NCBI RefSeq assembly: GCF_947241125.1
Contig: NZ_OX365700.1
Coordinates: forward strand, 1,364,001 to 1,428,000
Reading direction: 5' to 3'
Length of the DNA stretch: 64,000 nucleotides
Origin: Nitrospira tepida
Lineage (GTDB): Bacteria; Nitrospirota; Nitrospiria; Nitrospirales; Nitrospiraceae
Positions 1 through 64,000 of this stretch are shown here, in pieces. The notes under the pieces are model-generated. The model was given only the letters and a program-made list of their open reading frames with translations, was not told the DNA's origin and made no database searches. The position numbers and the translations under genes were made by a program. Within the stretch, counting starts at the first letter, position 1. Each line of letters begins with the position of its first letter.

Positions 1-17
1 CGTACGCGGGAGGACGT

Positions 18-305
18 ATGGACAGGAAAACAATGCTGGTAACAGGGTTCATGGCAGGGCTCGTTTTGGTCGTCGGCCTGCCGAACAGTCTCTGGGCGAA
101 GGCTCAGCCGGTGGACCGGCATGACTGCCATCGGGTCAAGAGCGGCTATGTCTGTGACAAGGGGCCGCTGGCCGGCAAATCGTTCGCCTCGCGCCAGGCG
201 ATGATCAATGCCTTGCGCAAGGATAGCGCTCCCGCCAATGTCCAACCGGTGCGGGAGCAGCCCCCCACCAAGAAGAAACCGTCGAAAGCCACAGCCTCAC
301 GGTAG
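18..305 (+). CDS. Small exported basic protein, function unknown
   Basis: This 95-residue protein begins with a basic N-terminus and a hydrophobic stretch (about residues 6-27, ending near SLWAKA), which looks like a Sec signal peptide. The mature part has two cysteines (DCHRVKSGYVCDKG) that could form a disulfide, and a lysine/proline-rich tail. A GGAGG sits at 8-12 with good spacing to the ATG, so the start is well supported. I do not recognise a family. It probably acts in the periplasm, but nothing in the neighbourhood suggests a role. An overlapping frame from 208 is a shadow of this gene and the next. Confidence 0.65.
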   Translation: MDRKTMLVTGFMAGLVLVVGLPNSLWAKAQPVDRHDCHRVKSGYVCDKGPLAGKSFASRQAMINALRKDSAPANVQPVREQPPTKKKPSKATASR

Positions 306-453
306 CATTCCTCCTTCAATTCTTCCCTCCTCGTTGAGCGGGCCAGCCGCCTTGCGTCCGTCGAACGGCGTAACGACGGACGGTCGCTCGCTTTGTGCCT
401 CGCCACGCCGCGCAAGTCTGCGCTATCATGGGGCCCCTCACCCAGGAGACCTC

Positions 454-852
454 ATGATCGAACAACGGATCGAAGAAGTGGCGCGCGTCAACCAGGCGTT
501 TTACGAGGCCTTCGAGAGCCTCGATATCACGCAGATGGACAAGATCTGGCTCCAGCAGGACTATGTCACCTGTATCCACCCGGGCTGGGGACTCCGCTCC
601 GGCTGGCCGGCGGTGCGGGATTCCTGGGTGCTGATTTTCAACCATACCTTCGACATGAAGTTCGAGCTGACCGATGTCGAGGTCCAGGTCGCCGGCGATG
701 TGGCCTGGGTGATTTGCACGGAGAACCTGACCACCAAGCAGGATGAGACGACGGTGCAGACCCGCATCCTGGCGACGAATCTGTTTGAGCGAGTGGGGGA
801 TGAGTGGCTGATGATCCACCATCACGGCAGCCCGGTGATGGGGGGAGGGTGA
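454..852 (+). CDS. SnoaL/NTF2-like protein
   Basis: The 132-residue product has the pattern of the NTF2-like/SnoaL fold: an N-terminal helical part (ARVNQAFYEAFESLD), the DKIWLQQDYVTCIHPGW segment, then alternating strands ending LMIHHHGSP. Members are cone-shaped proteins that bind or isomerise small molecules; bacterial versions of this length are usually annotated as nuclear transport factor 2 family and have no assigned substrate. The ATG at 454 was chosen because AGGAGA lies about 5 bases upstream; the frame is open further upstream but that part overlaps the previous gene. The stop codon lies inside the left arm of the first hairpin repeat (849-869), so that element could also act as its transcript end. 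Confidence 0.8.
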   Translation: MIEQRIEEVARVNQAFYEAFESLDITQMDKIWLQQDYVTCIHPGWGLRSGWPAVRDSWVLIFNHTFDMKFELTDVEVQVAGDVAWVICTENLTTKQDETTVQTRILATNLFERVGDEWLMIHHHGSPVMGGG

Positions 853-942
853 TCAGGCTCATGCCCTCCCGTGCTCGCAGAGGCCGCACGATCGGAATGT
901 GCTCCCTCGATGCGCGCAGTCGGAGGACATGAGCCTGCTCAC
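849..942. repeat. Hairpin repeat, copy A
   Basis: The arms 849-869 and 922-942 are complementary at 19 of 21 positions. The core is 871-920, with a central small hairpin GCAC/GTGC. The left arm overlaps the stop codon of the NTF2-like gene. Confidence 0.75.
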
Positions 943-1006
943 CAGACTGATAGAGGAGCGTAGAAAAAGGCGAAGGGGTGAAACTCAGTCTGGGGGGGGG
1001 GTGGCT

Positions 1007-1098
1007 GAAGCGGCCATATAGGCTCGTGTGCTCGTGCAACGCGCGCCCTCAGAAGGGCCTCGTTGGACACGCGCAGTGGGAGCCTACATGGCCGCTTC
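1007..1098. repeat. Hairpin repeat, copy B
   Basis: The arms 1007-1025 and 1080-1098 are complementary at 18 of 19 positions. The core is 1028-1077, with central hairpin GCCC/GGGC. Confidence 0.75.
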
Positions 1099-1165
1099 GC
1101 CCGAGCGGAAGGGACCAGGAAAGAGGAGCAAGTCGGGGGGGGTGGATCTGAAGGGAAGCGGACGT

Positions 1166-1256
1166 GGCGGTCGGTCTACATTCTGTGCTCGCAGAACGCG
1201 CACACCTCGGAAGGGTGCTCGTCCGATGCGCGCAATTGAAGGCAGACCGAACCGCC
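1166..1256. repeat. Hairpin repeat, copy C
   Basis: The arms 1166-1183 and 1238-1256 pair at about 16 of 18 positions with one bulged base. The core is 1185-1236, with central hairpin CACC/GGTG. Confidence 0.7.
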
Positions 1257-1550
1257 GCTAGAAGAGGAAAAGCGAAAGGACGGACTCCGGCTACTCTCGC
1301 TCGACGGCCGCAGTTGGGGACCCATCGTCCTGCCGTCCTCAAGGACCGAGCGTGTCGAGTTTAAAGTGACATAGTACTTTTTGCGAGGTTCAAGTAGACT
1401 TGCCTCCCAGCGGAGTGTTGAGGGTACTGTAGGTATGCTGCACGGGGAAGCTGCAGCAGACTTATTGGTTGGTAGCAGTGAGGCGCTTGTCTTTATAAAT
1501 AGATCGAGAGTTATTTCGCTGAACCTTGTTTAAGGAACGGGGCTATTGCC
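1257..1550. other. Non-coding stretch at the left edge of the island
   Basis: No credible gene is seen. The first 80 bases resemble the spacer and arms of the hairpin repeats. From about 1360 the base composition drops and AT-rich words appear (AGTACTTTTTGCGAGG), which marks the change into the accessory island. A promoter for the next gene is likely here, but no clear -35/-10 pair can be picked with confidence. Confidence 0.5.
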
Positions 1551-2705
1551 GTGGCCAAAAAAATAGTCATACATACAGTTCATGGTACGTGGCCCAACGG
1601 CCCATGGGGATGGCGGCATTGGAAGCCATTCAGAGGATTATTCGGATCCGGTAGCAGTTGGTATGAGCCAGATTCCGATTTCTGCAAAACAGTGAAACAA
1701 AAAACTCATGCGCAACTTGCATTTGTGCCATTCAAGTGGGACGGTTGCAATTCATTTAAAGCGCGTGATCGAGCAGCATATGATCTTCGTGAACATCTAA
1801 AACGATGGTTTAGTCAAGAGGGAGAAGCTAAGCACGTAATCGTGGCACATAGCCATGGAGGAACCGTCGCGATCGCAGCAACCGCGAATCCGAATAGGCC
1901 CATCGTGCAAACATACTCGGAGGACGGTAGCGCGGTGACAAACCCGCTTGCGGGAATTATCACCCTCGCAACTCCTTTCCTGGTATGGCGTCCCCATCGT
2001 CGTGGGGCGCGTAAAGTCGAATTCCTACCAAATCTTTACCTCTCGTCGATTTTCGTGAAATATCTATTCCCTCTATCCTTGGCAACTTGGTGGCAATTTG
2101 GTCATGTGGCATTCGTGACTTCCTTTCTTCTCCTTTCCATGCTTAGTTTGACAACTCTTCGAACTAGGCGCGAATTGTTTCGCGATCTAATGATTGGCCA
2201 ACCGGTTGAACCGAAGTACCCATGTCCGTTGATCGCTATTCGGGCACCAAGAGACGAAGCCTCAATGGCGATAGGACTTACACTGGCATTTGACTTTGTG
2301 GCGAGACAGTTGTGGCGTTACGCACTCTTGGTTGTTGGTTCATTAAGCTTCGGTGTCTTTGGGGTAGCGGTTATTTATAGTATCCTGGGTAAGCAGTGGT
2401 ACTCCATATGGGAGAGCTGGCTACTGGTAGGTCTGTTTTTCATGTTCTTTTGGTATCTAACCTACATGATTACAGCGCTTCTCCTGGCAGTTGCAATGGG
2501 GCCGGAGATTCTGGACTACTCAGGGTTTGGAGACGTTCAGTCAGAGGTATTGCCCCCAGCTACAAGTTCTTTCGTCGATATGCTCTCCCTGTCTGATATC
2601 GAGAAGGAGCAGTTCACACATTCCCTTCATGAATTCCCATCAACGCGAGCCAGCGTTGCGTATTGGCTCGAACAAGTTATGAAGGATTCTGCGGTAAGGA
2701 TGTGA
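1551..2705 (+). CDS. Membrane-anchored alpha/beta-hydrolase (lipase-like)
   Basis: The 384-residue protein starts with a short strand and HGTWP (residues 11-15), typical of the oxyanion-hole region of alpha/beta-hydrolases. The nucleophile elbow is AHSHGG with Ser101, the usual lipase/esterase signature with His in place of the first Gly. The second half has hydrophobic segments at about 170-205, 250-280 and 288-320, so it is probably an integral membrane protein with a cytoplasmic hydrolase domain. GTG is the likely start, after AAGGAACGG. One 60-base line (2101-2160) counts 43% GC, far below the neighbours, and the codon choice is AT-rich, so recent transfer is likely. Substrate unknown. 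Because it sits next to restriction genes, a role in phage defence is possible but is only inference. Confidence 0.7.
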   Translation: MAKKIVIHTVHGTWPNGPWGWRHWKPFRGLFGSGSSWYEPDSDFCKTVKQKTHAQLAFVPFKWDGCNSFKARDRAAYDLREHLKRWFSQEGEAKHVIVAHSHGGTVAIAATANPNRPIVQTYSEDGSAVTNPLAGIITLATPFLVWRPHRRGARKVEFLPNLYLSSIFVKYLFPLSLATWWQFGHVAFVTSFLLLSMLSLTTLRTRRELFRDLMIGQPVEPKYPCPLIAIRAPRDEASMAIGLTLAFDFVARQLWRYALLVVGSLSFGVFGVAVIYSILGKQWYSIWESWLLVGLFFMFFWYLTYMITALLLAVAMGPEILDYSGFGDVQSEVLPPATSSFVDMLSLSDIEKEQFTHSLHEFPSTRASVAYWLEQVMKDSAVRM

Positions 2706-2937
2706 CTTGGGGGCGGGTCTTGCGTTAATACGGCTGCAAAGCCACTACTGGCTGCAACACGTTGAAAAGGCACCTGTTCTCCCGTATTGTTCACGAAGGA
2801 AGATTGATGGCGTGTTATCTCGACAGAAATCAGGCAGATCCATCTCTTATGCGGGTTCGCCTAAACATTGTTAAGACGAAAGTTTGGGAGACCGTCCGTT
2901 TCCATCAGCAGTAGAACAAGCCAGACTGCAAGTGTCG

Positions 2938-3504
2938 ATGAACACGGACGCGAAAAAGAAATCGCAGTTCGGACAGTTTTACACTCCGGTGAGAACGGCG
3001 AGCTTCATGGCCAGCCTGTTTCCGGCTGCAGAGGGTCATTGTTATTTGCTTGATCCGGGAGCCGGCATTGGCTCTCTGTCTGCGGCGTTTCTTGAAAGGT
3101 GGCGGACAGGTGGTTTTTCATTCACCCACGTAGAACGTGATGCATTCGAGGTGGACAGGTCTCTCCACGACTACCTGCGCGAGACACTTTCCAAGTACTC
3201 CCGCGACGACTTCATTGCTGCCGCAACGGATCTGTTTTCAGGCGGGCTGTTTGTTGATCCACTCCTGAAATACAGCCACATCGCCCTCAATCCGCCCTAT
3301 AAGAAGAGCAACAGTAGTTCAGCGTACCGTCTGGCTTTGCGCCGCGCCGGGTTAGTCTATGTGACAGCGTTCCCAAGCCGATCCGTTATGGGTCGATACC
3401 TCGGCGAAATCGCGTGGGAAACCGAGGTCTGGGTGGAAGATGCACCGCCGCACCTAATCCACTTCAACGGTGCGCGCTTCCTTGGGCCGCACGATTCGCC
3501 CTGA
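2938..3504 (+). pseudogene. Fused relic of a BsuBI/PstI-type methylase and endonuclease
   Basis: The first ~135 residues are the N-terminus of an adenine-specific DNA methyltransferase: QFGQFYTP, the SAM-binding [15 protein letters not shown] and the catalytic NPPYKK (N118). After [13 protein letters not shown] the sequence changes family: [27 protein letters not shown] and [13 protein letters not shown] match what I recall as the C-terminal end of BsuBI/PstI-type restriction endonucleases. The natural arrangement is two separate genes, so an internal deletion appears to have joined the methylase start to the endonuclease end in frame near 3345-3352. The product lacks the methylase target-recognition part and the endonuclease core, so it should be inactive. 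Start chosen at the ATG of [10 protein letters not shown]; an upstream in-frame start at 2884 exists. The IS5-family element lies just downstream. Confidence 0.75.
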
Positions 3505-3555
3505 CAACCGGCTTGGAGCGGACGGCGCTACGCGCCACTCAGCTTGAGACACTAG

Positions 3556-4436
3556 AAGTTATTTCAAAACCTCGGAAAAGGAGTAGAATCCGCGCCATGA
3601 CGGCCTTCAAGGAAAGGAGGACACATGGCGTGGCGCCAGCTGACCGATGCGCAATGGGACCAGATTCGTCCCCATTTACCCCCGGCCCCGCGCCGACCGA
3701 AGGGCGGCCGACCGCCTGCCGACGCTCGGCGCTGCTTCGAAGGGATACTCTGGATTCTGTGGACCGGCGCACCGTGGAGCGAACTGCCCAAGCGGTATGG
3801 CAGCCCGAGCACCTGTTGGCGACGGCTGCGGCAGTGGGAAGCCAGCGGGGTCTTGCTGACGCTGTGGCGGGCCTTGCTGGCCCACTTGAATGACGCGCAG
3901 AAACTGCGCTGGAACGAGTGCTTCCTCGATGGGAGCTTCGCGCCGGCGAAAACGGGGGCGCCAACGTCGGGCCGACCAAGCGCGGCAAGGGCACAAAATG
4001 GATGGTATTGGTCGATGGCGCGGGTACTCCGTTGGGAGCATACCTGGATTCGGCGTCCCCGGCGGAGGTCCGGCTCCTCGACGCGACGCTCGACACGATC
4101 GCCGTGACACGCCCGCATCGGCCGGGGCGGCCCCGCAAGCGGCCGGAGCGGCTGATTGCGGACCGGGGATATGACAGCAATGCCGCCCGGGCCCTGTTGG
4201 TCCGTCGCGGGATTGAGCCGATCATTCCGGCCAGGGCCAATAACCAGCGGGCCACCCCTCAGGACGGGCGCAAGTTGCGCCGCTACCGGCGCCGCTGGAT
4301 CGTGGAGCGCACGATCGGCTGGCTGGGCAACTTCCGGCGACTGACCGTCCGGTATGATCGCCTGATGGACACTTATGGGGGCTTCTTTCATCTGGCCTGT
4401 GCCCTGATCACGCTTCGGAAGGTTTTGAAATGACTT
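3556..4436 (+). mobile_element. IS5-family insertion sequence (IS427-like)
   Basis: The element is 881 bp. Its ends are inverted repeats: left AAGTTATTTCAAAACCTC, right the complement of AAGTCATTTCAAAACCTT. It is flanked on both sides by CTAG (3552-3555 and 4437-4440), which fits the YTAR target duplication known for the IS427 group. The element carries one transposase split over two frames. The perfect ends and duplication suggest a fairly recent insertion, placed between the restriction-modification relic and the Mrr-type gene. Confidence 0.88.
3625..4433 (+). CDS. IS5-family transposase, two frames joined by -1 shift
   Basis: The first frame (from 3625, behind a strong AAGGAAAGGAGG) encodes the HTH-rich N-terminus WRQLTDAQWDQIRPHLPP and the first catalytic Asp in FLDGSF. 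The second frame ends at 4433 and carries ADRGYDS (second Asp) and RRRWIVERTIGWL (Glu), completing the DDE set. A -1 slip on AAAA at 3949-3952 (GCG AAA A) gives the expected continuous sequence FAPAKNGGANVGP. Programmed frameshifting is common in this IS group, so the gene may be intact; a simple one-base mutation cannot be excluded. No overlap start for the second frame is well placed. The antisense frames across this region are shadows. Confidence 0.85.
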
Positions 4437-4439
4437 CTA

Positions 4440-5366
4440 GTGAGTGTTAGCGCAGATTCATCCATCCTCAAATTATCCATGAGCTACTGGGATTCGTTTC
4501 GCGAGATTCAACGTGTAGCCGATAACATGAGCGCAGCCCAGGATCAAATTCGTGCTTATCTGGAAAGTCGGCCCAGGATCGCTGACGTGATGGCTGAGAT
4601 GTTGTCCGCCCGGACCCTGCTTGATGAGATTGAACGAACCCAGCGACTGATGCAGCCCCCAGCAGAGCTGCTGGCCATCAGCGCTGCTCTAGCCGCTGCG
4701 GTCCGGCCGCTTCCAGACTTGTCCTTGCTGGCACGGGCGTACGAGTTCGGCGGTCTTCCCGAGACCGTTCGCCGGATCAGTTTGGGCCTTGAAGCCGCGA
4801 GGATGCTGGCGGAGGTCGAACTCGAAGAGGCGGAGAATATCTCGTCGGACGTTGCGCATCAGGCTGAGTCTCAACTCGTCGAGATCATACCGGCCGAAGC
4901 CCTGGACGGACTCCGCCGAGTGCAGTTTGCGCCCCTCGTGTTGCTCGATCAGGTTCTTCGGAATCCGGAGCTGATGCACCGACTTGGCGCGCGTGATTTC
5001 GAGGGCTTTGTAGCGGCGCTCGTTGAGCAGCTTGGATTCGAGCAGGTGGTGTTGACCCCACGATCAGGAGACGAAGGCCGCGACGTTCTTGCCATCAAGA
5101 ATGTGCACGGCATAGAGATACTGTTCGCGTTCGAATGCAAGCGCTATTCGCCGGGCAGACCAGTCGGCCCTGAGATCGCGCGAGCGCTTCTGGGCACAAT
5201 CATGCATGGCAACACCCGGGCCGCGAAAGGTGTTCTCGTAACCACATCGCATTTCACGCCAGCCACAAGGCGCTTCATCCTGACCGAGCCTGCGCTTGAC
5301 GGCAAGGACTTCGATGGAGTCGTTAGCTGGCTACATGAGTATGGCAGGAGGAGTCCATCCACCTAA
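4440..5366 (+). CDS. Mrr-type restriction endonuclease domain protein
   Basis: The C-terminal third carries an Mrr-like PD-(D/E)xK nuclease core: FEGFVAALVEQLGFEQV, then the catalytic GRDVLA and FECKRY, and the following strand KGVLVTTSHFT. The N-terminal ~170 residues are mostly helical (about residues 20-160) and probably form a recognition or oligomerisation part. Mrr family enzymes cut modified or foreign DNA (type IV restriction). The start is uncertain: GTG at 4440 lies in the right-hand target duplication of the IS element, ATG at 4479 is the alternative, and neither has a good ribosome-binding site. The frame stays open if the IS is removed, back to a TTG before the insertion, so the insertion may have removed the native start and promoter. 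Confidence 0.7.
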   Translation: MSVSADSSILKLSMSYWDSFREIQRVADNMSAAQDQIRAYLESRPRIADVMAEMLSARTLLDEIERTQRLMQPPAELLAISAALAAAVRPLPDLSLLARAYEFGGLPETVRRISLGLEAARMLAEVELEEAENISSDVAHQAESQLVEIIPAEALDGLRRVQFAPLVLLDQVLRNPELMHRLGARDFEGFVAALVEQLGFEQVVLTPRSGDEGRDVLAIKNVHGIEILFAFECKRYSPGRPVGPEIARALLGTIMHGNTRAAKGVLVTTSHFTPATRRFILTEPALDGKDFDGVVSWLHEYGRRSPST

Positions 5367-5432
5367 TTAAGGCTCAGTGCGTGCGGGCAGGGGACAGTGA
5401 TATGCGTGCCGAATATGATTTTAGGAACAAGC

Positions 5433-5456
5433 AGGGTCAGATCTTGTGTTGTGCGT
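5433..5456. repeat. Left terminal inverted repeat of the RAYT unit
   Basis: AGGGTCAGATCTTGTGTTGT here matches the complement of the sequence at 6338-6360 and 6412-6434 (GGGTCAGGTCTTGTTATGTG). It marks the left edge of the transposase unit. Confidence 0.6.
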
Positions 5457-5479
5457 GCCGATGAGCTAGATTTGGTGGC

Positions 5480-6355
5480 ATGGCCCGCCCGCTTCGCCTT
5501 GAATTTCCGGGGGCGCTGTACCACGTCACCGCTCGGGGGAACGCCCGCCACGCCATCGTTCTCGACGACCAGGACCGGCAGCGGTTTCTCGATGTGCTGG
5601 CGCGTGTGGTCGACCGCTTTCACCTGCTGCTTCACGCCTATTGCCTGATGGACAACCACTACCATCTGCTGGTGGAAACGCCGGAGGCGAATCTCTCGAA
5701 GGCCATGCGCCAGCTCAACGGCGTGTATACCCAAGCCTTTAACCGCCGCCACCGGCGAGTGGGCCATGTGCTCCAAGGCCGCTTCAAGGCCATTGTGGTG
5801 GACCGGGACAGCTATCTGCTGGAGCTGTGCCGGTACGTGGTCCTCAATCCGGTGCGCGCGAAAAGCACCCGCAAACCAGAGACGTATGCATGGTCCAGCT
5901 ACCGGGCCACAGCTGGCCTCGCCGCCACGCCACCGTTTCTGGCCGTGGATTGGCTGCTCTCCCAATTCGGCCGCCAGCGCCTGGCCGCTCAGCGAAAGTA
6001 TCGGGCCTTCGTCGCCGAGGGCATGGGGCAGGGCTCCCCATGGGAGCACGTGCAGGGGCAGGTGCTGCTCGGGAGCGAGCGGTTCATCGACCGGCTTCGG
6101 GTGGGGCTACAGGACAAGCGCGCCCTTCAGGAGATTCCCCGAGAGCAACGATTTGCCGCCCGGCCGAAGCTCAGCCACCTGTTTGCCGCCCGACTCGGCA
6201 CCGACCGCATGCGCCGCAACGAGGTCATCCGCCGTGCCCACGTGGACTACGGCTACAGCTTGTCCGAGATCGGGCAGGCGGTGGGCTTGCACTATTCGAC
6301 CATCAGCCGGATCGTGAATCGGCAGGACACCGATAATGCACATAACAAGACCTGA
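5480..6355 (+). CDS. REP-associated tyrosine transposase (RAYT, Y1 family)
   Basis: The 291-residue protein has the IS200-like Y1 transposase fold: RPLRLEFPGALYHVTARGN at the start, the metal-binding DNHYHLLVETP (HUH motif) near residue 55 and the candidate catalytic Tyr in SYLLELCRYVVLNP. The C-terminus has a DnaA-like helix-turn-helix, DYGYSLSEIGQAVGLHYST. Enzymes of this class nick single-stranded DNA at palindromic repeats and usually move such repeats rather than themselves. The ATG at 5480 fits the family start. The gene is flanked by inverted repeats, and its last 43 bases are duplicated downstream. There is no partner gene. It appears full length and could be active. Confidence 0.88.
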   Translation: MARPLRLEFPGALYHVTARGNARHAIVLDDQDRQRFLDVLARVVDRFHLLLHAYCLMDNHYHLLVETPEANLSKAMRQLNGVYTQAFNRRHRRVGHVLQGRFKAIVVDRDSYLLELCRYVVLNPVRAKSTRKPETYAWSSYRATAGLAATPPFLAVDWLLSQFGRQRLAAQRKYRAFVAEGMGQGSPWEHVQGQVLLGSERFIDRLRVGLQDKRALQEIPREQRFAARPKLSHLFAARLGTDRMRRNEVIRRAHVDYGYSLSEIGQAVGLHYSTISRIVNRQDTDNAHNKT

Positions 6356-6450
6356 CCCCACTTGTGACTTCGCTTTCTTGTGACTTCGTGAATCGGCAGG
6401 ACACCGATAATGCACATAACAAGACCTGACCCCACTTGTGACTTCGCTTT
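6313..6450. repeat. 64-bp direct repeat at the RAYT 3' end
   Basis: Bases 6313-6376 and 6387-6450 are identical direct repeats (period 74 bp). Each holds the last codons of the transposase, the right terminal inverted repeat and the following CCCCACTTGTGACTTCGC. The second copy is a partial duplicate with no gene in front of it. Confidence 0.85.
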
Positions 6451-6838
6451 TACAGCCCCTCGCACGTTCTTGTGGAGCCTGTCACCGTCAGACTGGGAAC
6501 GCGTTCATGACCTCCTGGAGCCGTTCTGCCACGCCCTTCCTCCGGGTTACTTCCAATACCTCCATGAACACGATGGGACTGAAGTCATCTACTCCACCGT
6601 TCGAGGGTGGTAGTCATGCGGCCCAACGAGGCGCTGAACAAGGTTAAAAGGGGTCGGGAGTCATTGTTTGACCCCTGGAAGCGATCATGGTGTTGGAATG
6701 ACCTTAAGGTAGTGCTTGATGACTGTGACCTGCCGGGCTCGCTCCTAACGAATCGTAGGATATGAGGGACCGGATCACAGGAACGATCGCGTAAGGTGCA
6801 GCCTCGAGCGAATGGACTGAAGTAAAAGGGCAGGTGTC
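6451..6838. other. Gene debris between RAYT unit and phosphatase region
   Basis: A frame ending at 6613 encodes WSLSPSDWERVHDLLEP and PPGYFQYLHEHDGTEV; this reads like a fragment of a real protein, but I cannot name it and it has no proper start. At 6651-6679 a palindrome (GGGGTCGGGAGTC ... TTTGACCCC) resembles the ends of REP-type elements. No intact gene is seen in this interval. Confidence 0.4.
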
Positions 6839-7078
6839 TCAGGTCTTGGTGGCAGGCGCAACCGGCGCTTCTTCGACCTTGACGGTCTTGCGCCACTCCT
6901 CCACGATGGCGTCACGCTCTTGCATGGTCATGCCGGCGTACTTCAGAAACATCTGAAGTCCGCGGCGGCGGCGCCAGGTGAGAAAATCAACGAAATGGGG
7001 TCTGCAGATCGCGCCGGTGCCCGCCGGCGCATAGGGCTTCCCGCTGCAATCCTGGATCACACAACGTTCGCTCATCAT
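6839..7078 (-). CDS. Small cysteine-containing protein, unknown
   Basis: The 79-residue product has CVIQDCSGKPYAPAG, then ICRPHF: three cysteines and a histidine spaced like a small zinc-binding knuckle. This is followed by WRRRRGLQMFLKYAGM, which is strongly basic and could contact nucleic acid. The tail is acidic/alanine-rich. The start at 7078 was chosen because AAGGTGAA lies a few bases upstream; the longer frame starting at 7270 overlaps the divergent phosphatase gene and looks non-coding. There is no recognised family, and no operon partner on this strand. Confidence 0.55.
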   Translation of the reverse strand: MMSERCVIQDCSGKPYAPAGTGAICRPHFVDFLTWRRRRGLQMFLKYAGMTMQERDAIVEEWRKTVKVEEAPVAPATKT

Positions 7079-7211
7079 GGGGTTCACCTTCCAGCTCTTA
7101 GTATGCCCAACGCTGTTCTCGGAAAGCAACCGGCCTGAAACCTCCCTGTAATGTACCTCCCTCACACTTGCCTTGACCCTCGCGGCTCCTTCCGGTAAAC
7201 GACTGAGCAGT

Positions 7212-8741
7212 ATGTTTGGTAGTCGTCCAATCTTTTCCCGGCCTGTCAGTCTTGCCGCCGGCCTATTCACTGTTCTGGCGAGTTGCGCTCCAACCTACAA
7301 GGAGGGTCTGCCGCCCGGCAGTCCGTTCGCGGAGGCGGCAGAGGCTCCCCTTTCCTCTTCCTCGTTTCCGCAGGGGATCGCCAGCGGGGATGTCACGGAC
7401 CATACGGCGGTGATCTGGACCAGGACCGACGGGCCGCAGGTCGTTCAAGCCGAATGGTGGGAAGAACAGGGAAGCCTCACCGGTGATTCGGTGCAAGACC
7501 GAGTTCAGGCGCAACACCATCCGGAGGTTGGCGCCGGACAAACGACGGCGCTCCAGGCCACCAGTGCCGCTGACGATTATACGGTGAAGGTGCTCGTGAC
7601 CGGGCTCCGGCCTTCGACGAGGTATCGCTATCGGTTCTGGGCTGCGGCCGGAGATGCGACCGGCGCTTTCCGCGAGGTGGCCAAGCCGAGCGAGGAGGGG
7701 ACGTTTCGCACGGCGCCGCTCTCCACGGAGCACAGTCCGATCACGTTGCTCTGGAGCGGAGATCTGGGCGGGCAGGGCCGATGCCGGGCGGGGTCGGAGG
7801 AATACCCGATCTTTGACCGGATGCGGAACCAACGTGCCGACGTCATGCTCTTTCTCGGGGATACGGTCTATGGGGATGAGATCTGCTCGGCTCCCCCGAA
7901 CGTCGCCGGCAGCTCGTTCGCTGCGCAGACGGCGGATCAGTATCGGGCCAAGCATCGCTATCAGCGGGGCGCGGCCAGTCTCAGGCGCTTCTTGGCCGAG
8001 ACGCCGGTGCTGGCGATCTGGGACGATCACGAAGTGCGCAACAATTTCTCGGGCCCGTACGATTCGCTAATGCCGGCGGGGCGTCAGGCGCTATTGGAGT
8101 ATTGGCCGATCGGGACCCCGCAGAATGACCCGACGAGGCTCTATCGAAAGTTCCGATACGGCGCCGATGTGGAACTCTTCATCCTCGACACCCGGCAGTA
8201 CCGCAGCCGCAACAGCGACCCTGACGGTCCGGAGAAAACGATGCTGGGAACGAAACAACGGGACTGGCTGTTGCGGGGCCTGTCGGAATCGACGGCGACC
8301 TGGAAGGTCATCGTGACCAGCGTGCCGCTCTCGAATAGCCGGAAAGGCGGCTCGCTCAGGGCGCCGGGGCACGACAGTTGGGCCAGGGCCGCAGATGGGA
8401 CGGGATTCGAGCATGAACTGCGGATGATCGTCGAGACGATGGTGACGAAGGACATCCGCAACGTCGTGTGGCTGGCCGCCGATGTCCATTACGTCCAAGC
8501 CAACGCCTACGATCCGTCGGGCGATGGAGAACCGGACTTTCATGAGTTCATCGCCGGTCCCTTGTCGGCCGACCCGGTCCGGCCGGTGGCGCCCGCGCCG
8601 ACCTTCCGCCCGACCACCCTGTTCTCCGATTCGGGGTACTTCAACTTCGGTGTGGTGACGGCGGACCGTCATCGGCTGCAGGTTCAGATTGTCGATGCAG
8701 AGGGAACGGTCCGCCACACCCATCAGGTGATGGCGCGATAA
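7212..8741 (+). CDS. PhoD-like alkaline phosphatase, lipoprotein
   Basis: This 509-residue protein has a signal peptide ending in the lipobox LASC, so it is probably a lipid-anchored envelope protein. A PhoD-type N-terminal beta domain follows (FPQGIASGDVTDHTAVIWT), then the metallophosphatase core: LWSGDLGGQG, FLGDTVYGDEI, WDDHEVRNNF and LAADVHYVQA carry the Asp/His/Asn metal ligands. PhoD enzymes are Ca/Fe-dependent phosphodiesterases/phosphomonoesterases that release phosphate from organic esters outside the cell. A TTG at 7173 is an alternative start, but the ATG at 7212 gives a normal signal peptide. No pho box was identified. It is a single-gene unit. Confidence 0.85.
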   Translation: MFGSRPIFSRPVSLAAGLFTVLASCAPTYKEGLPPGSPFAEAAEAPLSSSSFPQGIASGDVTDHTAVIWTRTDGPQVVQAEWWEEQGSLTGDSVQDRVQAQHHPEVGAGQTTALQATSAADDYTVKVLVTGLRPSTRYRYRFWAAAGDATGAFREVAKPSEEGTFRTAPLSTEHSPITLLWSGDLGGQGRCRAGSEEYPIFDRMRNQRADVMLFLGDTVYGDEICSAPPNVAGSSFAAQTADQYRAKHRYQRGAASLRRFLAETPVLAIWDDHEVRNNFSGPYDSLMPAGRQALLEYWPIGTPQNDPTRLYRKFRYGADVELFILDTRQYRSRNSDPDGPEKTMLGTKQRDWLLRGLSESTATWKVIVTSVPLSNSRKGGSLRAPGHDSWARAADGTGFEHELRMIVETMVTKDIRNVVWLAADVHYVQANAYDPSGDGEPDFHEFIAGPLSADPVRPVAPAPTFRPTTLFSDSGYFNFGVVTADRHRLQVQIVDAEGTVRHTHQVMAR

Positions 8742-8812
8742 CGCGAGGGACTCACGACAGATGGGTCAGTCGGATCTGATGGCCGGTCGCTTGCATTCTC
8801 GAAGGCCGACCA

Positions 8813-8888
8813 GGTACGGTACGAGGCCCTGCGCAGGACAGCCCCAAGGCTACCGTCGGTAGGGGAAATCCTGGTCCTGTCCTGTACC
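8813..8888 (+). other. Predicted structured leader RNA
   Basis: Nested inverted repeats lie just before the small membrane protein gene: GGTAC (8813-8817) with GTACC (8884-8888), AGGACAG (8835-8841) with CTGTCCT (8877-8883), and an inner CCCC-CTACC/GGTAG-GGG hairpin (8842-8865). They end 23 bases upstream of the start codon. No known riboswitch class was recognised. Confidence 0.4.
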
Positions 8889-8911
8889 CGCGGGCGGAAC
8901 GGGAACAAACC

Positions 8912-9157
8912 ATGTGGCTGCAAATCCTGTCGGTGATCGGGGCGCTGATGGTGCTGGTGGCCTATGGATTGAATCAGAACGGCATCTGGCGCGAGCTGGA
9001 CGGCGGCTATTTGGCGTTGAATATCATCGGGTCGCTGCTGCTCGGCCTGGTGGCGGTGCTGGAACAGCAGGCGGGGTTTATTCTCTTGGAGTTTTCCTGG
9101 GCGGCGATTGGGATCATGGGCGTGATCCGGGCGCGCCGATTGCCCCGGCCCTCCTGA
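8912..9157 (+). CDS. CBU_0592-like small membrane protein
   Basis: The 81-residue product has three hydrophobic segments (about residues 3-20, 31-50 and 54-73) and the sequence YGLNQNGIWRELDGGYLALN between the first two. This matches the small CBU_0592-type inner-membrane family, whose function is unknown. The start is the ATG at 8912. It is the first of two genes in the same direction (58 bp to the next), and a predicted structured leader precedes it. Confidence 0.75.
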   Translation: MWLQILSVIGALMVLVAYGLNQNGIWRELDGGYLALNIIGSLLLGLVAVLEQQAGFILLEFSWAAIGIMGVIRARRLPRPS

Positions 9158-9215
9158 AGAATCCATCGCTCCGCAATCGCCATGAAATGGCACAGACAAG
9201 AAAGGGGACGAGACG

Positions 9216-9698
9216 ATGGGGGCAAGTGTGACGGCAAGCGAGGTGTTTGAACGGGTCAAGGATGCCGCCGTGGCGGCGACCGGGCCGGATGAGAAGGCGT
9301 TGCAGATCGATTACGACGCGCTCAGGAAGAATATCCAAGCGGCGCTGGGGGATCGCAAGATCGCCCATCTCCATATCAATAAGTTTCTGCCGGAGGGATA
9401 TGAAGACCAGGGGCGGTTCAATGTGCTGGTACTGACGACGGGTGGCGTGGTCTTCGACATGGTCATCGGGGATTCGTACTTTCGCTACGACATCGTCTCG
9501 GTCGGACAGTTGGACAAGGTCCAGGTGATCGATGCGCTCTGGAACAATCGTGAGAAACGGCAAGAGGACCCGTTTCTCAGTCTCAGGTTGATGCACGGCG
9601 AGGAGGCTCATCTGCTGCTGGCGCTGGAGGACGCGGAGCGAAAGACCCTCTTGGAGTTTGCCGCGGCCGTCACGTCCGCGAGAAATCCGGAGCGGTAG
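9216..9698 (+). CDS. Conserved-looking cytoplasmic protein, unknown
   Basis: This is a 160-residue soluble protein without signal peptide or membrane segment. Its sequence alternates helix (ASEVFERVKDAAVAATG) and strand-rich parts (FNVLVLTTGGVVFDMVIG, YFRYDIVSVGQLDKV). The composition is typical of a folded alpha/beta protein, but no family motif is recognised. AAAGGGGACGAG supports the ATG at 9216. It follows the small membrane protein, may share its transcript and converges on ygfZ. Confidence 0.6.
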   Translation: MGASVTASEVFERVKDAAVAATGPDEKALQIDYDALRKNIQAALGDRKIAHLHINKFLPEGYEDQGRFNVLVLTTGGVVFDMVIGDSYFRYDIVSVGQLDKVQVIDALWNNREKRQEDPFLSLRLMHGEEAHLLLALEDAERKTLLEFAAAVTSARNPER

Positions 9699-9739
9699 CG
9701 CGCCGGTTCAGGTCCTGAATTCGCTTGCTTCGGGATTGA

Positions 9740-10840
9740 TCAGGCGACGGACGAACGCCGGTAGAACGGCAAGGTCTGGACGACCGCCTCGATCCGTTGT
9801 CCGTTGACGTCGACCGTGAGCGTGGTCTCCGGCTTGCTGAAGTCCCGCAAGGGGAACCCAAAGGCGATGACCTGCCCCAACTGAGGGGAGTGGACGGAAC
9901 TGCTGACCCAGCCCACTTCGCGATCGCCGCTGAACAGTTTGGCGCCGCGCGGTGGGATCGTAGGGGCCTTGAGGACAAGCCCGACGAGGTGACGCCGGAC
10001 GCTCCCGTAGGTGTCCATCCGGGCCACGACTTCTTGGCCAGGGTAACAGCCCTTGGTCAGACTGAACGCCTTGCCTTCCAGATTGGCCTCCGGAGGAACG
10101 ATCTCCTCCGTCAAATCCAGCCCCGCTACGGGAAGCCCCGCTTCCATGCGCAACGCCTGCCTTGCTTCTGACCCGACCGGTGTGAGCCCGAGCGGCTGGC
10201 CGGCGGTCAGGAGTTGTTGCCACACCGTGCCGAGTTGGTCGGCGGGGAGCAGCACTTCGATATCAATCTCACCCGTCTCTTCCGTCCGACTCAGCAGCAT
10301 GGGAATGCCGCCCAGATCGTGGCTCAGGAAGCGAAGCGGTTGGAGGGAGCCGACCTCGACCCCAAGAGCAGCCTTGATCAACTCCGGGGCCCGCGGGCCG
10401 CTGACAAGAAGTAGTCCCCAGGTTTCCGAGAGATTCTCAAGCTTGGCCTTGGTTCCGTAAAGAAGAAATTTTCTGATCGCCTGATGGGTCAGGTCCCCGA
10501 CTTCACCCACGTCTTCCAGCAGCACCGCCTCCTCCTGCAGATAGACGCGGAAATAGGACAACATCTTGCCCTTGTGTGTCAGCAGGCTGGAATAGAGATA
10601 TTGCCCCGGTTTCAGGGGCAGGAGATCGTTGCTGATGATGCTCTGGAGCCATTTCACGCGGTCGTCGCCGGTTACGCGCAGTTTGCCTCGATGGGACAGG
10701 TCGGACAGCCCGACAGCCTGCCGAACGGCCCGGTGCTCGTCCGCCGGATTGCCGTAACGCAGGGGCACCTCCCATCCGGATGATTCGCCGAACTGGGCTC
10801 CTGCTGCGACATGCTGGTCTCTGAGGCACAACCGCTTCAT
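9740..10840 (-). CDS. ygfZ: Folate-binding YgfZ/GcvT-like protein
   Basis: The 366-residue protein has the T-protein fold and the YgfZ signature KGCYPGQEVVARMDTYG near residue 265, whose Cys is the hallmark of the family. YgfZ (a homologue of IBA57) binds tetrahydrofolate and helps assemble or repair iron-sulfur clusters in enzymes such as MiaB; several Fe-S enzymes are encoded in this window (thiC, nadA, bioB, queG). The N-terminal half contains the GcvT domain (VGLSDLSHRGKLRVTG) and the C-terminal part the barrel (RRHLVGLVL). Its start overlaps the stop of the degenerate receiver gene by 4 bp (ATGA), so the two are translationally coupled. Confidence 0.9.
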   Translation of the reverse strand: MKRLCLRDQHVAAGAQFGESSGWEVPLRYGNPADEHRAVRQAVGLSDLSHRGKLRVTGDDRVKWLQSIISNDLLPLKPGQYLYSSLLTHKGKMLSYFRVYLQEEAVLLEDVGEVGDLTHQAIRKFLLYGTKAKLENLSETWGLLLVSGPRAPELIKAALGVEVGSLQPLRFLSHDLGGIPMLLSRTEETGEIDIEVLLPADQLGTVWQQLLTAGQPLGLTPVGSEARQALRMEAGLPVAGLDLTEEIVPPEANLEGKAFSLTKGCYPGQEVVARMDTYGSVRRHLVGLVLKAPTIPPRGAKLFSGDREVGWVSSSVHSPQLGQVIAFGFPLRDFSKPETTLTVDVNGQRIEAVVQTLPFYRRSSVA

Positions 10841-11211
10841 GGGCGGACACCCAGGATTTCCTGAACCAACGCGCCTGTGCGGGCTGAGAATTCATTGCGT
10901 GACACAATCTTCGACACGCCGAGCGTCTTGGCCCGCTGCCAGGTCTCGACCTCCTCGTGGTTGGCGAAGGCCAGTACCGGCACCTTGGCCAACAGCGGAT
11001 CGGCTTTCAGCAACGTCAACGCCCTGAATGGGTCCAGGCTGAGGTCGTTCAAGTTCATCACCACCGCATCGGGGCTGGCGGCGGCCTTCGACGAGAAATC
11101 CTCCTGCGTGCGGGCTCGCTCCAGCTTGTAGCCCTGGGGAAGCAGGGCGTCGCGCAGCTTGGTGTAAAAGAAGAGATCGTTGATGACCACGAGGATGGTC
11201 TTATTGCTCAT
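10837..11211 (-). CDS. Degenerate response-regulator receiver domain
   Basis: The 124-residue single-domain protein follows the CheY fold, from ILVVINDLFFYTKLRDALL through VPVLAFANHEEVETWQRAK to VSKIVSRNEF. The acidic pocket is lost: the usual DD after strand 1 is ND, and the phosphorylated Asp at the end of strand 3 is replaced (AVVMNLNDLS). The usual Lys after strand 5 is Arg. It therefore cannot be a normal phospho-acceptor and may act as a constitutive binding module. It is coupled to ygfZ by a 4-bp overlap. The start has no ribosome-binding site and lies 2 bases beyond the U-run of a terminator-like hairpin. Confidence 0.75.
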   Translation of the reverse strand: MSNKTILVVINDLFFYTKLRDALLPQGYKLERARTQEDFSSKAAASPDAVVMNLNDLSLDPFRALTLLKADPLLAKVPVLAFANHEEVETWQRAKTLGVSKIVSRNEFSARTGALVQEILGVRP

Positions 11212-11213
11212 TT

Positions 11214-11262
11214 AAAAAAGGCTTAGGTTAAGGTTCAGTTAACCTCAACCTGGACCTCAGCC
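11214..11262 (-). terminator. Strong terminator-like hairpin before the receiver gene
   Basis: On the minus strand AGGTTGAGGTT pairs with AACCTTAACCT (loop AACTG), extended by GGCT/AGCC, then six U. It follows the TPR gene stop directly. It ends only 2 bases before the ATG of the receiver-like gene. Confidence 0.75.
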
Positions 11263-11267
11263 TACCC

Positions 11268-11792
11268 CTAGTTCATCGAGCTGATCAGACGTCCCAGCGA
11301 TTTTTTCGCGAGCGCGTAATTGGGGTTCAGCGTGAGCGCCCGCTTGTAGCAGTCGATCGCCTTGGACCACTCGCCCTTCCGTTCATAGACCCGTCCCAAG
11401 TTGAGGTGCGGATATTCCGGGCTCTCATACCGTTTGGCCTGCATCGCGCGCTCGAACCAGGGGATGGCGTCGTCGAATTGGCCCTTCTCGATCAGGTACG
11501 CCCCGATGTCGTTGTACGGGTTGCCGAAATCCGGGTCCTGTGAGATCGCGTGATGGCATTCCTCGATCGCCTCGTCGATCCGGCCCATGAAACTGTAGGT
11601 CCAGCCCAGAAACGTATAGGCTTCGGCGGTCGGATAGGTCTCGATGGACTGTTTGTAGAGGCGGACGGCCTCCTCCAACTCGCCTTTCCGCTGCAACTCG
11701 AAGGCTTGCTGAAAGAGGTGCCAGGCTTCGCGCTTGTCCTCTTCGCGGCCTTCGCCCTGTATCAGAAAGTCCTGAATATCCATTGTCGTCAT
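11268..11792 (-). CDS. Tetratricopeptide repeat protein
   Basis: The 174-residue protein is almost wholly TPR: at least four 34-residue helical pairs are visible, e.g. AEAYTFLGWTYSFMGRIDEA, GNPYNDIGAYLIEKGQFDDA and PHLNLGRVYERKGEWSKAID. TPR arrays bind other proteins and serve as scaffolds; there is no catalytic part, signal peptide or membrane segment. The start may be 11792 or the ATG at 11783; neither has a clear ribosome-binding site, and the first overlaps an inverted repeat. The gene is followed at once by a strong terminator hairpin, so it is probably its own unit or the end of one. Confidence 0.85.
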   Translation of the reverse strand: MTTMDIQDFLIQGEGREEDKREAWHLFQQAFELQRKGELEEAVRLYKQSIETYPTAEAYTFLGWTYSFMGRIDEAIEECHHAISQDPDFGNPYNDIGAYLIEKGQFDDAIPWFERAMQAKRYESPEYPHLNLGRVYERKGEWSKAIDCYKRALTLNPNYALAKKSLGRLISSMN

Positions 11793-11863
11793 TCGTCAGT
11801 GGTCATTCTTCATTCGCGTGATCATCTCAGAAATTCTGCTCGATTGACGCGTGACGAATGACG
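11787..11863. repeat. Inverted repeat between TPR gene and thi4
   Basis: CGTCATTCGTCA (11787-11798) and TGACGAATGACG (11852-11863) are perfect 12-bp inverted copies. The same word TGACGAATGACG recurs at 58571-58582. This looks like a small dispersed palindromic element. Confidence 0.55.
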
Positions 11864-11870
11864 CTTGACG

Positions 11871-12671
11871 TTATTCGTTTTTCAGTTTCTTCTTGATCAA
11901 CTCGGCGCCGTAACGGCCGGACAGCAACATGGAGCCGAAGGCCGGCCCCATGCGCGGCGTGCCGTGGACGGCCGCGACCGCCAGACCGATGACGAAACAG
12001 TTCGGATAGACCTCGCCGGTGCGGTTCATGACTTCTTCTTCCGATCGCGACACCCACATGGCGCCGTTGCCGGGAACCGGCTGATAGAGCCGGCGCTTAT
12101 GCAACAACTCCACAACAACGGCGTCATGGCCCGTGGCATCGACCACGACCTTGCTTTCCAGCGCGATCGGATCGACATGGATGACATCATGCCCCGCCAT
12201 CTCCGCCGTCGTATTGTTGACCACCACACCCTCCAGCACCCCCTCCCGGCGCAGGATGAGGTCCACGACCCTGGTCAGGTTCAGGACCTTGGCCCCGGCC
12301 CGGTAAGCGGCGGCGACGAGGGCCCCGGTGGCATGGGGCGGATCGACCATGTACATGCCCTCGCATTCCTTGACCCGTTTGCAGGGCACGCCGATCTCTT
12401 CCAGAATCTCATTGGCCGGCTCGCAGATGGTGGCCTTGTTCATCAGATAGCCGCCATGCCAGAACCCGCCGCCGAGCGCCAACGACTGTTCGACGATCAA
12501 GGTCTTGAATCCCATCGTCGCAAGGTCATAGGCGCAGATCAGGCCGGACGGACCTGCCCCGACGATGATCACGTCGCTCTCGATGAGCTGGTCGAACTCC
12601 TTATAGTATTCCCGGGCGATGTGCCGGGTGATGTCCCGCTCCCTGAGCGGCGCCGGTTTAGGCTTGGCCAT
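11871..12671 (-). CDS. thi4: Sulfide-dependent thiazole synthase, Thi4 family
   Basis: The 266-residue flavoenzyme-like protein has the dinucleotide-binding VIIVGAGPSGLICAYDLA and the acidic end of strand 2 (LIVEQSLALGGG). Thi4 makes the adenylated thiazole of thiamine from NAD and glycine. In yeast an active-site Cys gives up its sulfur; here the matching position seems to be His (HDVIHVDPIALESK), as in archaeal enzymes that use free sulfide and turn over repeatedly. The C-terminal GTPRMGPAFGSMLLSGRYGA is a second family signature. GAGGT lies before the ATG. It is 98 bp downstream of thiC on the same strand, so it may share the TPP-controlled transcript. Confidence 0.9.
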   Translation of the reverse strand: MAKPKPAPLRERDITRHIAREYYKEFDQLIESDVIIVGAGPSGLICAYDLATMGFKTLIVEQSLALGGGFWHGGYLMNKATICEPANEILEEIGVPCKRVKECEGMYMVDPPHATGALVAAAYRAGAKVLNLTRVVDLILRREGVLEGVVVNNTTAEMAGHDVIHVDPIALESKVVVDATGHDAVVVELLHKRRLYQPVPGNGAMWVSRSEEEVMNRTGEVYPNCFVIGLAVAAVHGTPRMGPAFGSMLLSGRYGAELIKKKLKNE

Positions 12672-12769
12672 ATGGACCTCGTGAATCGTTAATCGTGCAA
12701 CGTGAACGTGACCAGTGAGTGATGGTGATCGAATCCGACTTGTTCCGGTTCACGTCTAGCGAATCACGG

Positions 12770-14905
<2,136 letters not shown>

Positions 14906-15078
14906 TCAATGTTCTCCGGGGCGAACCTGATTCCCTCGCAGGTCTTCGACTCCAGGATGCAGAGCTCCGTCCGGTCCAGGGGACCTATGGAGAAGGCGCA
15001 ACGGTAGTGCTTCTGGGTCCGTTGATTGTTGGGGATGCGTCACGTAGAATTCATAAAATTCCCTCTAGAAAGGTGCAG

Positions 15079-16224
15079 ATGAGCGTTCAATTGCCCGTGC
15101 TCGGCCATCCCGTCGATTCGGACATCTTTCGTCCGACCGAGTGTCGATCCATTTCCGAGTATCAGTCGCTGTCCCCGGACGAACTCTATCGCCGCACATC
15201 TGAGGCGAAGCGGAGCTTGGGCGATCGCGTGATGGTGCTGGGACACAATTACCAGCGCGACGAAGTGATCGTGCATGCGGACTTCCGCGGAGACTCGTTG
15301 CTCTTGGCGAAGCTCGCGCAGCGGCATGCGGATCGCCCCTACGTCGTCTTTTGCGGCGTGCATTTCATGGCGGAGACCGCCGACATCCTGAGCCGGTCTC
15401 GGCAGACCGTCATCCTTCCCGATCTCGCAGCCGGTTGTTCCATGGCCGACATGGCGGCGATCGAGCAGGTGGAACAATGTTGGGAATCGTTGGGGCGGGT
15501 GATGCCGGTCGAAGAGACGGTGTTGCCGGTCGTCTACGTCAACTCTGCGGCGAATCTGAAAGCTTTTTGCGGCGAACATGGGGGGCTCACCTGCACCTCG
15601 TCGAACGCGCGGGCAATCATGGAATGGGCCTGGGCCAGACGGGAAAAGATTCTCTTCTTCCCGGACGAACACCTGGGGCGCAATACGGCGAACAAGATGG
15701 GCTTGCCGCCGGAACAGATGCTCGTGTGGGATCCTTTCCTCCCGAACGGCGGCCATTCAGCGGAGGCTCTCGGCAAGGCCAGACTGCTCCTCTGGAAAGG
15801 CCATTGCAGCGTCCACCAAATGTTCCAGCCGTCCCATGTGGACTATTTCAGGCGGCAATATCCGGATGCGACCGTAATCGTTCATCCGGAATGTCATGAA
15901 ACCGTGGTCAACAAGGCCGATCTAGTCGGGTCCACGGAATTCATCATCCGCACGGTGAGCGAGGCGCCGGCCGGGACCACCTGGGCCGTAGGCACGGAGC
16001 TGAATCTCGTCAATCGGCTCAAGCGGGAGCAGGCCGATAAGCGGGTCTTTTTCCTGTCCTCCACCGTGTGCCAATGCGCCACCATGTTCCGGATCGATGC
16101 GCCGCACCTTTGTTGGGCCATGGAAAATCTGGCGGAGGGGCGGGTGGTGAATCACATCACCGTCCCAGACGACGAGAAGCAGTGGGCCAGAGTGGCGCTC
16201 GATCGGATGATGGATCTGAGCTGA
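15079..16224 (+). CDS. nadA: Quinolinate synthase A
   Basis: The 381-residue enzyme condenses iminoaspartate with dihydroxyacetone phosphate to quinolinate in de novo NAD synthesis. Signatures are [29 protein letters not shown] and [11 protein letters not shown]. The cluster cysteines appear to be those in AGCSMAD, HPECHE and VCQCAT. The ATG at 15079 is preceded by AAAGGTG; an upstream GTG at 15007 would add a 24-residue leader with no family match. No nadB or nadC is next to it; nadD, a later step of the pathway, lies at 35037. It is divergent from the thiC riboswitch. Confidence 0.95.
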
Positions 16225-16310
16225 TCGGCCCCCCGAGCGACTCCCACCTTCCTCCCAACCGATCCCGAACGCTGGACTTCCGGGCGAATCTTCGTGTATG
16301 TGGCTCAGTG

Positions 16311-19175
16311 ATGGACTATAAATCGACCCTGAACCTGCCCCAGACCGACTTCCCCATGAAGGCGAATTTGCCGCAGCGGGAGCCGGAGCTGCTCGCCTGG
16401 TGGGACCAACAGCGGCTGTATGAGACGATTCAGGCAGCCGGGCGTGGCCGGCCTCTGTACATACTGCACGACGGGCCTCCCTATGCGAACGGACATATCC
16501 ATATCGGGCACGCGCTGAACAAAATTCTCAAAGACATCATCATCAAGTCCAAGACCATGGCCGGGTGCCAGGCCCCGTATGTGCCGGGGTGGGACTGTCA
16601 CGGTCTCCCGATCGAGCATCAGGTTCTGAAAGAGTTGGGGAGCAAGAAGCAGGGGCTCGACATGATCGGGATCCGGCGGCTCTGCCGGGAGTACGCGGAA
16701 AAATACTATCAGATCCAGCGCGACGAGTTCCGCCGCCTCGGCGTGCTCGGGGATTGGGACCACCCCTACCTGACGATGACCCCGTCCTATGAAGCTGAGA
16801 TCGTGCGCGAGCTGGGCAAGTTCGTCGAGCGCGGCGGCGTCTATAAGGGACTCAAGCCGGTGCTCTGGTGCACGCAGGACCAAACGGCGCTCGCAGAAGC
16901 GGAGGTGGAGTACGCCGACCACCGATCGCCTTCGATTTATGTCAGATTCCCTTTTGTGTTGTCACCCCAAGAGCTTTCTAACAGAGCGAATCTCCAGATC
17001 AATTTTCCCTCTGAAGTTAAGACTGTGTCGATCGTGATCTGGACGACAACTCCCTGGACGCTTCCGGCAAACCAAGCCGTATGTATCAATGAAGAGTTTG
17101 ATTACGCTTTTGTCCAAGTGGGGAATGAGGTTCTGATCATCGCTGATAAGTTGTTGGAAGCAGTAATGAAGGCTTGTGGACTAACAGAGTACAAGAAGTT
17201 AGCTGTAAGAGGAAGGTTAGGTACTGCTGATCCAAGACAAATACATTCCGGAGGTAAGCTGGAAGGGTTGCTATGCAAGAGGCCTCTTTCTGAAGGACTC
17301 TCTCCTGTTCTTTATGGCGATTTCGTTACGTTGGACCAAGGTACAGGTTGCGTTCACATCGCTCCTGGTCACGGTCAAGAAGATTACCAATTGGCCCTTC
17401 GATACAACTCTTCTCCGTATTCACAGGTTCTTGAGCAGCCACTTGAAGTCTTAGCGCCTGTGGATAGTTCCGGCCGGTTCACCGAGACGGTCCCGGACTT
17501 TGCCGGACAGCATGTGTTCAAGGCCAATCCTCGGATCGTGGAACGGTTGCAAGAGAACGGGCGGCTCCTTGGACATGGGGCATTGACCCATTCGTATCCC
17601 CACTGTTGGCGATGCAAAAGCCCGGTCATTTTTCGGGCGACGGAACAATGGTTCGTCTCGATGGAGGCGAACGACCTCAGGAAAGATGCGCTGGCGGAAA
17701 TCGAGCGGGTGCGATGGATTCCGACCTACGGGCGCGACCGGATCACCGGCATGATCGAGAACCGCCCCGACTGGTGCATCTCACGGCAGCGGGTGTGGGG
17801 GGTGCCGATCGTCGGGTTCTCCTGCACCGCCTGCAACACCATTCTCGTCAATCCGACGATCGTGGAACATGTGGCGGCCCTGGTCGAACAGGGCGGGACC
17901 GATGTGTGGTTCGGCCGATCGGCGGCCGAGTTGCTGCCGGCGGGAACGACCTGCGGCAAGTGCGGCGGCACGACGTTTGAGAAGGAAAAGGATATCCTGG
18001 ACGTCTGGTTCGAGTCAGGGGTGAGCTATGCCGCTGTGCTGAAACCATGCAAGTGGTGGCCGGCGGATCTGTATCTAGAGGGGTCGGACCAGCACCGAGG
18101 GTGGTTTCACAGCGCCCTGTTGGCCGGGGTCACCACCGACCGGCGCGCTCCCTACAAGGCCGTGCTGACCCATGGGTTCGTCGTGGACGGGGCGGGCAAG
18201 AAGATGTCCAAATCAGCCGGCAACGTGGTCGCTCCCCAGGACGTGATCAAACAGTATGGAGCGGAAATTCTCCGGTTGTGGGTGTCCGCGCAGGACTATC
18301 GGGAAGACCTACGGATCTCGCAGGAGATCCTGGGGCAACTGGTCGAGGCCTATCGCAAGATCCGCAACACGAGCCGGTTCCTGCTGAGCAACCTCTATGA
18401 TTTCGACCCGCTGCATGATCGCGTGGCCTATGAACGGCTGCCCGAGATCGACCGCTGGGCGCTTCTGCGGCTCAACCAACTGATCCCCAAGATCAAGGCC
18501 GCCTACGAATCCTTTGAATTCCATTCGATCTTCCACCAGCTCAACAACTTTTGCTCGGTGGACCTGAGCGCCGTCTACTTGGATATCCTGAAGGATCGGC
18601 TGTACACCTTCCGCAAGGACTCGACGTTGCGGCGCGGTTCGCAGACAGTGTTGCTAGACGTCCTCGTGGCGCTGACCAAGCTCATGGCGCCCATTCTGAG
18701 CTTCACCGCCGAGGAGATTTGGCGCATATTGCCCAAGGGAGCGGTGCCCGATCCGGGGCATTGGAGCGTGCACCTCGCTTCATTCCCGGAGGCTCCTCCG
18801 GAGTGGAACGATGCGGCGCTGGCTCAACGGTGGGATAGGCTCCTGGAAGTGCGGACGGCTGTGCAAGCGGCGTTGGAGGAGAAACGGCGAGAGAAGGTCA
18901 TCGGCTCGTCTCTCGAAGCCCATGTGCTTATCGAGGCGAATCAGCAGCAATATGAATTTCTTGCTCAGTACATCACTGATCTGCCCAGCTTTCTGATTGT
19001 TTCGAGTGTTGACCTGAAGCAATCAGCGGCATTGCCTGTGGCCGAAGGAATGCGCTTCACCGTTCAGAAATCCACGGAACCCAGGTGCGAACGCTGCTGG
19101 AATTACCGGTCGTCCGTGGGGCAGGATCGCAGCCATCCCACGCTCTGCGACCGGTGCCTTGAGGCGATCCGGTGA
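16311..19175 (+). CDS. ileS: Isoleucyl-tRNA synthetase
   Basis: This 954-residue class I synthetase attaches isoleucine to tRNA-Ile. The HIGH motif is GHIHIGHA, the second catalytic motif [10 protein letters not shown], and the C-terminal zinc knuckle CERCWNY...LCDRC. The CP1 editing domain lies at about residues 200-385 ([30 protein letters not shown]). The ATG at 16311 fits the family N-terminus ([19 protein letters not shown]); the upstream frame overlaps nadA and is not coding. Bases about 16945-17460, matching the editing domain, are much more AT-rich than the rest of the gene. The stop overlaps the lspA start by 4 bp (GTGA). Confidence 0.97.
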
Positions 19176-19699
19176 CCGCCGCCGGCACCAGATTTCTGCT
19201 GCTGGCGCTGGTCAGCGGAGCGGTCGTCTTTGCGGACCAACTGACGAAGCTCCAGATCATGCAGTCGATGCAACTGCATGAGTCGATCCCGATCATTCCC
19301 AACCTGTTCAGCCTGACCTACATTCGGAATCCCGGCGCCGCGTTCGGTCTGATGGCGGGCAGCAGCACCGGCTTCCGCCTGATCTTCTTCGCCTTTACCT
19401 CCGTGTTTGCCGTCGTGCTGCTCGGGACCATTCTGATCCGTTTGCCGGAGCGGGATCTCATGGGGCAATACAGCATCGCCGCCATTCTCGGTGGGGCCGT
19501 CGGCAATCTGCTGGACCGCGTACGCTTCGGCGAAGTGATCGACTTTCTCGATTTCTATGTGGGGCAGTACCATTGGCCGGCATTCAACGTGGCGGATGCC
19601 GCGATCAGCGTCGGGGTCTTTTTTCTCATCCTGCACTTTGCGCTGGAAAAGAAAGCCGACGCCCCTCCACCGTCGGCCGCGGTCCGGCCCGACGCCTAA
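19172..19699 (+). CDS. lspA: Lipoprotein signal peptidase (signal peptidase II)
   Basis: This 175-residue inner-membrane aspartyl protease removes signal peptides from prolipoproteins after lipid attachment. It has four hydrophobic segments and the catalytic regions [18 protein letters not shown] and FNVADAAIS, which hold the two active Asp residues, plus the early RNPGAAFG motif. The GTG start overlaps the ileS stop, the classical ileS-lspA arrangement with translational coupling. Substrates in this window include the PhoD-like protein and the lipoprotein at 20904. Confidence 0.96.
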
Positions 19700-19770
19700 T
19701 CCAACCGGGCGTCGTCTGCCAGCGAAGGCGATCGTGTTCCCCGGTCATCGTTGAATGTCTCGACTTGCCG

Positions 19771-20649
19771 TTAGCCCGCGAACACATACAGGACCAGCGC
19801 GCCTAAGGCCATCCGATAGTAGGCGAAGGCCCGGAGCGTGTGGCGCTTGACGAATCCCATGAACAGCGCGATGACGGCCCAGGCCGTCAGAAACGACACC
19901 ACCAGCCCAATGCCGAGCGCCAACAGGTCGGCTTGGGACATGAGCGCGTGCGATTTCAGGAATTGATAGAGGGTCGCGGCGACGAGTGTGGGAAGGGCGA
20001 GAAAAAACGAGTACTCTGTCGCGACCTTTCGGTCGAGGCCGACCAGGAGCCCGCCGACGATCGTGGAGCCGGAGCGGGACATGCCGGGAATCAACGAGGC
20101 ACACTGGGCCAGGCCGATCCACCAGGCATGGGAGAGCGTCACCTGAGGCAGTTCCTTGATTCGCGGACGATCCTTCATGGCTTCGACCGCGAGAATGACC
20201 AGCCCCCCCGCGATCGATGAGAGGGCGACTGTGTCAGGCGTGAAGAGATGGGCTTTGATCCACCCATGCGCGAGAACGCCCACCAGGGCGGCCGGCAGAA
20301 AGGCCAGCCCGATTCCGACGATGAACCACAGGCTTGGGTGGAGCCGAAACGACTCTTGGAGCAGGAGAGTCCATGAGGAATGCGCCCGTTCCGCCGCCAT
20401 GTGCCGGAAGCCGATCTGATCGCGGTAGGCCCGCCCGGCCAGCGTCTTGATCTTGTCCCATTCGTAGACGATCACGGCGAGGATCGCGCCGAGCTGGATG
20501 GAAATTTCGACGCTGGACGCAACCTCGCCGGTAAACCCGACGGCGTGGCCGACCAGAATGAGATGGCCTGTGGAGGAGACAGGCAGGTATTCCGTCAACC
20601 CTTCGACAAGACCCAGCAGCACAGCCAGTTCCGGACCCCATTCATTCAC
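19771..20649 (-). CDS. uppP: Undecaprenyl-diphosphatase UppP/BacA
   Basis: The 292-residue polytopic membrane protein recycles undecaprenyl diphosphate, the lipid carrier of peptidoglycan synthesis, and confers bacitracin tolerance. The two family signatures are present: VEGLTEYLPVSSTGHLIL near the N-terminus and IPGMSRSGSTIVGG in the middle, which supply the catalytic Glu, Ser and Arg residues. About eight hydrophobic segments are visible. The start MNEWGPELAVLLG fits the family length. It is convergent with lspA and divergent from the lipoprotein gene. Confidence 0.95.
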   Translation of the reverse strand: MNEWGPELAVLLGLVEGLTEYLPVSSTGHLILVGHAVGFTGEVASSVEISIQLGAILAVIVYEWDKIKTLAGRAYRDQIGFRHMAAERAHSSWTLLLQESFRLHPSLWFIVGIGLAFLPAALVGVLAHGWIKAHLFTPDTVALSSIAGGLVILAVEAMKDRPRIKELPQVTLSHAWWIGLAQCASLIPGMSRSGSTIVGGLLVGLDRKVATEYSFFLALPTLVAATLYQFLKSHALMSQADLLALGIGLVVSFLTAWAVIALFMGFVKRHTLRAFAYYRMALGALVLYVFAG

Positions 20650-20903
20650 GAGAACCTTCCTTTGAGACGGTGACGGCGGAGAGACGGGTGAGGTGCGATG
20701 CGGCCATCATCACAGAGGCGGCTGTGCGCGTCAAGCCATCCGAGGATTCGTCCGCCTGTCCCTCAGGCGGCGCGTCCCGTCCGGCTGAGAATGCAAATGA
20801 GTTGACAAAAGCGAGGTGATACAATACATGACAGCATAGCTGGCCGAGCCTCTGTCCCCACCCCACAACTTGCAGGATCATGAAACGCGAAAGGAGAGAG
20901 TCC

Positions 20904-21644
20904 ATGAAACCCATCTACGCCGTGACAGGAGCACTTCTGACGGCCTGCCTTGTCGGCGGCTGTGTGAGTTCCGGCAAGTACAATGAGGTTGTTGCCGAAA
21001 AGGATGCGACGGTGACCGAGCTGGAGCGAACCCGCTCGCAAAAAACCGCGTTGGAGCAGCAGGTCAAGACGCTCAAGGAGCTGAACGTCAAGTTCAGCAA
21101 CGAAGCCCAGGCCGCGCGCGACGAGCTGCAACGGATCGAACATGGCCGCGACAAGGAGCGGTCTTCCGTGGATGCCCATACGAAGGAACTGGAACAGAAG
21201 GTGGCGCAGCTCAGCGCGCAACAGCGGAGCCTCCGTCACGAATACGAGGACGTCAAGCGGCATAACGAGACGCTCAAATCGCTGGTCGCCCGCTATCAAA
21301 AGGAGCTGAAGGATCGTTCCCCCGTGCCGGTGCCGGGGAGCGCGCAGCCGCCCTCGTTGTCGCTGCCGGGCGCGCCGGTTCCGGGTCCGTCGGCTGCGCC
21401 CCCCCCGGGGCTAGGGGCCAAGGCGGCGCCCTCCGGGCTGCCTCCGATGGGAGCCGGGGCTCCGCTGAACCTCAACAAGGCGACCGCCGGTGAAATGGTG
21501 GAGCAGTTGGGTGTGACAAAAGATGTGGCGGAGAAAATCGTGAGCAATCGTCCCTACCGGCTCAAGGGAGAGCTGGTGGCGAAGAACGTGGTGCCCAAAG
21601 AAACCTATGACGTCATCAAGGATCGCGTGACGGTCAGCCCGTAG
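20904..21644 (+). CDS. Coiled-coil lipoprotein with C-terminal HhH domain
   Basis: The 246-residue protein has a signal peptide with lipobox VGGC. The mature part begins with a long coiled coil (about residues 35-140, VTELERTRSQKTALEQQVK). A proline-rich linker follows (VPGSAQPPSLSLPG). The last ~60 residues, PLNLNKATAGEMVEQLGVTK to VVPKETYDVIKDRV, look like a helix-hairpin-helix domain of the ComEA/competence type. The ATG at 20904 has AAAGGAGAGAG upstream; the ATG at 20880 is less likely. A lipid-anchored HhH protein could bind DNA or a partner at the outer surface, but the role is not known. A strong terminator follows. Confidence 0.75.
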   Translation: MKPIYAVTGALLTACLVGGCVSSGKYNEVVAEKDATVTELERTRSQKTALEQQVKTLKELNVKFSNEAQAARDELQRIEHGRDKERSSVDAHTKELEQKVAQLSAQQRSLRHEYEDVKRHNETLKSLVARYQKELKDRSPVPVPGSAQPPSLSLPGAPVPGPSAAPPPGLGAKAAPSGLPPMGAGAPLNLNKATAGEMVEQLGVTKDVAEKIVSNRPYRLKGELVAKNVVPKETYDVIKDRVTVSP

Positions 21645-21662
21645 GGCAAGGATTGGAGCGGT

Positions 21663-21709
21663 AGCAGGAAGGGGCTGTTTGCCGCGGCGGCAAACAGCCC
21701 CTTCCTGCT
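21663..21709 (+). terminator. Long perfect inverted-repeat terminator
   Basis: The two 23-bp arms are perfectly complementary around a single central base (arm starts AGCAGGAAGGGGCTG). It follows the lipoprotein stop by 18 bp. There is no long U-run, only TTTGG after it. Confidence 0.75.
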
Positions 21710-21829
21710 TTGGGGCTCGCGCGCGCCCGATGAACAAGCCGCGGCGACACAGTGGGTGTCGTAGGGCATGCGGGATAGCTCCACAAGGATCGACTTGATA
21801 GAATAGCGCAGGCTGTAAGGGACGATCCT

Positions 21830-23080
21830 ATGCGTCGAACGGTTTCGATCATCGCATTATTGGGTGCCGTGGGAGCCGGTGTCTGGCTCTTCTTGTTCTC
21901 GAATGATTCCCCCACGGTGATCAGGTACAAGACGGCCGTGCTCGAACGGGGGGCCGTTGTGTCGGTCGTCAATGCGACCGGGACCGTCAATCCCGTCGTT
22001 GCGGTTCAAGTTGGAACCCAGGTCTCGGGCATGATCAAGAGCCTCAATGCGGACTTCAATTCGGTTGTCAAAGCAGGCGACGTGATCGCGCAGATCGATC
22101 CGGCACCCTTTCAAGCCAGGCGGGATCAGACCGCCGGTAATTTGGGGATGGCGCGGGCGGCGGTCTCCAAGGCGCGGGTGGACCTCGCGCAACGGACGCG
22201 CGAGTTGGAACGGATGAAGGGATTGCTTGCCCAGCAGTTCGTGTCGCAGAACGATGTCGATATGGCCCTGACGGCGCAGGAAAACGCCCAGGCCCAGCTC
22301 AAGCTGGCCGAAGCCCAACTGAAACAGGCGGAGGCCACGCTGGATGCGGCCGAGCTCGATTTGAAGTACACGACCATTCGTTCCCCGGTAAACGGGATCG
22401 TGATCGCCCGTAACGTCGAGGTGGGCCAGACGGTCGCCGCAAGCTTCGCCACCCCCAACCTGTTTTTGATCGCCTTGGACTTGACCCAGATGCAGGTGGA
22501 TACGAATGTCAGCGAAGCCGATATTGGAGGAATTGCCGAAGGGAAAGCGGCCGTCTTCACGGTGGACGCCTACCCGGGGGAATTGTTCCGCGGCAAGATC
22601 CGGCAGGTGCGCAATGCGCCGATCAACGTCCAGAACGTGGTCACCTACAATGTGGTGGTCGGAGTCGAAAACCAGGACCTGCGATTGAAGCCGGGAATGA
22701 CCGCCAATGTGTCGATTGTGGTCGCGCAGCGGGATCAGGTCCTCAAGGTGCCCAACGCCGCGCTACGGTTCGTGCCGCCCGCCGTTCCGCTGGGAGGCGG
22801 GGGGATCGGCGCCGCGACGGCGGCGCCGAAGGCTGATGTCGCGACGGAAACGAGGGGGAAAACGCTGTGGCGGCTCGGCAGCGGAGACCGGCCGGAACCG
22901 GTCCCGATCCAAACCGGCCTCTCCGACGGCCTGTTTACGGAAATTATCGGGGCCACGCTGCAGGAAGGGGACCGTGTCATCGTCGGCCTGGAGTCGCCGA
23001 GGTTAGAACAGAGGACAACCACCTTGCCGCCCGGCTTCGGCTCGGCACAGCGGCGATCGGGGCGCGATCGAAGCCTGTAG
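21830..23080 (+). CDS. Periplasmic adaptor of a MacAB-like exporter
   Basis: The 416-residue HlyD/MacA-type protein has an N-terminal membrane anchor (residues 5-25), a barrel-sandwich half (GTVNPVVAVQVGTQVSGMI), a long helical hairpin (about 95-175, rich in Ala/Gln), the second half LDLKYTTIRSPVNGIVIARN, then a beta-barrel (YPGELFRGKIRQVRNA). Such adaptors bridge an inner-membrane ABC transporter to an outer-membrane duct. It is followed 24 bp later by the ATPase and then the permease, so the three form an operon. No TolC-like gene is nearby. The substrate is unknown; macrolide export by the family is not evidence here. Confidence 0.88.
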   Translation: MRRTVSIIALLGAVGAGVWLFLFSNDSPTVIRYKTAVLERGAVVSVVNATGTVNPVVAVQVGTQVSGMIKSLNADFNSVVKAGDVIAQIDPAPFQARRDQTAGNLGMARAAVSKARVDLAQRTRELERMKGLLAQQFVSQNDVDMALTAQENAQAQLKLAEAQLKQAEATLDAAELDLKYTTIRSPVNGIVIARNVEVGQTVAASFATPNLFLIALDLTQMQVDTNVSEADIGGIAEGKAAVFTVDAYPGELFRGKIRQVRNAPINVQNVVTYNVVVGVENQDLRLKPGMTANVSIVVAQRDQVLKVPNAALRFVPPAVPLGGGGIGAATAAPKADVATETRGKTLWRLGSGDRPEPVPIQTGLSDGLFTEIIGATLQEGDRVIVGLESPRLEQRTTTLPPGFGSAQRRSGRDRSL

Positions 23081-23104
23081 AGACCGGCCTGTCTGTGATC
23101 GCTC

Positions 23105-23836
23105 ATGGGAGATCTGATCGACTGTCGGGATGTCTGGAAAATCTACCGGGTTGGAGCGGTGGAGGTGCCGGCGCTGCGGGGGGTCACCCTTCAAGTGCAA
23201 TCCGGGGAATTCATCGCGATCCTCGGCTCATCCGGATCGGGCAAATCGACCCTCATGTATATCCTGGGCTGTCTGGACCGGCCGACCAGCGGGACGTACC
23301 TGCTTGAGAGACGGGATATCGGAGCTGCTTCGGCCGATGAGCTGGCCGAGATCCGAAACCGGAAGATCGGATTTGTCTTTCAAAGCTTCAACCTGATCCC
23401 TCGCACGAGCGCCTTGGAAAATGCCCAGCTTCCGCTGTTCTATCGAGGCCTGGGGCTGAGCGAACAGCGGGCCCGGGCGTCGGCGGCGCTCGCCCGCGTC
23501 GGGCTCTCGGGTCGCGAATCGCATTACCCCGCTCAACTGTCAGGAGGACAGCAGCAGCGAGTGGCGATCGCACGGGCCCTGGTCACGGATCCGTCGATTC
23601 TCCTGGCGGATGAGCCCACTGGAAACCTCGATACGGAGTCCAGCCGAGAGATCATGCGCATTCTCCAAGGCTTGAACCGTGATGAAGGCATCACGGTCAT
23701 TCTCGTGACCCACGAGGCCGACATCGCGGCCCATGCGTCCCGACAACTGACGATGAAGGATGGTGAAATCGTGAGCGACCGGGCCGTTTCGCCGGCGTTC
23801 ATCTCTGCTCCGTCATGTACGCCTTCCTCTACCTGA
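23105..23836 (+). CDS. ABC transporter ATPase, MacB/LolD type
   Basis: The 243-residue cytoplasmic ATPase has Walker A GSSGSGKST, the signature LSGGQQQR, Walker B ILLADEPTGNLD and the H-loop VTHEAD. The closeness to LolD/MacB ATPases is clear from IGFVFQSFNLIPR. It energises the permease encoded next to it; MacB normally carries both parts in one chain, while here they are separate. The gene end overlaps the start of the permease by 22 bp, so production is coupled. Confidence 0.93.
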   Translation: MGDLIDCRDVWKIYRVGAVEVPALRGVTLQVQSGEFIAILGSSGSGKSTLMYILGCLDRPTSGTYLLERRDIGAASADELAEIRNRKIGFVFQSFNLIPRTSALENAQLPLFYRGLGLSEQRARASAALARVGLSGRESHYPAQLSGGQQQRVAIARALVTDPSILLADEPTGNLDTESSREIMRILQGLNRDEGITVILVTHEADIAAHASRQLTMKDGEIVSDRAVSPAFISAPSCTPSST

Positions 23837-25050
23837 CCATCGCGACCGCCTTCCGCATCATTGCGCGCAATCGGCTCCGCGCCGCCCTCACAATGCTGGG
23901 CATTATCATCGGCGTGGCCTCGGTCATTGCTATGGCCAGCATCGGCCAGGGAGCCCGTGCCCTTGTCCAAGCCCAGATCGCCACCATCGGCACCAACGTC
24001 ATCATCGTGCTTCCGGGTACTACGACCGTGGGCGGTGTGCGAGCCGGGCAGGGAGCCGCGGTAACCCTCACGGTTGCAGATGCGCTGGACCTGAAGAAGA
24101 AGGTGCCGCTGCTGTTGGACACCGGCTGGGCCAAGCGGGATGTGTTGCAGATCGTCAGCGGCAACAGGAACTGGAATGGACCGGTCAACGGGATCTCCCC
24201 GTCGTATTTGGTGATCCGCGATTGGTCCTTTGCGGGCGGCGGTCCCTTCACGCAGGCGGATATGGATACGGCGGCGCGCGTGGCCCTGCTCGGGCGCACT
24301 GTGGTCGAGAACCTGTTCGAGCCGGGCGAAGATCCGGTGGGCGCGACCATTCGCATCAGAAATGTGCCGTTCACGGTCGTCGGCGTCCTGGCCCCCAAGG
24401 GCCAATCGGCCCAGGGCTCGGATCAGGATGACATCGTCTTCATTCCCTTCACCACGGCGGAGCGGAAGGTCGTCGGCACCTCGTTTCTCGGGTCAGTCGG
24501 GGCGCTCTTCGCCTCTACGGTCAGACCGGAAGATCTGCCGGAAGCCGTCGAACGGATCAGGGAGGTGTTGCGGGGACGCCACCGGCTGCAACCGGACCAA
24601 CCGGATGATTTCACCATCCGCACCCAGGTGGATATCGGCAAAGTCCAGGAGGGCATTACCGCGACGATTACCAACCTGCTGTTCGCTGTGGCCTCGATCT
24701 CGCTCGTGGTCGGCGGCGTCGGCATCATGAACATTCTGCTGGTCTCGGTGACCGAGCGGACCAGAGAGATCGGCGTCCGGATGGCCGTCGGGGCCAAACG
24801 GGGGCATATTCTCTTTCAATTTCTGATCGAAGCGATCACGTTGAGCCTGTTCGGAGGAGCGGCCGGGATCCTGCTTGGCGTGCTGGCCTCGAAGCTCGCC
24901 ACGGCTGTGGCCGGGTGGCCGACGGTCATCTCGGGCGCGTCGATTCTGATCGCCTTCTGCTTCTCCGCCGCGGTCGGGCTCTTTTTCGGCCTCTATCCGG
25001 CCAATAAGGCCTCGCGGTTGGACCCCATCGAGGCGCTTCGCTACGAATAG
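23815..25050 (+). CDS. ABC transporter permease, MacB/FtsX type
   Basis: The 411-residue membrane protein has one N-terminal membrane helix (AALTMLGIIIGVASVIAM), a large periplasmic domain (about residues 45-280) and three C-terminal helices in an FtsX domain (SVTERTREIGVRMAVGAKRG is the coupling segment). This is the MacB topology, which couples ATP hydrolysis to motion of the periplasmic part rather than to transport across the inner membrane. It works with the adaptor and ATPase just upstream. Confidence 0.92.
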   Translation: MYAFLYLTIATAFRIIARNRLRAALTMLGIIIGVASVIAMASIGQGARALVQAQIATIGTNVIIVLPGTTTVGGVRAGQGAAVTLTVADALDLKKKVPLLLDTGWAKRDVLQIVSGNRNWNGPVNGISPSYLVIRDWSFAGGGPFTQADMDTAARVALLGRTVVENLFEPGEDPVGATIRIRNVPFTVVGVLAPKGQSAQGSDQDDIVFIPFTTAERKVVGTSFLGSVGALFASTVRPEDLPEAVERIREVLRGRHRLQPDQPDDFTIRTQVDIGKVQEGITATITNLLFAVASISLVVGGVGIMNILLVSVTERTREIGVRMAVGAKRGHILFQFLIEAITLSLFGGAAGILLGVLASKLATAVAGWPTVISGASILIAFCFSAAVGLFFGLYPANKASRLDPIEALRYE

Positions 25051-25064
25051 ATCGGTCGGCTGGG

Positions 25065-25208
25065 TTACTTCCTGTTCAGGTGCTCGGAGGGCGGCGGCGA
25101 GGGAAGGTTGCGTTGGCTGGTCGTGGGCTGATCAAACAAGTGAGCGCAAGCCTGTGCGGCGGAGATCGTCACCAGAATCGTCGCGATCAGTTCAAAGTAC
25201 CCGCCCAT
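25065..25208 (-). CDS. Tiny single-span membrane protein, unknown
   Basis: The 47-residue product has one hydrophobic helix (YFELIATILVTISAAQACA, residues 4-22) and a polar proline/serine-rich tail. The start at 25208 is supported by GGAAGGAG at proper distance, which is the main reason to believe it; the longer frame upstream is not coding-like. No family is recognised. It lies between convergent and tandem genes with no clear partner. Confidence 0.45.
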   Translation of the reverse strand: MGGYFELIATILVTISAAQACAHLFDQPTTSQRNLPSPPPSEHLNRK

Positions 25209-25350
25209 TGGTGTCGCTCCTTCCGTCGCGTCCTGTCCTAACCGTAGCCGGCATTCGGGCTGGGTCGTAGACCACAAGGAAGTAACTCCGAAGCTGGGCA
25301 GCAAACCGATCCGAAGGCAGGCGGGCAAGACCGACACAGGTAGAGGTGAA

Positions 25351-25962
25351 TCAAGTGGCAAGGGGCTGATCCAATAACGACAGCGTCACCTCGATTCGCG
25401 GCTGGTGCTTGTCTTGCCGCTTGTACAGGTGGATTTCCGTAATCCGATTGTCGTTGAGCCCCAATCCCGCGCAGAGCGCGTCCTGCGCGATCTTGAGGCC
25501 GCTATCCACGTCCCGCCGCAGCGCCGAGCTGAAGCAAAATCGGATCGTGAGCGATAGGGAGGCCGACTGGATCCTGTCCAAGAAGAAGGCTCGCCGGGGA
25601 AAGCGGGCGAGTCCGACCGCCACCAATTGGGCGACCTCGGCCTTGTACGTGCGGCCGGCCGCAGTCAACACGCGCCGGCCGTTGACCGTCGCATATTGGT
25701 GATTGATGCTCGGGGGGACGGGGAGGATCGCTTCCAGAGAAGTATCGGAGATGCGAGGATACGGATAAGGGGCCGGTGGCGTCGATGCCGGTCGTTTTTT
25801 CTTGACCTGGAACGAAAGGGGTTTTCGATGTGAATCAGGTCTGGCTGACGACGCTGGGACAGGCCCTATGAGAGGGAGCACGTCAGCGGACGAAACGGAG
25901 GAGCTACTGCGATAGGATACGACGCGCACCGCGACGGGGTATCGAGTCTGTTTGCGGGTCAC
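25351..25962 (-). CDS. RusA-like Holliday junction resolvase
   Basis: The C-terminal 120 residues fit the RusA family: PPSINHQYATVNGRRVL at the start, then RRDVDSGLKIAQDALCAGLGL with the catalytic acidic residues, then NRITEIHLYKRQDK. RusA dimers cut Holliday junctions; the gene is often of phage origin. Here the usual DD near the end of the motif is ND. The first ~85 residues are low-complexity and probably not part of the fold, so the true start may be internal, for example near codon 75-85 where the domain begins. No phage genes surround it. Confidence 0.75.
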   Translation of the reverse strand: MTRKQTRYPVAVRVVSYRSSSSVSSADVLPLIGPVPASSARPDSHRKPLSFQVKKKRPASTPPAPYPYPRISDTSLEAILPVPPSINHQYATVNGRRVLTAAGRTYKAEVAQLVAVGLARFPRRAFFLDRIQSASLSLTIRFCFSSALRRDVDSGLKIAQDALCAGLGLNDNRITEIHLYKRQDKHQPRIEVTLSLLDQPLAT

Positions 25963-25987
25963 GAGGGGAAGAAGGGACGGCCGAGGC

Positions 25988-26470
25988 TTACAACAGGTTC
26001 AGGATCTTGCCGATGTTTTGCTCATAGTGATCTTCGGTCTTGCTGATGTAGCGGCGCCAGTCCGAGGGATTCCAGAGCTCGATCCGGTGATACATGCCGA
26101 CCAGGACCACTTCTTGATCTTCATCCAGCGGGATCAGCTTGCGCAGACGGCCGGGGATCAGCACGCGTCCGGTCTTATCGAGATCGGAATTGCCGGCTTC
26201 CGACACGATAAAGTGCATGAATAGGCGGCTTTGATCTTCATCCAATTTGCTCTGCATGCGGCCGAGGACGCGCTCCCACTCGGGAGCGGTGTAGATCCAC
26301 AGGGATTGCTCCGGACCCTTGAGGAACACCACGCCTCTGGCTTCCGCCTCGATTTGCTCTCGAATAGGTGAAGGCATGATAAAGCGGCCCTTCTCATCCA
26401 CCTTGCAGAGGTACTCTCCGGCAAAGTACGACTGGCCCCGCTTCTCTTCTCTCAGATTGCCAAGGTCCAT
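25988..26470 (-). CDS. mraZ: MraZ transcriptional regulator
   Basis: The 160-residue protein has two AbrB-like halves with the family motif DEKGRFIMPSPIRE (first) and DKTGRVLIPGRLRK (second). MraZ binds repeats upstream of the division and cell-wall (dcw) cluster and represses it. The start at 26470 was chosen from the family N-terminus; the upstream frame is not coding-like. Here MraZ stands alone: no mraW, ftsI or murE is next to it, and its neighbours are rusA and comF. Confidence 0.92.
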   Translation of the reverse strand: MDLGNLREEKRGQSYFAGEYLCKVDEKGRFIMPSPIREQIEAEARGVVFLKGPEQSLWIYTAPEWERVLGRMQSKLDEDQSRLFMHFIVSEAGNSDLDKTGRVLIPGRLRKLIPLDEDQEVVLVGMYHRIELWNPSDWRRYISKTEDHYEQNIGKILNLL

Positions 26471-26639
26471 CGTCGTTCGATGCCTGAAACCGGAACCGGT
26501 GTTGCTCGGATGATGGTGGCGACCGCCCGTGTGGTGAAACGGGCTTGGAAGGTTCGCTGATGGGGCCATCGTAGGAGGACGAGGCCATCTTGTCAAGCCA
26601 CTTTGCAAAGCAGAAGGAGAGAAAAAAGGAAACCCAGTG

Positions 26640-27428
26640 CTACAGGGTTCGAGCCAGCGTTACGACGTACACCTCGGCACTGCCCGCCCTGCGCAGGGTT
26701 TTGGCGCATTCGTTGACCGTCGTGCCGGTTGTGAACACATCATCGACCAACAGCACGCGCCGGCCGGAGATTCTCCCCGACCTGGCCACCGCGAAGGTCC
26801 GGCGAAGATTTTTGAGCCGAGCCCTGCGGGGGAGCGCCGTCTGGGGCGTGGTCTGCCTGATACGAACGAGGCTGGACCAGTCCAGCGGTTTGCCGATGGC
26901 GCGGGCGATGGCATCCGCCAGCAGCAGGGACTGGTTGTACTCCCGCTCCAGCAGGCGATAAGGCCCCAAAGGGACCGGCAAGACGAGGTCCAGCTCTGGA
27001 AAAGCCGGGAGGTGTTTGCACATCAAACGGCCCAAGACCGATCCCAGGACCATCTTGTTTTTGTACTTGAGGAGATGGACCAGGTCTCGAAGCGGCGATT
27101 CGTACGGGAAGAGCGACCAGGCGCGCGTATAGGAGGGCTTTCGGCGCCGGCAGGTTGCGCAGGTGTGGTCGGGACTGTAGGTCAGGGCGACCGGCGAGGC
27201 GAACGGGAACCCGCAACGAGGACAACGAGGTTGCGGCAGCGGCTCGATCCGGGCCCAACAGGAGCGACAGGCGAATGGCAGGGGGTCATCGGTCAAGCGG
27301 ATCCCGCAAGCGCCGCACGACATGGGAAGGATATGATTGAGGATGCGTCGCCCTACGGCTCCCAGCCGCGTCGGCCATGACCATGAAGCCGTCGGACCCA
27401 CCGTCAGGCTGAAAGGTGCAACCGGCAT
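26640..27428 (-). CDS. ComF family phosphoribosyltransferase-like protein
   Basis: The 262-residue protein has four zinc-type CxxC pairs at its N-terminus (CGACG, CRSC, CPRCG, CATCRR) and a phosphoribosyltransferase-type domain with the PRPP motif VLLVDDVFTTGTTVNE. ComF proteins take part in DNA uptake or in processing of incoming single strands in competent bacteria; many non-competent species also have them. The start at 27428 is tentative; the conserved part begins at about VGRRILNHILP. It is divergent from the ABC ATPase at 27459 with only 30 bp between the start codons, so their promoters must overlap. Confidence 0.85.
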   Translation of the reverse strand: MPVAPFSLTVGPTASWSWPTRLGAVGRRILNHILPMSCGACGIRLTDDPLPFACRSCWARIEPLPQPRCPRCGFPFASPVALTYSPDHTCATCRRRKPSYTRAWSLFPYESPLRDLVHLLKYKNKMVLGSVLGRLMCKHLPAFPELDLVLPVPLGPYRLLEREYNQSLLLADAIARAIGKPLDWSSLVRIRQTTPQTALPRRARLKNLRRTFAVARSGRISGRRVLLVDDVFTTGTTVNECAKTLRRAGSAEVYVVTLARTL

Positions 27429-27458
27429 GGCGGATATGCTATACGAGCCCGCTTCTCC

Positions 27459-28175
27459 ATGTCGATCCGGACCTACATCGTTCAACTGCGCGCCGTGAGC
27501 AAGATCTACGATCGGGGGCCTGTGCCGGTCCACGCCTTGCGCGACGTGACGCTGTCCGTGGGAACCGGAGAGTTTCTTGCGCTGACCGGTCCCAGCGGCT
27601 GCGGCAAGAGCACCCTTTTGAACCTGGTGGCCGGGCTCGACCGGCCGACCTCTGGCGACATTGTTCTGGATGGGCAACCGACCGGAGGCTGGTCTTCCCT
27701 GCAATGGACCAGGGCAAGACGGGATCTGATCGGGATCGTGTTTCAAGCCTTTCACCTCTTGCCGGCCTTGACGGCCGAAGAAAACGTGGCGATGCCGCTA
27801 TTGCTGAGCGGCTCTGCGGGCCGCAGCCTGTCGTCCCGTGTGGCGGAATGTCTGGATCTGGTCGGCCTTCGCGAGAGGGCCAAGCATAGGCCGAGCGAGC
27901 TGTCCGGCGGAGAACAGCAGCGGGTGGCCATCGCGCGAGGAGTCGTGCACAGGCCGAGACTGCTCATCGCGGACGAACCGACCGGCAACCTGGATTCGCG
28001 AACGGCCGCAGAGATTCTGGCGCTCTTGAGGAGCTTGCCGCGCCAACTCGGCTGCACTATTATGCTGGCCACGCACAGTGATGCGGCGGCAAGGCAGGCC
28101 GATCGCCTCTGCCGGATGAAGGACGGGTTGCTTCATGACCACCCGCCAAAGACACTGCCACAGGACACCGCTTGA
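27459..28175 (+). CDS. ABC transporter ATPase, LolD/YbbA type
   Basis: The 238-residue ATPase has Walker A GPSGCGKST, the signature LSGGEQQR, Walker B LLIADEPTGNLD and the H-loop ATHSD. It is of the type that pairs with FtsX-like permeases such as LolCE and YbbP. The most likely partner is the 868-residue permease at 29553, although pyrD-type and regulator genes lie between. Its stop overlaps the TTG start of the dihydroorotate dehydrogenase gene by 4 bp, so the two are translated together. Confidence 0.9.
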   Translation: MSIRTYIVQLRAVSKIYDRGPVPVHALRDVTLSVGTGEFLALTGPSGCGKSTLLNLVAGLDRPTSGDIVLDGQPTGGWSSLQWTRARRDLIGIVFQAFHLLPALTAEENVAMPLLLSGSAGRSLSSRVAECLDLVGLRERAKHRPSELSGGEQQRVAIARGVVHRPRLLIADEPTGNLDSRTAAEILALLRSLPRQLGCTIMLATHSDAAARQADRLCRMKDGLLHDHPPKTLPQDTA

Positions 28176-29104
28176 CTCCTGAGTTATCGATCACCATCGC
28201 GGGAGTTCGCTTCCCCTCCTGCTTCATGAATGCCGCCGGGGCGCGCTGCGTCACGCGCGAAGAATTGGAGCGGCTGGGCCGGTCTCGCGCCGGCGCCATC
28301 GTCACCAAATCGATGACCGTGGAAGCCCGACAGGGCAACCCCGAGCCCCGGTATTTCGGCTTTCCGTCCGGGTCGATCAATTCCATGGGTTTGCCGAATC
28401 TGGGCTACCTCGCCTATGCGGAAATGATCCCCGCGCTGCGGACTTTCAAGAAGCCGATCATTGCCAGCGTGGCCGGCCTGTGCGAGGACGACTTCCTCGT
28501 CATCGCCAAGGAGATCAACGCCAGCCGGCCGGATCTGATCGAAGTGAACCTGTCCTGTCCGAACATTCCGGGGAAACCGCAAATCGGCTACGATCCCGAG
28601 GCGTCGGAGCGGCTGCTCAAGCGGGTCCGGCCTCTGATCACCGTTCCCATGGGGGTGAAATTGCCCCCCTATTTCGATCCCGTCCACCATCAGGTGATGG
28701 CGGAGGTCATCCGTCGCGCGGACGTGGACTTTCTCTCGCTGATCAATTCGGTCGGCAATGCGCTGGTCGTCGATCCCGACCGGGAAGCGGTGGTGATCAA
28801 ACCGAAAGGCGGATTCGGGGGACTCGGCGGCGCCATCATCAAGCCGGTAGCCCTGGCCAACGTTCGGGCCTTCTGGAAGCTGCTGGAAGGCCGGGTGCCG
28901 ATTATCGGAACGGGCGGGGTCGTTCGGGGCATCGATGCGTTCGAGCACATGCTGTGCGGAGCGTCCGCCGTCCAGATCGGGACTGCGCTGGTCGAAGAAG
29001 GGGTGGACGTGTTTGAGCGGCTGGAGCGGGAACTGGCGGCGGTCCTGGCGCAAAAAGGGTACGGATCGGTCGACTCGTGCCGGGGGAAGCTCCGGGAGCT
29101 CTGA
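28172..29104 (+). CDS. pyrD: Dihydroorotate dehydrogenase, class 1A-like
   Basis: The 310-residue FMN enzyme oxidises dihydroorotate to orotate in pyrimidine synthesis. VNLSCPNIPGKPQIGYD carries the catalytic Cys of class 1 enzymes and closely resembles the class 1A type, which is a cytosolic homodimer using fumarate. FMN-binding parts are FGGLGGAIIKPVAL and IIGTGGVVRGIDAFEH. The start is TTG, overlapping the ATPase stop. There is no pyrK, which agrees with class 1A rather than 1B. The electron acceptor is not proven by sequence alone. Confidence 0.88.
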   Translation: MTPELSITIAGVRFPSCFMNAAGARCVTREELERLGRSRAGAIVTKSMTVEARQGNPEPRYFGFPSGSINSMGLPNLGYLAYAEMIPALRTFKKPIIASVAGLCEDDFLVIAKEINASRPDLIEVNLSCPNIPGKPQIGYDPEASERLLKRVRPLITVPMGVKLPPYFDPVHHQVMAEVIRRADVDFLSLINSVGNALVVDPDREAVVIKPKGGFGGLGGAIIKPVALANVRAFWKLLEGRVPIIGTGGVVRGIDAFEHMLCGASAVQIGTALVEEGVDVFERLERELAAVLAQKGYGSVDSCRGKLREL

Positions 29105-29114
29105 GGCGCCAAGC

Positions 29115-29414
29115 CTACCGGGCGAGGAAATTTTTCGGAAGGAACTTGTGCGCCAAAGCTTGGCGGAGCAACTGCGCCACGTTCCGGACCCCCAACCGCC
29201 GCATGAGGTTGAACCGGTGCACCTCGACCGTACGCACGCTGATCCGCAGCCGGTGCGCCGTCTCGCGGTTAGTCAGGCCTTGAGCCACACAGCGCAGGAT
29301 TTCCTTCTGGCGAGGCGTCAGGGCCAGCCTCGGGACGGAACGTGTGCTCGCCGCATGGGCGCGTGACCTGACTCGGGATCTGGCTCGTTTGGTGGTCTTT
29401 CGTCGCGTCCTCAT
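29115..29414 (-). CDS. Stand-alone LuxR-type DNA-binding protein
   Basis: The 99-residue protein is only a GerE/LuxR helix-turn-helix domain: LTPRQKEILRCVAQGLTNRETAHRLRISVRTVEVHRFNLMRRLGV. A very basic N-terminal tail (about 28 residues, rich in Arg/Lys) precedes it; there is no receiver or ligand domain, so it should bind DNA without a switch of its own. It is convergent with the dihydroorotate dehydrogenase gene (10 bp apart) and divergent from the large permease, whose promoter it may control. Confidence 0.8.
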   Translation of the reverse strand: MRTRRKTTKRARSRVRSRAHAASTRSVPRLALTPRQKEILRCVAQGLTNRETAHRLRISVRTVEVHRFNLMRRLGVRNVAQLLRQALAHKFLPKNFLAR

Positions 29415-29464
29415 AATGCTGTCAGCCTAGCACAGCCGACGGCCTCTGTAAACTACCTGCTGGT

Positions 29465-29490
29465 AAAACCCCTAGGCCTGTGGTTTTTTT
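29465..29490 (+). terminator. Weak terminator-like hairpin
   Basis: AAAACC (29465-29470) and GGTTTT (29482-29487) flank a short loop and are followed by more T. It lies upstream of the permease gene and could be an attenuator. The stem is short and AT-rich, so this is tentative. Confidence 0.3.
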
Positions 29491-29552
29491 CCTGTTCAAG
29501 ATCCGCCGACTCCTCAACCCGGCGGGGAGAACCTGTCCATGAGGGGAACGGG

Positions 29553-32159
29553 ATGATCGGGCTCCTGCTGTGCGCCTGGCGATTGGCCAAGGGCCACGTC
29601 GCGGGCCACCCGCTTCGCACGATTCTGACCCTCGTCGGCGTGAGCCTGGGGGTTGCCGCGCCGGTGGGGCTCCAAAGCGCCAATCGGGTGGTGCTGGAGT
29701 CGTTCCAGGACGCGGTGCTTGAGGTCGCCGGCGGGGCGAGGCTGGAGGTGGTCTCCGACAGGGGGAGTCTTGCGGAGGACATCATCGTGCCCTTGCGTGG
29801 TATTCCGGAAGTGGCCGCCGCCGTGCCGGTGCTCCAGGAAGGACTTCGCCGCCCCTCGTCCGGTCTGGCTTTTTCTGTCCTGGCGCTGGATCTGCTCGAA
29901 CTGGAACGGATCAAGCCCGTGCGCGTGCGGGATGACCGGCTGGACTCTTCATCTCTTCGGTGGTTCGAATCGGATGCGGTTCTGCTTGGACGCCGATTGG
30001 CCGAACGCCTAGGCGCGCAGCCGGGCCGGGACCTGGATGTGATCGCCGGGGTCGAACCGCGACGGCTGACCGTGGCCGGCATCCTGGAGGGAACCTCGCG
30101 TGGGTCGTCCGTCTGGGACGATCTGGCGGTCATGGATATCGCCGAGGCTCAGGAACTCTTCGGACGGGTGGGAGAGGTGGATCGAATCGAACTCCTGGTC
30201 GGAGCGGAACAGTCCTTGGAGACCGTACAACGAAAGGTCGAGGCCCTGCTGCCACCCTCGCTCCATGCCAGGCGACCGGCGCAACGGGGGGAGCAGGTGG
30301 ACGCGATGATCCAGGCATTCAGGCTCAATCTCCTGATGTTGAGCCTGGTCGGGCTGCTTGTGGGAGGATTTTTGATCTACAACACGCTGTCGTTCTCGGT
30401 TGCGCAGCACCGCCGGGAAATCGGCATCCTGCGCGCGATCGGGATGACGGAGCCGGCGCTCGCCGGCCTGTTCCTGATCGAAGGCGCCCTGTTCGGCATG
30501 GTGGGAGGGACGCTGGGCAGCCTCCTCGGCCTGGCGTTGGCCGATCGTTTGGTCCTGCTGGTTGGCCGAACGGTGACGGATCTCTATGTCGCTGTCTCCC
30601 CCGGCACGAATATCGCTGTTGATGCCCTGCCCCTATTCATGCGAGGCCTGATCCTGGGAACGGGCTTTTCATTGTTGGGCGCCTTGGGGCCGAGTATCGA
30701 AGCTGCCCGCACGAAGGTGGTTCAGGCGCTGTCGGCCGGCGGATACGACTCGGCCCGACCTATTCGACCCGCTCGGCATGGCTCGATCGGGCTGATGCTC
30801 TTGAGCGCCTCTGCCCTATTGTCGATGGTCCCTCCGATCGGAATGATCCCTGTCGGAGGGTATCTTTCAGTCCTCTTGCTCTTGATCGGGTTCTCCTTCC
30901 TGGCACCCCTGTTGATTCATGCCTGTGCCGGCAGGAGCCTGTTCGGAGGACCTCACCGGTGGAAAACCCACCCCAGGGCCATGCTCCCGTTTCTGGCCGT
31001 CCAAACAGCGGGACGGTCACCGGGGCGAAACGGCGTCACCGTCTCCGCGCTGATGATCGGGTTGGCCATCATGGTCGGGGTGGTATTGATGATCCAGAGC
31101 TTCCGCAAGACCGTGGAGGTCTGGATTGATCAGACCGTGGTCGCGGACCTGATCGTCGCGCCTGGTGGGTGGCCCTACGCGGGGCATGAAGGCGGTCGCG
31201 ACCTGGTGATTCCTCGGGCCTGGGCGGATCGGATCGCCCAGACTCCCGGCGTGGAGGCCGTCGAAACCTATCGGGACCTCCGGATCGAGCTGGCAGGGCG
31301 TCTTCGGTCGATCGTCGCCAGAGATTTGGCGCTCCATGCGCAACGGAGCCGGTATCTGCTCGTCCACGGCGAGTCGAAAGCGGTTCTGCGGGAAGCCGTC
31401 GCGCGCCGCGGCGTCGTGATCTCGGAAGTGCTGGCGACGGCGCTGCATCTCGATGACGGGGACGAGATCGTGCTGCCGACACCGGCCGGAGAGCAGACCT
31501 TTCCGGTCATGGGGGTGTTTTACGATTACGCGACCGACGGCGGAAAGATCGTGATGGACCGTGCGCTGTTTGAGGAATTCTGGGGCGAAGGGGGAGCCAC
31601 GGTGGTGCCGGTGTATCTTGAGCCTGGCGCCGATCCGGAGGCGGTCGCGCGCCGCTTGGAAGCGCAATTTCTGGGGCTCAGCCGGGCCACCCCGATTTTC
31701 ACGGTGATCAAGAATGCGGAGCTGCGGAGAGAGATCCTGGCGATCTTCGACCGCACGTTTGCGCTGACCTATGTGTTGGAGGTCATCGCGGTGTTGGTCG
31801 GAATGCTGGGCATCGTGAATACGCTGCTGACGTCGGTGCTGGAGCGGCAGAGGGAATTCGCTACCCTGCGGGCCATGGGAGCGGGCGATGGACAGGTCAC
31901 CGGCCTGGTCCTCTGGGAAGCGCTGTACCTCGGCGTGATCGGGGCGGTCTTGGGTGTCGCCAGCGGTCTCTGCCTCGCGCTGCTGCTGGTACGGGTCATC
32001 AATAAACAGTCCTTTGGATGGACAGTACAGCTCACCGTCTCGTTTCCCGTCTTGGCACAGGCGGTCGCGCTGGCGATGGGAGCGGCCCTTATCGCCGGCT
32101 ACTGGCCCGCCCGTTGGGTGAGCAGGCAGGTTCCTGCCGAGGGGTTGCGTTATGAGTGA
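29553..32159 (+). CDS. Large FtsX-type ABC permease (YbbP-like)
   Basis: The 868-residue protein has an N-terminal helix, two periplasmic parts and two FtsX domains: LLMLSLVGLLVGGFLIYNTL with QHRREIGILRAIGMT around residue 265-300, and VLVGMLGIVNTLLTSVLERQREFATLRAMGAG near 750-785. This doubled form is typical of YbbP-type permeases paired with a LolD-like ATPase. It may lift lipids or lipoproteins from the inner membrane. The start is preceded by AGGGGAACGGG. The ATPase at 27459 is the best candidate partner. Confidence 0.88.
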   Translation: MIGLLLCAWRLAKGHVAGHPLRTILTLVGVSLGVAAPVGLQSANRVVLESFQDAVLEVAGGARLEVVSDRGSLAEDIIVPLRGIPEVAAAVPVLQEGLRRPSSGLAFSVLALDLLELERIKPVRVRDDRLDSSSLRWFESDAVLLGRRLAERLGAQPGRDLDVIAGVEPRRLTVAGILEGTSRGSSVWDDLAVMDIAEAQELFGRVGEVDRIELLVGAEQSLETVQRKVEALLPPSLHARRPAQRGEQVDAMIQAFRLNLLMLSLVGLLVGGFLIYNTLSFSVAQHRREIGILRAIGMTEPALAGLFLIEGALFGMVGGTLGSLLGLALADRLVLLVGRTVTDLYVAVSPGTNIAVDALPLFMRGLILGTGFSLLGALGPSIEAARTKVVQALSAGGYDSARPIRPARHGSIGLMLLSASALLSMVPPIGMIPVGGYLSVLLLLIGFSFLAPLLIHACAGRSLFGGPHRWKTHPRAMLPFLAVQTAGRSPGRNGVTVSALMIGLAIMVGVVLMIQSFRKTVEVWIDQTVVADLIVAPGGWPYAGHEGGRDLVIPRAWADRIAQTPGVEAVETYRDLRIELAGRLRSIVARDLALHAQRSRYLLVHGESKAVLREAVARRGVVISEVLATALHLDDGDEIVLPTPAGEQTFPVMGVFYDYATDGGKIVMDRALFEEFWGEGGATVVPVYLEPGADPEAVARRLEAQFLGLSRATPIFTVIKNAELRREILAIFDRTFALTYVLEVIAVLVGMLGIVNTLLTSVLERQREFATLRAMGAGDGQVTGLVLWEALYLGVIGAVLGVASGLCLALLLVRVINKQSFGWTVQLTVSFPVLAQAVALAMGAALIAGYWPARWVSRQVPAEGLRYE

Positions 32160-32178
32160 GGGAAGTTAATGGACCCGA

Positions 32179-33195
32179 TCAGGCTTCTCGACCGGCTCCG
32201 GCTGGCTGATCGTCCTGCACCTCGACTTCGAAGCCGAGGTCTTCAATCATCTTCCAGACATCCGGCGCCGGCTGGCCCGGTGTCGTCAGGTAGCCGTTCA
32301 CGAAGACGGAATCGGCCGGATAGAGCGACAGCGGCTGCAACCAGCGGAGGTTGTGCTCGCGTCCGCCGGCGACCCTGATTTCCGTCTTCGGATGGAGAAA
32401 ACGGAACAGGCAGAGGATCTTCAGGCAGCGTTGAGGGCTTAGGTCGTCGCAGCCTTCCAGCGGCGTGCCCTGAACCGGGTGCAGGGTGTTCAGCGGAATC
32501 GAATGCGGCCGGACATCCAGCAAAGCGTACGCCAGGTCCAGGACATCCTCATCCTGTTCCCCCATGCCGAGGATGCCGCCGCAGCAGATCTCGAGATTCG
32601 CGTCGCGCGCGTGGCGAATGGTGGCCAACCGGTCCTGGTAGGCGTGCGTGGTGCAGATCGACGGATGGTACCGCTCACTCGTGTTCAGGTTGTGGTTGAT
32701 GCGATCCACGCCGGCCGCTTTTAACCGGCGGGCCTGCTCTCCGTTCAGCAATCCCAACGAACAGCAGATTTGAATCGGGATGTCCCGCTTGATCGCGCGG
32801 ACCGCCTCGGAGATCTCGTCGATTTCCCGATCGAGTGGGCCTCGGCCGCTGATCACGATGCAATAACGCTGGGCCTTGGACGCGGCCGCCTGCTTGGCTC
32901 CCGCCATCATGGCTTCGCGCGGCAGCAGGCCGTATCGTTCGATCGGCGCGGTCGAAATCGATGATTGCGAGCAATAGTGGCAATCCTCCTGGCAGGCGCC
33001 GCTCTTCGCGTTTTGCAGCATTTGCAGCCGGACCTTGCGGCCGAAATAACGCCGGCGCACGGCAAAGGCCGCGTCGAGCAGCTTCAGGAGATGATCGTCC
33101 GGCGCCGACAGGACGGCCGCCGCCTCGTCGCGGGTCAGCGGTTCATCCCGAAGCGCCTTGACTGAACAGGATTGATAGAATACGTCGTGCATCAT
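32179..33195 (-). CDS. bioB: Biotin synthase
   Basis: The 338-residue radical SAM enzyme inserts sulfur into dethiobiotin. The cluster motif CX3CX2C is CQEDCHYC. Other signatures are SICTTHAYQDRLATIRHARD, GGILGMGEQDEDVLDLA and HPVQGTPLEG. The start at 33195 gives the usual family length; the open frame upstream is antisense to nothing conserved and is not coding-like. No other bio genes are adjacent. It is the last gene of the minus-strand run that begins with rplU, though 37 bp after the LapB-like gene leaves room for its own promoter. Confidence 0.94.
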   Translation of the reverse strand: MMHDVFYQSCSVKALRDEPLTRDEAAAVLSAPDDHLLKLLDAAFAVRRRYFGRKVRLQMLQNAKSGACQEDCHYCSQSSISTAPIERYGLLPREAMMAGAKQAAASKAQRYCIVISGRGPLDREIDEISEAVRAIKRDIPIQICCSLGLLNGEQARRLKAAGVDRINHNLNTSERYHPSICTTHAYQDRLATIRHARDANLEICCGGILGMGEQDEDVLDLAYALLDVRPHSIPLNTLHPVQGTPLEGCDDLSPQRCLKILCLFRFLHPKTEIRVAGGREHNLRWLQPLSLYPADSVFVNGYLTTPGQPAPDVWKMIEDLGFEVEVQDDQPAGAGREA

Positions 33196-33232
33196 GGCAG
33201 CGGGGAGTTGTGTGGTCAAAAGAAGGGGAAGA

Positions 33233-34630
33233 CTACACGGTTTCAAACGGCGATGCAACACCTTGGTAGGTCGGGCGGGGCGCCGGTTGCGAGGCTTCCT
33301 GATCGGATGCCTGTGCCGGCGACCCCAGCCAGGGCAGGGCCACGAAGGAGTTCCACTGGCCGCAGGCGCGGCAGCGCCCGGACCATTCTCTGGATTCCGC
33401 TTGGCAATGCAGGCACCGGTAGGGGACCACGACCCGTTTCCGGAATCCGAGCGCCTTCTTGAGCTCGAGCACGGCTTCTTCCATATGGTGCTTGCGGAGA
33501 TGCAGGTTGGCCATGATCTTATGGTAGTCGGCCAATTGGTCGTGAGGCCCTTCAAGAGCGCTCAGTAGGTCATAGGCATCATCGACCATCTCCAGACGAT
33601 AGTACAGCTTCCCCAGGTAGAACTGCAGGACGGGATTCTGGGGATCGCGTTGAATCGCGGTCTGATAGACGCGGATGATCTCCGCCGGTTCGCCGAGTTC
33701 CAAATGCAGCTCTTCCAGCCGATGGAGAATGATGATGCTCTTGGTCTTCGCATAGACCTTCTCCAGGATCTCCACGGCGTTCTTGATCTTGCCTTCATGT
33801 AGCAGAATTTCTCCGAGGCCGATATAGGCCGGCAGAAAGCGCCGGTCTTTCTTGATGGCGCCTCGGAAGTAACGGCGGGCTTTTTCGGGATGGCCCCGCT
33901 CGAGAAATTGCCGGCCGACCTCGTACATGCAGCCGACCAGGAGGTCCGACGCGGCCTGGGCGTCGGCCGCCGGCAGATTGGCCTTGACCAGCCGGTGTTG
34001 AATTTCCAGGGCCTCGCTCCATTTTTCCAGCCGAATAAGCAGGTCCCGCTTGCGGATCAGGGCGGTGAGATGGTCGGAGTCGATCCGCAGAATGTCCTGC
34101 AGCGCCTGTAAGGCGTCTTCGTACCGTTTGGCGCCCTCCAGGTCCGTGGCGAGTTCGAGGAGCACCTCGATATTGCGAGGTTCGACTCGATGGGCGGTCT
34201 GGTGCAATCGGATCGCCTCGACGAAGTTGTGTTCGGCTCGGTACAGGTTGCCGAGCCACAACAAGGTTTCAATTCGATGGGAATCGATGGCCAGCGCCTT
34301 TTGAAAAATCACCTTGGCGTCGCCGAGCCGGCGCGACAGGAAGGCCTGCATGCCCTCTTGGTGCAGGGCAGTCACCTTCTCATGCCGGCGCTGGAGCCTC
34401 GTGCTGCGCCAGGCTCCGATCAGGTGCGTGGTTTCGCGAATCCCCACGATGACGGTCACGATCAATACCCCCACGGCCATCGACAACAGGACGAGCGTCA
34501 CCGGGCTGAGTTCGAGGGAGACGGTAGGGCTGGTGCGGATGGTGATGGTGCCGGGATTCAGCTCGCGAAAATAGCCGTAAAACAGGAAGACGACCGTAAA
34601 CAGGAAGATCGAGAACAGCAACCGCAACAT
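33233..34630 (-). CDS. LapA/LapB-like fusion with TPRs and rubredoxin-type end
   Basis: The 465-residue protein starts with two membrane helices (residues 3-21 and 44-66) around NPGTITIRTSPTVSLELSP, which resembles the LapA (DUF1049) domain. About nine TPR units follow (residues 85-390). The end has two CxxC pairs, YRCLHCQAESREWSGRCRACG, like the rubredoxin-type zinc domain of LapB (YciM). In Escherichia coli LapA and LapB are two proteins; LapB promotes degradation of LpxC and so limits LPS synthesis. A single chain with all three parts is unusual. The gene follows rsfS by 3 bp in the rplU-obgE-nadD operon. Confidence 0.8.
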   Translation of the reverse strand: MLRLLFSIFLFTVVFLFYGYFRELNPGTITIRTSPTVSLELSPVTLVLLSMAVGVLIVTVIVGIRETTHLIGAWRSTRLQRRHEKVTALHQEGMQAFLSRRLGDAKVIFQKALAIDSHRIETLLWLGNLYRAEHNFVEAIRLHQTAHRVEPRNIEVLLELATDLEGAKRYEDALQALQDILRIDSDHLTALIRKRDLLIRLEKWSEALEIQHRLVKANLPAADAQAASDLLVGCMYEVGRQFLERGHPEKARRYFRGAIKKDRRFLPAYIGLGEILLHEGKIKNAVEILEKVYAKTKSIIILHRLEELHLELGEPAEIIRVYQTAIQRDPQNPVLQFYLGKLYYRLEMVDDAYDLLSALEGPHDQLADYHKIMANLHLRKHHMEEAVLELKKALGFRKRVVVPYRCLHCQAESREWSGRCRACGQWNSFVALPWLGSPAQASDQEASQPAPRPTYQGVASPFETV

Positions 34631-34633
34631 GAC

Positions 34634-35053
34634 TTAGGCTCCACGGCTGAGCCCGGATGATCGAGAACGTGCCGGCCGCGGACGTTCCGCAGGCTTAGGA
34701 GGCGATATTGTGCTGGGAATGCGCACGCGCTTGGCGTCCGACCACAAGCGTTCCAGTCCGTAGTGGTCGCGGACCGCGCTGTGGAAAATATGAACCACGA
34801 CATCGCCGAAGTCCATGAGAATCCATTTTGCCGAGGATGCGCCCTCCATGCTGAGGGGCGGATGGCGCTGCGCGGACAGGGTCCCGTCGATGCTGTCCGC
34901 GATGGCGCGGACTTGCCGTTCAGATTCACCGGAACAGATGACGAGATAATCGGCGACCGAGGTCAGTGCGGCCACATGCAGGACGAGCACATCGGTGGCT
35001 TTCTTGTCCAGCGATGCCCGTGCGATGGCCAGTGCTTTAGCTTTTGAATCCAG
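34634..35053 (-). CDS. rsfS: Ribosomal silencing factor RsfS, start unclear
   Basis: The core ALTSVADYLVICSGESERQVRAI and HPPLSMEGASSAKWILMDFG is that of RsfS (YbeB/iojap), which binds ribosomal protein L14 and blocks subunit joining in starvation. The family N-terminus KALAIARASLDKKATDVLVL is present in frame, but no ATG, GTG or TTG precedes it before the frame runs deep into nadD. CTG at 35053 (giving LDSKAKALAIA) is the best placed start, 17 bp inside nadD with GGGAGAA about 12 bases upstream. The only standard start, GTG at 34990, would remove the first helix. The C-terminus has a basic, proline-rich tail. Confidence 0.8.
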   Translation of the reverse strand: MDSKAKALAIARASLDKKATDVLVLHVAALTSVADYLVICSGESERQVRAIADSIDGTLSAQRHPPLSMEGASSAKWILMDFGDVVVHIFHSAVRDHYGLERLWSDAKRVRIPSTISPPKPAERPRPARSRSSGLSRGA

Positions 35054-35771
35054 CGAGATGATGGTTCTCCCGATACAACCCCTTGCGGAGTATATAGGAT
35101 TCGACTTGGGCGGGCAAGAGACCGTCGAGGCCGGCCCCGAGCCGAATCCGCTCGCGAATCAACGTGGCCGAGACTAAACAAGGGGGGATGGCGAGCAGGA
35201 ATAGCCGCCGTGCCGCCGGCAACTCGAACACCAGCGAATCCGTGCGGCTGCTCTCGAGGTCACGGAGCGCCACGTTGTCGAGGGGCGGCAGCAACTCCAC
35301 GCGAGACAGCTCGGTGAAGGAGGCGCCTGCCCGCGAGACGACGACAAAGTGACAGGAGGAGAGCAGGTCGCCGGCGCGCCGCCAAGTGGACAAATCCAGA
35401 AAGGCATCCAGGCCGACAAGAAAATACAGTTCCGCGCTCGCTCCCCATTCCTGTTGCAGCAGCGTCACCGTGTCGATCGAATAGGAAATGCCCGGTCGCC
35501 GGATTTCGAGGTCCGAAACCGCTAAACCCGGTTCTCCCTCCAGGGCCAGCGTCACCATGGCAAGTCGGTCCTCGGCCGGGGCCAGATCAACGGCATGCTT
35601 GTGAGGGGGATCGCCGGTCGGAATGAAGAGAATCTGGTCGAGATTCAGCCGCTGGCGCACGTCGTGGGCGAGCGTGAGGTGGCAGCGGTGAATGGGGTTG
35701 AATGTGCCGCCGAGCAGGCCGATCTTCCTGGGTGATTGGCCAGTTGGAGTCGTGGTTCTTGCGAGGGGCAT
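35037..35771 (-). CDS. nadD: Nicotinate-nucleotide adenylyltransferase
   Basis: The 244-residue enzyme adenylates nicotinate mononucleotide in NAD synthesis. GLLGGTFNPIHRCHL is the nucleotidyltransferase signature with the catalytic His pair, IPTGDPPHK and the later ISYSIDTV are further family marks. The C-terminal ISSTxxR-type motif appears as VSATLIRERIR. The MPLARTTTPTGQSPRK leader is longer than usual, and an internal start is possible. It lies between proB and rsfS in the usual obgE-proB-nadD-rsfS order. Confidence 0.94.
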   Translation of the reverse strand: MPLARTTTPTGQSPRKIGLLGGTFNPIHRCHLTLAHDVRQRLNLDQILFIPTGDPPHKHAVDLAPAEDRLAMVTLALEGEPGLAVSDLEIRRPGISYSIDTVTLLQQEWGASAELYFLVGLDAFLDLSTWRRAGDLLSSCHFVVVSRAGASFTELSRVELLPPLDNVALRDLESSRTDSLVFELPAARRLFLLAIPPCLVSATLIRERIRLGAGLDGLLPAQVESYILRKGLYRENHHLAGFKS

Positions 35772-35782
35772 GGGTTAAAAGG

Positions 35783-36907
35783 CTAGTCGAGCAGGACCAG
35801 GTTGTCCCGGTGGATGACTTCCTCGTATTCCTGTTGCCCATACCGCTCCCGGATGTCGGCGGTTTTGAGGCCCTTGATGCGCGACAGCGCCTCGGCGGAG
35901 AAATTCACCAGCCCCTTGGCACATTCCCGCCCGTCGCGTGTCATGCAGGAGACGGCGTCGCCGGCCTGGAAGTTGCCGTCAATGTCGATGATGCCCGAAG
36001 CTAGCAGGCTCTTCCCCCGCTCGACCAAGGCCTGGACGGCGCCGTCATCCAACGTCAGGCGTCCCTTGGACCGCAGGGTAAAGGCGATCCAATGTTTCCG
36101 GCTTGCCAGCCGGCGAGGTTGCGGCAAGAACAGTGTGCCGCCCTGGGAGCCGTGAAGGACGGACTGCAACAGCCCCGGTTGCTCGCCGTTCAGCAGGAGC
36201 GTGCCGACGCCGTAGGCGGCGATTTTCTTGGCCGTGCCGACCTTGGTGATCATCCCTCCGGTTCCTTCCAGGGTCGCCGAGTCGCCGGCCAACTGTTGGA
36301 TCTCGTCCGTGACCTTCTCGACCAGCGGAATCAAGGTCGCATGCGGGTGCTTGCGGGGATCGGCCGTGAACAGGCCGTCCACATCCGACAGGATGACCAG
36401 GAGGCCGGCATCGACCAGATGGGCCACTTCTCCTCCCAGCGTGTCGTTGTCGCCGAAGCGGATCTCGTCCACGGCGACGGTATCGTTCTCGTTGATGATC
36501 GGGATCACGCCGAATTCGAGAAGCGCCGTGAGCGTATGTCTCGCGTTCAAGAACCGGCGCCGATCGGCCAGATCCTGGTGCGTCAGGAGCACCTGCGCGA
36601 CCTTTTGGCCGAATCGCTCGAACGCCTTCTCATAAGCCCACATCAGCCGGCTCTGTCCGACTGCGGCGGCGGCTTGTTTGACCGGCAACTGCTTCGGGGA
36701 CGAGGTCAGCCCCAGCTTGGTCAGGCCCGACACGATCGCACCAGAGGTTACGATCAGCACCTCGCGGCCTTCCTGCTTGATCGCGCTAATCTCGGCCGTC
36801 AAACGCTCGATCCGGTCCTCGCGCAGGCCCAGATTGCGGGACGCGATCAGGCTGCTCCCGATCTTCACGACCAGCCGGGAGACGTCTTTCAGTAGTTGCT
36901 CGCGCAC
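35783..36907 (-). CDS. proB: Glutamate 5-kinase with PUA domain
   Basis: The 374-residue enzyme phosphorylates glutamate in the first step of proline synthesis. The amino acid kinase domain shows [48 protein letters not shown] and [13 protein letters not shown]. The C-terminal ~90 residues ([22 protein letters not shown]) are a PUA domain. The gene start overlaps the end of obgE by 19 bp. Feedback control by proline is known for the family, not shown here. Confidence 0.95.
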
Positions 36908-37914
36908 GGAGTTTGTCTCAGCGATAGGACCTGTTTGCCGAGAAAGCGAATCAGCTCCTCGAGCCCTTCTCGCGTGGCGGCCGAAATCGGGAAGAGGCGG
37001 ATACGCCGCTTCTTGCAGAAGGTTCGGAGGTCGTCGAGACGGCGGCCGTCGCCTTGGATATCCATCTTGGTGGCGGCGACCGCGAAGGGGCGCTTCTTCA
37101 AGGTCCGGTCGTAGGTTTCGATCTCGCGGCGGAGGGTCAGAAAAGTCTCTACCGGATCGTCAGTCGCCCATTCGGAGATATCGACGAGATAGAGAAGCAG
37201 GGAGGTCCGTTCGACATGCCGGAGGAATTGATGGCCCAATCCTTTCCCCTCATGCGCTCCCTCGATCAGACCGGGAATGTCGGCGACGACGAAGTTGTGC
37301 TCTTCATCCCACTGGACGACGCCGAGGTTCGGGATCAGGGTTGTGAAGGGGTAGTCCGCAATTTTGGGCCTGGCCGCTGACACGGCCGCGATCAAGGTGG
37401 ACTTGCCCGCGTTGGGGAGCCCCACCAATCCGACATCGGCCAGCAATTTCAGCTCAAGGCGCAGCCAACGTTCCTCGCCAGGCTGTCCCGGCTGGCAGTG
37501 GGTCGGAGTTTGGTTGGTCGAGGTCGCGAATTGCGCGTTGCCCCGCCCGCCGCGTCCCCCGCGGGCGGCCACGTAGGTGTGGTTCTCGTCTGTGAGGTCG
37601 GCGAGGACCTCTCCGGACTCGTCATCCATGACCAGGGTCCCGACCGGGACGGAAATCACGACATCCGGCGCCGTCTTGCCATGCCGGTTTGAGCCCTCGC
37701 CAGGCCTTCCCGGCTCGGCCCGATACTCCTGTTGATAACGCAGGTCGAGCAGGGTCGTGAGGCGATGGGACGGCTGGAGAATCACGGACCCGCCGTTGCC
37801 TCCGTCGCCCCCGTCGGGGCCGCCCCGGGGAACGTACTTTTCCCGGCGGAAGCTGCAGGCGCCGTTTCCTCCGGACCCTGCCTTCACGAAGATTCGTACC
37901 TGGTCGACGAACAT
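36889..37914 (-). CDS. obgE: GTPase Obg/CgtA
   Basis: The 341-residue GTPase has the glycine-rich Obg fold ([31 protein letters not shown]) and the G domain with [21 protein letters not shown] and the ATKMD guanine motif. Obg takes part in 50S subunit maturation and the stringent response. The protein ends soon after the G domain, so it lacks the variable C-terminal OCT domain found in some species. The start at 37914 gives the standard [14 protein letters not shown]-terminus. It follows rpmA in the classical order, but a terminator-like hairpin lies between. Confidence 0.95.
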
Positions 37915-37927
37915 GGGGAGCCTGCGT

Positions 37928-37966
37928 GATAAAAGCCAAATACAAGCCGGCCCGCCGAGGGCCGGC
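37928..37966 (-). terminator. Terminator or attenuator between rpmA and obgE
   Basis: GCCGGCCC (37946-37953) and GGGCCGGC (37959-37966) form a perfect 8-bp stem. On the minus strand it is followed by the T-rich TTGTATTTGGCTTTTATC. It would reduce read-through from the ribosomal protein genes into obgE. Confidence 0.6.
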
Positions 37967-38047
37967 CACGGAAGGAGATTCAATCAGAAGTCAGGAGGGC
38001 TTGTCCAGCAAGGCTCCGTCAGAAGGGGCGCGATGAAAGGAGGGTGG

Positions 38048-38305
38048 TCAAGAAGAAACGGGGAGGACACTGACCCGCGCGCGCGCGCGTCCGCCGTCGA
38101 ACTTGACGACGCCCGAAATCTTGGCAAACAAGGTATGGTCCTTGCCCATGCCGACGTTGAACCCGGGGAAGAACTTGGTCCCGCGCTGGCGCACGATGAT
38201 GCTCCCGGCAGGGACGACCTGCCCCCCGTAAGCCTTGACCCCGAGATATTGGGGATTGCTGTCGCGACCGTTTCTGGATGATCCGCCGCCTTTATTTGTT
38301 GCCAT
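38048..38305 (-). CDS. rpmA: 50S ribosomal protein L27
   Basis: The 85-residue protein has the typical L27 N-terminus [19 protein letters not shown] and the conserved [18 protein letters not shown]27 reaches towards the peptidyl transferase centre. The N-terminus has no cleavable extension of the Firmicutes type. It follows rplU by 17 bp. Confidence 0.97.
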
Positions 38306-38322
38306 GGTGTCCTGCCTCGTGC

Positions 38323-38637
38323 CTACTTGGTTTCGATGCCTGTGATTCGGATCTGCGTAAAGGCCTGCCGGTGCCCCTTGGTCCGGCGATAGTTCTTCCG
38401 CCGCTTCTTCTTGAAGACCATGATCGATCTGGTCCTGCCCTGGCGAAGAATTTCCGCGGTTACGCGGGCGGAGGCGACGGTCGGTTGCCCGATCACGACG
38501 CCCTGGTCACCCTGGACCAAACGGACATCCTTCAACTCAACGGTGGCGCCCACTTCACCGGGAAGCTTTTCAACCTGGAGCACGTGGCCCGGCTCCACAC
38601 GATACTGTTTTCCGCCTGCGGCGATGATGGCATACAT
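38323..38637 (-). CDS. rplU: 50S ribosomal protein L21
   Basis: The 104-residue protein matches L21: [17 protein letters not shown] at the start and [18 protein letters not shown] near the end, the rRNA-binding part. It is the first gene of the rplU-rpmA-obgE-proB-nadD-rsfS run. The start at 38637 was chosen from the family; the open frame upstream is not coding. The 190 bp before it are shared with the divergent ilvE and must hold both promoters. Confidence 0.97.
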
Positions 38638-38827
38638 AGCGACGGTATCCCTGGATGTTGGCTCTGGACTTCTGAAAGACCTGTACAGGTAGCACATCGA
38701 AAAAGGACGTGTCAAGATAATCACTTGATGGTGGCTTGAGCATGGTGGTCCATGGTACAAGTGCGGAGTCAACAGAGGCGCGGCGAGAAAGCGGCGTGAT
38801 CGGCGCCCAGCACCCCGGTGATGACCC

Positions 38828-39739
38828 ATGCAAGCAAGTGAACAAATCTGGATGGACGGCAAGTTTGTCCCCTGGGGCGAGGCAAACGTCCATATTCTGA
38901 CCCATTCGCTCCACTATGGACTGGCTGCGTTTGAAGGGATCCGTTGCTACAAGGGCAAGCAGGGATCGGCCATCTTCCGGCTGCAGGAGCATGTGGACCG
39001 GCTGTTTGAATCGGCCCACATCGCGATGATGGCCATCCCCTACGACAAGAAACAGGTGACGGAGGCGATCATCGAAACCGTTCGCGTGAACAAGCTCGAC
39101 AGTTGCTATATCCGCCCGCTCGTCTATATCGGGTACGGCATGATGGGTGTGCATCCCGGCGACAACCCGATCCGGCTCGCGATCGCGGCCTGGCGATGGG
39201 GCGCTTATTTGGGGGAGGAAGCCTTGACGCACGGCATGAGGGCCTGCGTCTCGTCGTTCACGCGGCACCATGTGAACGTGTCGATGACGAGGGGCAAGAT
39301 CTCCGGCTACTACGTGAATTCCATCCTGGCCAAGCGGGAGGCCAAGGCGAACGGCTACGATGAGGCGATCCTGCTTGACCCCGACGGCTATGTGGCCGAG
39401 GGCACCGGCGAGAACGTGTTCATTGTGCGCCGGGGACGGCTCATCACCACCCCTTTGACCTCGATCTTGGAAGGCATCACGCGCAGCTCCCTCATGCAGC
39501 TCGCCCGCGAGCGGAATCTGCAGGTTGTGGAAGAACGCTTTACGCGGGATGCGATGTACGTGGCGGAGGAAGCCTTCGTGACGGGCACGGCCGCCGAGGT
39601 GACCCCCATCCGCGAGATCGACGGTCGCCGGATCGGAACCGGGAAGCCGGGGCCGATCACGACCTCGCTTCAACAGGCCTTCTTCGCCATCGTCCGGGGC
39701 GAGGATTCAGCCCACTCCAACTGGCTCACGCCGGTGTAA
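38828..39739 (+). CDS. ilvE: Branched-chain amino acid aminotransferase
   Basis: The 303-residue class IV PLP enzyme makes or breaks down valine, leucine and isoleucine. Signatures are HYGLAAFEGIRCYKG, RGKISGYYVNSILAK with the likely PLP-binding Lys, and EGTGENVFIVRRG, followed by ITRSSLMQLAR. The start fits the family (MQASEQIWMDGKFVPWGEA). It is a single gene, divergent from rplU. Confidence 0.95.
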   Translation: MQASEQIWMDGKFVPWGEANVHILTHSLHYGLAAFEGIRCYKGKQGSAIFRLQEHVDRLFESAHIAMMAIPYDKKQVTEAIIETVRVNKLDSCYIRPLVYIGYGMMGVHPGDNPIRLAIAAWRWGAYLGEEALTHGMRACVSSFTRHHVNVSMTRGKISGYYVNSILAKREAKANGYDEAILLDPDGYVAEGTGENVFIVRRGRLITTPLTSILEGITRSSLMQLARERNLQVVEERFTRDAMYVAEEAFVTGTAAEVTPIREIDGRRIGTGKPGPITTSLQQAFFAIVRGEDSAHSNWLTPV

Positions 39740-39889
39740 GCACCTTATCTTAAAATCCTACCACGCAGGAACCTGTCGGTGCTGCCGGCGATGCATGGGG
39801 CTGTCTCACAGCCCAATCAGCCGATCACCCATCCGCACAGAAGAATCGGGCGGTGAAGCCTCCCGGCCATTGTGACCTGGAACGGGAGG

Positions 39890-40237
39890 TTACTTCGAAG
39901 ATTCAGAAGGGGCGCTCTCCGCGGGCTTTTGGTCCGTCGAAGACGGGGCGGAGGATGATGGAGTGGACGATTCTTTCTTGTTGAGGTCGATGACGGTCGA
40001 AGAAAAAGTCCGTTCCTTGGCGAGCACAGCCAGGGTTAACGAGGTCACCATGAATACGGCCGCGCAGGCGACGGTCAGCTTGCTGAGGAAATTCGCGGGG
40101 CCGCGGCTCCCGAAGACGGTTTGGGAGGATCCGCCGAACGCCGCTCCGATCTCCGCTCCCTTGCCGGACTGTAACAGGATGGTCGCGATCATGAAAAAAC
40201 AGGTGAGAATATGAACGATGATGAGCAGCGTATACAT
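39890..40237 (-). CDS. secG: Preprotein translocase subunit SecG
   Basis: The 115-residue membrane protein has the two SecG helices (LLIIVHILTCFFMIATILLQ and SKLTVACAAVFMVTSLTLA) around the conserved QSGKGAEIGAAFGG segment. SecG supports SecYE during export. The C-terminal ~35 residues are a polar serine/proline tail, longer than in Escherichia coli. It is the last gene of the gap-pgk-tpiA-secG unit, 17 bp after tpiA. Confidence 0.95.
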   Translation of the reverse strand: MYTLLIIVHILTCFFMIATILLQSGKGAEIGAAFGGSSQTVFGSRGPANFLSKLTVACAAVFMVTSLTLAVLAKERTFSSTVIDLNKKESSTPSSSAPSSTDQKPAESAPSESSK

Positions 40238-40254
40238 GCAAACTCCCTCGGAGG

Positions 40255-41031
40255 TCAGCTTTTCTCTGCGGCAATGTTGATGATCTTAGCAAAGACTTCG
40301 GGATCGAGACAAGCGCCGCCCACTAACGCGCCGTCGATCTCGCGAGAGGAGAGAAGGTCGCCGATGTTGTGCGCCGTCACGCTCCCGCCGTACAGGATGC
40401 GGAGCGCCTCGGCGCCGCCAGCGGCCATTCCTCCGATCGCGCCGATCACCGAACGGATCTGCCGATGGACTTCCGCCGCCTGTTCGACGCTCGCCGCCTG
40501 GCCGGTTCCGATGGCCCAGACCGGTTCGTAGGCGATCGTCAGATTCTTCAATTCCTGCCCGGCGACCCCATCAAGGCCCGCATCGAGTTGACGCCGGATG
40601 ACCGCCTCGGTCTGTCCATGCTGGCGCTCGGCAAGGGTTTCTCCCACGCAAAGGATCGGGAAGAGCCCGTGGCGGAGGACGGCCTTCACTTTCTTGTTCA
40701 CGGCTTCGTCCTGCTCTCCCAGGAGATGCCGGCGCTCTGAGTGGCCCAGAATGACGTATCGGCAGCCCAGGTCCGCGAGCATGGGGACGGAGACCTCTCC
40801 GGTGTAGGCCCCGCGATCTTCCCAAAACGCATTCTGCGCCCCCAGCGATAGTCGATGGTTCGCGGCGGCGAGGAGCTGCGCCACCGCGGGGATGCTGGTG
40901 AAGGGAGGAGCCAGGACGACTTCGACCGGGAGCTGAGCGGGAACAAGCTCAAGCAGCCTGGTGACCAGGGACGGCGCTTCAGACGCCGTCCGATTCATCT
41001 TCCAATTGCCGACGATGAGGTTGCGTGCCAT
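40255..41031 (-). CDS. tpiA: Triosephosphate isomerase
   Basis: The 258-residue TIM barrel interconverts dihydroxyacetone phosphate and glyceraldehyde 3-phosphate. The substrate Lys is in GNWKMN, the catalytic His in VILGHSERR and the Glu in AYEPVWAIGTG. The phosphate-binding YGGSVTAHN is intact. It lies in the glycolytic/gluconeogenic cluster with pgk and gap. Confidence 0.97.
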   Translation of the reverse strand: MARNLIVGNWKMNRTASEAPSLVTRLLELVPAQLPVEVVLAPPFTSIPAVAQLLAAANHRLSLGAQNAFWEDRGAYTGEVSVPMLADLGCRYVILGHSERRHLLGEQDEAVNKKVKAVLRHGLFPILCVGETLAERQHGQTEAVIRRQLDAGLDGVAGQELKNLTIAYEPVWAIGTGQAASVEQAAEVHRQIRSVIGAIGGMAAGGAEALRILYGGSVTAHNIGDLLSSREIDGALVGGACLDPEVFAKIINIAAEKS

Positions 41032-41082
41032 GCAGCGGGGTGTGAGGTCTGGAGCGGAAGTCGAAACCTGCGTGCCGGTTCG

Positions 41083-42282
41083 CTAGTCGGCCCGTTCGGG
41101 CAGGGCGGTCAACCCAGGCAATTGCTTGCCTTCCAGGAGTTCGAGGGCCGCGCCGCCACCGGTTGAGATGAACGACATGCTGTCCGTTTCGCCGGCGCGG
41201 TGCACGGCCAAGGCCGTGTCTCCTCCCCCGACGATCGTCAGGGCATAGGCATTGGCGACGGCATGGGCGACGGCCAACGTGCCCCTGGCGAAGGCATCGA
41301 CCTCGAAGACGCCCATCGGGCCGTTCCAGAGTATCGTCTTGGCGTTTTGAACTGCTTCGCTGAACAGCTTCACCGAGGCCGGCCCGATGTCCAACGCATA
41401 CCAATCCTTGGGAATCTCCTGGATGGGCACAATCTTGGTTTCCGCGCCAGGCTCTCGGCCTGCGGCCACCACGCAGTCCACCGGCAGGTAGAACTTGACT
41501 CCGCGCGAGAACGCATGGTCCTGGATGCCGCGGGCGAAATCCAGCATGTCGTTTTCCACGAGCGAGTTGCCGATCTCATAGCCCATCGCCTTGATGAAGG
41601 TGAAGGCCATGCCGCCGCCGATGATCACCTTGTCCACCCGCTTCCCCAGGTTCTCGATCACGCCGATCTTGCCGGACACCTTGGCTCCCCCCAGGATCGC
41701 GACGAACGGCCGCACGGGGTTTTCCACCGCGCCTTCGAGATATTCGATTTCCTTCTTGAGCAGATAGCCGGCCGCCGCAGTCTTGATGAACTTGGTGATC
41801 CCGACGATCGAGGCGTGCGCGCGGTGCGCGGCGCCGAACGCGTCGTTGATATAGACGTCGCCCAGCGAGGCCAGGGCCTTGGCGAACTGATCGTCGTTCT
41901 TCTCTTCGCCGGCGTGGAACCGGAGGTTTTCAAGCAGCAACACGTCCCCCGGCTTCATCTTGGCCACAAGGGCTTCGACTCCCGGGCCGATGCAGTCCGG
42001 AGCGAACACCACTTCCTTGCCCAGGAGCCGTTGCAACCGTTTGGCCACCGGGGCCAGACTGTATTTGGGATCGGGCTTGCTCTTGGGACGGCCGAGGTGC
42101 GAACAGAGGATCACCTTCGCGCCCTCGTCCACCGCCCGATTGATCGTCGGCAGGGTGCCGCGAATCCTGGTATCGTCGGTGATCTGCAGGGCGTCGTCCA
42201 ACGGCACGTTGAAGTCCGCGCGGATGATGACCCGTTGACCCTTGAGTGTGATGTCGTCGATCGTCTGCTTGTGCAGGTTCAT
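41083..42282 (-). CDS. pgk: Phosphoglycerate kinase
   Basis: The 399-residue enzyme transfers phosphate between 1,3-bisphosphoglycerate and ADP. Signatures are [43 protein letters not shown] and the nucleotide-binding [25 protein letters not shown] and the C-terminal [15 protein letters not shown] are also present. It sits 48 bp downstream of gap. Confidence 0.97.
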
Positions 42283-42330
42283 GCCGGCTCCTTGGGAAGC
42301 GCGATGGGCGTGCCTAACTAGATGGCGGGG

Positions 42331-45953
<3,623 letters not shown>

Positions 45954-46164
45954 TCTGATCACCGCGAGTCCGGACCGGCCGTCTTCCTCCACAGTCCTGC
46001 GAAAGCTGCCACCAGCACCGCGTGCCGACCCGGATGAAATCAGCCGGCCAAGGTGATAGGCTAACTGATACGGTACGCGGTTTTTCTCAGGGAAGCGGCT
46101 GCAGGCCACGAGCCGAGCGGCCGGTACTCGCTTCCTCTCCGCAGGCGCTGAACCTGAGGCCATC

Positions 46165-48450
46165 ATGGCGCAGCGGGTCAGCCTCCAGCGCTCTATCCTG
46201 CTCACCATCCTGTGCCTCGGACTGGTGTTCGGGGCCCTCGGCCTGGCGTATGCCTACTGGCACGCGAGACAGGCGCTCCAGATCACCATCGACCAGAGTT
46301 TCGTCGAACTGTCCAGGCAGGGCGCCGCCAATGTCGGCCTCGTCTTTTCCAGGGAAATCGAATGGCTCGAACGGTTGAGCCGGCTTCCGGAGGTCAGGGA
46401 CGCGCTTCGGGACGGGGCGGGACTGGTCGCCCGCACTCAGGGGATCACGCGATGGCATGAGGAACACCAGCGCGACTTCCGCTCGCTGGTGCTCCTCGAT
46501 CGGCAGGGTCGCTTGGTCGGAGCCGCCCCGTCCGGCATGAAGTCGGCCCATTACCATGAGCAACCCTGGTGGCCGGTGGTGTTCGACGAGGGACGGCCCT
46601 GGTCGAGCGACATCCGGGTGGATGAGCAAGGGCAACGCTACTGGGAAGTGGCCGTACCGGTCAGGGACACGGAGGCGCGGGTGATCGGGGCCCTCAAGGT
46701 CGTGCTCGCGATGGATCGATTGCTCGCGACGATGTTGGGGACACGGATCGGGGCGACGGGGCAGTTGATACTAGCCCGGGACTGTGGGCGAAGACCGCCT
46801 TGCCCAATTTGGCGGACTGACCCATGGGACTCCGGCGACGGAGCCGACGAGACGAGAACCGGACTGACTGCCCGGACTGCTTTTCGCGAAGATCCCAACG
46901 ACCAACCGAGCGACATTCTTGCGGCTGCGCCTGTAGCGCTGCCTCCGAGGGTATTCCAAGCCAGGCCCTGGTCTGTGGTCGTCCGGCAAGATCCCGATGA
47001 GACCGAGGCGCCTGTGATCGGACTGCTCTGGAAATTAGCCGGCTTTGGGGTGGTTACCCTGGGATTGCTCGTCTGGCTCGGCGTGAGGCTGGCCCGCCGG
47101 ATCGTGCAGCCGTTGAACGAACTGGGTCTGAGGGTCAGGCACATCGCGGAGGGGAAAGGCGCTCAACCGCTGGACCGGGCTGTTTCCGAGGGCATCCGGG
47201 AGATCGACACGCTGGCCGAGAGCTTCAATACCATGCTGGCTCGCCTGGAGGAGGCGGCCCGGGAGACCGGCCGCTCCATGACGGAGCTCGAACGGGCGAA
47301 CCAGGAACTGGCTGAATCGGAGCGGCATTATCGGACCCTGTGGAATTCGTCCGCGGATGCCAAGATTCTGGTCGATTCCGAGGGACTCGTGCGCGATGTG
47401 AACCATCGGGCCGAATCTAAGTTGGAGCGCCCGGCCAGCCGGCTCATCGGGAATGGATGGCTGGACCTGTTCCGCGACGCCGACCGGCATCAAGTAGAGG
47501 AGCGGTTCCGTCGGGTGCTGGCCACGGGGGAGGAGAGTCCCCCGTTCGAAACACAACTGCCCACCCCTTCCGGCCTCCTCCGAACCGTCGAGGTGGACTT
47601 GGTTCCGCTCAAACGGGCCGACTCCGTCACGCACGTGCTGTGGCAGTTCAGCGACCTGACCGAGAAGAAGGCGCTGGAGCAACAACTGCTCCGTTCCGAA
47701 CGGCTGGCCTCGCTCAGCCAGTTCGCCTCGATGTTCGCGCACGATATCCGAAACCCCTTGGCCGGGATCAAGAAGACGCTGGAGGTGCTGGCCGAGCACC
47801 GGGAGCTTCAGGAGGCGCCGCTGCGGACGTTGATCGAGGACTTGCAATTCACCGCGCACCTGCTGCTCGGGATGATCAATGACATGCTGGACGTCTACCA
47901 GGACAGTTATTCGGGGCTCCCGGTCTCCAGCGCGCGTTTTTCGGTCAACGAGGAGTTGCGAGAGGTGGCCCACTTGTTCCGGTCGGAGGCCTCGGCCAGG
48001 GGCGTGACGATTCGGGTCGAGGCGCCGGACGGTGAAATCGTGACCCGGGGAGACCGGCGGCGGTTGCAACGGGTCTGGATCAATCTCCTGCACAATGCGC
48101 TCAAGTATTCCCCTCCAGCCGGGCAGATCGTCATGACGGTGCGGTTGGCGAGGAACGGAGAGGGCCCGGACGCCGCCGGCGAAGGGCAGGGGCCGCCGGT
48201 GGTGACGGAGGTGCAGGATGACGGTCCGGGGATTGATCCAACCGACCTGCCGCAGATCTTCGAGATGTTCTTCCGGAAGAAAGACGGGACGGATCTACGC
48301 ATCGGCCGCGGCCTCGGGCTTCATTTCTGTCGGCTTGTCGTGGAGGCGCATCACGGCCGGATCGTGGCGGCGAACCGCCCGGGCGGCGGAGCGCGGTTCT
48401 CGGTGATCCTGCCTTGTCAGGAAGCGTTCGTATGTCCATTCGACTCCTGA
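46165..48450 (+). CDS. Sensor histidine kinase with Cache-like, HAMP and PAS
   Basis: The 761-residue kinase has a membrane helix at about 9-31, a periplasmic sensor of ~260 residues with a Cache-like pattern (RYWEVAVPVRDTEARVIGAL), a second helix near 295-315, HAMP, a PAS domain (about 385-500) and a transmitter with His526 in MFAHDIRNPLAG. The ATP-binding part shows INLLHNALKYSPP, DDGPGIDP and GRGLGLHFC. It is a HisKA-type kinase, yet its partner downstream is a NarL-type regulator, an unusual pairing. The end overlaps the regulator start by 19 bp. The ligand is unknown. Confidence 0.9.
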   Translation: MAQRVSLQRSILLTILCLGLVFGALGLAYAYWHARQALQITIDQSFVELSRQGAANVGLVFSREIEWLERLSRLPEVRDALRDGAGLVARTQGITRWHEEHQRDFRSLVLLDRQGRLVGAAPSGMKSAHYHEQPWWPVVFDEGRPWSSDIRVDEQGQRYWEVAVPVRDTEARVIGALKVVLAMDRLLATMLGTRIGATGQLILARDCGRRPPCPIWRTDPWDSGDGADETRTGLTARTAFREDPNDQPSDILAAAPVALPPRVFQARPWSVVVRQDPDETEAPVIGLLWKLAGFGVVTLGLLVWLGVRLARRIVQPLNELGLRVRHIAEGKGAQPLDRAVSEGIREIDTLAESFNTMLARLEEAARETGRSMTELERANQELAESERHYRTLWNSSADAKILVDSEGLVRDVNHRAESKLERPASRLIGNGWLDLFRDADRHQVEERFRRVLATGEESPPFETQLPTPSGLLRTVEVDLVPLKRADSVTHVLWQFSDLTEKKALEQQLLRSERLASLSQFASMFAHDIRNPLAGIKKTLEVLAEHRELQEAPLRTLIEDLQFTAHLLLGMINDMLDVYQDSYSGLPVSSARFSVNEELREVAHLFRSEASARGVTIRVEAPDGEIVTRGDRRRLQRVWINLLHNALKYSPPAGQIVMTVRLARNGEGPDAAGEGQGPPVVTEVQDDGPGIDPTDLPQIFEMFFRKKDGTDLRIGRGLGLHFCRLVVEAHHGRIVAANRPGGGARFSVILPCQEAFVCPFDS

Positions 48451-49076
48451 TCGCCGAGGATCAACGGTTGTTCCGGCAGAGCCTCAGGCTGCTGCTCGAA
48501 CGGGAGCCGGATCTCATGGTGGTGGGTGAAGCCACCAACGGCCACGAAGCCTATCTCTTGGCCATGGAACAGAAGCCGGATGTTGTCCTGATGGACGTCG
48601 ATATGCCGAACGTGGACGGCATCACCGCGACCAAATTGATTCTCGGTTGCTCGCCCGGCACGAAAGTGCTGATGCTCTCGGTGCACGATGACGATGCGCG
48701 GATCGTGTCCGCCGTGCTGGCGGGAGCCAGCGGCTATATCCTGAAGGATGCCGACCATCAGGAGTTTTTGCGGATCATCCGCGAGACCCACCGGGGCAAG
48801 CAGGTCGAATCGCCCTTCATGCCGGACCGGTTCGCGCGACGGGCGGTGGGGGCCATCTACGGCGAGGGCCCGAAAAAATCGACCGGGCTCGCCCTGCTCA
48901 CCGAACGGGAGCGGGAAATCCTCTCGCATGCCGCGGCCGGCCAGGGGAACAAGGAGATCGCCGACCACCTCTGTGTGTCGTTGGATACAGTGAAAACCCA
49001 CCTGCACCACATCTATCACAAGCTCGGCGTCTCGGGCCGAGTCGAGGCCATCCTGGTGTTCCTGCGCGGCGCGTAG
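48432..49076 (+). CDS. NarL/LuxR-type response regulator
   Basis: The 214-residue regulator has an intact receiver with acidic pocket (AEDQ), phosphorylated Asp55 in VVLMDVDMPNVDG, conserved Ser/Thr (MLSVHDD) and Lys (ILKDAD). A LuxR-type DNA-binding domain follows (LTEREREILSHAAAGQGNKE). It should control transcription in response to the kinase upstream. The ATG at 48432 lies inside the kinase gene, giving translational coupling. Likely targets are the exported protein genes just downstream, by position only. Confidence 0.93.
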   Translation: MSIRLLIAEDQRLFRQSLRLLLEREPDLMVVGEATNGHEAYLLAMEQKPDVVLMDVDMPNVDGITATKLILGCSPGTKVLMLSVHDDDARIVSAVLAGASGYILKDADHQEFLRIIRETHRGKQVESPFMPDRFARRAVGAIYGEGPKKSTGLALLTEREREILSHAAAGQGNKEIADHLCVSLDTVKTHLHHIYHKLGVSGRVEAILVFLRGA

Positions 49077-49239
49077 CCGCTGGTCCGTCTGCGGGCCTCA
49101 CCCGACAGAGTGAGGCAAAATCCATCCCCCGGGTAATCGCCCTCCGCCCTGTCGGCCCTATAGATTGCGCGTGATTCCATATGTGCCTCGGTTTCCGAGG
49201 CGAGACCAGAGACCATAACTTTTGCAAGGAAGGTGCAGG

Positions 49240-49653
49240 ATGAATGTGTGCCGAACGATAGGACGACTGGTGGTGATGGCGGGGCTTGTCTGGCTCTGCC
49301 TCTGGGCAGGCCAGGCTTGGGCCGCGGATCAATCCGCCGATTCCTCGATGGTCCTGTCCCAGGAGCGGCCGGCGCCGTTCGCCGGGCAGGACATGCTGGG
49401 GTACAAGAAACTCAATTTGGGATATGACCCGGATCTGGGCATCGACAACGAAGTGTGGGTGCTGGTGCCGAAGTCGGAAGCAAGGGGACCAGCCGGCGAG
49501 ACCGCCGGCATTGCGGCGACGCCCCGGGAGCAGCGCATGGCGGGAAGCAGCCCGGAGGCGCGGGAAAGCCATGCCCGCTATCAGAAGCTCAACCTGGGGT
49601 TCGATCCGGACTTAGGCACGGACAATGAGGTCTGGATTCGTGTGCCGGAATGA
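49240..49653 (+). CDS. Exported protein with duplicated 24-residue motif
   Basis: The 137-residue protein has a signal peptide ending AGQAWA/AD. The mature chain holds two near-identical copies of a 24-residue motif, residues 55-78 and 114-137: Y(K/Q)KLNLG(Y/F)DPDLG(I/T)DNEVW, ending in VPK or VPE. The Asp/Asn spacing (DPDLGxDNE) could bind a metal ion such as calcium, but this is a guess. The linker between is low-complexity. AAGGAAGGTG supports the ATG at 49240. I know no family with this motif. It stands just after the response regulator gene and before the structured repeat array. Confidence 0.7.
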   Translation: MNVCRTIGRLVVMAGLVWLCLWAGQAWAADQSADSSMVLSQERPAPFAGQDMLGYKKLNLGYDPDLGIDNEVWVLVPKSEARGPAGETAGIAATPREQRMAGSSPEARESHARYQKLNLGFDPDLGTDNEVWIRVPE

Positions 49654-50133
49654 TGAGCGGTGGACGGCGAGGCAGAGCGCGGCGCGCGATCGAGATCGGC
49701 GCGCGCCGCACGGTTCGTCCTTCGGAATCGTCGAGGGCGGCCGGTTCAACCGAAGGTTGGTAGGAGGACAAGCAACTCAAATCCCTGTCGGTGTTTCTCC
49801 AGCGCCGGCGGATTCGATAAGGCGAAACAGAGGCGCCGGTTGAACCGAAGGTTGGATCAAAAGAAGCAAATCACTTGAGGGTTTTTCTCCTGCGGCGTCA
49901 ATGAAGAGGGGCTTCGCCCAATGAGCCGCCGGTTCAACCAAAGGTTGGATCAAAAGAAGCAAATCACTTGAGGGTTTTCTCCGGCGGCGTCAATGAAGAG
50001 GGGCTTCGCCCAATGAGCCGCCGGTTCAACCAAAGGTTGGATCAAAAGAAGCAAATCACTTGAGGGTTTTCTCCGGCGGCGTCAATGAAGAGGGGCTTCG
50101 CCCAATGAGCCGCCGGTTCAACCAAAGGTTGGT
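49654..50133. repeat. Palindrome plus five tandem ~92-bp structured repeats
   Basis: The interval holds no gene. At 49679-49709 a perfect 10-bp palindromic stem (GCGGCGCGCG) follows the stop codon. From 49741 on there are five copies of CCGGTTCAACCAAAGGTTGG or close variants, at 49741, 49837, 49930, 50022 and 50114; the last units repeat exactly every 92 bp. Within each unit three hairpins can be seen: CAACC-AAA-GGTTG, GGGC-TTC-GCCC and an outer CCGGCGGC/GCCGCCGG. The final copy ends directly in the ribosome-binding site of the next gene. Confidence 0.85.
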
Positions 50134-50145
50134 ATGGAGGTTGCC

Positions 50146-50514
50146 ATGACGAGACAAGTCCTTCTGTGGGTGACGATGTTCGGTATCGGCTTGCTGGCTT
50201 TCGCCCCGGCTGCGACCGCGGCCGAGACGGCATGGATCGATGAGATCTCGAATTCGATCAGTTTCTACAAGGCGACCTACCCGAACTCCGACTGGACTCC
50301 CTATCAGGACAAATTGACGCTGGTCCGGGAAGCCGTGGATCGCGGGGATCAGCGGACCGTCCGGATGGAGATGGGGAAATGGTTCCGGATGCTCCGCAAT
50401 CGAGACCATGGAATACACGATGTGGCCGCGGATGAACTCTTCAACTTTGCGGTCATGGTCACGCCGGTGCAGGAGTATGGGATCATGGTGCCGTCCCAGT
50501 CGCCGACTCCGTAG
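50146..50514 (+). CDS. Exported helical protein, unknown
   Basis: The 122-residue protein has a signal peptide with cleavage after ATAA. The mature part looks helical (TAWIDEISNSISFYKATYP, KLTLVREAVDRGDQRTVRM) and ends in a proline-rich tail. No family is recognised. GGAGG at 50136-50140 supports the ATG at 50146; the ATG at 50134 overlaps that site. The ribosome-binding site abuts the last hairpin of the tandem repeat, so its translation could depend on that structure. Confidence 0.65.
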   Translation: MTRQVLLWVTMFGIGLLAFAPAATAAETAWIDEISNSISFYKATYPNSDWTPYQDKLTLVREAVDRGDQRTVRMEMGKWFRMLRNRDHGIHDVAADELFNFAVMVTPVQEYGIMVPSQSPTP

Positions 50515-50585
50515 GCGTCGACGCAGACCACTCCCTTCATTTTTTGTACAGCGGGCGTTCGGCCCTTCTCAAGGAGGTGGACATC

Positions 50586-51092
50586 ATGCGATTGGCCATA
50601 GGGTTCATGGCGGGAGGAATTCTGTTGCTGTGTGCGGCCATCCCGGCGACGGCGGATGAATCGGGCATGGTGGATGCCAGTCACTATTATGGGTTGACCG
50701 GAGTCGTGTCCAAGATTCACTCCGGTATGGTGTTCGTGAAACCGCCCGTCGGCCTGCAGGCGCGGGCGATCAGCCCGAGGCGGGTCGAGCGCGTCGGGTT
50801 GCATAATGCAAGAATCGGCGACAAGGTCAATCTATGGGTCGATTCCGGCAACATTCTGATCGATGCGCGAGCCGATGGCTTACCGGCGCCCGACCATCGC
50901 GTGATCGCGGGCAGGCTCACCTACAGCGACCCATTCTGGAGCGAGATCAAAATTTCGACCCCCGACGGCACCGAGGTCTTTGAAGTGGACAGTCTGGCCG
51001 GCAGCAAACTCTCGACCTTTGCCGAGGGGATGCCCGTCGAAATCGAATTGGATTCCGACAACTTCGTCATCGACGTGTATCGAACGCGGTAG
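50586..51092 (+). CDS. Exported beta-rich protein, unknown
   Basis: The 168-residue protein has a signal peptide (cleavage near ATA/DE) and a mature part made mainly of short strands (LTGVVSKIHSGMVFVKPPVG, IGDKVNLWVDSGNILIDARA), which suggests two OB-like barrels. No family is recognised. AAGGAGGTGG gives a strong ribosome-binding site for the ATG at 50586. It lies in the run of exported protein genes between the two kinase systems. Confidence 0.65.
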   Translation: MRLAIGFMAGGILLLCAAIPATADESGMVDASHYYGLTGVVSKIHSGMVFVKPPVGLQARAISPRRVERVGLHNARIGDKVNLWVDSGNILIDARADGLPAPDHRVIAGRLTYSDPFWSEIKISTPDGTEVFEVDSLAGSKLSTFAEGMPVEIELDSDNFVIDVYRTR

Positions 51093-51233
51093 TGCCGGCG
51101 CGCCTTGACTTGCCGTTCAGGCGACGATTACCATTGTGGCGGTCTCGGATTTCGGACATAGCGTTGTTGGGAGATCCGAGACCGCGATCATCTGCCTGCT
51201 CCCGTTGACTGATGAGGTGAGTGGGAGGTGCTG

Positions 51234-52019
51234 ATGTCGCAGATGGTCCTACGGTGGGGAATGGTCGTGTGGTTGCTGGGTGCCGCCGCAATGCTCGCGG
51301 AAGCCGCTCCGACCCGGGGACGTGATGGCGACGGCAGCCTTACTTTCGATGCCCTGATCGAGGCGGAGAAAACGGCACGGCTCCTCGCCGTGCTCCTCGA
51401 TTCGGGACGCGCGGTCATCAACGAAAACCAGCCGCTCTTCGACAGTCCGGCCACTAGCACAAAGGGATTTACTCCCGAGGTGTTCGAGCGTCAGCTCGTC
51501 GAGGTCTTCCGGAGCCGTTCGGGCCTCGACCTGAACGATTTGGCCGCGGCCCGTCTGTCGGCGAAGACGGCGCGCCTTCTGCGGACGCTGGTCTCCGTCA
51601 GCAAACAGGTGGTGGCCGAGGCGCAGAGCCAGATCAACCGTCCTGATGTCACATTCAGCGGGTTCATTCCGGCCGTGTTCGGCGCTCGCGCGGCCGCGCA
51701 GTTCACGAAGCAGACCGGCGTCCGGCTGAAACAGACCGCGCTGACTCCCCGAAACCCCGTCAACGCCCCCGATCCGTTCGAACAGGCCGCTTTGCGGGAT
51801 TTTGCCGATCCCGCCTATCCGAGAGAAAAGACCATCACCGAAATCACGGCGCGAAGCGGCGCGCTCAGGCTCATGTTTCCGCTCTACGCCACCCGGCATT
51901 GTCTGGATTGCCATGGCGAGCCGAAGGGGGAGATCGATAAAACGGGCTATCCCAAGGAAGGGCTTCAGCTCGGCCACAATGCCGGGGCGATCAGCGTGGT
52001 GATTCCGGTCAAGAAATGA
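51234..52019 (+). CDS. Exported DUF3365 haem-binding protein
   Basis: The 261-residue protein has a signal peptide ending AEAAP, a helical sensor-like region (about 35-200) and a single c-type haem site, C223-L-D-C226-H227, inside the sequence YATRHCLDCHGEPKGEID. This matches the DUF3365/Tll0287-like family, in which the domain is often the sensor part of kinases or cyclases. Here it is a free periplasmic protein. GGGAGG supports the ATG at 51234. Its stop overlaps the start of the protease-FGE gene by 4 bp, so the two proteins are made together and probably act together. Confidence 0.8.
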   Translation: MSQMVLRWGMVVWLLGAAAMLAEAAPTRGRDGDGSLTFDALIEAEKTARLLAVLLDSGRAVINENQPLFDSPATSTKGFTPEVFERQLVEVFRSRSGLDLNDLAAARLSAKTARLLRTLVSVSKQVVAEAQSQINRPDVTFSGFIPAVFGARAAAQFTKQTGVRLKQTALTPRNPVNAPDPFEQAALRDFADPAYPREKTITEITARSGALRLMFPLYATRHCLDCHGEPKGEIDKTGYPKEGLQLGHNAGAISVVIPVKK

Positions 52020-53617
52020 CGTTCGCGCGTCTGCTCGTGATCCTTGGAGGCCTGCTCCTGCTGCCGGCGCGATTCGGCTGGGCGGCGGAGTCCGCGCCGC
52101 TGCCGGTCGAACGACCCTCCGGAAGCGGCGCCATCGTCCATTCCGACGGCTATATCCTGACCGCGTACCATGTGGTCGCCGGCGCGCGGCGCATCGTGGT
52201 GGTCACATCCGGCGAGTTTCGCGCGCCGGCGTTGATCGTCAGCTCCGATCAGGAGCATGATCTCGCCCTGCTCAAGATCGACACCGTAGGACTCTCGGAA
52301 GCGGCGCTGGGCTACGCCGGATCGGTGCGATTGGATCAGGAGGTGATCACGATCGGATTCCCGTTCGGGCTGCGGGACATCTCCGTGACGCGGGGCCGGA
52401 TCGCGGCCATGCGGACCAAAGGAGTGCGGCGCGTGTTTCAAGTCGATGCCGCGATCAATCCGGGAAACAGCGGAGGGCCGGTCTTCAACCGGCGCGGGGA
52501 GATCATCGGCATCCTGACGACCAAATTCAGCCATCCCTCGGGCATCATCCCCGAGGGGATGTCCTTTGCGGTCCCGCTCAGTTATGCCACGCCGTTGCTC
52601 GCCAACATCCCCGAGTTTGATTTCAGCGCGATCGGCAAGGGCCGGCGAGAGGCGAAAGCCGACGACAAGAACGGCGACCTTGTCCGTGAGCTGGCGCGCG
52701 TGACGGTGCGGATCGAAACGGTGCGCGGCGACCCGCCGGCTCCGGCCGCCGCGGCATCGGCCCGGGCCAAATCTGAAGAGGCCGGCGGCTTGCCCCGTGC
52801 CCCGCGTGTTGCGGACGATCGCGCCGCACGGGAGGCAAGTCCGGCTGCGTCGGCGGCCAAGGAGGGCGAGCCTACCGCACCCATCCAACAGAGCGAGATG
52901 CAGCGGCCGAAACAGCGCGGGCTGGTCGGACCCGAGGATATGTCGCTGATCCCGGAGGGGGAGTTCCTCATGGGAACGGACGATGGCTTGCCGGATGCGA
53001 GGCCGGTCCATCGCGTGCACCTGAGCGCCTATTGGATCGACAAGTACGAAGTCACCAACGCCCGTTACCGCCGGTGTGTAGAAGCGGGGGTCTGCCAGCC
53101 GCCCAAGAACCGCGGCCCGTTCGAAGATCCGGCGCGGGACCAATTTCCGGTGACCAGCGTGACCTGGATGCAGGCCCGCACCTATTGCCAGTGGGCCGGC
53201 CGGCGCTTGCCTACCGAAGCGGAATGGGAAAAGGCCGCGCGGGGCGTCGATGGCAGACGCTATGCGTGGGGCAACAGCCAGGACCCGATCCTCAACCGGG
53301 CGAAGAACGGCGAAAACCAGCCGAACCAGGGCAACCCGCAACCGGTGGGGAGTTTTCAGGAAGGGGCCTCCCCCTATGGAATCCTGGATATGACCGGCAA
53401 TGTCTGGGAGTGGGTGAAGGATTGGTATGCCGAGGACTTCTATACGGTCGCCCCGCCGCATGATCCCCAGGGGCCGCCGAGGGGCTCATTCCGGGTGCTG
53501 CGAGGCGGCGACTGGGCGCAGGGTCCGCTCGAACTCCAGACGAGCTACCGCGGATGGGATGAGATGACCTACTGGGGCCCCACCTTGGGATTCCGCTGCG
53601 CCGCCGACGCGCCCTGA
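52016..53617 (+). CDS. Trypsin-like protease fused to FGE-sulfatase domain
   Basis: The 533-residue exported protein has a signal peptide, then an HtrA-type protease domain with the triad His52 (TAYHVV), Asp82 (EHDLALL) and Ser152 (INPGNSGGP). A variable linker (about 215-300) leads to a formylglycine-generating-enzyme-like (SUMF1) domain: GEFLMGTDDG, YEVTNARYRRC, RLPTEAEWEKAARG, ILDMTGNVWEWVKDWY and LRGGDW. No PDZ domain is present. FGE-like domains either oxidise target residues or simply bind partners; the two active cysteines of true FGE are not evident. The gene is coupled to the haem protein upstream. Confidence 0.85.
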   Translation: MTFARLLVILGGLLLLPARFGWAAESAPLPVERPSGSGAIVHSDGYILTAYHVVAGARRIVVVTSGEFRAPALIVSSDQEHDLALLKIDTVGLSEAALGYAGSVRLDQEVITIGFPFGLRDISVTRGRIAAMRTKGVRRVFQVDAAINPGNSGGPVFNRRGEIIGILTTKFSHPSGIIPEGMSFAVPLSYATPLLANIPEFDFSAIGKGRREAKADDKNGDLVRELARVTVRIETVRGDPPAPAAAASARAKSEEAGGLPRAPRVADDRAAREASPAASAAKEGEPTAPIQQSEMQRPKQRGLVGPEDMSLIPEGEFLMGTDDGLPDARPVHRVHLSAYWIDKYEVTNARYRRCVEAGVCQPPKNRGPFEDPARDQFPVTSVTWMQARTYCQWAGRRLPTEAEWEKAARGVDGRRYAWGNSQDPILNRAKNGENQPNQGNPQPVGSFQEGASPYGILDMTGNVWEWVKDWYAEDFYTVAPPHDPQGPPRGSFRVLRGGDWAQGPLELQTSYRGWDEMTYWGPTLGFRCAADAP

Positions 53618-53693
53618 GCGCAAGTCTCTATCCTCGCCGCAGTCCGCTGAGAGGCCCCCGAACGCTGCTTCGAAAAGGCCTGAGCGCAGGTGA

Positions 53694-55685
53694 TCATCCG
53701 CTGCGAGAGGAGTTGCGGGCAGCGGTGGGAAGGTCGCAGTGCGCTGGAAAATAGAGGACGAATTCGGTTCCGGCTCCTTCCTTGCTCGTGACGTGTAACG
53801 TCCCGCCGTTGTCTTCCACCAGTCGTTTCACGTTCGTCAGACCCAATCCGGTCCCGAATTCCTTGGTCGTGAAGAACGGTTCAAAAATGCGTCGCAGGTT
53901 GGCCTCGGAGATGCCGAGGCCCGTGTCCGCCACGGTCAATTCGACCGACCCGCTGGCCGCGCGTTTGGTGCCCACCGTCAAGGTTCCTCCGTCGGGCATG
54001 GCCTCGCTCGCGTTCATGAATAGATTCACCAAGGCTTCCTTGACCTGATGGGGATCGACCAAGATGAGCGGGAGGTCCGGGGCCAACCGGAGGTCCACCC
54101 GGATCCGCTCCTGTCCCCCCTGGGCATTCCACTGGTGCAGCGCCTCGCGGAGCAGCGCGTCCGCCGACACCAGTTCCGGCTCGGGCGGCTTCTGCCGCGC
54201 GTACCGGAGAAAGTCGTTGATGCGGTGGGTCAGGCGGTCGACTTCGTCGATCACGTACCGCGCGACTTCTTCCTTCACCGGCTCAGGCCGGTTGCGGTCT
54301 AACATAATCTGGGCCGAACTCCTGATGACGCCGAGCGGATTTCTCAGATCGTGCGCGAGCGCGGCCAGCAATTGCCCGACGGATGCGAGCCGTTCGCGCC
54401 GGATGAGCTGCTCCTGCTGCTCCCGCACCGTGGACAGGCTCTCCTCCAGCGCCGTCCGCATGGTGTGAAACGACCGTGCCAAGTCCTCGATTTCATCGAG
54501 GCTGGCCGCGGCTCCCTGCGTGGCCGGTCGCGCCTCCGCTCTCCCTCCTGCGCCCGGCTGCCCGGCAAACCGCTGCCGCAGTTCTTCCGCTTCCTGCCGG
54601 AGCGACGAGATCGGCGCCACGATCCTGCGTCCGACGAAGAAGCCCGAGGAGGCCAGGGCCACCACCAACCCGAAGCCGATCAGGCCGACCGTGATCAACA
54701 GGTTGTAAATGGGCGCATAGGTCTCTTCCGGTTGTTGGCGCACGAAGGCAAACCACCTGGTTCCACCCAGGCTCTTGGGTGTCAGGGGGTGGGCGATGCG
54801 GACGGGGGCCGAGCCCACGAGGGTTTGGTGCCCGCCGTGCGCGTCATCCTCCGCGACAAACCAGGTCGGTTGGTCGCTCGTGAATTGATTCAACAGGGCC
54901 TGGTGAATCAGATGGCTGGTGGGAGGCAGCACCGGGCAGATCAAGGGGGTCCCGTCCGTATCGACGAGCATGCCGTGCCCGGTCTCGCCGACATGAATCG
55001 TCAAGACGGTATGCATTAGAGCGCCTCGGCGGATGAGACTGTGCACGACCCCGATCGGACCAGATCCGTCGCGGGACAGGATTGGAGCCGCCACATCGAA
55101 GACGTAATCCTGAAAGGCTCCATCCCACTTGAGCGAGCTGACGTAGGCAGCGCCGCCTCCGCCCATGACTTCCTGCCACCAGAGTTGGTCTCGGTTGAAG
55201 AGTGGAGCATCGGGGTCGCTGGAGGCGACCGTGACGCCCTCTCGATCGGTCACGGTCACGTCGATGTAATAGCGGGTCTTGGCGACCCACTGTTGCAGGT
55301 AGTCGACGGTTTCCTGATGAGAACCGGAAGAGCCGTTGTCGCGCCGGCGGTCCTCGGTCGGCGGCATCCGATCGAGCAGAGATCGAATCTCGTCGCGGCT
55401 CTTCCCCTCGTACCGTCGATTGGCGGCCTCGACGTTCCGCCGGATGTGGACCGGCACCAGCGCCAGGCGCTCGGCGCGATCGATCTCGGCGTCCACCGTG
55501 GAGGCGAGCCGGAGGGCGGCCGAGCGGGCGATTTCTTGGAAGCCGCTGCCGATCGAGTGTTTCAGGCTGTGTGTGCTGTACAGATACGTGGCGACGAGGG
55601 CCGCGATCCCAGGCAGGATACCGACCAGCAGGAGGGTGAAGAAGAACTTGCGTTGGAGCCCGCCACGTCGGGCCGGAGCGGTCAT
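53694..55685 (-). CDS. Sensor histidine kinase, NtrB-like with Cache sensor
   Basis: The 663-residue kinase has a membrane helix near 15-32, a large periplasmic dCache-type sensor (about 35-325; VDYLQQWVAKTRYYIDVTVT, GHGMLVDTDGTPLICP), a second helix near 330-352, HAMP, a HisKA domain with His in LAALAHDLRNPLGVI and an ATPase domain (NLFMNASEAMPDGG, DTGLGISEAN, GTGLGLTNVKR). It should phosphorylate the sigma-54 activator encoded upstream on the same strand; the two genes are separated by a 309-bp gene-free insert. The signal is unknown. Confidence 0.92.
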   Translation of the reverse strand: MTAPARRGGLQRKFFFTLLLVGILPGIAALVATYLYSTHSLKHSIGSGFQEIARSAALRLASTVDAEIDRAERLALVPVHIRRNVEAANRRYEGKSRDEIRSLLDRMPPTEDRRRDNGSSGSHQETVDYLQQWVAKTRYYIDVTVTDREGVTVASSDPDAPLFNRDQLWWQEVMGGGGAAYVSSLKWDGAFQDYVFDVAAPILSRDGSGPIGVVHSLIRRGALMHTVLTIHVGETGHGMLVDTDGTPLICPVLPPTSHLIHQALLNQFTSDQPTWFVAEDDAHGGHQTLVGSAPVRIAHPLTPKSLGGTRWFAFVRQQPEETYAPIYNLLITVGLIGFGLVVALASSGFFVGRRIVAPISSLRQEAEELRQRFAGQPGAGGRAEARPATQGAAASLDEIEDLARSFHTMRTALEESLSTVREQQEQLIRRERLASVGQLLAALAHDLRNPLGVIRSSAQIMLDRNRPEPVKEEVARYVIDEVDRLTHRINDFLRYARQKPPEPELVSADALLREALHQWNAQGGQERIRVDLRLAPDLPLILVDPHQVKEALVNLFMNASEAMPDGGTLTVGTKRAASGSVELTVADTGLGISEANLRRIFEPFFTTKEFGTGLGLTNVKRLVEDNGGTLHVTSKEGAGTEFVLYFPAHCDLPTAARNSSRSG

Positions 55686-55700
55686 GCCGGTGCCTTGTTA

Positions 55701-55997
55701 ACCCACATCATTCATGAACGCTTCTGCTCCAATCGCGGCTTCGCCGCTGCGACAAGCCAACAACGAGAAGTCGAAGGCAACGTACCTCTCCGCCGCGATG
55801 TGATCGAACGCGGCGGTTCAAGCGAAGCTTGGTATGGCGGGCGTGCTTGCCGCTCAGTCGATCAACATACTGTTTCAAGCATGCCTCCCTCCCTCACGGC
55901 TGCGCTTGGGGGTACCCATTGCGCTTTTCCATGCAATGGGTCCAACGCTTGGCGATTCCACGATTTCGCGACGAACCGTCATGAATAATGCGGGTTA
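55701..55997. repeat. MITE-like element between regulator and kinase genes
   Basis: The ~297-bp stretch is bounded by inverted copies of one ~38-bp repeat: 55701-55738 (ACCCACATCATTCATGAACG) and 55960-55997 on the other strand (ACCCGCATTATTCATGACGG). Inside are a CGCCGCG/CGCGGCG palindrome, a hairpin CAAGC-GAA-GCTTG at 55819-55831 that matches the tandem repeats of 49741-50133, and no gene. It inserts between the two genes of a two-component system, and the right copy covers the regulator stop. Confidence 0.55.
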
Positions 55998-57371
55998 GGA
56001 AAGCTGATACTTCGCCATCCGGTACCGGAGCGTGTTCCGCGTTATCTTGAGCAAACGGGCCGCCTCGGAAATGTTGCCCCGGCTCTTGTCGAGGGCCTCC
56101 TGCAGCAAGCGTTTTTCCATCTCGTCGGCCGATAGGCCGAAGGCCAATAGGGAGCCAGGCCGCGGATCGGCCTGTGCGGCGGCCGGGGCGCGGCCCGTCC
56201 AGGCGGGGGGGAGATCCTCCAATCCGGCCTCGTCCCGTTTGCAAGTGATGGTGAGCCATTCCACCAAGTTCCGTAGCTCTCGGACGTTGCCGGGCCATTC
56301 ATATTGCTCCAAGCGCGCCAAGGCCTCGGGGGAAATCCGCCGCAGGGGGGTCCCGCTTTCCCTCCGAGATCGTTCGAGGAAAGCATCGAGCAGGGGACGA
56401 ATATCCTCAGGCCGTTCGCGGAGCGGAGGGATGTGCAGGTGGCAGACGTTCAAACGATAATAGAGGTCCTCGCGGAACCGCCCCTGTTTGACCAGATCGG
56501 GTAACGACTGGTGCGTGGCGGCGATCACGCGGATGTCCACGGTGACGCCTCGCACCGAGCCCAGCGGTTCGACGAGACGGGTTTCCAACACCCGCAGCAG
56601 GGTGGCCTGCGCGGTCAGGCTCATTTCGCCGATCTCGTCCAGGAACAGGGTGCCGCGATCGGCGAGTTGAAAGCGACCGGGCTTGGATCGTTTGGCGTCG
56701 GTGAAGGCCCCCTTCTCGTAGCCGAACAGTTCAGACTCCAGCAGGTGCTCGGGAATGCCGGCGCAGTTGACGGCGACCAACGGGCCTCCGGATCGCGGAC
56801 CGGCCAGATGGATGGCGCGCGCGAGCAGTTCCTTCCCCGTACCGCTTTCTCCGGTGATGAGAACTGTCGCATCCGTCTTGGCGATGTCGCGGGCCAGCGC
56901 CTTCAACTGCGCCATGCGGGGGGAGAGGCTGATCATGCGGTCGAACCCGTATTCATTTTCCAGGTCCCGATACATGACGCGCTGGGTCTGGGAGAGGCGC
57001 CGGAGCTCGATGGCGCGGGCGACCACGATCTTCAGCTCATCGTTGTCGATGGGTTTGGAGATATAGTCGTAGGCGCCCTTTTGCATGGCCTCCACGGCCG
57101 ATTTCACGGTGCCGTACCCCGTCACGATCAGCACCGGAATGTCGGGATAGGAGGCTTTCGCCGACTCCAGCACCTGCATGCCGGTCATGCCGGAACCCAA
57201 TTGGAGGTCGGTGATGATCAGATCGGGAGTGGGAGTGTCGGCGAGGAGTTGCAGACCCAGTTCCCCGTTTCTGGCCAGACGCAGGTCGTAGCCTTCCGGC
57301 GACAGGACCAGCTCGAAGAGCCGGCGCATGCGCTCTTCGTCCTCGATGATGAGCAGGAGAGGTGGCCGCAT
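55995..57371 (-). CDS. NtrC-family sigma-54-dependent response regulator
   Basis: The 458-residue activator has a receiver (IIEDEE, phosphorylated Asp55 in LIITDLQLG), an AAA+ domain (GESGTGKELLARAIH, the sigma-54 contact loop GAFTDAKRSKPG, GTLFLDEIGEM) and a Fis-type DNA-binding end (RGNISEAARLLKITRNTLRYR). It should open sigma-54 promoters after phosphorylation by the kinase downstream. I looked for a TGGCAC...TTGC promoter near the exported protein genes and found none, so its targets remain unknown. Confidence 0.95.
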   Translation of the reverse strand: MRPPLLLIIEDEERMRRLFELVLSPEGYDLRLARNGELGLQLLADTPTPDLIITDLQLGSGMTGMQVLESAKASYPDIPVLIVTGYGTVKSAVEAMQKGAYDYISKPIDNDELKIVVARAIELRRLSQTQRVMYRDLENEYGFDRMISLSPRMAQLKALARDIAKTDATVLITGESGTGKELLARAIHLAGPRSGGPLVAVNCAGIPEHLLESELFGYEKGAFTDAKRSKPGRFQLADRGTLFLDEIGEMSLTAQATLLRVLETRLVEPLGSVRGVTVDIRVIAATHQSLPDLVKQGRFREDLYYRLNVCHLHIPPLRERPEDIRPLLDAFLERSRRESGTPLRRISPEALARLEQYEWPGNVRELRNLVEWLTITCKRDEAGLEDLPPAWTGRAPAAAQADPRPGSLLAFGLSADEMEKRLLQEALDKSRGNISEAARLLKITRNTLRYRMAKYQLS

Positions 57372-57513
57372 GTGACCTCTTGCCGGCCGACAAGAAACCG
57401 GTCTGGTTCAGGGACTGTTCATGTGAACGGACCGGCCGTTGGCGCCATCATACCCCCGTCGAGAAGCGAGCGTCTATCCCGGGACCAGAGAGCCGGGCTC
57501 GCGATGACGACCG

Positions 57514-58503
57514 TTACGATGGCTGCTGGTTCCGGCGCGCGATCTCGACGTTCCGCAGGAAGCCCCTAAGTTTCGTTCGGCGGATCGGGCTCTGGTCGGT
57601 GAGTCTCAGGAAGTCGCCATTGGTGGTCCGGCTGAGATCCTCAAGATCGGGTCGGAGCGTCCAGGATCTGGGTTGAAGATCGGCATTCATGGTGGCCGAG
57701 GCCTGCGTGTTATACGGACAGACGTCCAAGCAGTCGTCGCAGCCGAACATGCGATGGCCGATCCCGCGGCGGAGCACTTCGGGAATCTCTAGGGCCTCGC
57801 CGCGGTATTCGATTGTGAGATAGGAGATGCAACGCCTTGCGTCGACCACGTAGGGTTCGACGATCGCGCCGGTCGGGCAGGCTTTAATGCAGAGCGAGCA
57901 GGACCCGCAGAGGTCGCTGCCTGCCTCATCCGGTTCCAGGTCCAAGGTGGTCAGGACTTCGCCCAGCACCAGCCATGATCCGTACTGCCCGGAGACCAGG
58001 TTGGAATGTTTGCCGATCCAGCCGAGCCCGGCCTGTTGCGCCCAGGCCTTCTCCATCACCGGTCCGGTATCCACGTACCAGATCGAGCGGGACTCCGGCG
58101 CAAGAGCTTGGATGCGGGAGCAGAGGGCGGTCAGCTTGACGCCCAGCACCTCGTGATAGTCGCGCCCCCAGGCATAGCGCGCGATCCGTCCGTGCCCGGG
58201 GCGTTCGTCGGCATGATGGCCGGTGAAATAATTCAGACCAACCGAGATAACGGACCGGCAGCCGGGCAGGACTTGCGTGGGATCGGCCCGCCTAGCGGGG
58301 TCCCGCGCCATCCATCCCATCGTTCCATGAAACTGGGCATCCAGCCAGGTGCGAAGCCGATCGAATAGTTGAGACAGAAACGCCGATGGCGACGGCTTGC
58401 CGTCTCGGCCGCTGTCCTGGCCGGCCGGCGGGACACGGGCGATCCCGACCGCGTCGAATCCCAGCGCCAGCGCTTCCTGTCTGATCCGGTTGCTGAGGGA
58501 CAT
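57514..58503 (-). CDS. queG: Epoxyqueuosine reductase
   Basis: The 329-residue enzyme makes the last step to queuosine in tRNA, using cobalamin and two 4Fe-4S clusters. The clusters are bound by CGSCSLCIKACPTGAI and CDDCLDVCPYNTQ. Other family parts are WYVDTGPVMEKAWAQQAGLGWIGKH and GRDYHEVLGVKL. It is shorter than the Escherichia coli protein because it lacks most of the C-terminal HEAT-like part, as in several bacteria. The start at 58503 fits the domain; a longer frame upstream runs into a repeat and is doubtful. Confidence 0.93.
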   Translation of the reverse strand: MSLSNRIRQEALALGFDAVGIARVPPAGQDSGRDGKPSPSAFLSQLFDRLRTWLDAQFHGTMGWMARDPARRADPTQVLPGCRSVISVGLNYFTGHHADERPGHGRIARYAWGRDYHEVLGVKLTALCSRIQALAPESRSIWYVDTGPVMEKAWAQQAGLGWIGKHSNLVSGQYGSWLVLGEVLTTLDLEPDEAGSDLCGSCSLCIKACPTGAIVEPYVVDARRCISYLTIEYRGEALEIPEVLRRGIGHRMFGCDDCLDVCPYNTQASATMNADLQPRSWTLRPDLEDLSRTTNGDFLRLTDQSPIRRTKLRGFLRNVEIARRNQQPS

Positions 58504-58570
58504 GGGCGGCCGGAAGGTGGCTCGGCACCCGGGACATGCAAAGGCGTCAACCTGAGAAGCAATCCACGAT

Positions 58571-58637
58571 TGACGAATGACGGATGACGTCCCTCCCGAG
58601 CGCATTTTCGCGAGGAATAGTCATGGATAATGCGCGC
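58571..58637. repeat. Dispersed repeat copy upstream of queG
   Basis: TGACGAATGACG at 58571-58582 matches the inverted repeat before thi4. The stretch 58601-58637 on the minus strand (GCGCATTATCCATGACTATT) is a third copy of the repeat that bounds the MITE-like element at 55701-55997. Confidence 0.5.
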
Positions 58638-59023
58638 TACGAACACGTGAAACGAACATGGAACGTGACGGAGCATTGCGAGGAGGTGCATTTGGTACAG
58701 GCGCCGACGATCCTGGTTTTCCAATCGGTGGCCTTGGGGTCGAACTGGCAGGTCGTCTTCCCGCCCTTGGAAATGGTGGTCCAGGGCTTCTTCGTCCCAG
58801 GAAAGTTCGCAACGGTGCAGCCCGGCAGAATCGGCACCTCGCATCTCTGCTGCTTCTCGCCCTTGGCCATGCCGAAGCTGCAAAACCGTTCGGTCGTGGC
58901 CTGCGAGTCTTCCGGCATGCCCTGGGCCCAGGTCGAGTCGGGAACAGCTCTCAGGAAGAACAGGGCGGTCCATCCGCCTCCGATCACCACGGCAACTAAG
59001 AACATGACAGGACGCCAGTTCAC
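58637..59023 (-). CDS. Exported cysteine-rich protein, unknown
   Basis: The 128-residue protein has a membrane helix or signal peptide at about residues 6-24, then a small domain with eight cysteines (RFCSFG, QRCEVP, PGCTVAN, TTCQFD, GACTKCTSSQC, FTCS). An even number of cysteines in an exported domain suggests four disulfides. The segment GKTTCQFDPKATDWKTRIVG lies between them. No family is recognised. The gene is convergent with none and lies 133 bp upstream of queG on the same strand; its stop touches a dispersed repeat. Confidence 0.6.
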   Translation of the reverse strand: MNWRPVMFLVAVVIGGGWTALFFLRAVPDSTWAQGMPEDSQATTERFCSFGMAKGEKQQRCEVPILPGCTVANFPGTKKPWTTISKGGKTTCQFDPKATDWKTRIVGACTKCTSSQCSVTFHVRFTCS

Positions 59024-59092
59024 GATGGGCGCATCCTAGCATAGGCCGATCAGTTGCGGCCACTTCCGTGGGGGGCGTAGAATTTCCCCGCC

Positions 59093-60802
59093 ATGGCGTC
59101 GCCCACCAAGCGCGAGATCGCGCAGATCCTTGAGGATATTGGATTGCTCCTGGAGCTCAAAGGTGAGAGTCCGTTCAAGAGCCAGGCCTATTACAACGCG
59201 GCTAGGACCATTGAGGGAACTACCGAGGATCTCGTCCAGTTGGTTGCCACGGGCCGCATCCGTGAGTTGAAGGGGATCGGACAAGCCCTGGCAGACAAAC
59301 TCACTGAACTGGTGCGGACGGGACGGTTGGCCTACTATGAAGAGCTAAAACGGACGGTACCGGCCGGGCTGGTTGAGATGCGGGCTATCGCCGGCATGGG
59401 GCCTAAAAAAATCCTCGCTGTATGGCAACTGCTCGGCATCACCACGGTGGGGGAACTCGAGTATGCCTGCATCGAGAACCGGCTGGTCGGGCTCCCCGGG
59501 TTCGGATCGAAAACGCAGGACAAGATCAAGCAGGGGATTCTCCAGTTCAAAAAACGGAAGGGGTTTCAGCTCTACGCCACCGCGATCGTGGAGGCACGGG
59601 CGCTCATGGCCGCCTGCCGGTCGGCATCCGGCATCAGACAGGTGGATCTGGTCGGCGATCTCCGGCGTCGGATGGAGATCGCCGACACGATCGAGCTGGT
59701 GGTTGCCACAGATCGGCCGGATTCCGTCGGGCAGGCGCTCGCCGCCCATGGCCTGGACGATCGGTTCGTGGAGGAGGGGCCTGTCCTTCGCGGGCGGTCG
59801 GCGCTGGGACTCGCCCTGGTGATCCATGTCGCCAGGTCCCTATCCCCTCACCTCTTGCTTGCCAAGACCGGCAGTGCCCAGCATCTGACTCAACTGAAGG
59901 CGCGGGCGGAGGCTCGGCGACTCACGTGGAACCTGGAGGAGGATGGGGGACCCCTGTCTCCGCCGGCGGAGACGGAGGCTGATCTCTATCGCGCGCTGGA
60001 TCTGCCCTTGATCCAGCCTGAGTTGCGGGAGGGGTTGGGCGAGATCGAGGCGGCCGAGCGAGGCGAGCTGGCGCATCTGGTGACTTCACAAGACATCCAA
60101 GGGATCTTTCACAACCATACGACGGCCAGCGACGGGTCCGCGACGTTGGAGGAGATGGTCGAGGAAGCTTGCAGGCTCGGGTATCGTTATATCGGCATCT
60201 CGGATCACAGCCAGTCGGCGTTCTATGCGCACGGCTTGAAGGAAGACCGCATCCGCGAGCAGCATGCGGCGATCGACGCCTTGCGCAAGCGGGTTTCCGG
60301 CATCCTCATTCTGAAGGGTATCGAAGCCGATATTCTGGCTGACGGCACGATGGACTATCCGGATGAGGTATTGGCCACGTTCGACTTCGTGATCGCCTCC
60401 GTCCACAGCCGGTTCAATCTACCGGAAGAGGAGCAGACTTCCCGCGTCGTGCGAGCCCTGGCCCATCCGCATGTGACGATGCTCGGGCATCCCACCGGCC
60501 GCCTGCTGCTCTCCCGCGAGGGGTACCGGATCGATATGGCACGCGTGATCCGGGCTGCGAAGGAGCACGGCAAAATTCTCGAAATCAACGCCAACCCGCA
60601 CCGGCTCGACCTCGACTGGCGTCTCTGTCCCTCGGCGAAAGCGCAGGGCGTGAAGGTCAGCATCAATCCCGACGCCCATGCAGTCGAAGGTTTGCAGGAC
60701 GTGCCGTTCGGGGTGAACGTCGCCCGCAAGGGAGGGCTGAGCGTCACCGATGTGGTCAATACACTGGAGCCGGCCGAGATCGCCGCGGCTCTGAAGCAGT
60801 GA
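59093..60802 (+). CDS. PolX-like protein with damaged polymerase site, intact PHP
   Basis: The 569-residue protein has the PolX layout: N-terminal HhH domain (KRELAQ-like start, RELKGIGQALADKLTEL, MRAIAGMGPKKILAVW, LVGLPGFGSKTQDKIK), a polymerase-X palm and a C-terminal PHP domain. The palm normally has GDxD for the two metal-binding Asp; here the matching place reads IADTIELVV (T199, E201), so polymerase activity is doubtful. The PHP domain keeps its metal ligands: FHNHTT (H340, H342), ISDHSQS, IEADI and INPDAHA, so 3'-5' exonuclease or phosphoesterase activity is likely. It may be a repair nuclease. Confidence 0.88.
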   Translation: MASPTKREIAQILEDIGLLLELKGESPFKSQAYYNAARTIEGTTEDLVQLVATGRIRELKGIGQALADKLTELVRTGRLAYYEELKRTVPAGLVEMRAIAGMGPKKILAVWQLLGITTVGELEYACIENRLVGLPGFGSKTQDKIKQGILQFKKRKGFQLYATAIVEARALMAACRSASGIRQVDLVGDLRRRMEIADTIELVVATDRPDSVGQALAAHGLDDRFVEEGPVLRGRSALGLALVIHVARSLSPHLLLAKTGSAQHLTQLKARAEARRLTWNLEEDGGPLSPPAETEADLYRALDLPLIQPELREGLGEIEAAERGELAHLVTSQDIQGIFHNHTTASDGSATLEEMVEEACRLGYRYIGISDHSQSAFYAHGLKEDRIREQHAAIDALRKRVSGILILKGIEADILADGTMDYPDEVLATFDFVIASVHSRFNLPEEEQTSRVVRALAHPHVTMLGHPTGRLLLSREGYRIDMARVIRAAKEHGKILEINANPHRLDLDWRLCPSAKAQGVKVSINPDAHAVEGLQDVPFGVNVARKGGLSVTDVVNTLEPAEIAAALKQ

Positions 60803-60826
60803 ACGGAATCAGCACGAGGAGTGACT

Positions 60827-61948
60827 ATGCTCGCGACGCGGATCCGCCAAAAGGAAGGCACGTTCTACTTCATCTCCTACAAGGCGCAGGACCTGTTGCA
60901 CAAGGTGCGGTTCACCAGCCGCTACTACTTCGAAGGCGAGGAAATTGCGGAAACAAAAGTGTCCGAGCACGATGAGGTGGCCAAGTTCATCGCGAGCATC
61001 GAGCGGAGCGAAAAGGGGTTCCAGCGCTTGCTCAACCGGCAGAAGATCAAGCAGATCGTGAACTTCTACGAGACGGTCGTCACGCAGCCCATGATCCCCG
61101 GCACCGTGCTGTTGTTCACCGATGAAACCCTGCGGTTTCAGAAACTCGACGGGAACGAAACGCTGGGGCACTTGAGCGAGCCGAGCGGCAAGTATCTGGT
61201 GATCGACGGCCAGCACCGATTGGCCGGCCTCCATTTTTTTCAGGACAAGCACCCGGATCAAATCGGGCAGGTGGAGGTGCCCTGCGTGCTGTTCGACGGG
61301 CGCAGCGCGGACTTCGCCACCGAGATGTTCGTGATTATCAACTCGACCCACACGCGCATCAACCGGTCGCATCTGGTGGATCTGTACGAAAAGGTGTCCT
61401 GGGAAAGCCCGGAAAAGAAGTTCACCGCCAAGGTGGTGAACCTGCTCTATGAAGAGGCGGACTCGCCGCTCCAATACAAGATCAACCGGCTGGGCGGGCG
61501 CAGCAAGCAGGAAAAGTGGGTGCTCCAGTCGGAGATCTTCAATGAGCTGCTGAAGGTCGTGACGGCGCATAAGCGCTGGATGGAGTCGCATCTCGGGATG
61601 AAGGCCGATCGCTGTTATGCCCTCGTGCGGGACTATCTGAAGGGCGCTAAAGAGGTCATGGGCGAGGTCTGGGGAAACAACGAACGCTACATGTTCACGC
61701 GGGACGTGACGCTCAAGGCGCTGATCCGCGTACTGGACGACCTGATCATCGACCGGAAACTCATCAGCGACTGGGAGCAGCAACGGTCGCCGAAGCCGTT
61801 TGCCGACTTGCTGCGGCCCTGGGCGAAGCTGGCCAAGGAGTTCCGGTCCGACGGCTTTTATGAGCGGTTTCCGGCCAAGGGGCAGCTTGAGCGCGTGCGC
61901 CGCATCCATCAGCGACTGCTGGATGCGCTCATGAAGTTGGGAGCATGA
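60827..61948 (+). CDS. Orphan DGQHR-domain protein (DndB-like)
   Basis: The 373-residue protein has the DGQHR motif at residues 127-131 in KYLVIDGQHRLAGL, and further family parts GTVLLFTDETLRFQK, FATEMFVIINSTHTRINRS and the tail of helices. DGQHR proteins include DndB, which regulates DNA phosphorothioation, and DpdB of the deazaguanine modification system. No dnd or dpd gene is next to it here, so its partner is unknown. The start at 60827 has GAGGAG 5 bases upstream. It is in the same direction as PolX, 24 bp after it, and may share its transcript. Confidence 0.8.
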   Translation: MLATRIRQKEGTFYFISYKAQDLLHKVRFTSRYYFEGEEIAETKVSEHDEVAKFIASIERSEKGFQRLLNRQKIKQIVNFYETVVTQPMIPGTVLLFTDETLRFQKLDGNETLGHLSEPSGKYLVIDGQHRLAGLHFFQDKHPDQIGQVEVPCVLFDGRSADFATEMFVIINSTHTRINRSHLVDLYEKVSWESPEKKFTAKVVNLLYEEADSPLQYKINRLGGRSKQEKWVLQSEIFNELLKVVTAHKRWMESHLGMKADRCYALVRDYLKGAKEVMGEVWGNNERYMFTRDVTLKALIRVLDDLIIDRKLISDWEQQRSPKPFADLLRPWAKLAKEFRSDGFYERFPAKGQLERVRRIHQRLLDALMKLGA

Positions 61949-61961
61949 AGAGGACGGGTCG

Positions 61962-62552
61962 ATGAGGCATCCGGTGACGGTCTGGGCAGGGCTGCTGCTC
62001 CGGTGCGCGCTCGCCTTGTTTCACGGACCGGTAGTCGCGGGGGCGGCCCTCGAGGACGTGGCGGCGATCGGCACGCACCTCGACGTCACGACCGACCCGA
62101 AAGGCGGAGTCCGGGCCCACGCCGTCCTTGATCTGCCGGCTTCGCTGGCCGCCGTGCAGGCCCTGTTCACCGATTACGAACACTGGCCGGAGCTGTTCGA
62201 CGTGTCCATGCGGGTCGGAAGAGTCGAGCGGATGCCCGATCGCACGATTACCGAAGTCTTCATTGCGCATCCCATTTTGCCCGGCGAATCGAGGTTGCTT
62301 GGGGAAAACCGCGTGTTGCCGGACGGGGGCTTGACGACCACCATGATCGGCGGAGACTTCAAGCGCTATGCGCGCACATGGAAACTGTCTTCAAACGGGT
62401 CTCCCGCCCACACCAAGGCGGAGTTCGACCTCCTGGTCGAGCCCAAGACGATGGCGCCGGACTGGCTCGTGGCTCTCGAGGTCAAACGCGAGCTTGAGGC
62501 GCATTTCAAATTGGTGCGGGCAAAACTGGCCAAGCTGGACAAGAGTCATTAG
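61962..62552 (+). CDS. Exported SRPBCC/START-like protein
   Basis: The 196-residue protein has an N-terminal signal peptide (to about residue 27) and a helix-grip fold pattern of the polyketide cyclase/Coq10 type: VLDLPASLAAVQALFTDYEHWPEL, DRTITEVFIAHPI, TTTMIGGDFKRYARTWKL and a long final helix. Such proteins bind hydrophobic ligands. It lies 13 bp after the DGQHR gene. The stop overlaps that of thiI, which runs the other way. Confidence 0.75.
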   Translation: MRHPVTVWAGLLLRCALALFHGPVVAGAALEDVAAIGTHLDVTTDPKGGVRAHAVLDLPASLAAVQALFTDYEHWPELFDVSMRVGRVERMPDRTITEVFIAHPILPGESRLLGENRVLPDGGLTTTMIGGDFKRYARTWKLSSNGSPAHTKAEFDLLVEPKTMAPDWLVALEVKRELEAHFKLVRAKLAKLDKSH

Positions 62553-63726
62553 CGGGGAAATGCAAAATCGACGGACTCGGCGGCCTCCAGGCCCTGTTTG
62601 GTCAGGGCGCCGATATCGAGGTGTCGTTCGATCCTGCGGATGTGGTCGAGATCAGTTTTGGTGCTGGGATGGGGCGGGACGAACAGGCGACAGCAGTCCT
62701 GGTCCGGCTCGATCGAGGTCTCGAAGGTGCCGATGGCTTGCGCCTCGCCGGTGATCTCAATCTTGTCCATGCCGATGAGCGGGCGCAGGAGAGGAAGGGT
62801 GGCCGCTTCCTCGACCACGCTCAAATTCTGGGGCGTCTGCGACGCCACTTGCCCCAGGCTGTCTCCGGTCACCATGGCCCAACAGTGCTCCCGCCTGGCG
62901 AGTTCCTCCGCAATCCGGATCATCATGCGGCGGTAGAGGACCACGCGGAACGCGGCCGGGGCGCCGAGCACGATCTGTCGTTGGATCTCGCCGAACGGAA
63001 CGAGATACAGGCGAGAGACGAGTTGGTAGGGCGTGAGGATCTTGACCAGATCGCGGGCCTTCTCCTCCGACGCGCGGCTCACGAACGGCCTGCCATGGAA
63101 ATGAACAAACATGGCCCGGCAGCCGCGCTTCATCATGCGGTAAGAAGCGACGGGGGAATCGATCCCCCCCGAGAACAGGCAAGCCACCTTGCCGCTGACT
63201 CCGATTGGTAAGCCACCCGGTCCCGCATGTCGCTCGACCGCCACATAGGCTTCCTTCGATGCCAGCTCGATATAGATCGTCAGGTCCGGCGCTTTCAGCT
63301 TCACCTTCTTGCCCGTCGTCGCGCAGACGTGCTCGCCGACCGCCCGTTCGATGTCCATCGAGGTCCAGGGGAAGCGCTTGTCGGCCCGCTTGGCGCTGAC
63401 GCGGAAAGTGGTGAAGGCTTGGCGGCCGGTCAGGACCGCGGCCGCGGTCCTGACCGGTTCCAAGTCCGGTTGTGCGACGTCCATGGGGACGGCGTGGGCC
63501 AGGAAGAAGTGCGTACACCCGAAGGCCTGCGCCAGGCGACCCCGGACGACATCCCAATCGGTCTCCGCCGCCAGCTCGACCCGGATGCGACCGTGGAGCG
63601 CCTGGACCTGCCGCAGGCCAAGGTCCTTGAGCGCGCCGCGCAGGTGCTCGACCAGCCGCTGCTCGAAAAATGGACGGTTGCGTCCCTTGAGAGCCAACTC
63701 GTGGTAATGGACGATGGCCACCCGCA

Positions 63727-63727
<1 letters not shown>
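62549..63727 (-). CDS. thiI: tRNA 4-thiouridine synthase ThiI
   Basis: The 392-residue enzyme activates U8 of tRNA for sulfur transfer. An N-terminal NFLD-THUMP part (LALKGRNRPFFEQRLVEHLR, DLTIYIELASKEAYV) is followed by the PP-loop ATP pyrophosphatase domain, ACLFSGGIDSPVASYRMMKRG. There is no C-terminal rhodanese domain, so it uses another sulfur relay. Because Thi4 makes the thiazole here, ThiI probably serves tRNA only. Its start overlaps the stop of the trxB-like gene by one base. Confidence 0.93.

Positions 63728-64000
<273 letters not shown>

Follow-up and report, generated by a model that had tools for sequence, protein, structure and literature searches.

A structured tandem repeat of Nitrospira whose arrays adjoin Shine-Dalgarno sequences and tRNA/tmRNA 3' ends

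The array locus and the repeat unit

The window analysed here is a stretch of 64,000 nucleotides of the Nitrospira tepida genome (genome positions 1364001-1428000), in which an array of hairpin units precedes a small gene (Table 1). Five such units had been described in the first-pass annotation, and they are indeed present, spanning 49714-50138, with the last one reaching the GGAGG of the Shine-Dalgarno (SD) sequence. TRF reports a tandem repeat at 49830-50132 with a 92-bp period and 97% match. In the gene-adjacent copy, the P3 hairpin CAACC-AAA-GGTTG is followed in turn by GTAT, GGAGG (50136-50140) and the ATG at 50146. The most distal copy, which scores only 21.9 bits, is followed by TAGGAGG and by no gene, as had been noted before. 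Two orthologs of the protein encoded at 50146 were found in the genome collection, both in Nitrospira MAGs.

A sixth copy with a compensatory change in P3 (CAAGC-GAA-GCTTG, then TATGGCGG) had also been reported, correctly, and its outer stem differs on both arms as well (CCGCCGCG/CGCGGCGG versus CCGGCGGC/GCCGCCGG). This copy precedes no gene start and sits within a MITE-like repeat, of which ~17 copies were counted in the genome by their internal junction and which holds one hairpin unit. Elsewhere in the window, a Y1_Tnp (RAYT-like) transposase gene lies at 5480-6355; its 3' end is spanned by an exact tandem duplication of 74 bp (6312-6450).

Table 1. Features of the array locus and of the sixth copy, in window positions
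Feature	Position	Strand	Remarks
Copy 1	49714..49766	+	21.9 bits; most decayed of the array
Copy 2	49791..49861	+	51.0 bits; P2 CCAGCGCC/GGCGCCGG; P3 GAACC-GAA-GGTTG
Copy 3	49881..49954	+	69.9 bits
Copy 4	49973..50046	+	77.4 bits
Copy 5	50065..50138	+	87.6 bits; gene-adjacent; TTTCTCC; P2 arms 50073-50080 and 50109-50116; P3 50119-50131
GGAGG SD of the downstream gene	50136..50140	+	also in orthologs without the array
Downstream gene	50146..50514	+	small, probably exported protein (predicted); no Pfam family
MITE-like repeat, ~313 bp	55692..56004		26-nt inverted ends (AACCCRCATYATTCATGA), 81%; carries the sixth copy
Sixth copy	55782..55838	+	P2 CCGCCGCG/CGCGGCGG

The anatomy of the unit was derived from an alignment of 50 copies, the flanks being read separately. 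The P3 hairpin noticed in the first-pass annotation is real, and the full unit of ~75-95 bp is larger, with the layout CAC-TNGAG-GTG-TTTCTCC-[8-bp P2]-TT-[5-bp P3]-GGTAT. It opens with a small 5' hairpin (CAC-TNGAG-GTG) and the TTTCTCC motif, which are followed by P2, an 8-bp GC-rich stem with a variable loop of 11-28 nt that holds an inner hairpin in some copies. Two bases 3' of P2 stands P3, a 5-bp stem with an NAA-type loop, after which come G, TAT and GG. Pair counting in the 50-copy alignment found 91.7% of the cells paired (98% in P2), and pairing dropped to 21-45% when the structures were slid along the alignment. Changes on both sides of a pair occurred in 106 cells, compared with 29 in shuffles and 10-21 in the slid controls. 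The covariation that the sixth copy had hinted at thus proved very strong, with a score of 0.348 against 0.095 in shuffles, and none of 500 shuffles reached the real score. P2 exchanges GC, CG, AU and UA and only rarely has GU, a pattern that selection acting on a DNA hairpin would explain no less well than selection acting on RNA. Disrupted stems, named in the first-pass annotation as an argument against a functional fold, do occur in part, in that older, target-distal copies are degraded and pair 2 of P3 is often a T-T mismatch.

A covariance model of the unit matched 142 places in the 4.73-Mb genome. A genome-wide DNA search gave 53 places; the P3 pattern, with up to 3 mismatches allowed, occurred 123 times and its reversed control 11 times. 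The earlier proposal of a functional fold that had spread therefore holds for the fold (106 versus 29 double-change cells) and for the spread (142 dispersed copies), but not for the role in translation control that went with it. With the same model, copies were found in 22 of the 32 sampled genera, nearly all from the family of Nitrospira, and matches occurred in 35 of 61 genomes of relatives, again almost all of this family, with a maximum of 76 in G004. G004, G018, G019 and G030 are the element-rich genomes of the family, and no match was obtained in its genomes G003, G008, G016, G021, G026, G027 and G031. No match was obtained in the plasmids and phages that were searched as carriers. A literature search found no description of this Nitrospira repeat; REP-like sequences are counted for N. 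moscoviensis in one paper, in a passage that leaves them undescribed.

Junctions of the arrays

The bases 3' of P3 were read for each of the 63 arrays of this genome that lie outside the MITE-like repeat. In 39 of them (62%), the array runs into TATGGAGG (or a close match) with a start codon 4-10 bases further on, that is, into the SD of an ORF. Another 15 (24%) run through TA/TGG (the slash marking the junction) into a CCA 3' end on the opposite strand, which belongs to a tRNA or tmRNA gene or to a 3' fragment of such a gene, and a single array precedes a sense tRNA-Ser that starts with GGAGGGG. The junctions are base-precise at GG-rich edges, TAT/GGAGG for the SD and TA/TGG, the complement of CCA, for tRNA and tmRNA. 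In this genome, the 3' ends of 10 of the 45 tRNA genes and of the tmRNA gene are occupied. The same junction classes are seen in relatives, where the sense tRNA-Ser case recurs in G018 and the tmRNA 3' end is occupied in two genomes, making three with this one. For comparison, 12% of the non-coding TGG sites in these loci are SD-like and 0.33% are tRNA ends, so that the array ends are far richer in both. As GG and even GGAGG are common outside SDs, the actual preference is stricter than a simple motif would explain, and selection may contribute to it.

Terminal copies of the two classes differ in the motif 5' of P2, in that TTTATCC replaces TTTCTCC in 14 of 36 tRNA-class units and in 7 of 58 SD-class units. 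Guide-target covariation might lie behind this difference, but the swap of TATCC for TCTCC brings no better pairing to tRNA ends. A role of the element in providing tRNA genes with their CCA was rejected, as all 57 tRNAs of the fetched loci encode CCA, whether or not an element lies beside them.

At nine loci, tRNA 3' pieces of 14-46 nt directly adjoin the arrays. Their breakpoints lie near the anticodon or the T loop, as in integrase att remnants, and for one tRNA-Glu fragment beside an array the full gene is found 2.9 kb away. Such fragments are most likely old att remnants left by islands that integrate at tRNA genes. In addition, one locus in each of G016, G002 and G022 carries a short insert in the tRNA-Pro 3' region that duplicates its last ~19 nt and has T-arm-like inverted ends.

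Array polarity and orthologous sites

In the window array, the score rises with every copy toward the gene, from 21.9 to 87.6 bits (Table 1). The same polarity is general: in 35 of 47 multi-copy arrays, where 18 would be expected, the best score belongs to the target-proximal copy, a count that is partly helped by the TATGG columns inside the model. A pair count without these columns agrees, the proximal end being better in 39 arrays and worse in 12. Units are also nested. One unit type lies in the loop of another at ATGA/AGAGGGG, with both host halves still there, and this nested type stands first in many arrays; some other units end in TATG/GCCGCCGG inside older P2 arms. At the tRNA-Pro site, G030 carries a decayed old unit and a newer unit of another subtype nearer to the tRNA, and G018 a single unit. 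Polarity, nesting and the tRNA-Pro pattern would all fit repeated insertion at one fixed edge. A fixed composite, one unit within the loop of another, was furthermore seen at six loci and begins many arrays, which suggests that composites also spread as a whole.

Comparison of orthologous places revealed occupied and unoccupied sites. Among genomes with a readable upstream region, the SD of leuA carries the unit in this genome only, and leuA in ten other genomes of the family (eight genera) has its own SD with no unit at it, e.g. GTGGAGGTGATGCGATG. In G022, a unit lies ~80 bp further upstream of leuA, away from the SD. For mscL, the unit is present in G004 and G023 has a bare AAAGGAGGGGGAGTATG; the tRNA-Leu(taa) is occupied in G004 and empty in G023. 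The two orthologs of the window gene carry AAAGGAGG or CAAGGAGG with no array, most of the upstream gene also being lost in one of them. Since orthologs without the unit still carry the SD, the SD is older than the element. The right flank of the units is fixed across arrays, and none of the orthologous sites compared gave a clean empty site whose left border was exact.

Candidate explanations and known repeat families

The unit is thus dispersed, structurally constrained, nested, found at some orthologous places and missing at others, and joined with base precision to GG-rich edges. From these sequence patterns we infer mobility and targeting, and we consider that the unit is probably a non-autonomous, target-specific element, palindromic and mobile, that belongs to Nitrospira and its family, with arrays that would grow by repeated insertion at one edge. 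Insertion would be directed 5' of a GG motif, and each new copy would land on the target side of the older one, adjoining the target; arrays would then lengthen at the target-proximal end and older copies would be pushed off and decay. Because the SD or the CCA end would stay intact, insertion could be nearly harmless and the element could accumulate. A putative recombinase or transposase acting in trans probably recognises the hairpins in the form of folded single-stranded DNA. We found no autonomous copy, no convincing long version with P2 arms kilobases apart, and no transposase or recombinase tied to the element.

Selection might instead keep the hairpins as an inter-cistronic RNA element that insulates or processes transcripts, stabilising the 5' end of the downstream mRNA or separating a tRNA from an mRNA. 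P3 is precisely spaced to a functional RNA, and by gene calls from a simple hexamer model the arrays lie mostly between co-directional genes, with 49 of 57 SD arrays having a left neighbour of the same strand and 22 of 32 left genes of tRNA arrays pointing in the direction of the tRNA, but such gene pairs are frequent in any case. Many genera carry the element, with differing hairpin sequences, at the tRNA-Pro 3' site, and this wide occupancy could reflect a retained function. Against such a role, SD arrays would give the sense strand and tRNA arrays its complement, hence no common RNA sequence; the leuA and mscL orthologs manage without the unit, and copies nested in old copies have no such role. 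We regard this explanation as doubtful in general, although a role in transcript processing is possible.

A related reading, which we hold only tentatively and think unlikely, takes the units as mobile hairpins whose integration is directed to SD sites and to tRNA/tmRNA CCA ends by an enzyme other than a RAYT or a reverse transcriptase, the arrays recording successive insertions at one edge. A reverse transcriptase partner was rejected, as RVT_1 is rare and missing from element-rich genomes.

A translation control element, which the first-pass annotation had raised as a possibility, would sequester or expose the SD. An SD does directly follow 62% of the arrays outside the MITE-like repeat, and UCUCC could pair with GGAGG, as seen in some single folds; UCUCC, however, overlaps the very stable P2 stem. 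About a quarter of the arrays end antisense to tRNA/tmRNA 3' ends, and copies of this class would be unable to control translation as the array ends on the opposite strand. The mean predicted accessibility of the SD is 0.39 for the real sequences, 0.40 with the upstream 90 nt shuffled and 0.33 for other SDs, which is not a significant difference, and a search of the unit against Rfam returned no known RNA family. The antisense class, the SD in orthologs without the unit and the unchanged predicted accessibility speak against the earlier proposal. We therefore consider such control improbable; if the unit affects how the gene at 50146 is translated, it would do so only incidentally.

Mobilisation as REP/BIME elements by a resident RAYT (Y1) transposase would account for hairpins and intergenic dispersal, and this genome has Y1_Tnp genes (8 matches), but it is highly improbable: no unit lies beside these genes, Y1_Tnp is absent from the element-rich G018 (100% complete, 60 matches) and G004 (95%, 76 matches) and is also missing in the less complete G023, G028 and G033, the GTAG tag is absent, and the arrays are head-to-tail with the target on one fixed side.

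With the mobile element as the preferred reading, the known repeat families offer partial parallels. Mycobacterial interspersed repetitive units (MIRU) are direct repeats that are intergenic and oriented with the downstream gene. They have been described as mobile repeats whose insertion at start codons has little impact (PMC12548453), and MIRU is the nearest working analogue, sharing with the Nitrospira SD class short tandem repeats, apparent mobility, precision at the translation start region and the orientation of the gene. MIRU, however, sits at the start codon and has a small gene-coupled ORF, whereas the Nitrospira unit lies 5' of the SD with a 92-96 bp period, has covarying hairpins and adjoins tRNA/tmRNA 3' ends, where there is no ORF to couple. 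The pneumococcal BOX, RUP and SPRITE repeats differ from it in sequence and phylum, and they are not known to target SDs and tRNA ends. As outlined in one paper (PMC3049150), they are structured, modular, small interspersed repeats, traits that the Nitrospira unit shares. REP, BIME and REPIN sequences are likewise multi-copy extragenic palindromes (PMC6006769, PMC3733652), as are the 142 copies with covarying stems, and presumably move in the form of folded single-stranded DNA. In the alignment of the Nitrospira unit, TTTCTCC stands at the hairpin foot instead of a GTAG/CGTC tetranucleotide; each unit has two different stems, and the head-to-tail arrays would grow at the target. No Y1 gene is flanked by the unit, unlike in REP/RAYT systems, and several rich genomes are without Y1. 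IS200/IS605 elements use subterminal hairpins and guide-target pairing (PMC6006769), and the CTCC 5' of P2 could similarly pair with GGAG, but no HuH gene is attached or, on present evidence, needed, and the tRNA targets mismatch a CTCC guide. The unit works like MIRU or REP elements and fits neither definition.

Strong covariation directly before an SD thus does not necessarily indicate a riboswitch. Naming the enzyme would define a new site-specific insertion system and would explain how 76 copies came to lie in a genome that lacks Y1 transposase genes. For the family of Nitrospira, the arrays suggest that a repeat can coexist with its bacterial hosts by occupying low-harm edges, on the 5' side of the SD and at the 3' boundary of tRNA or tmRNA genes.
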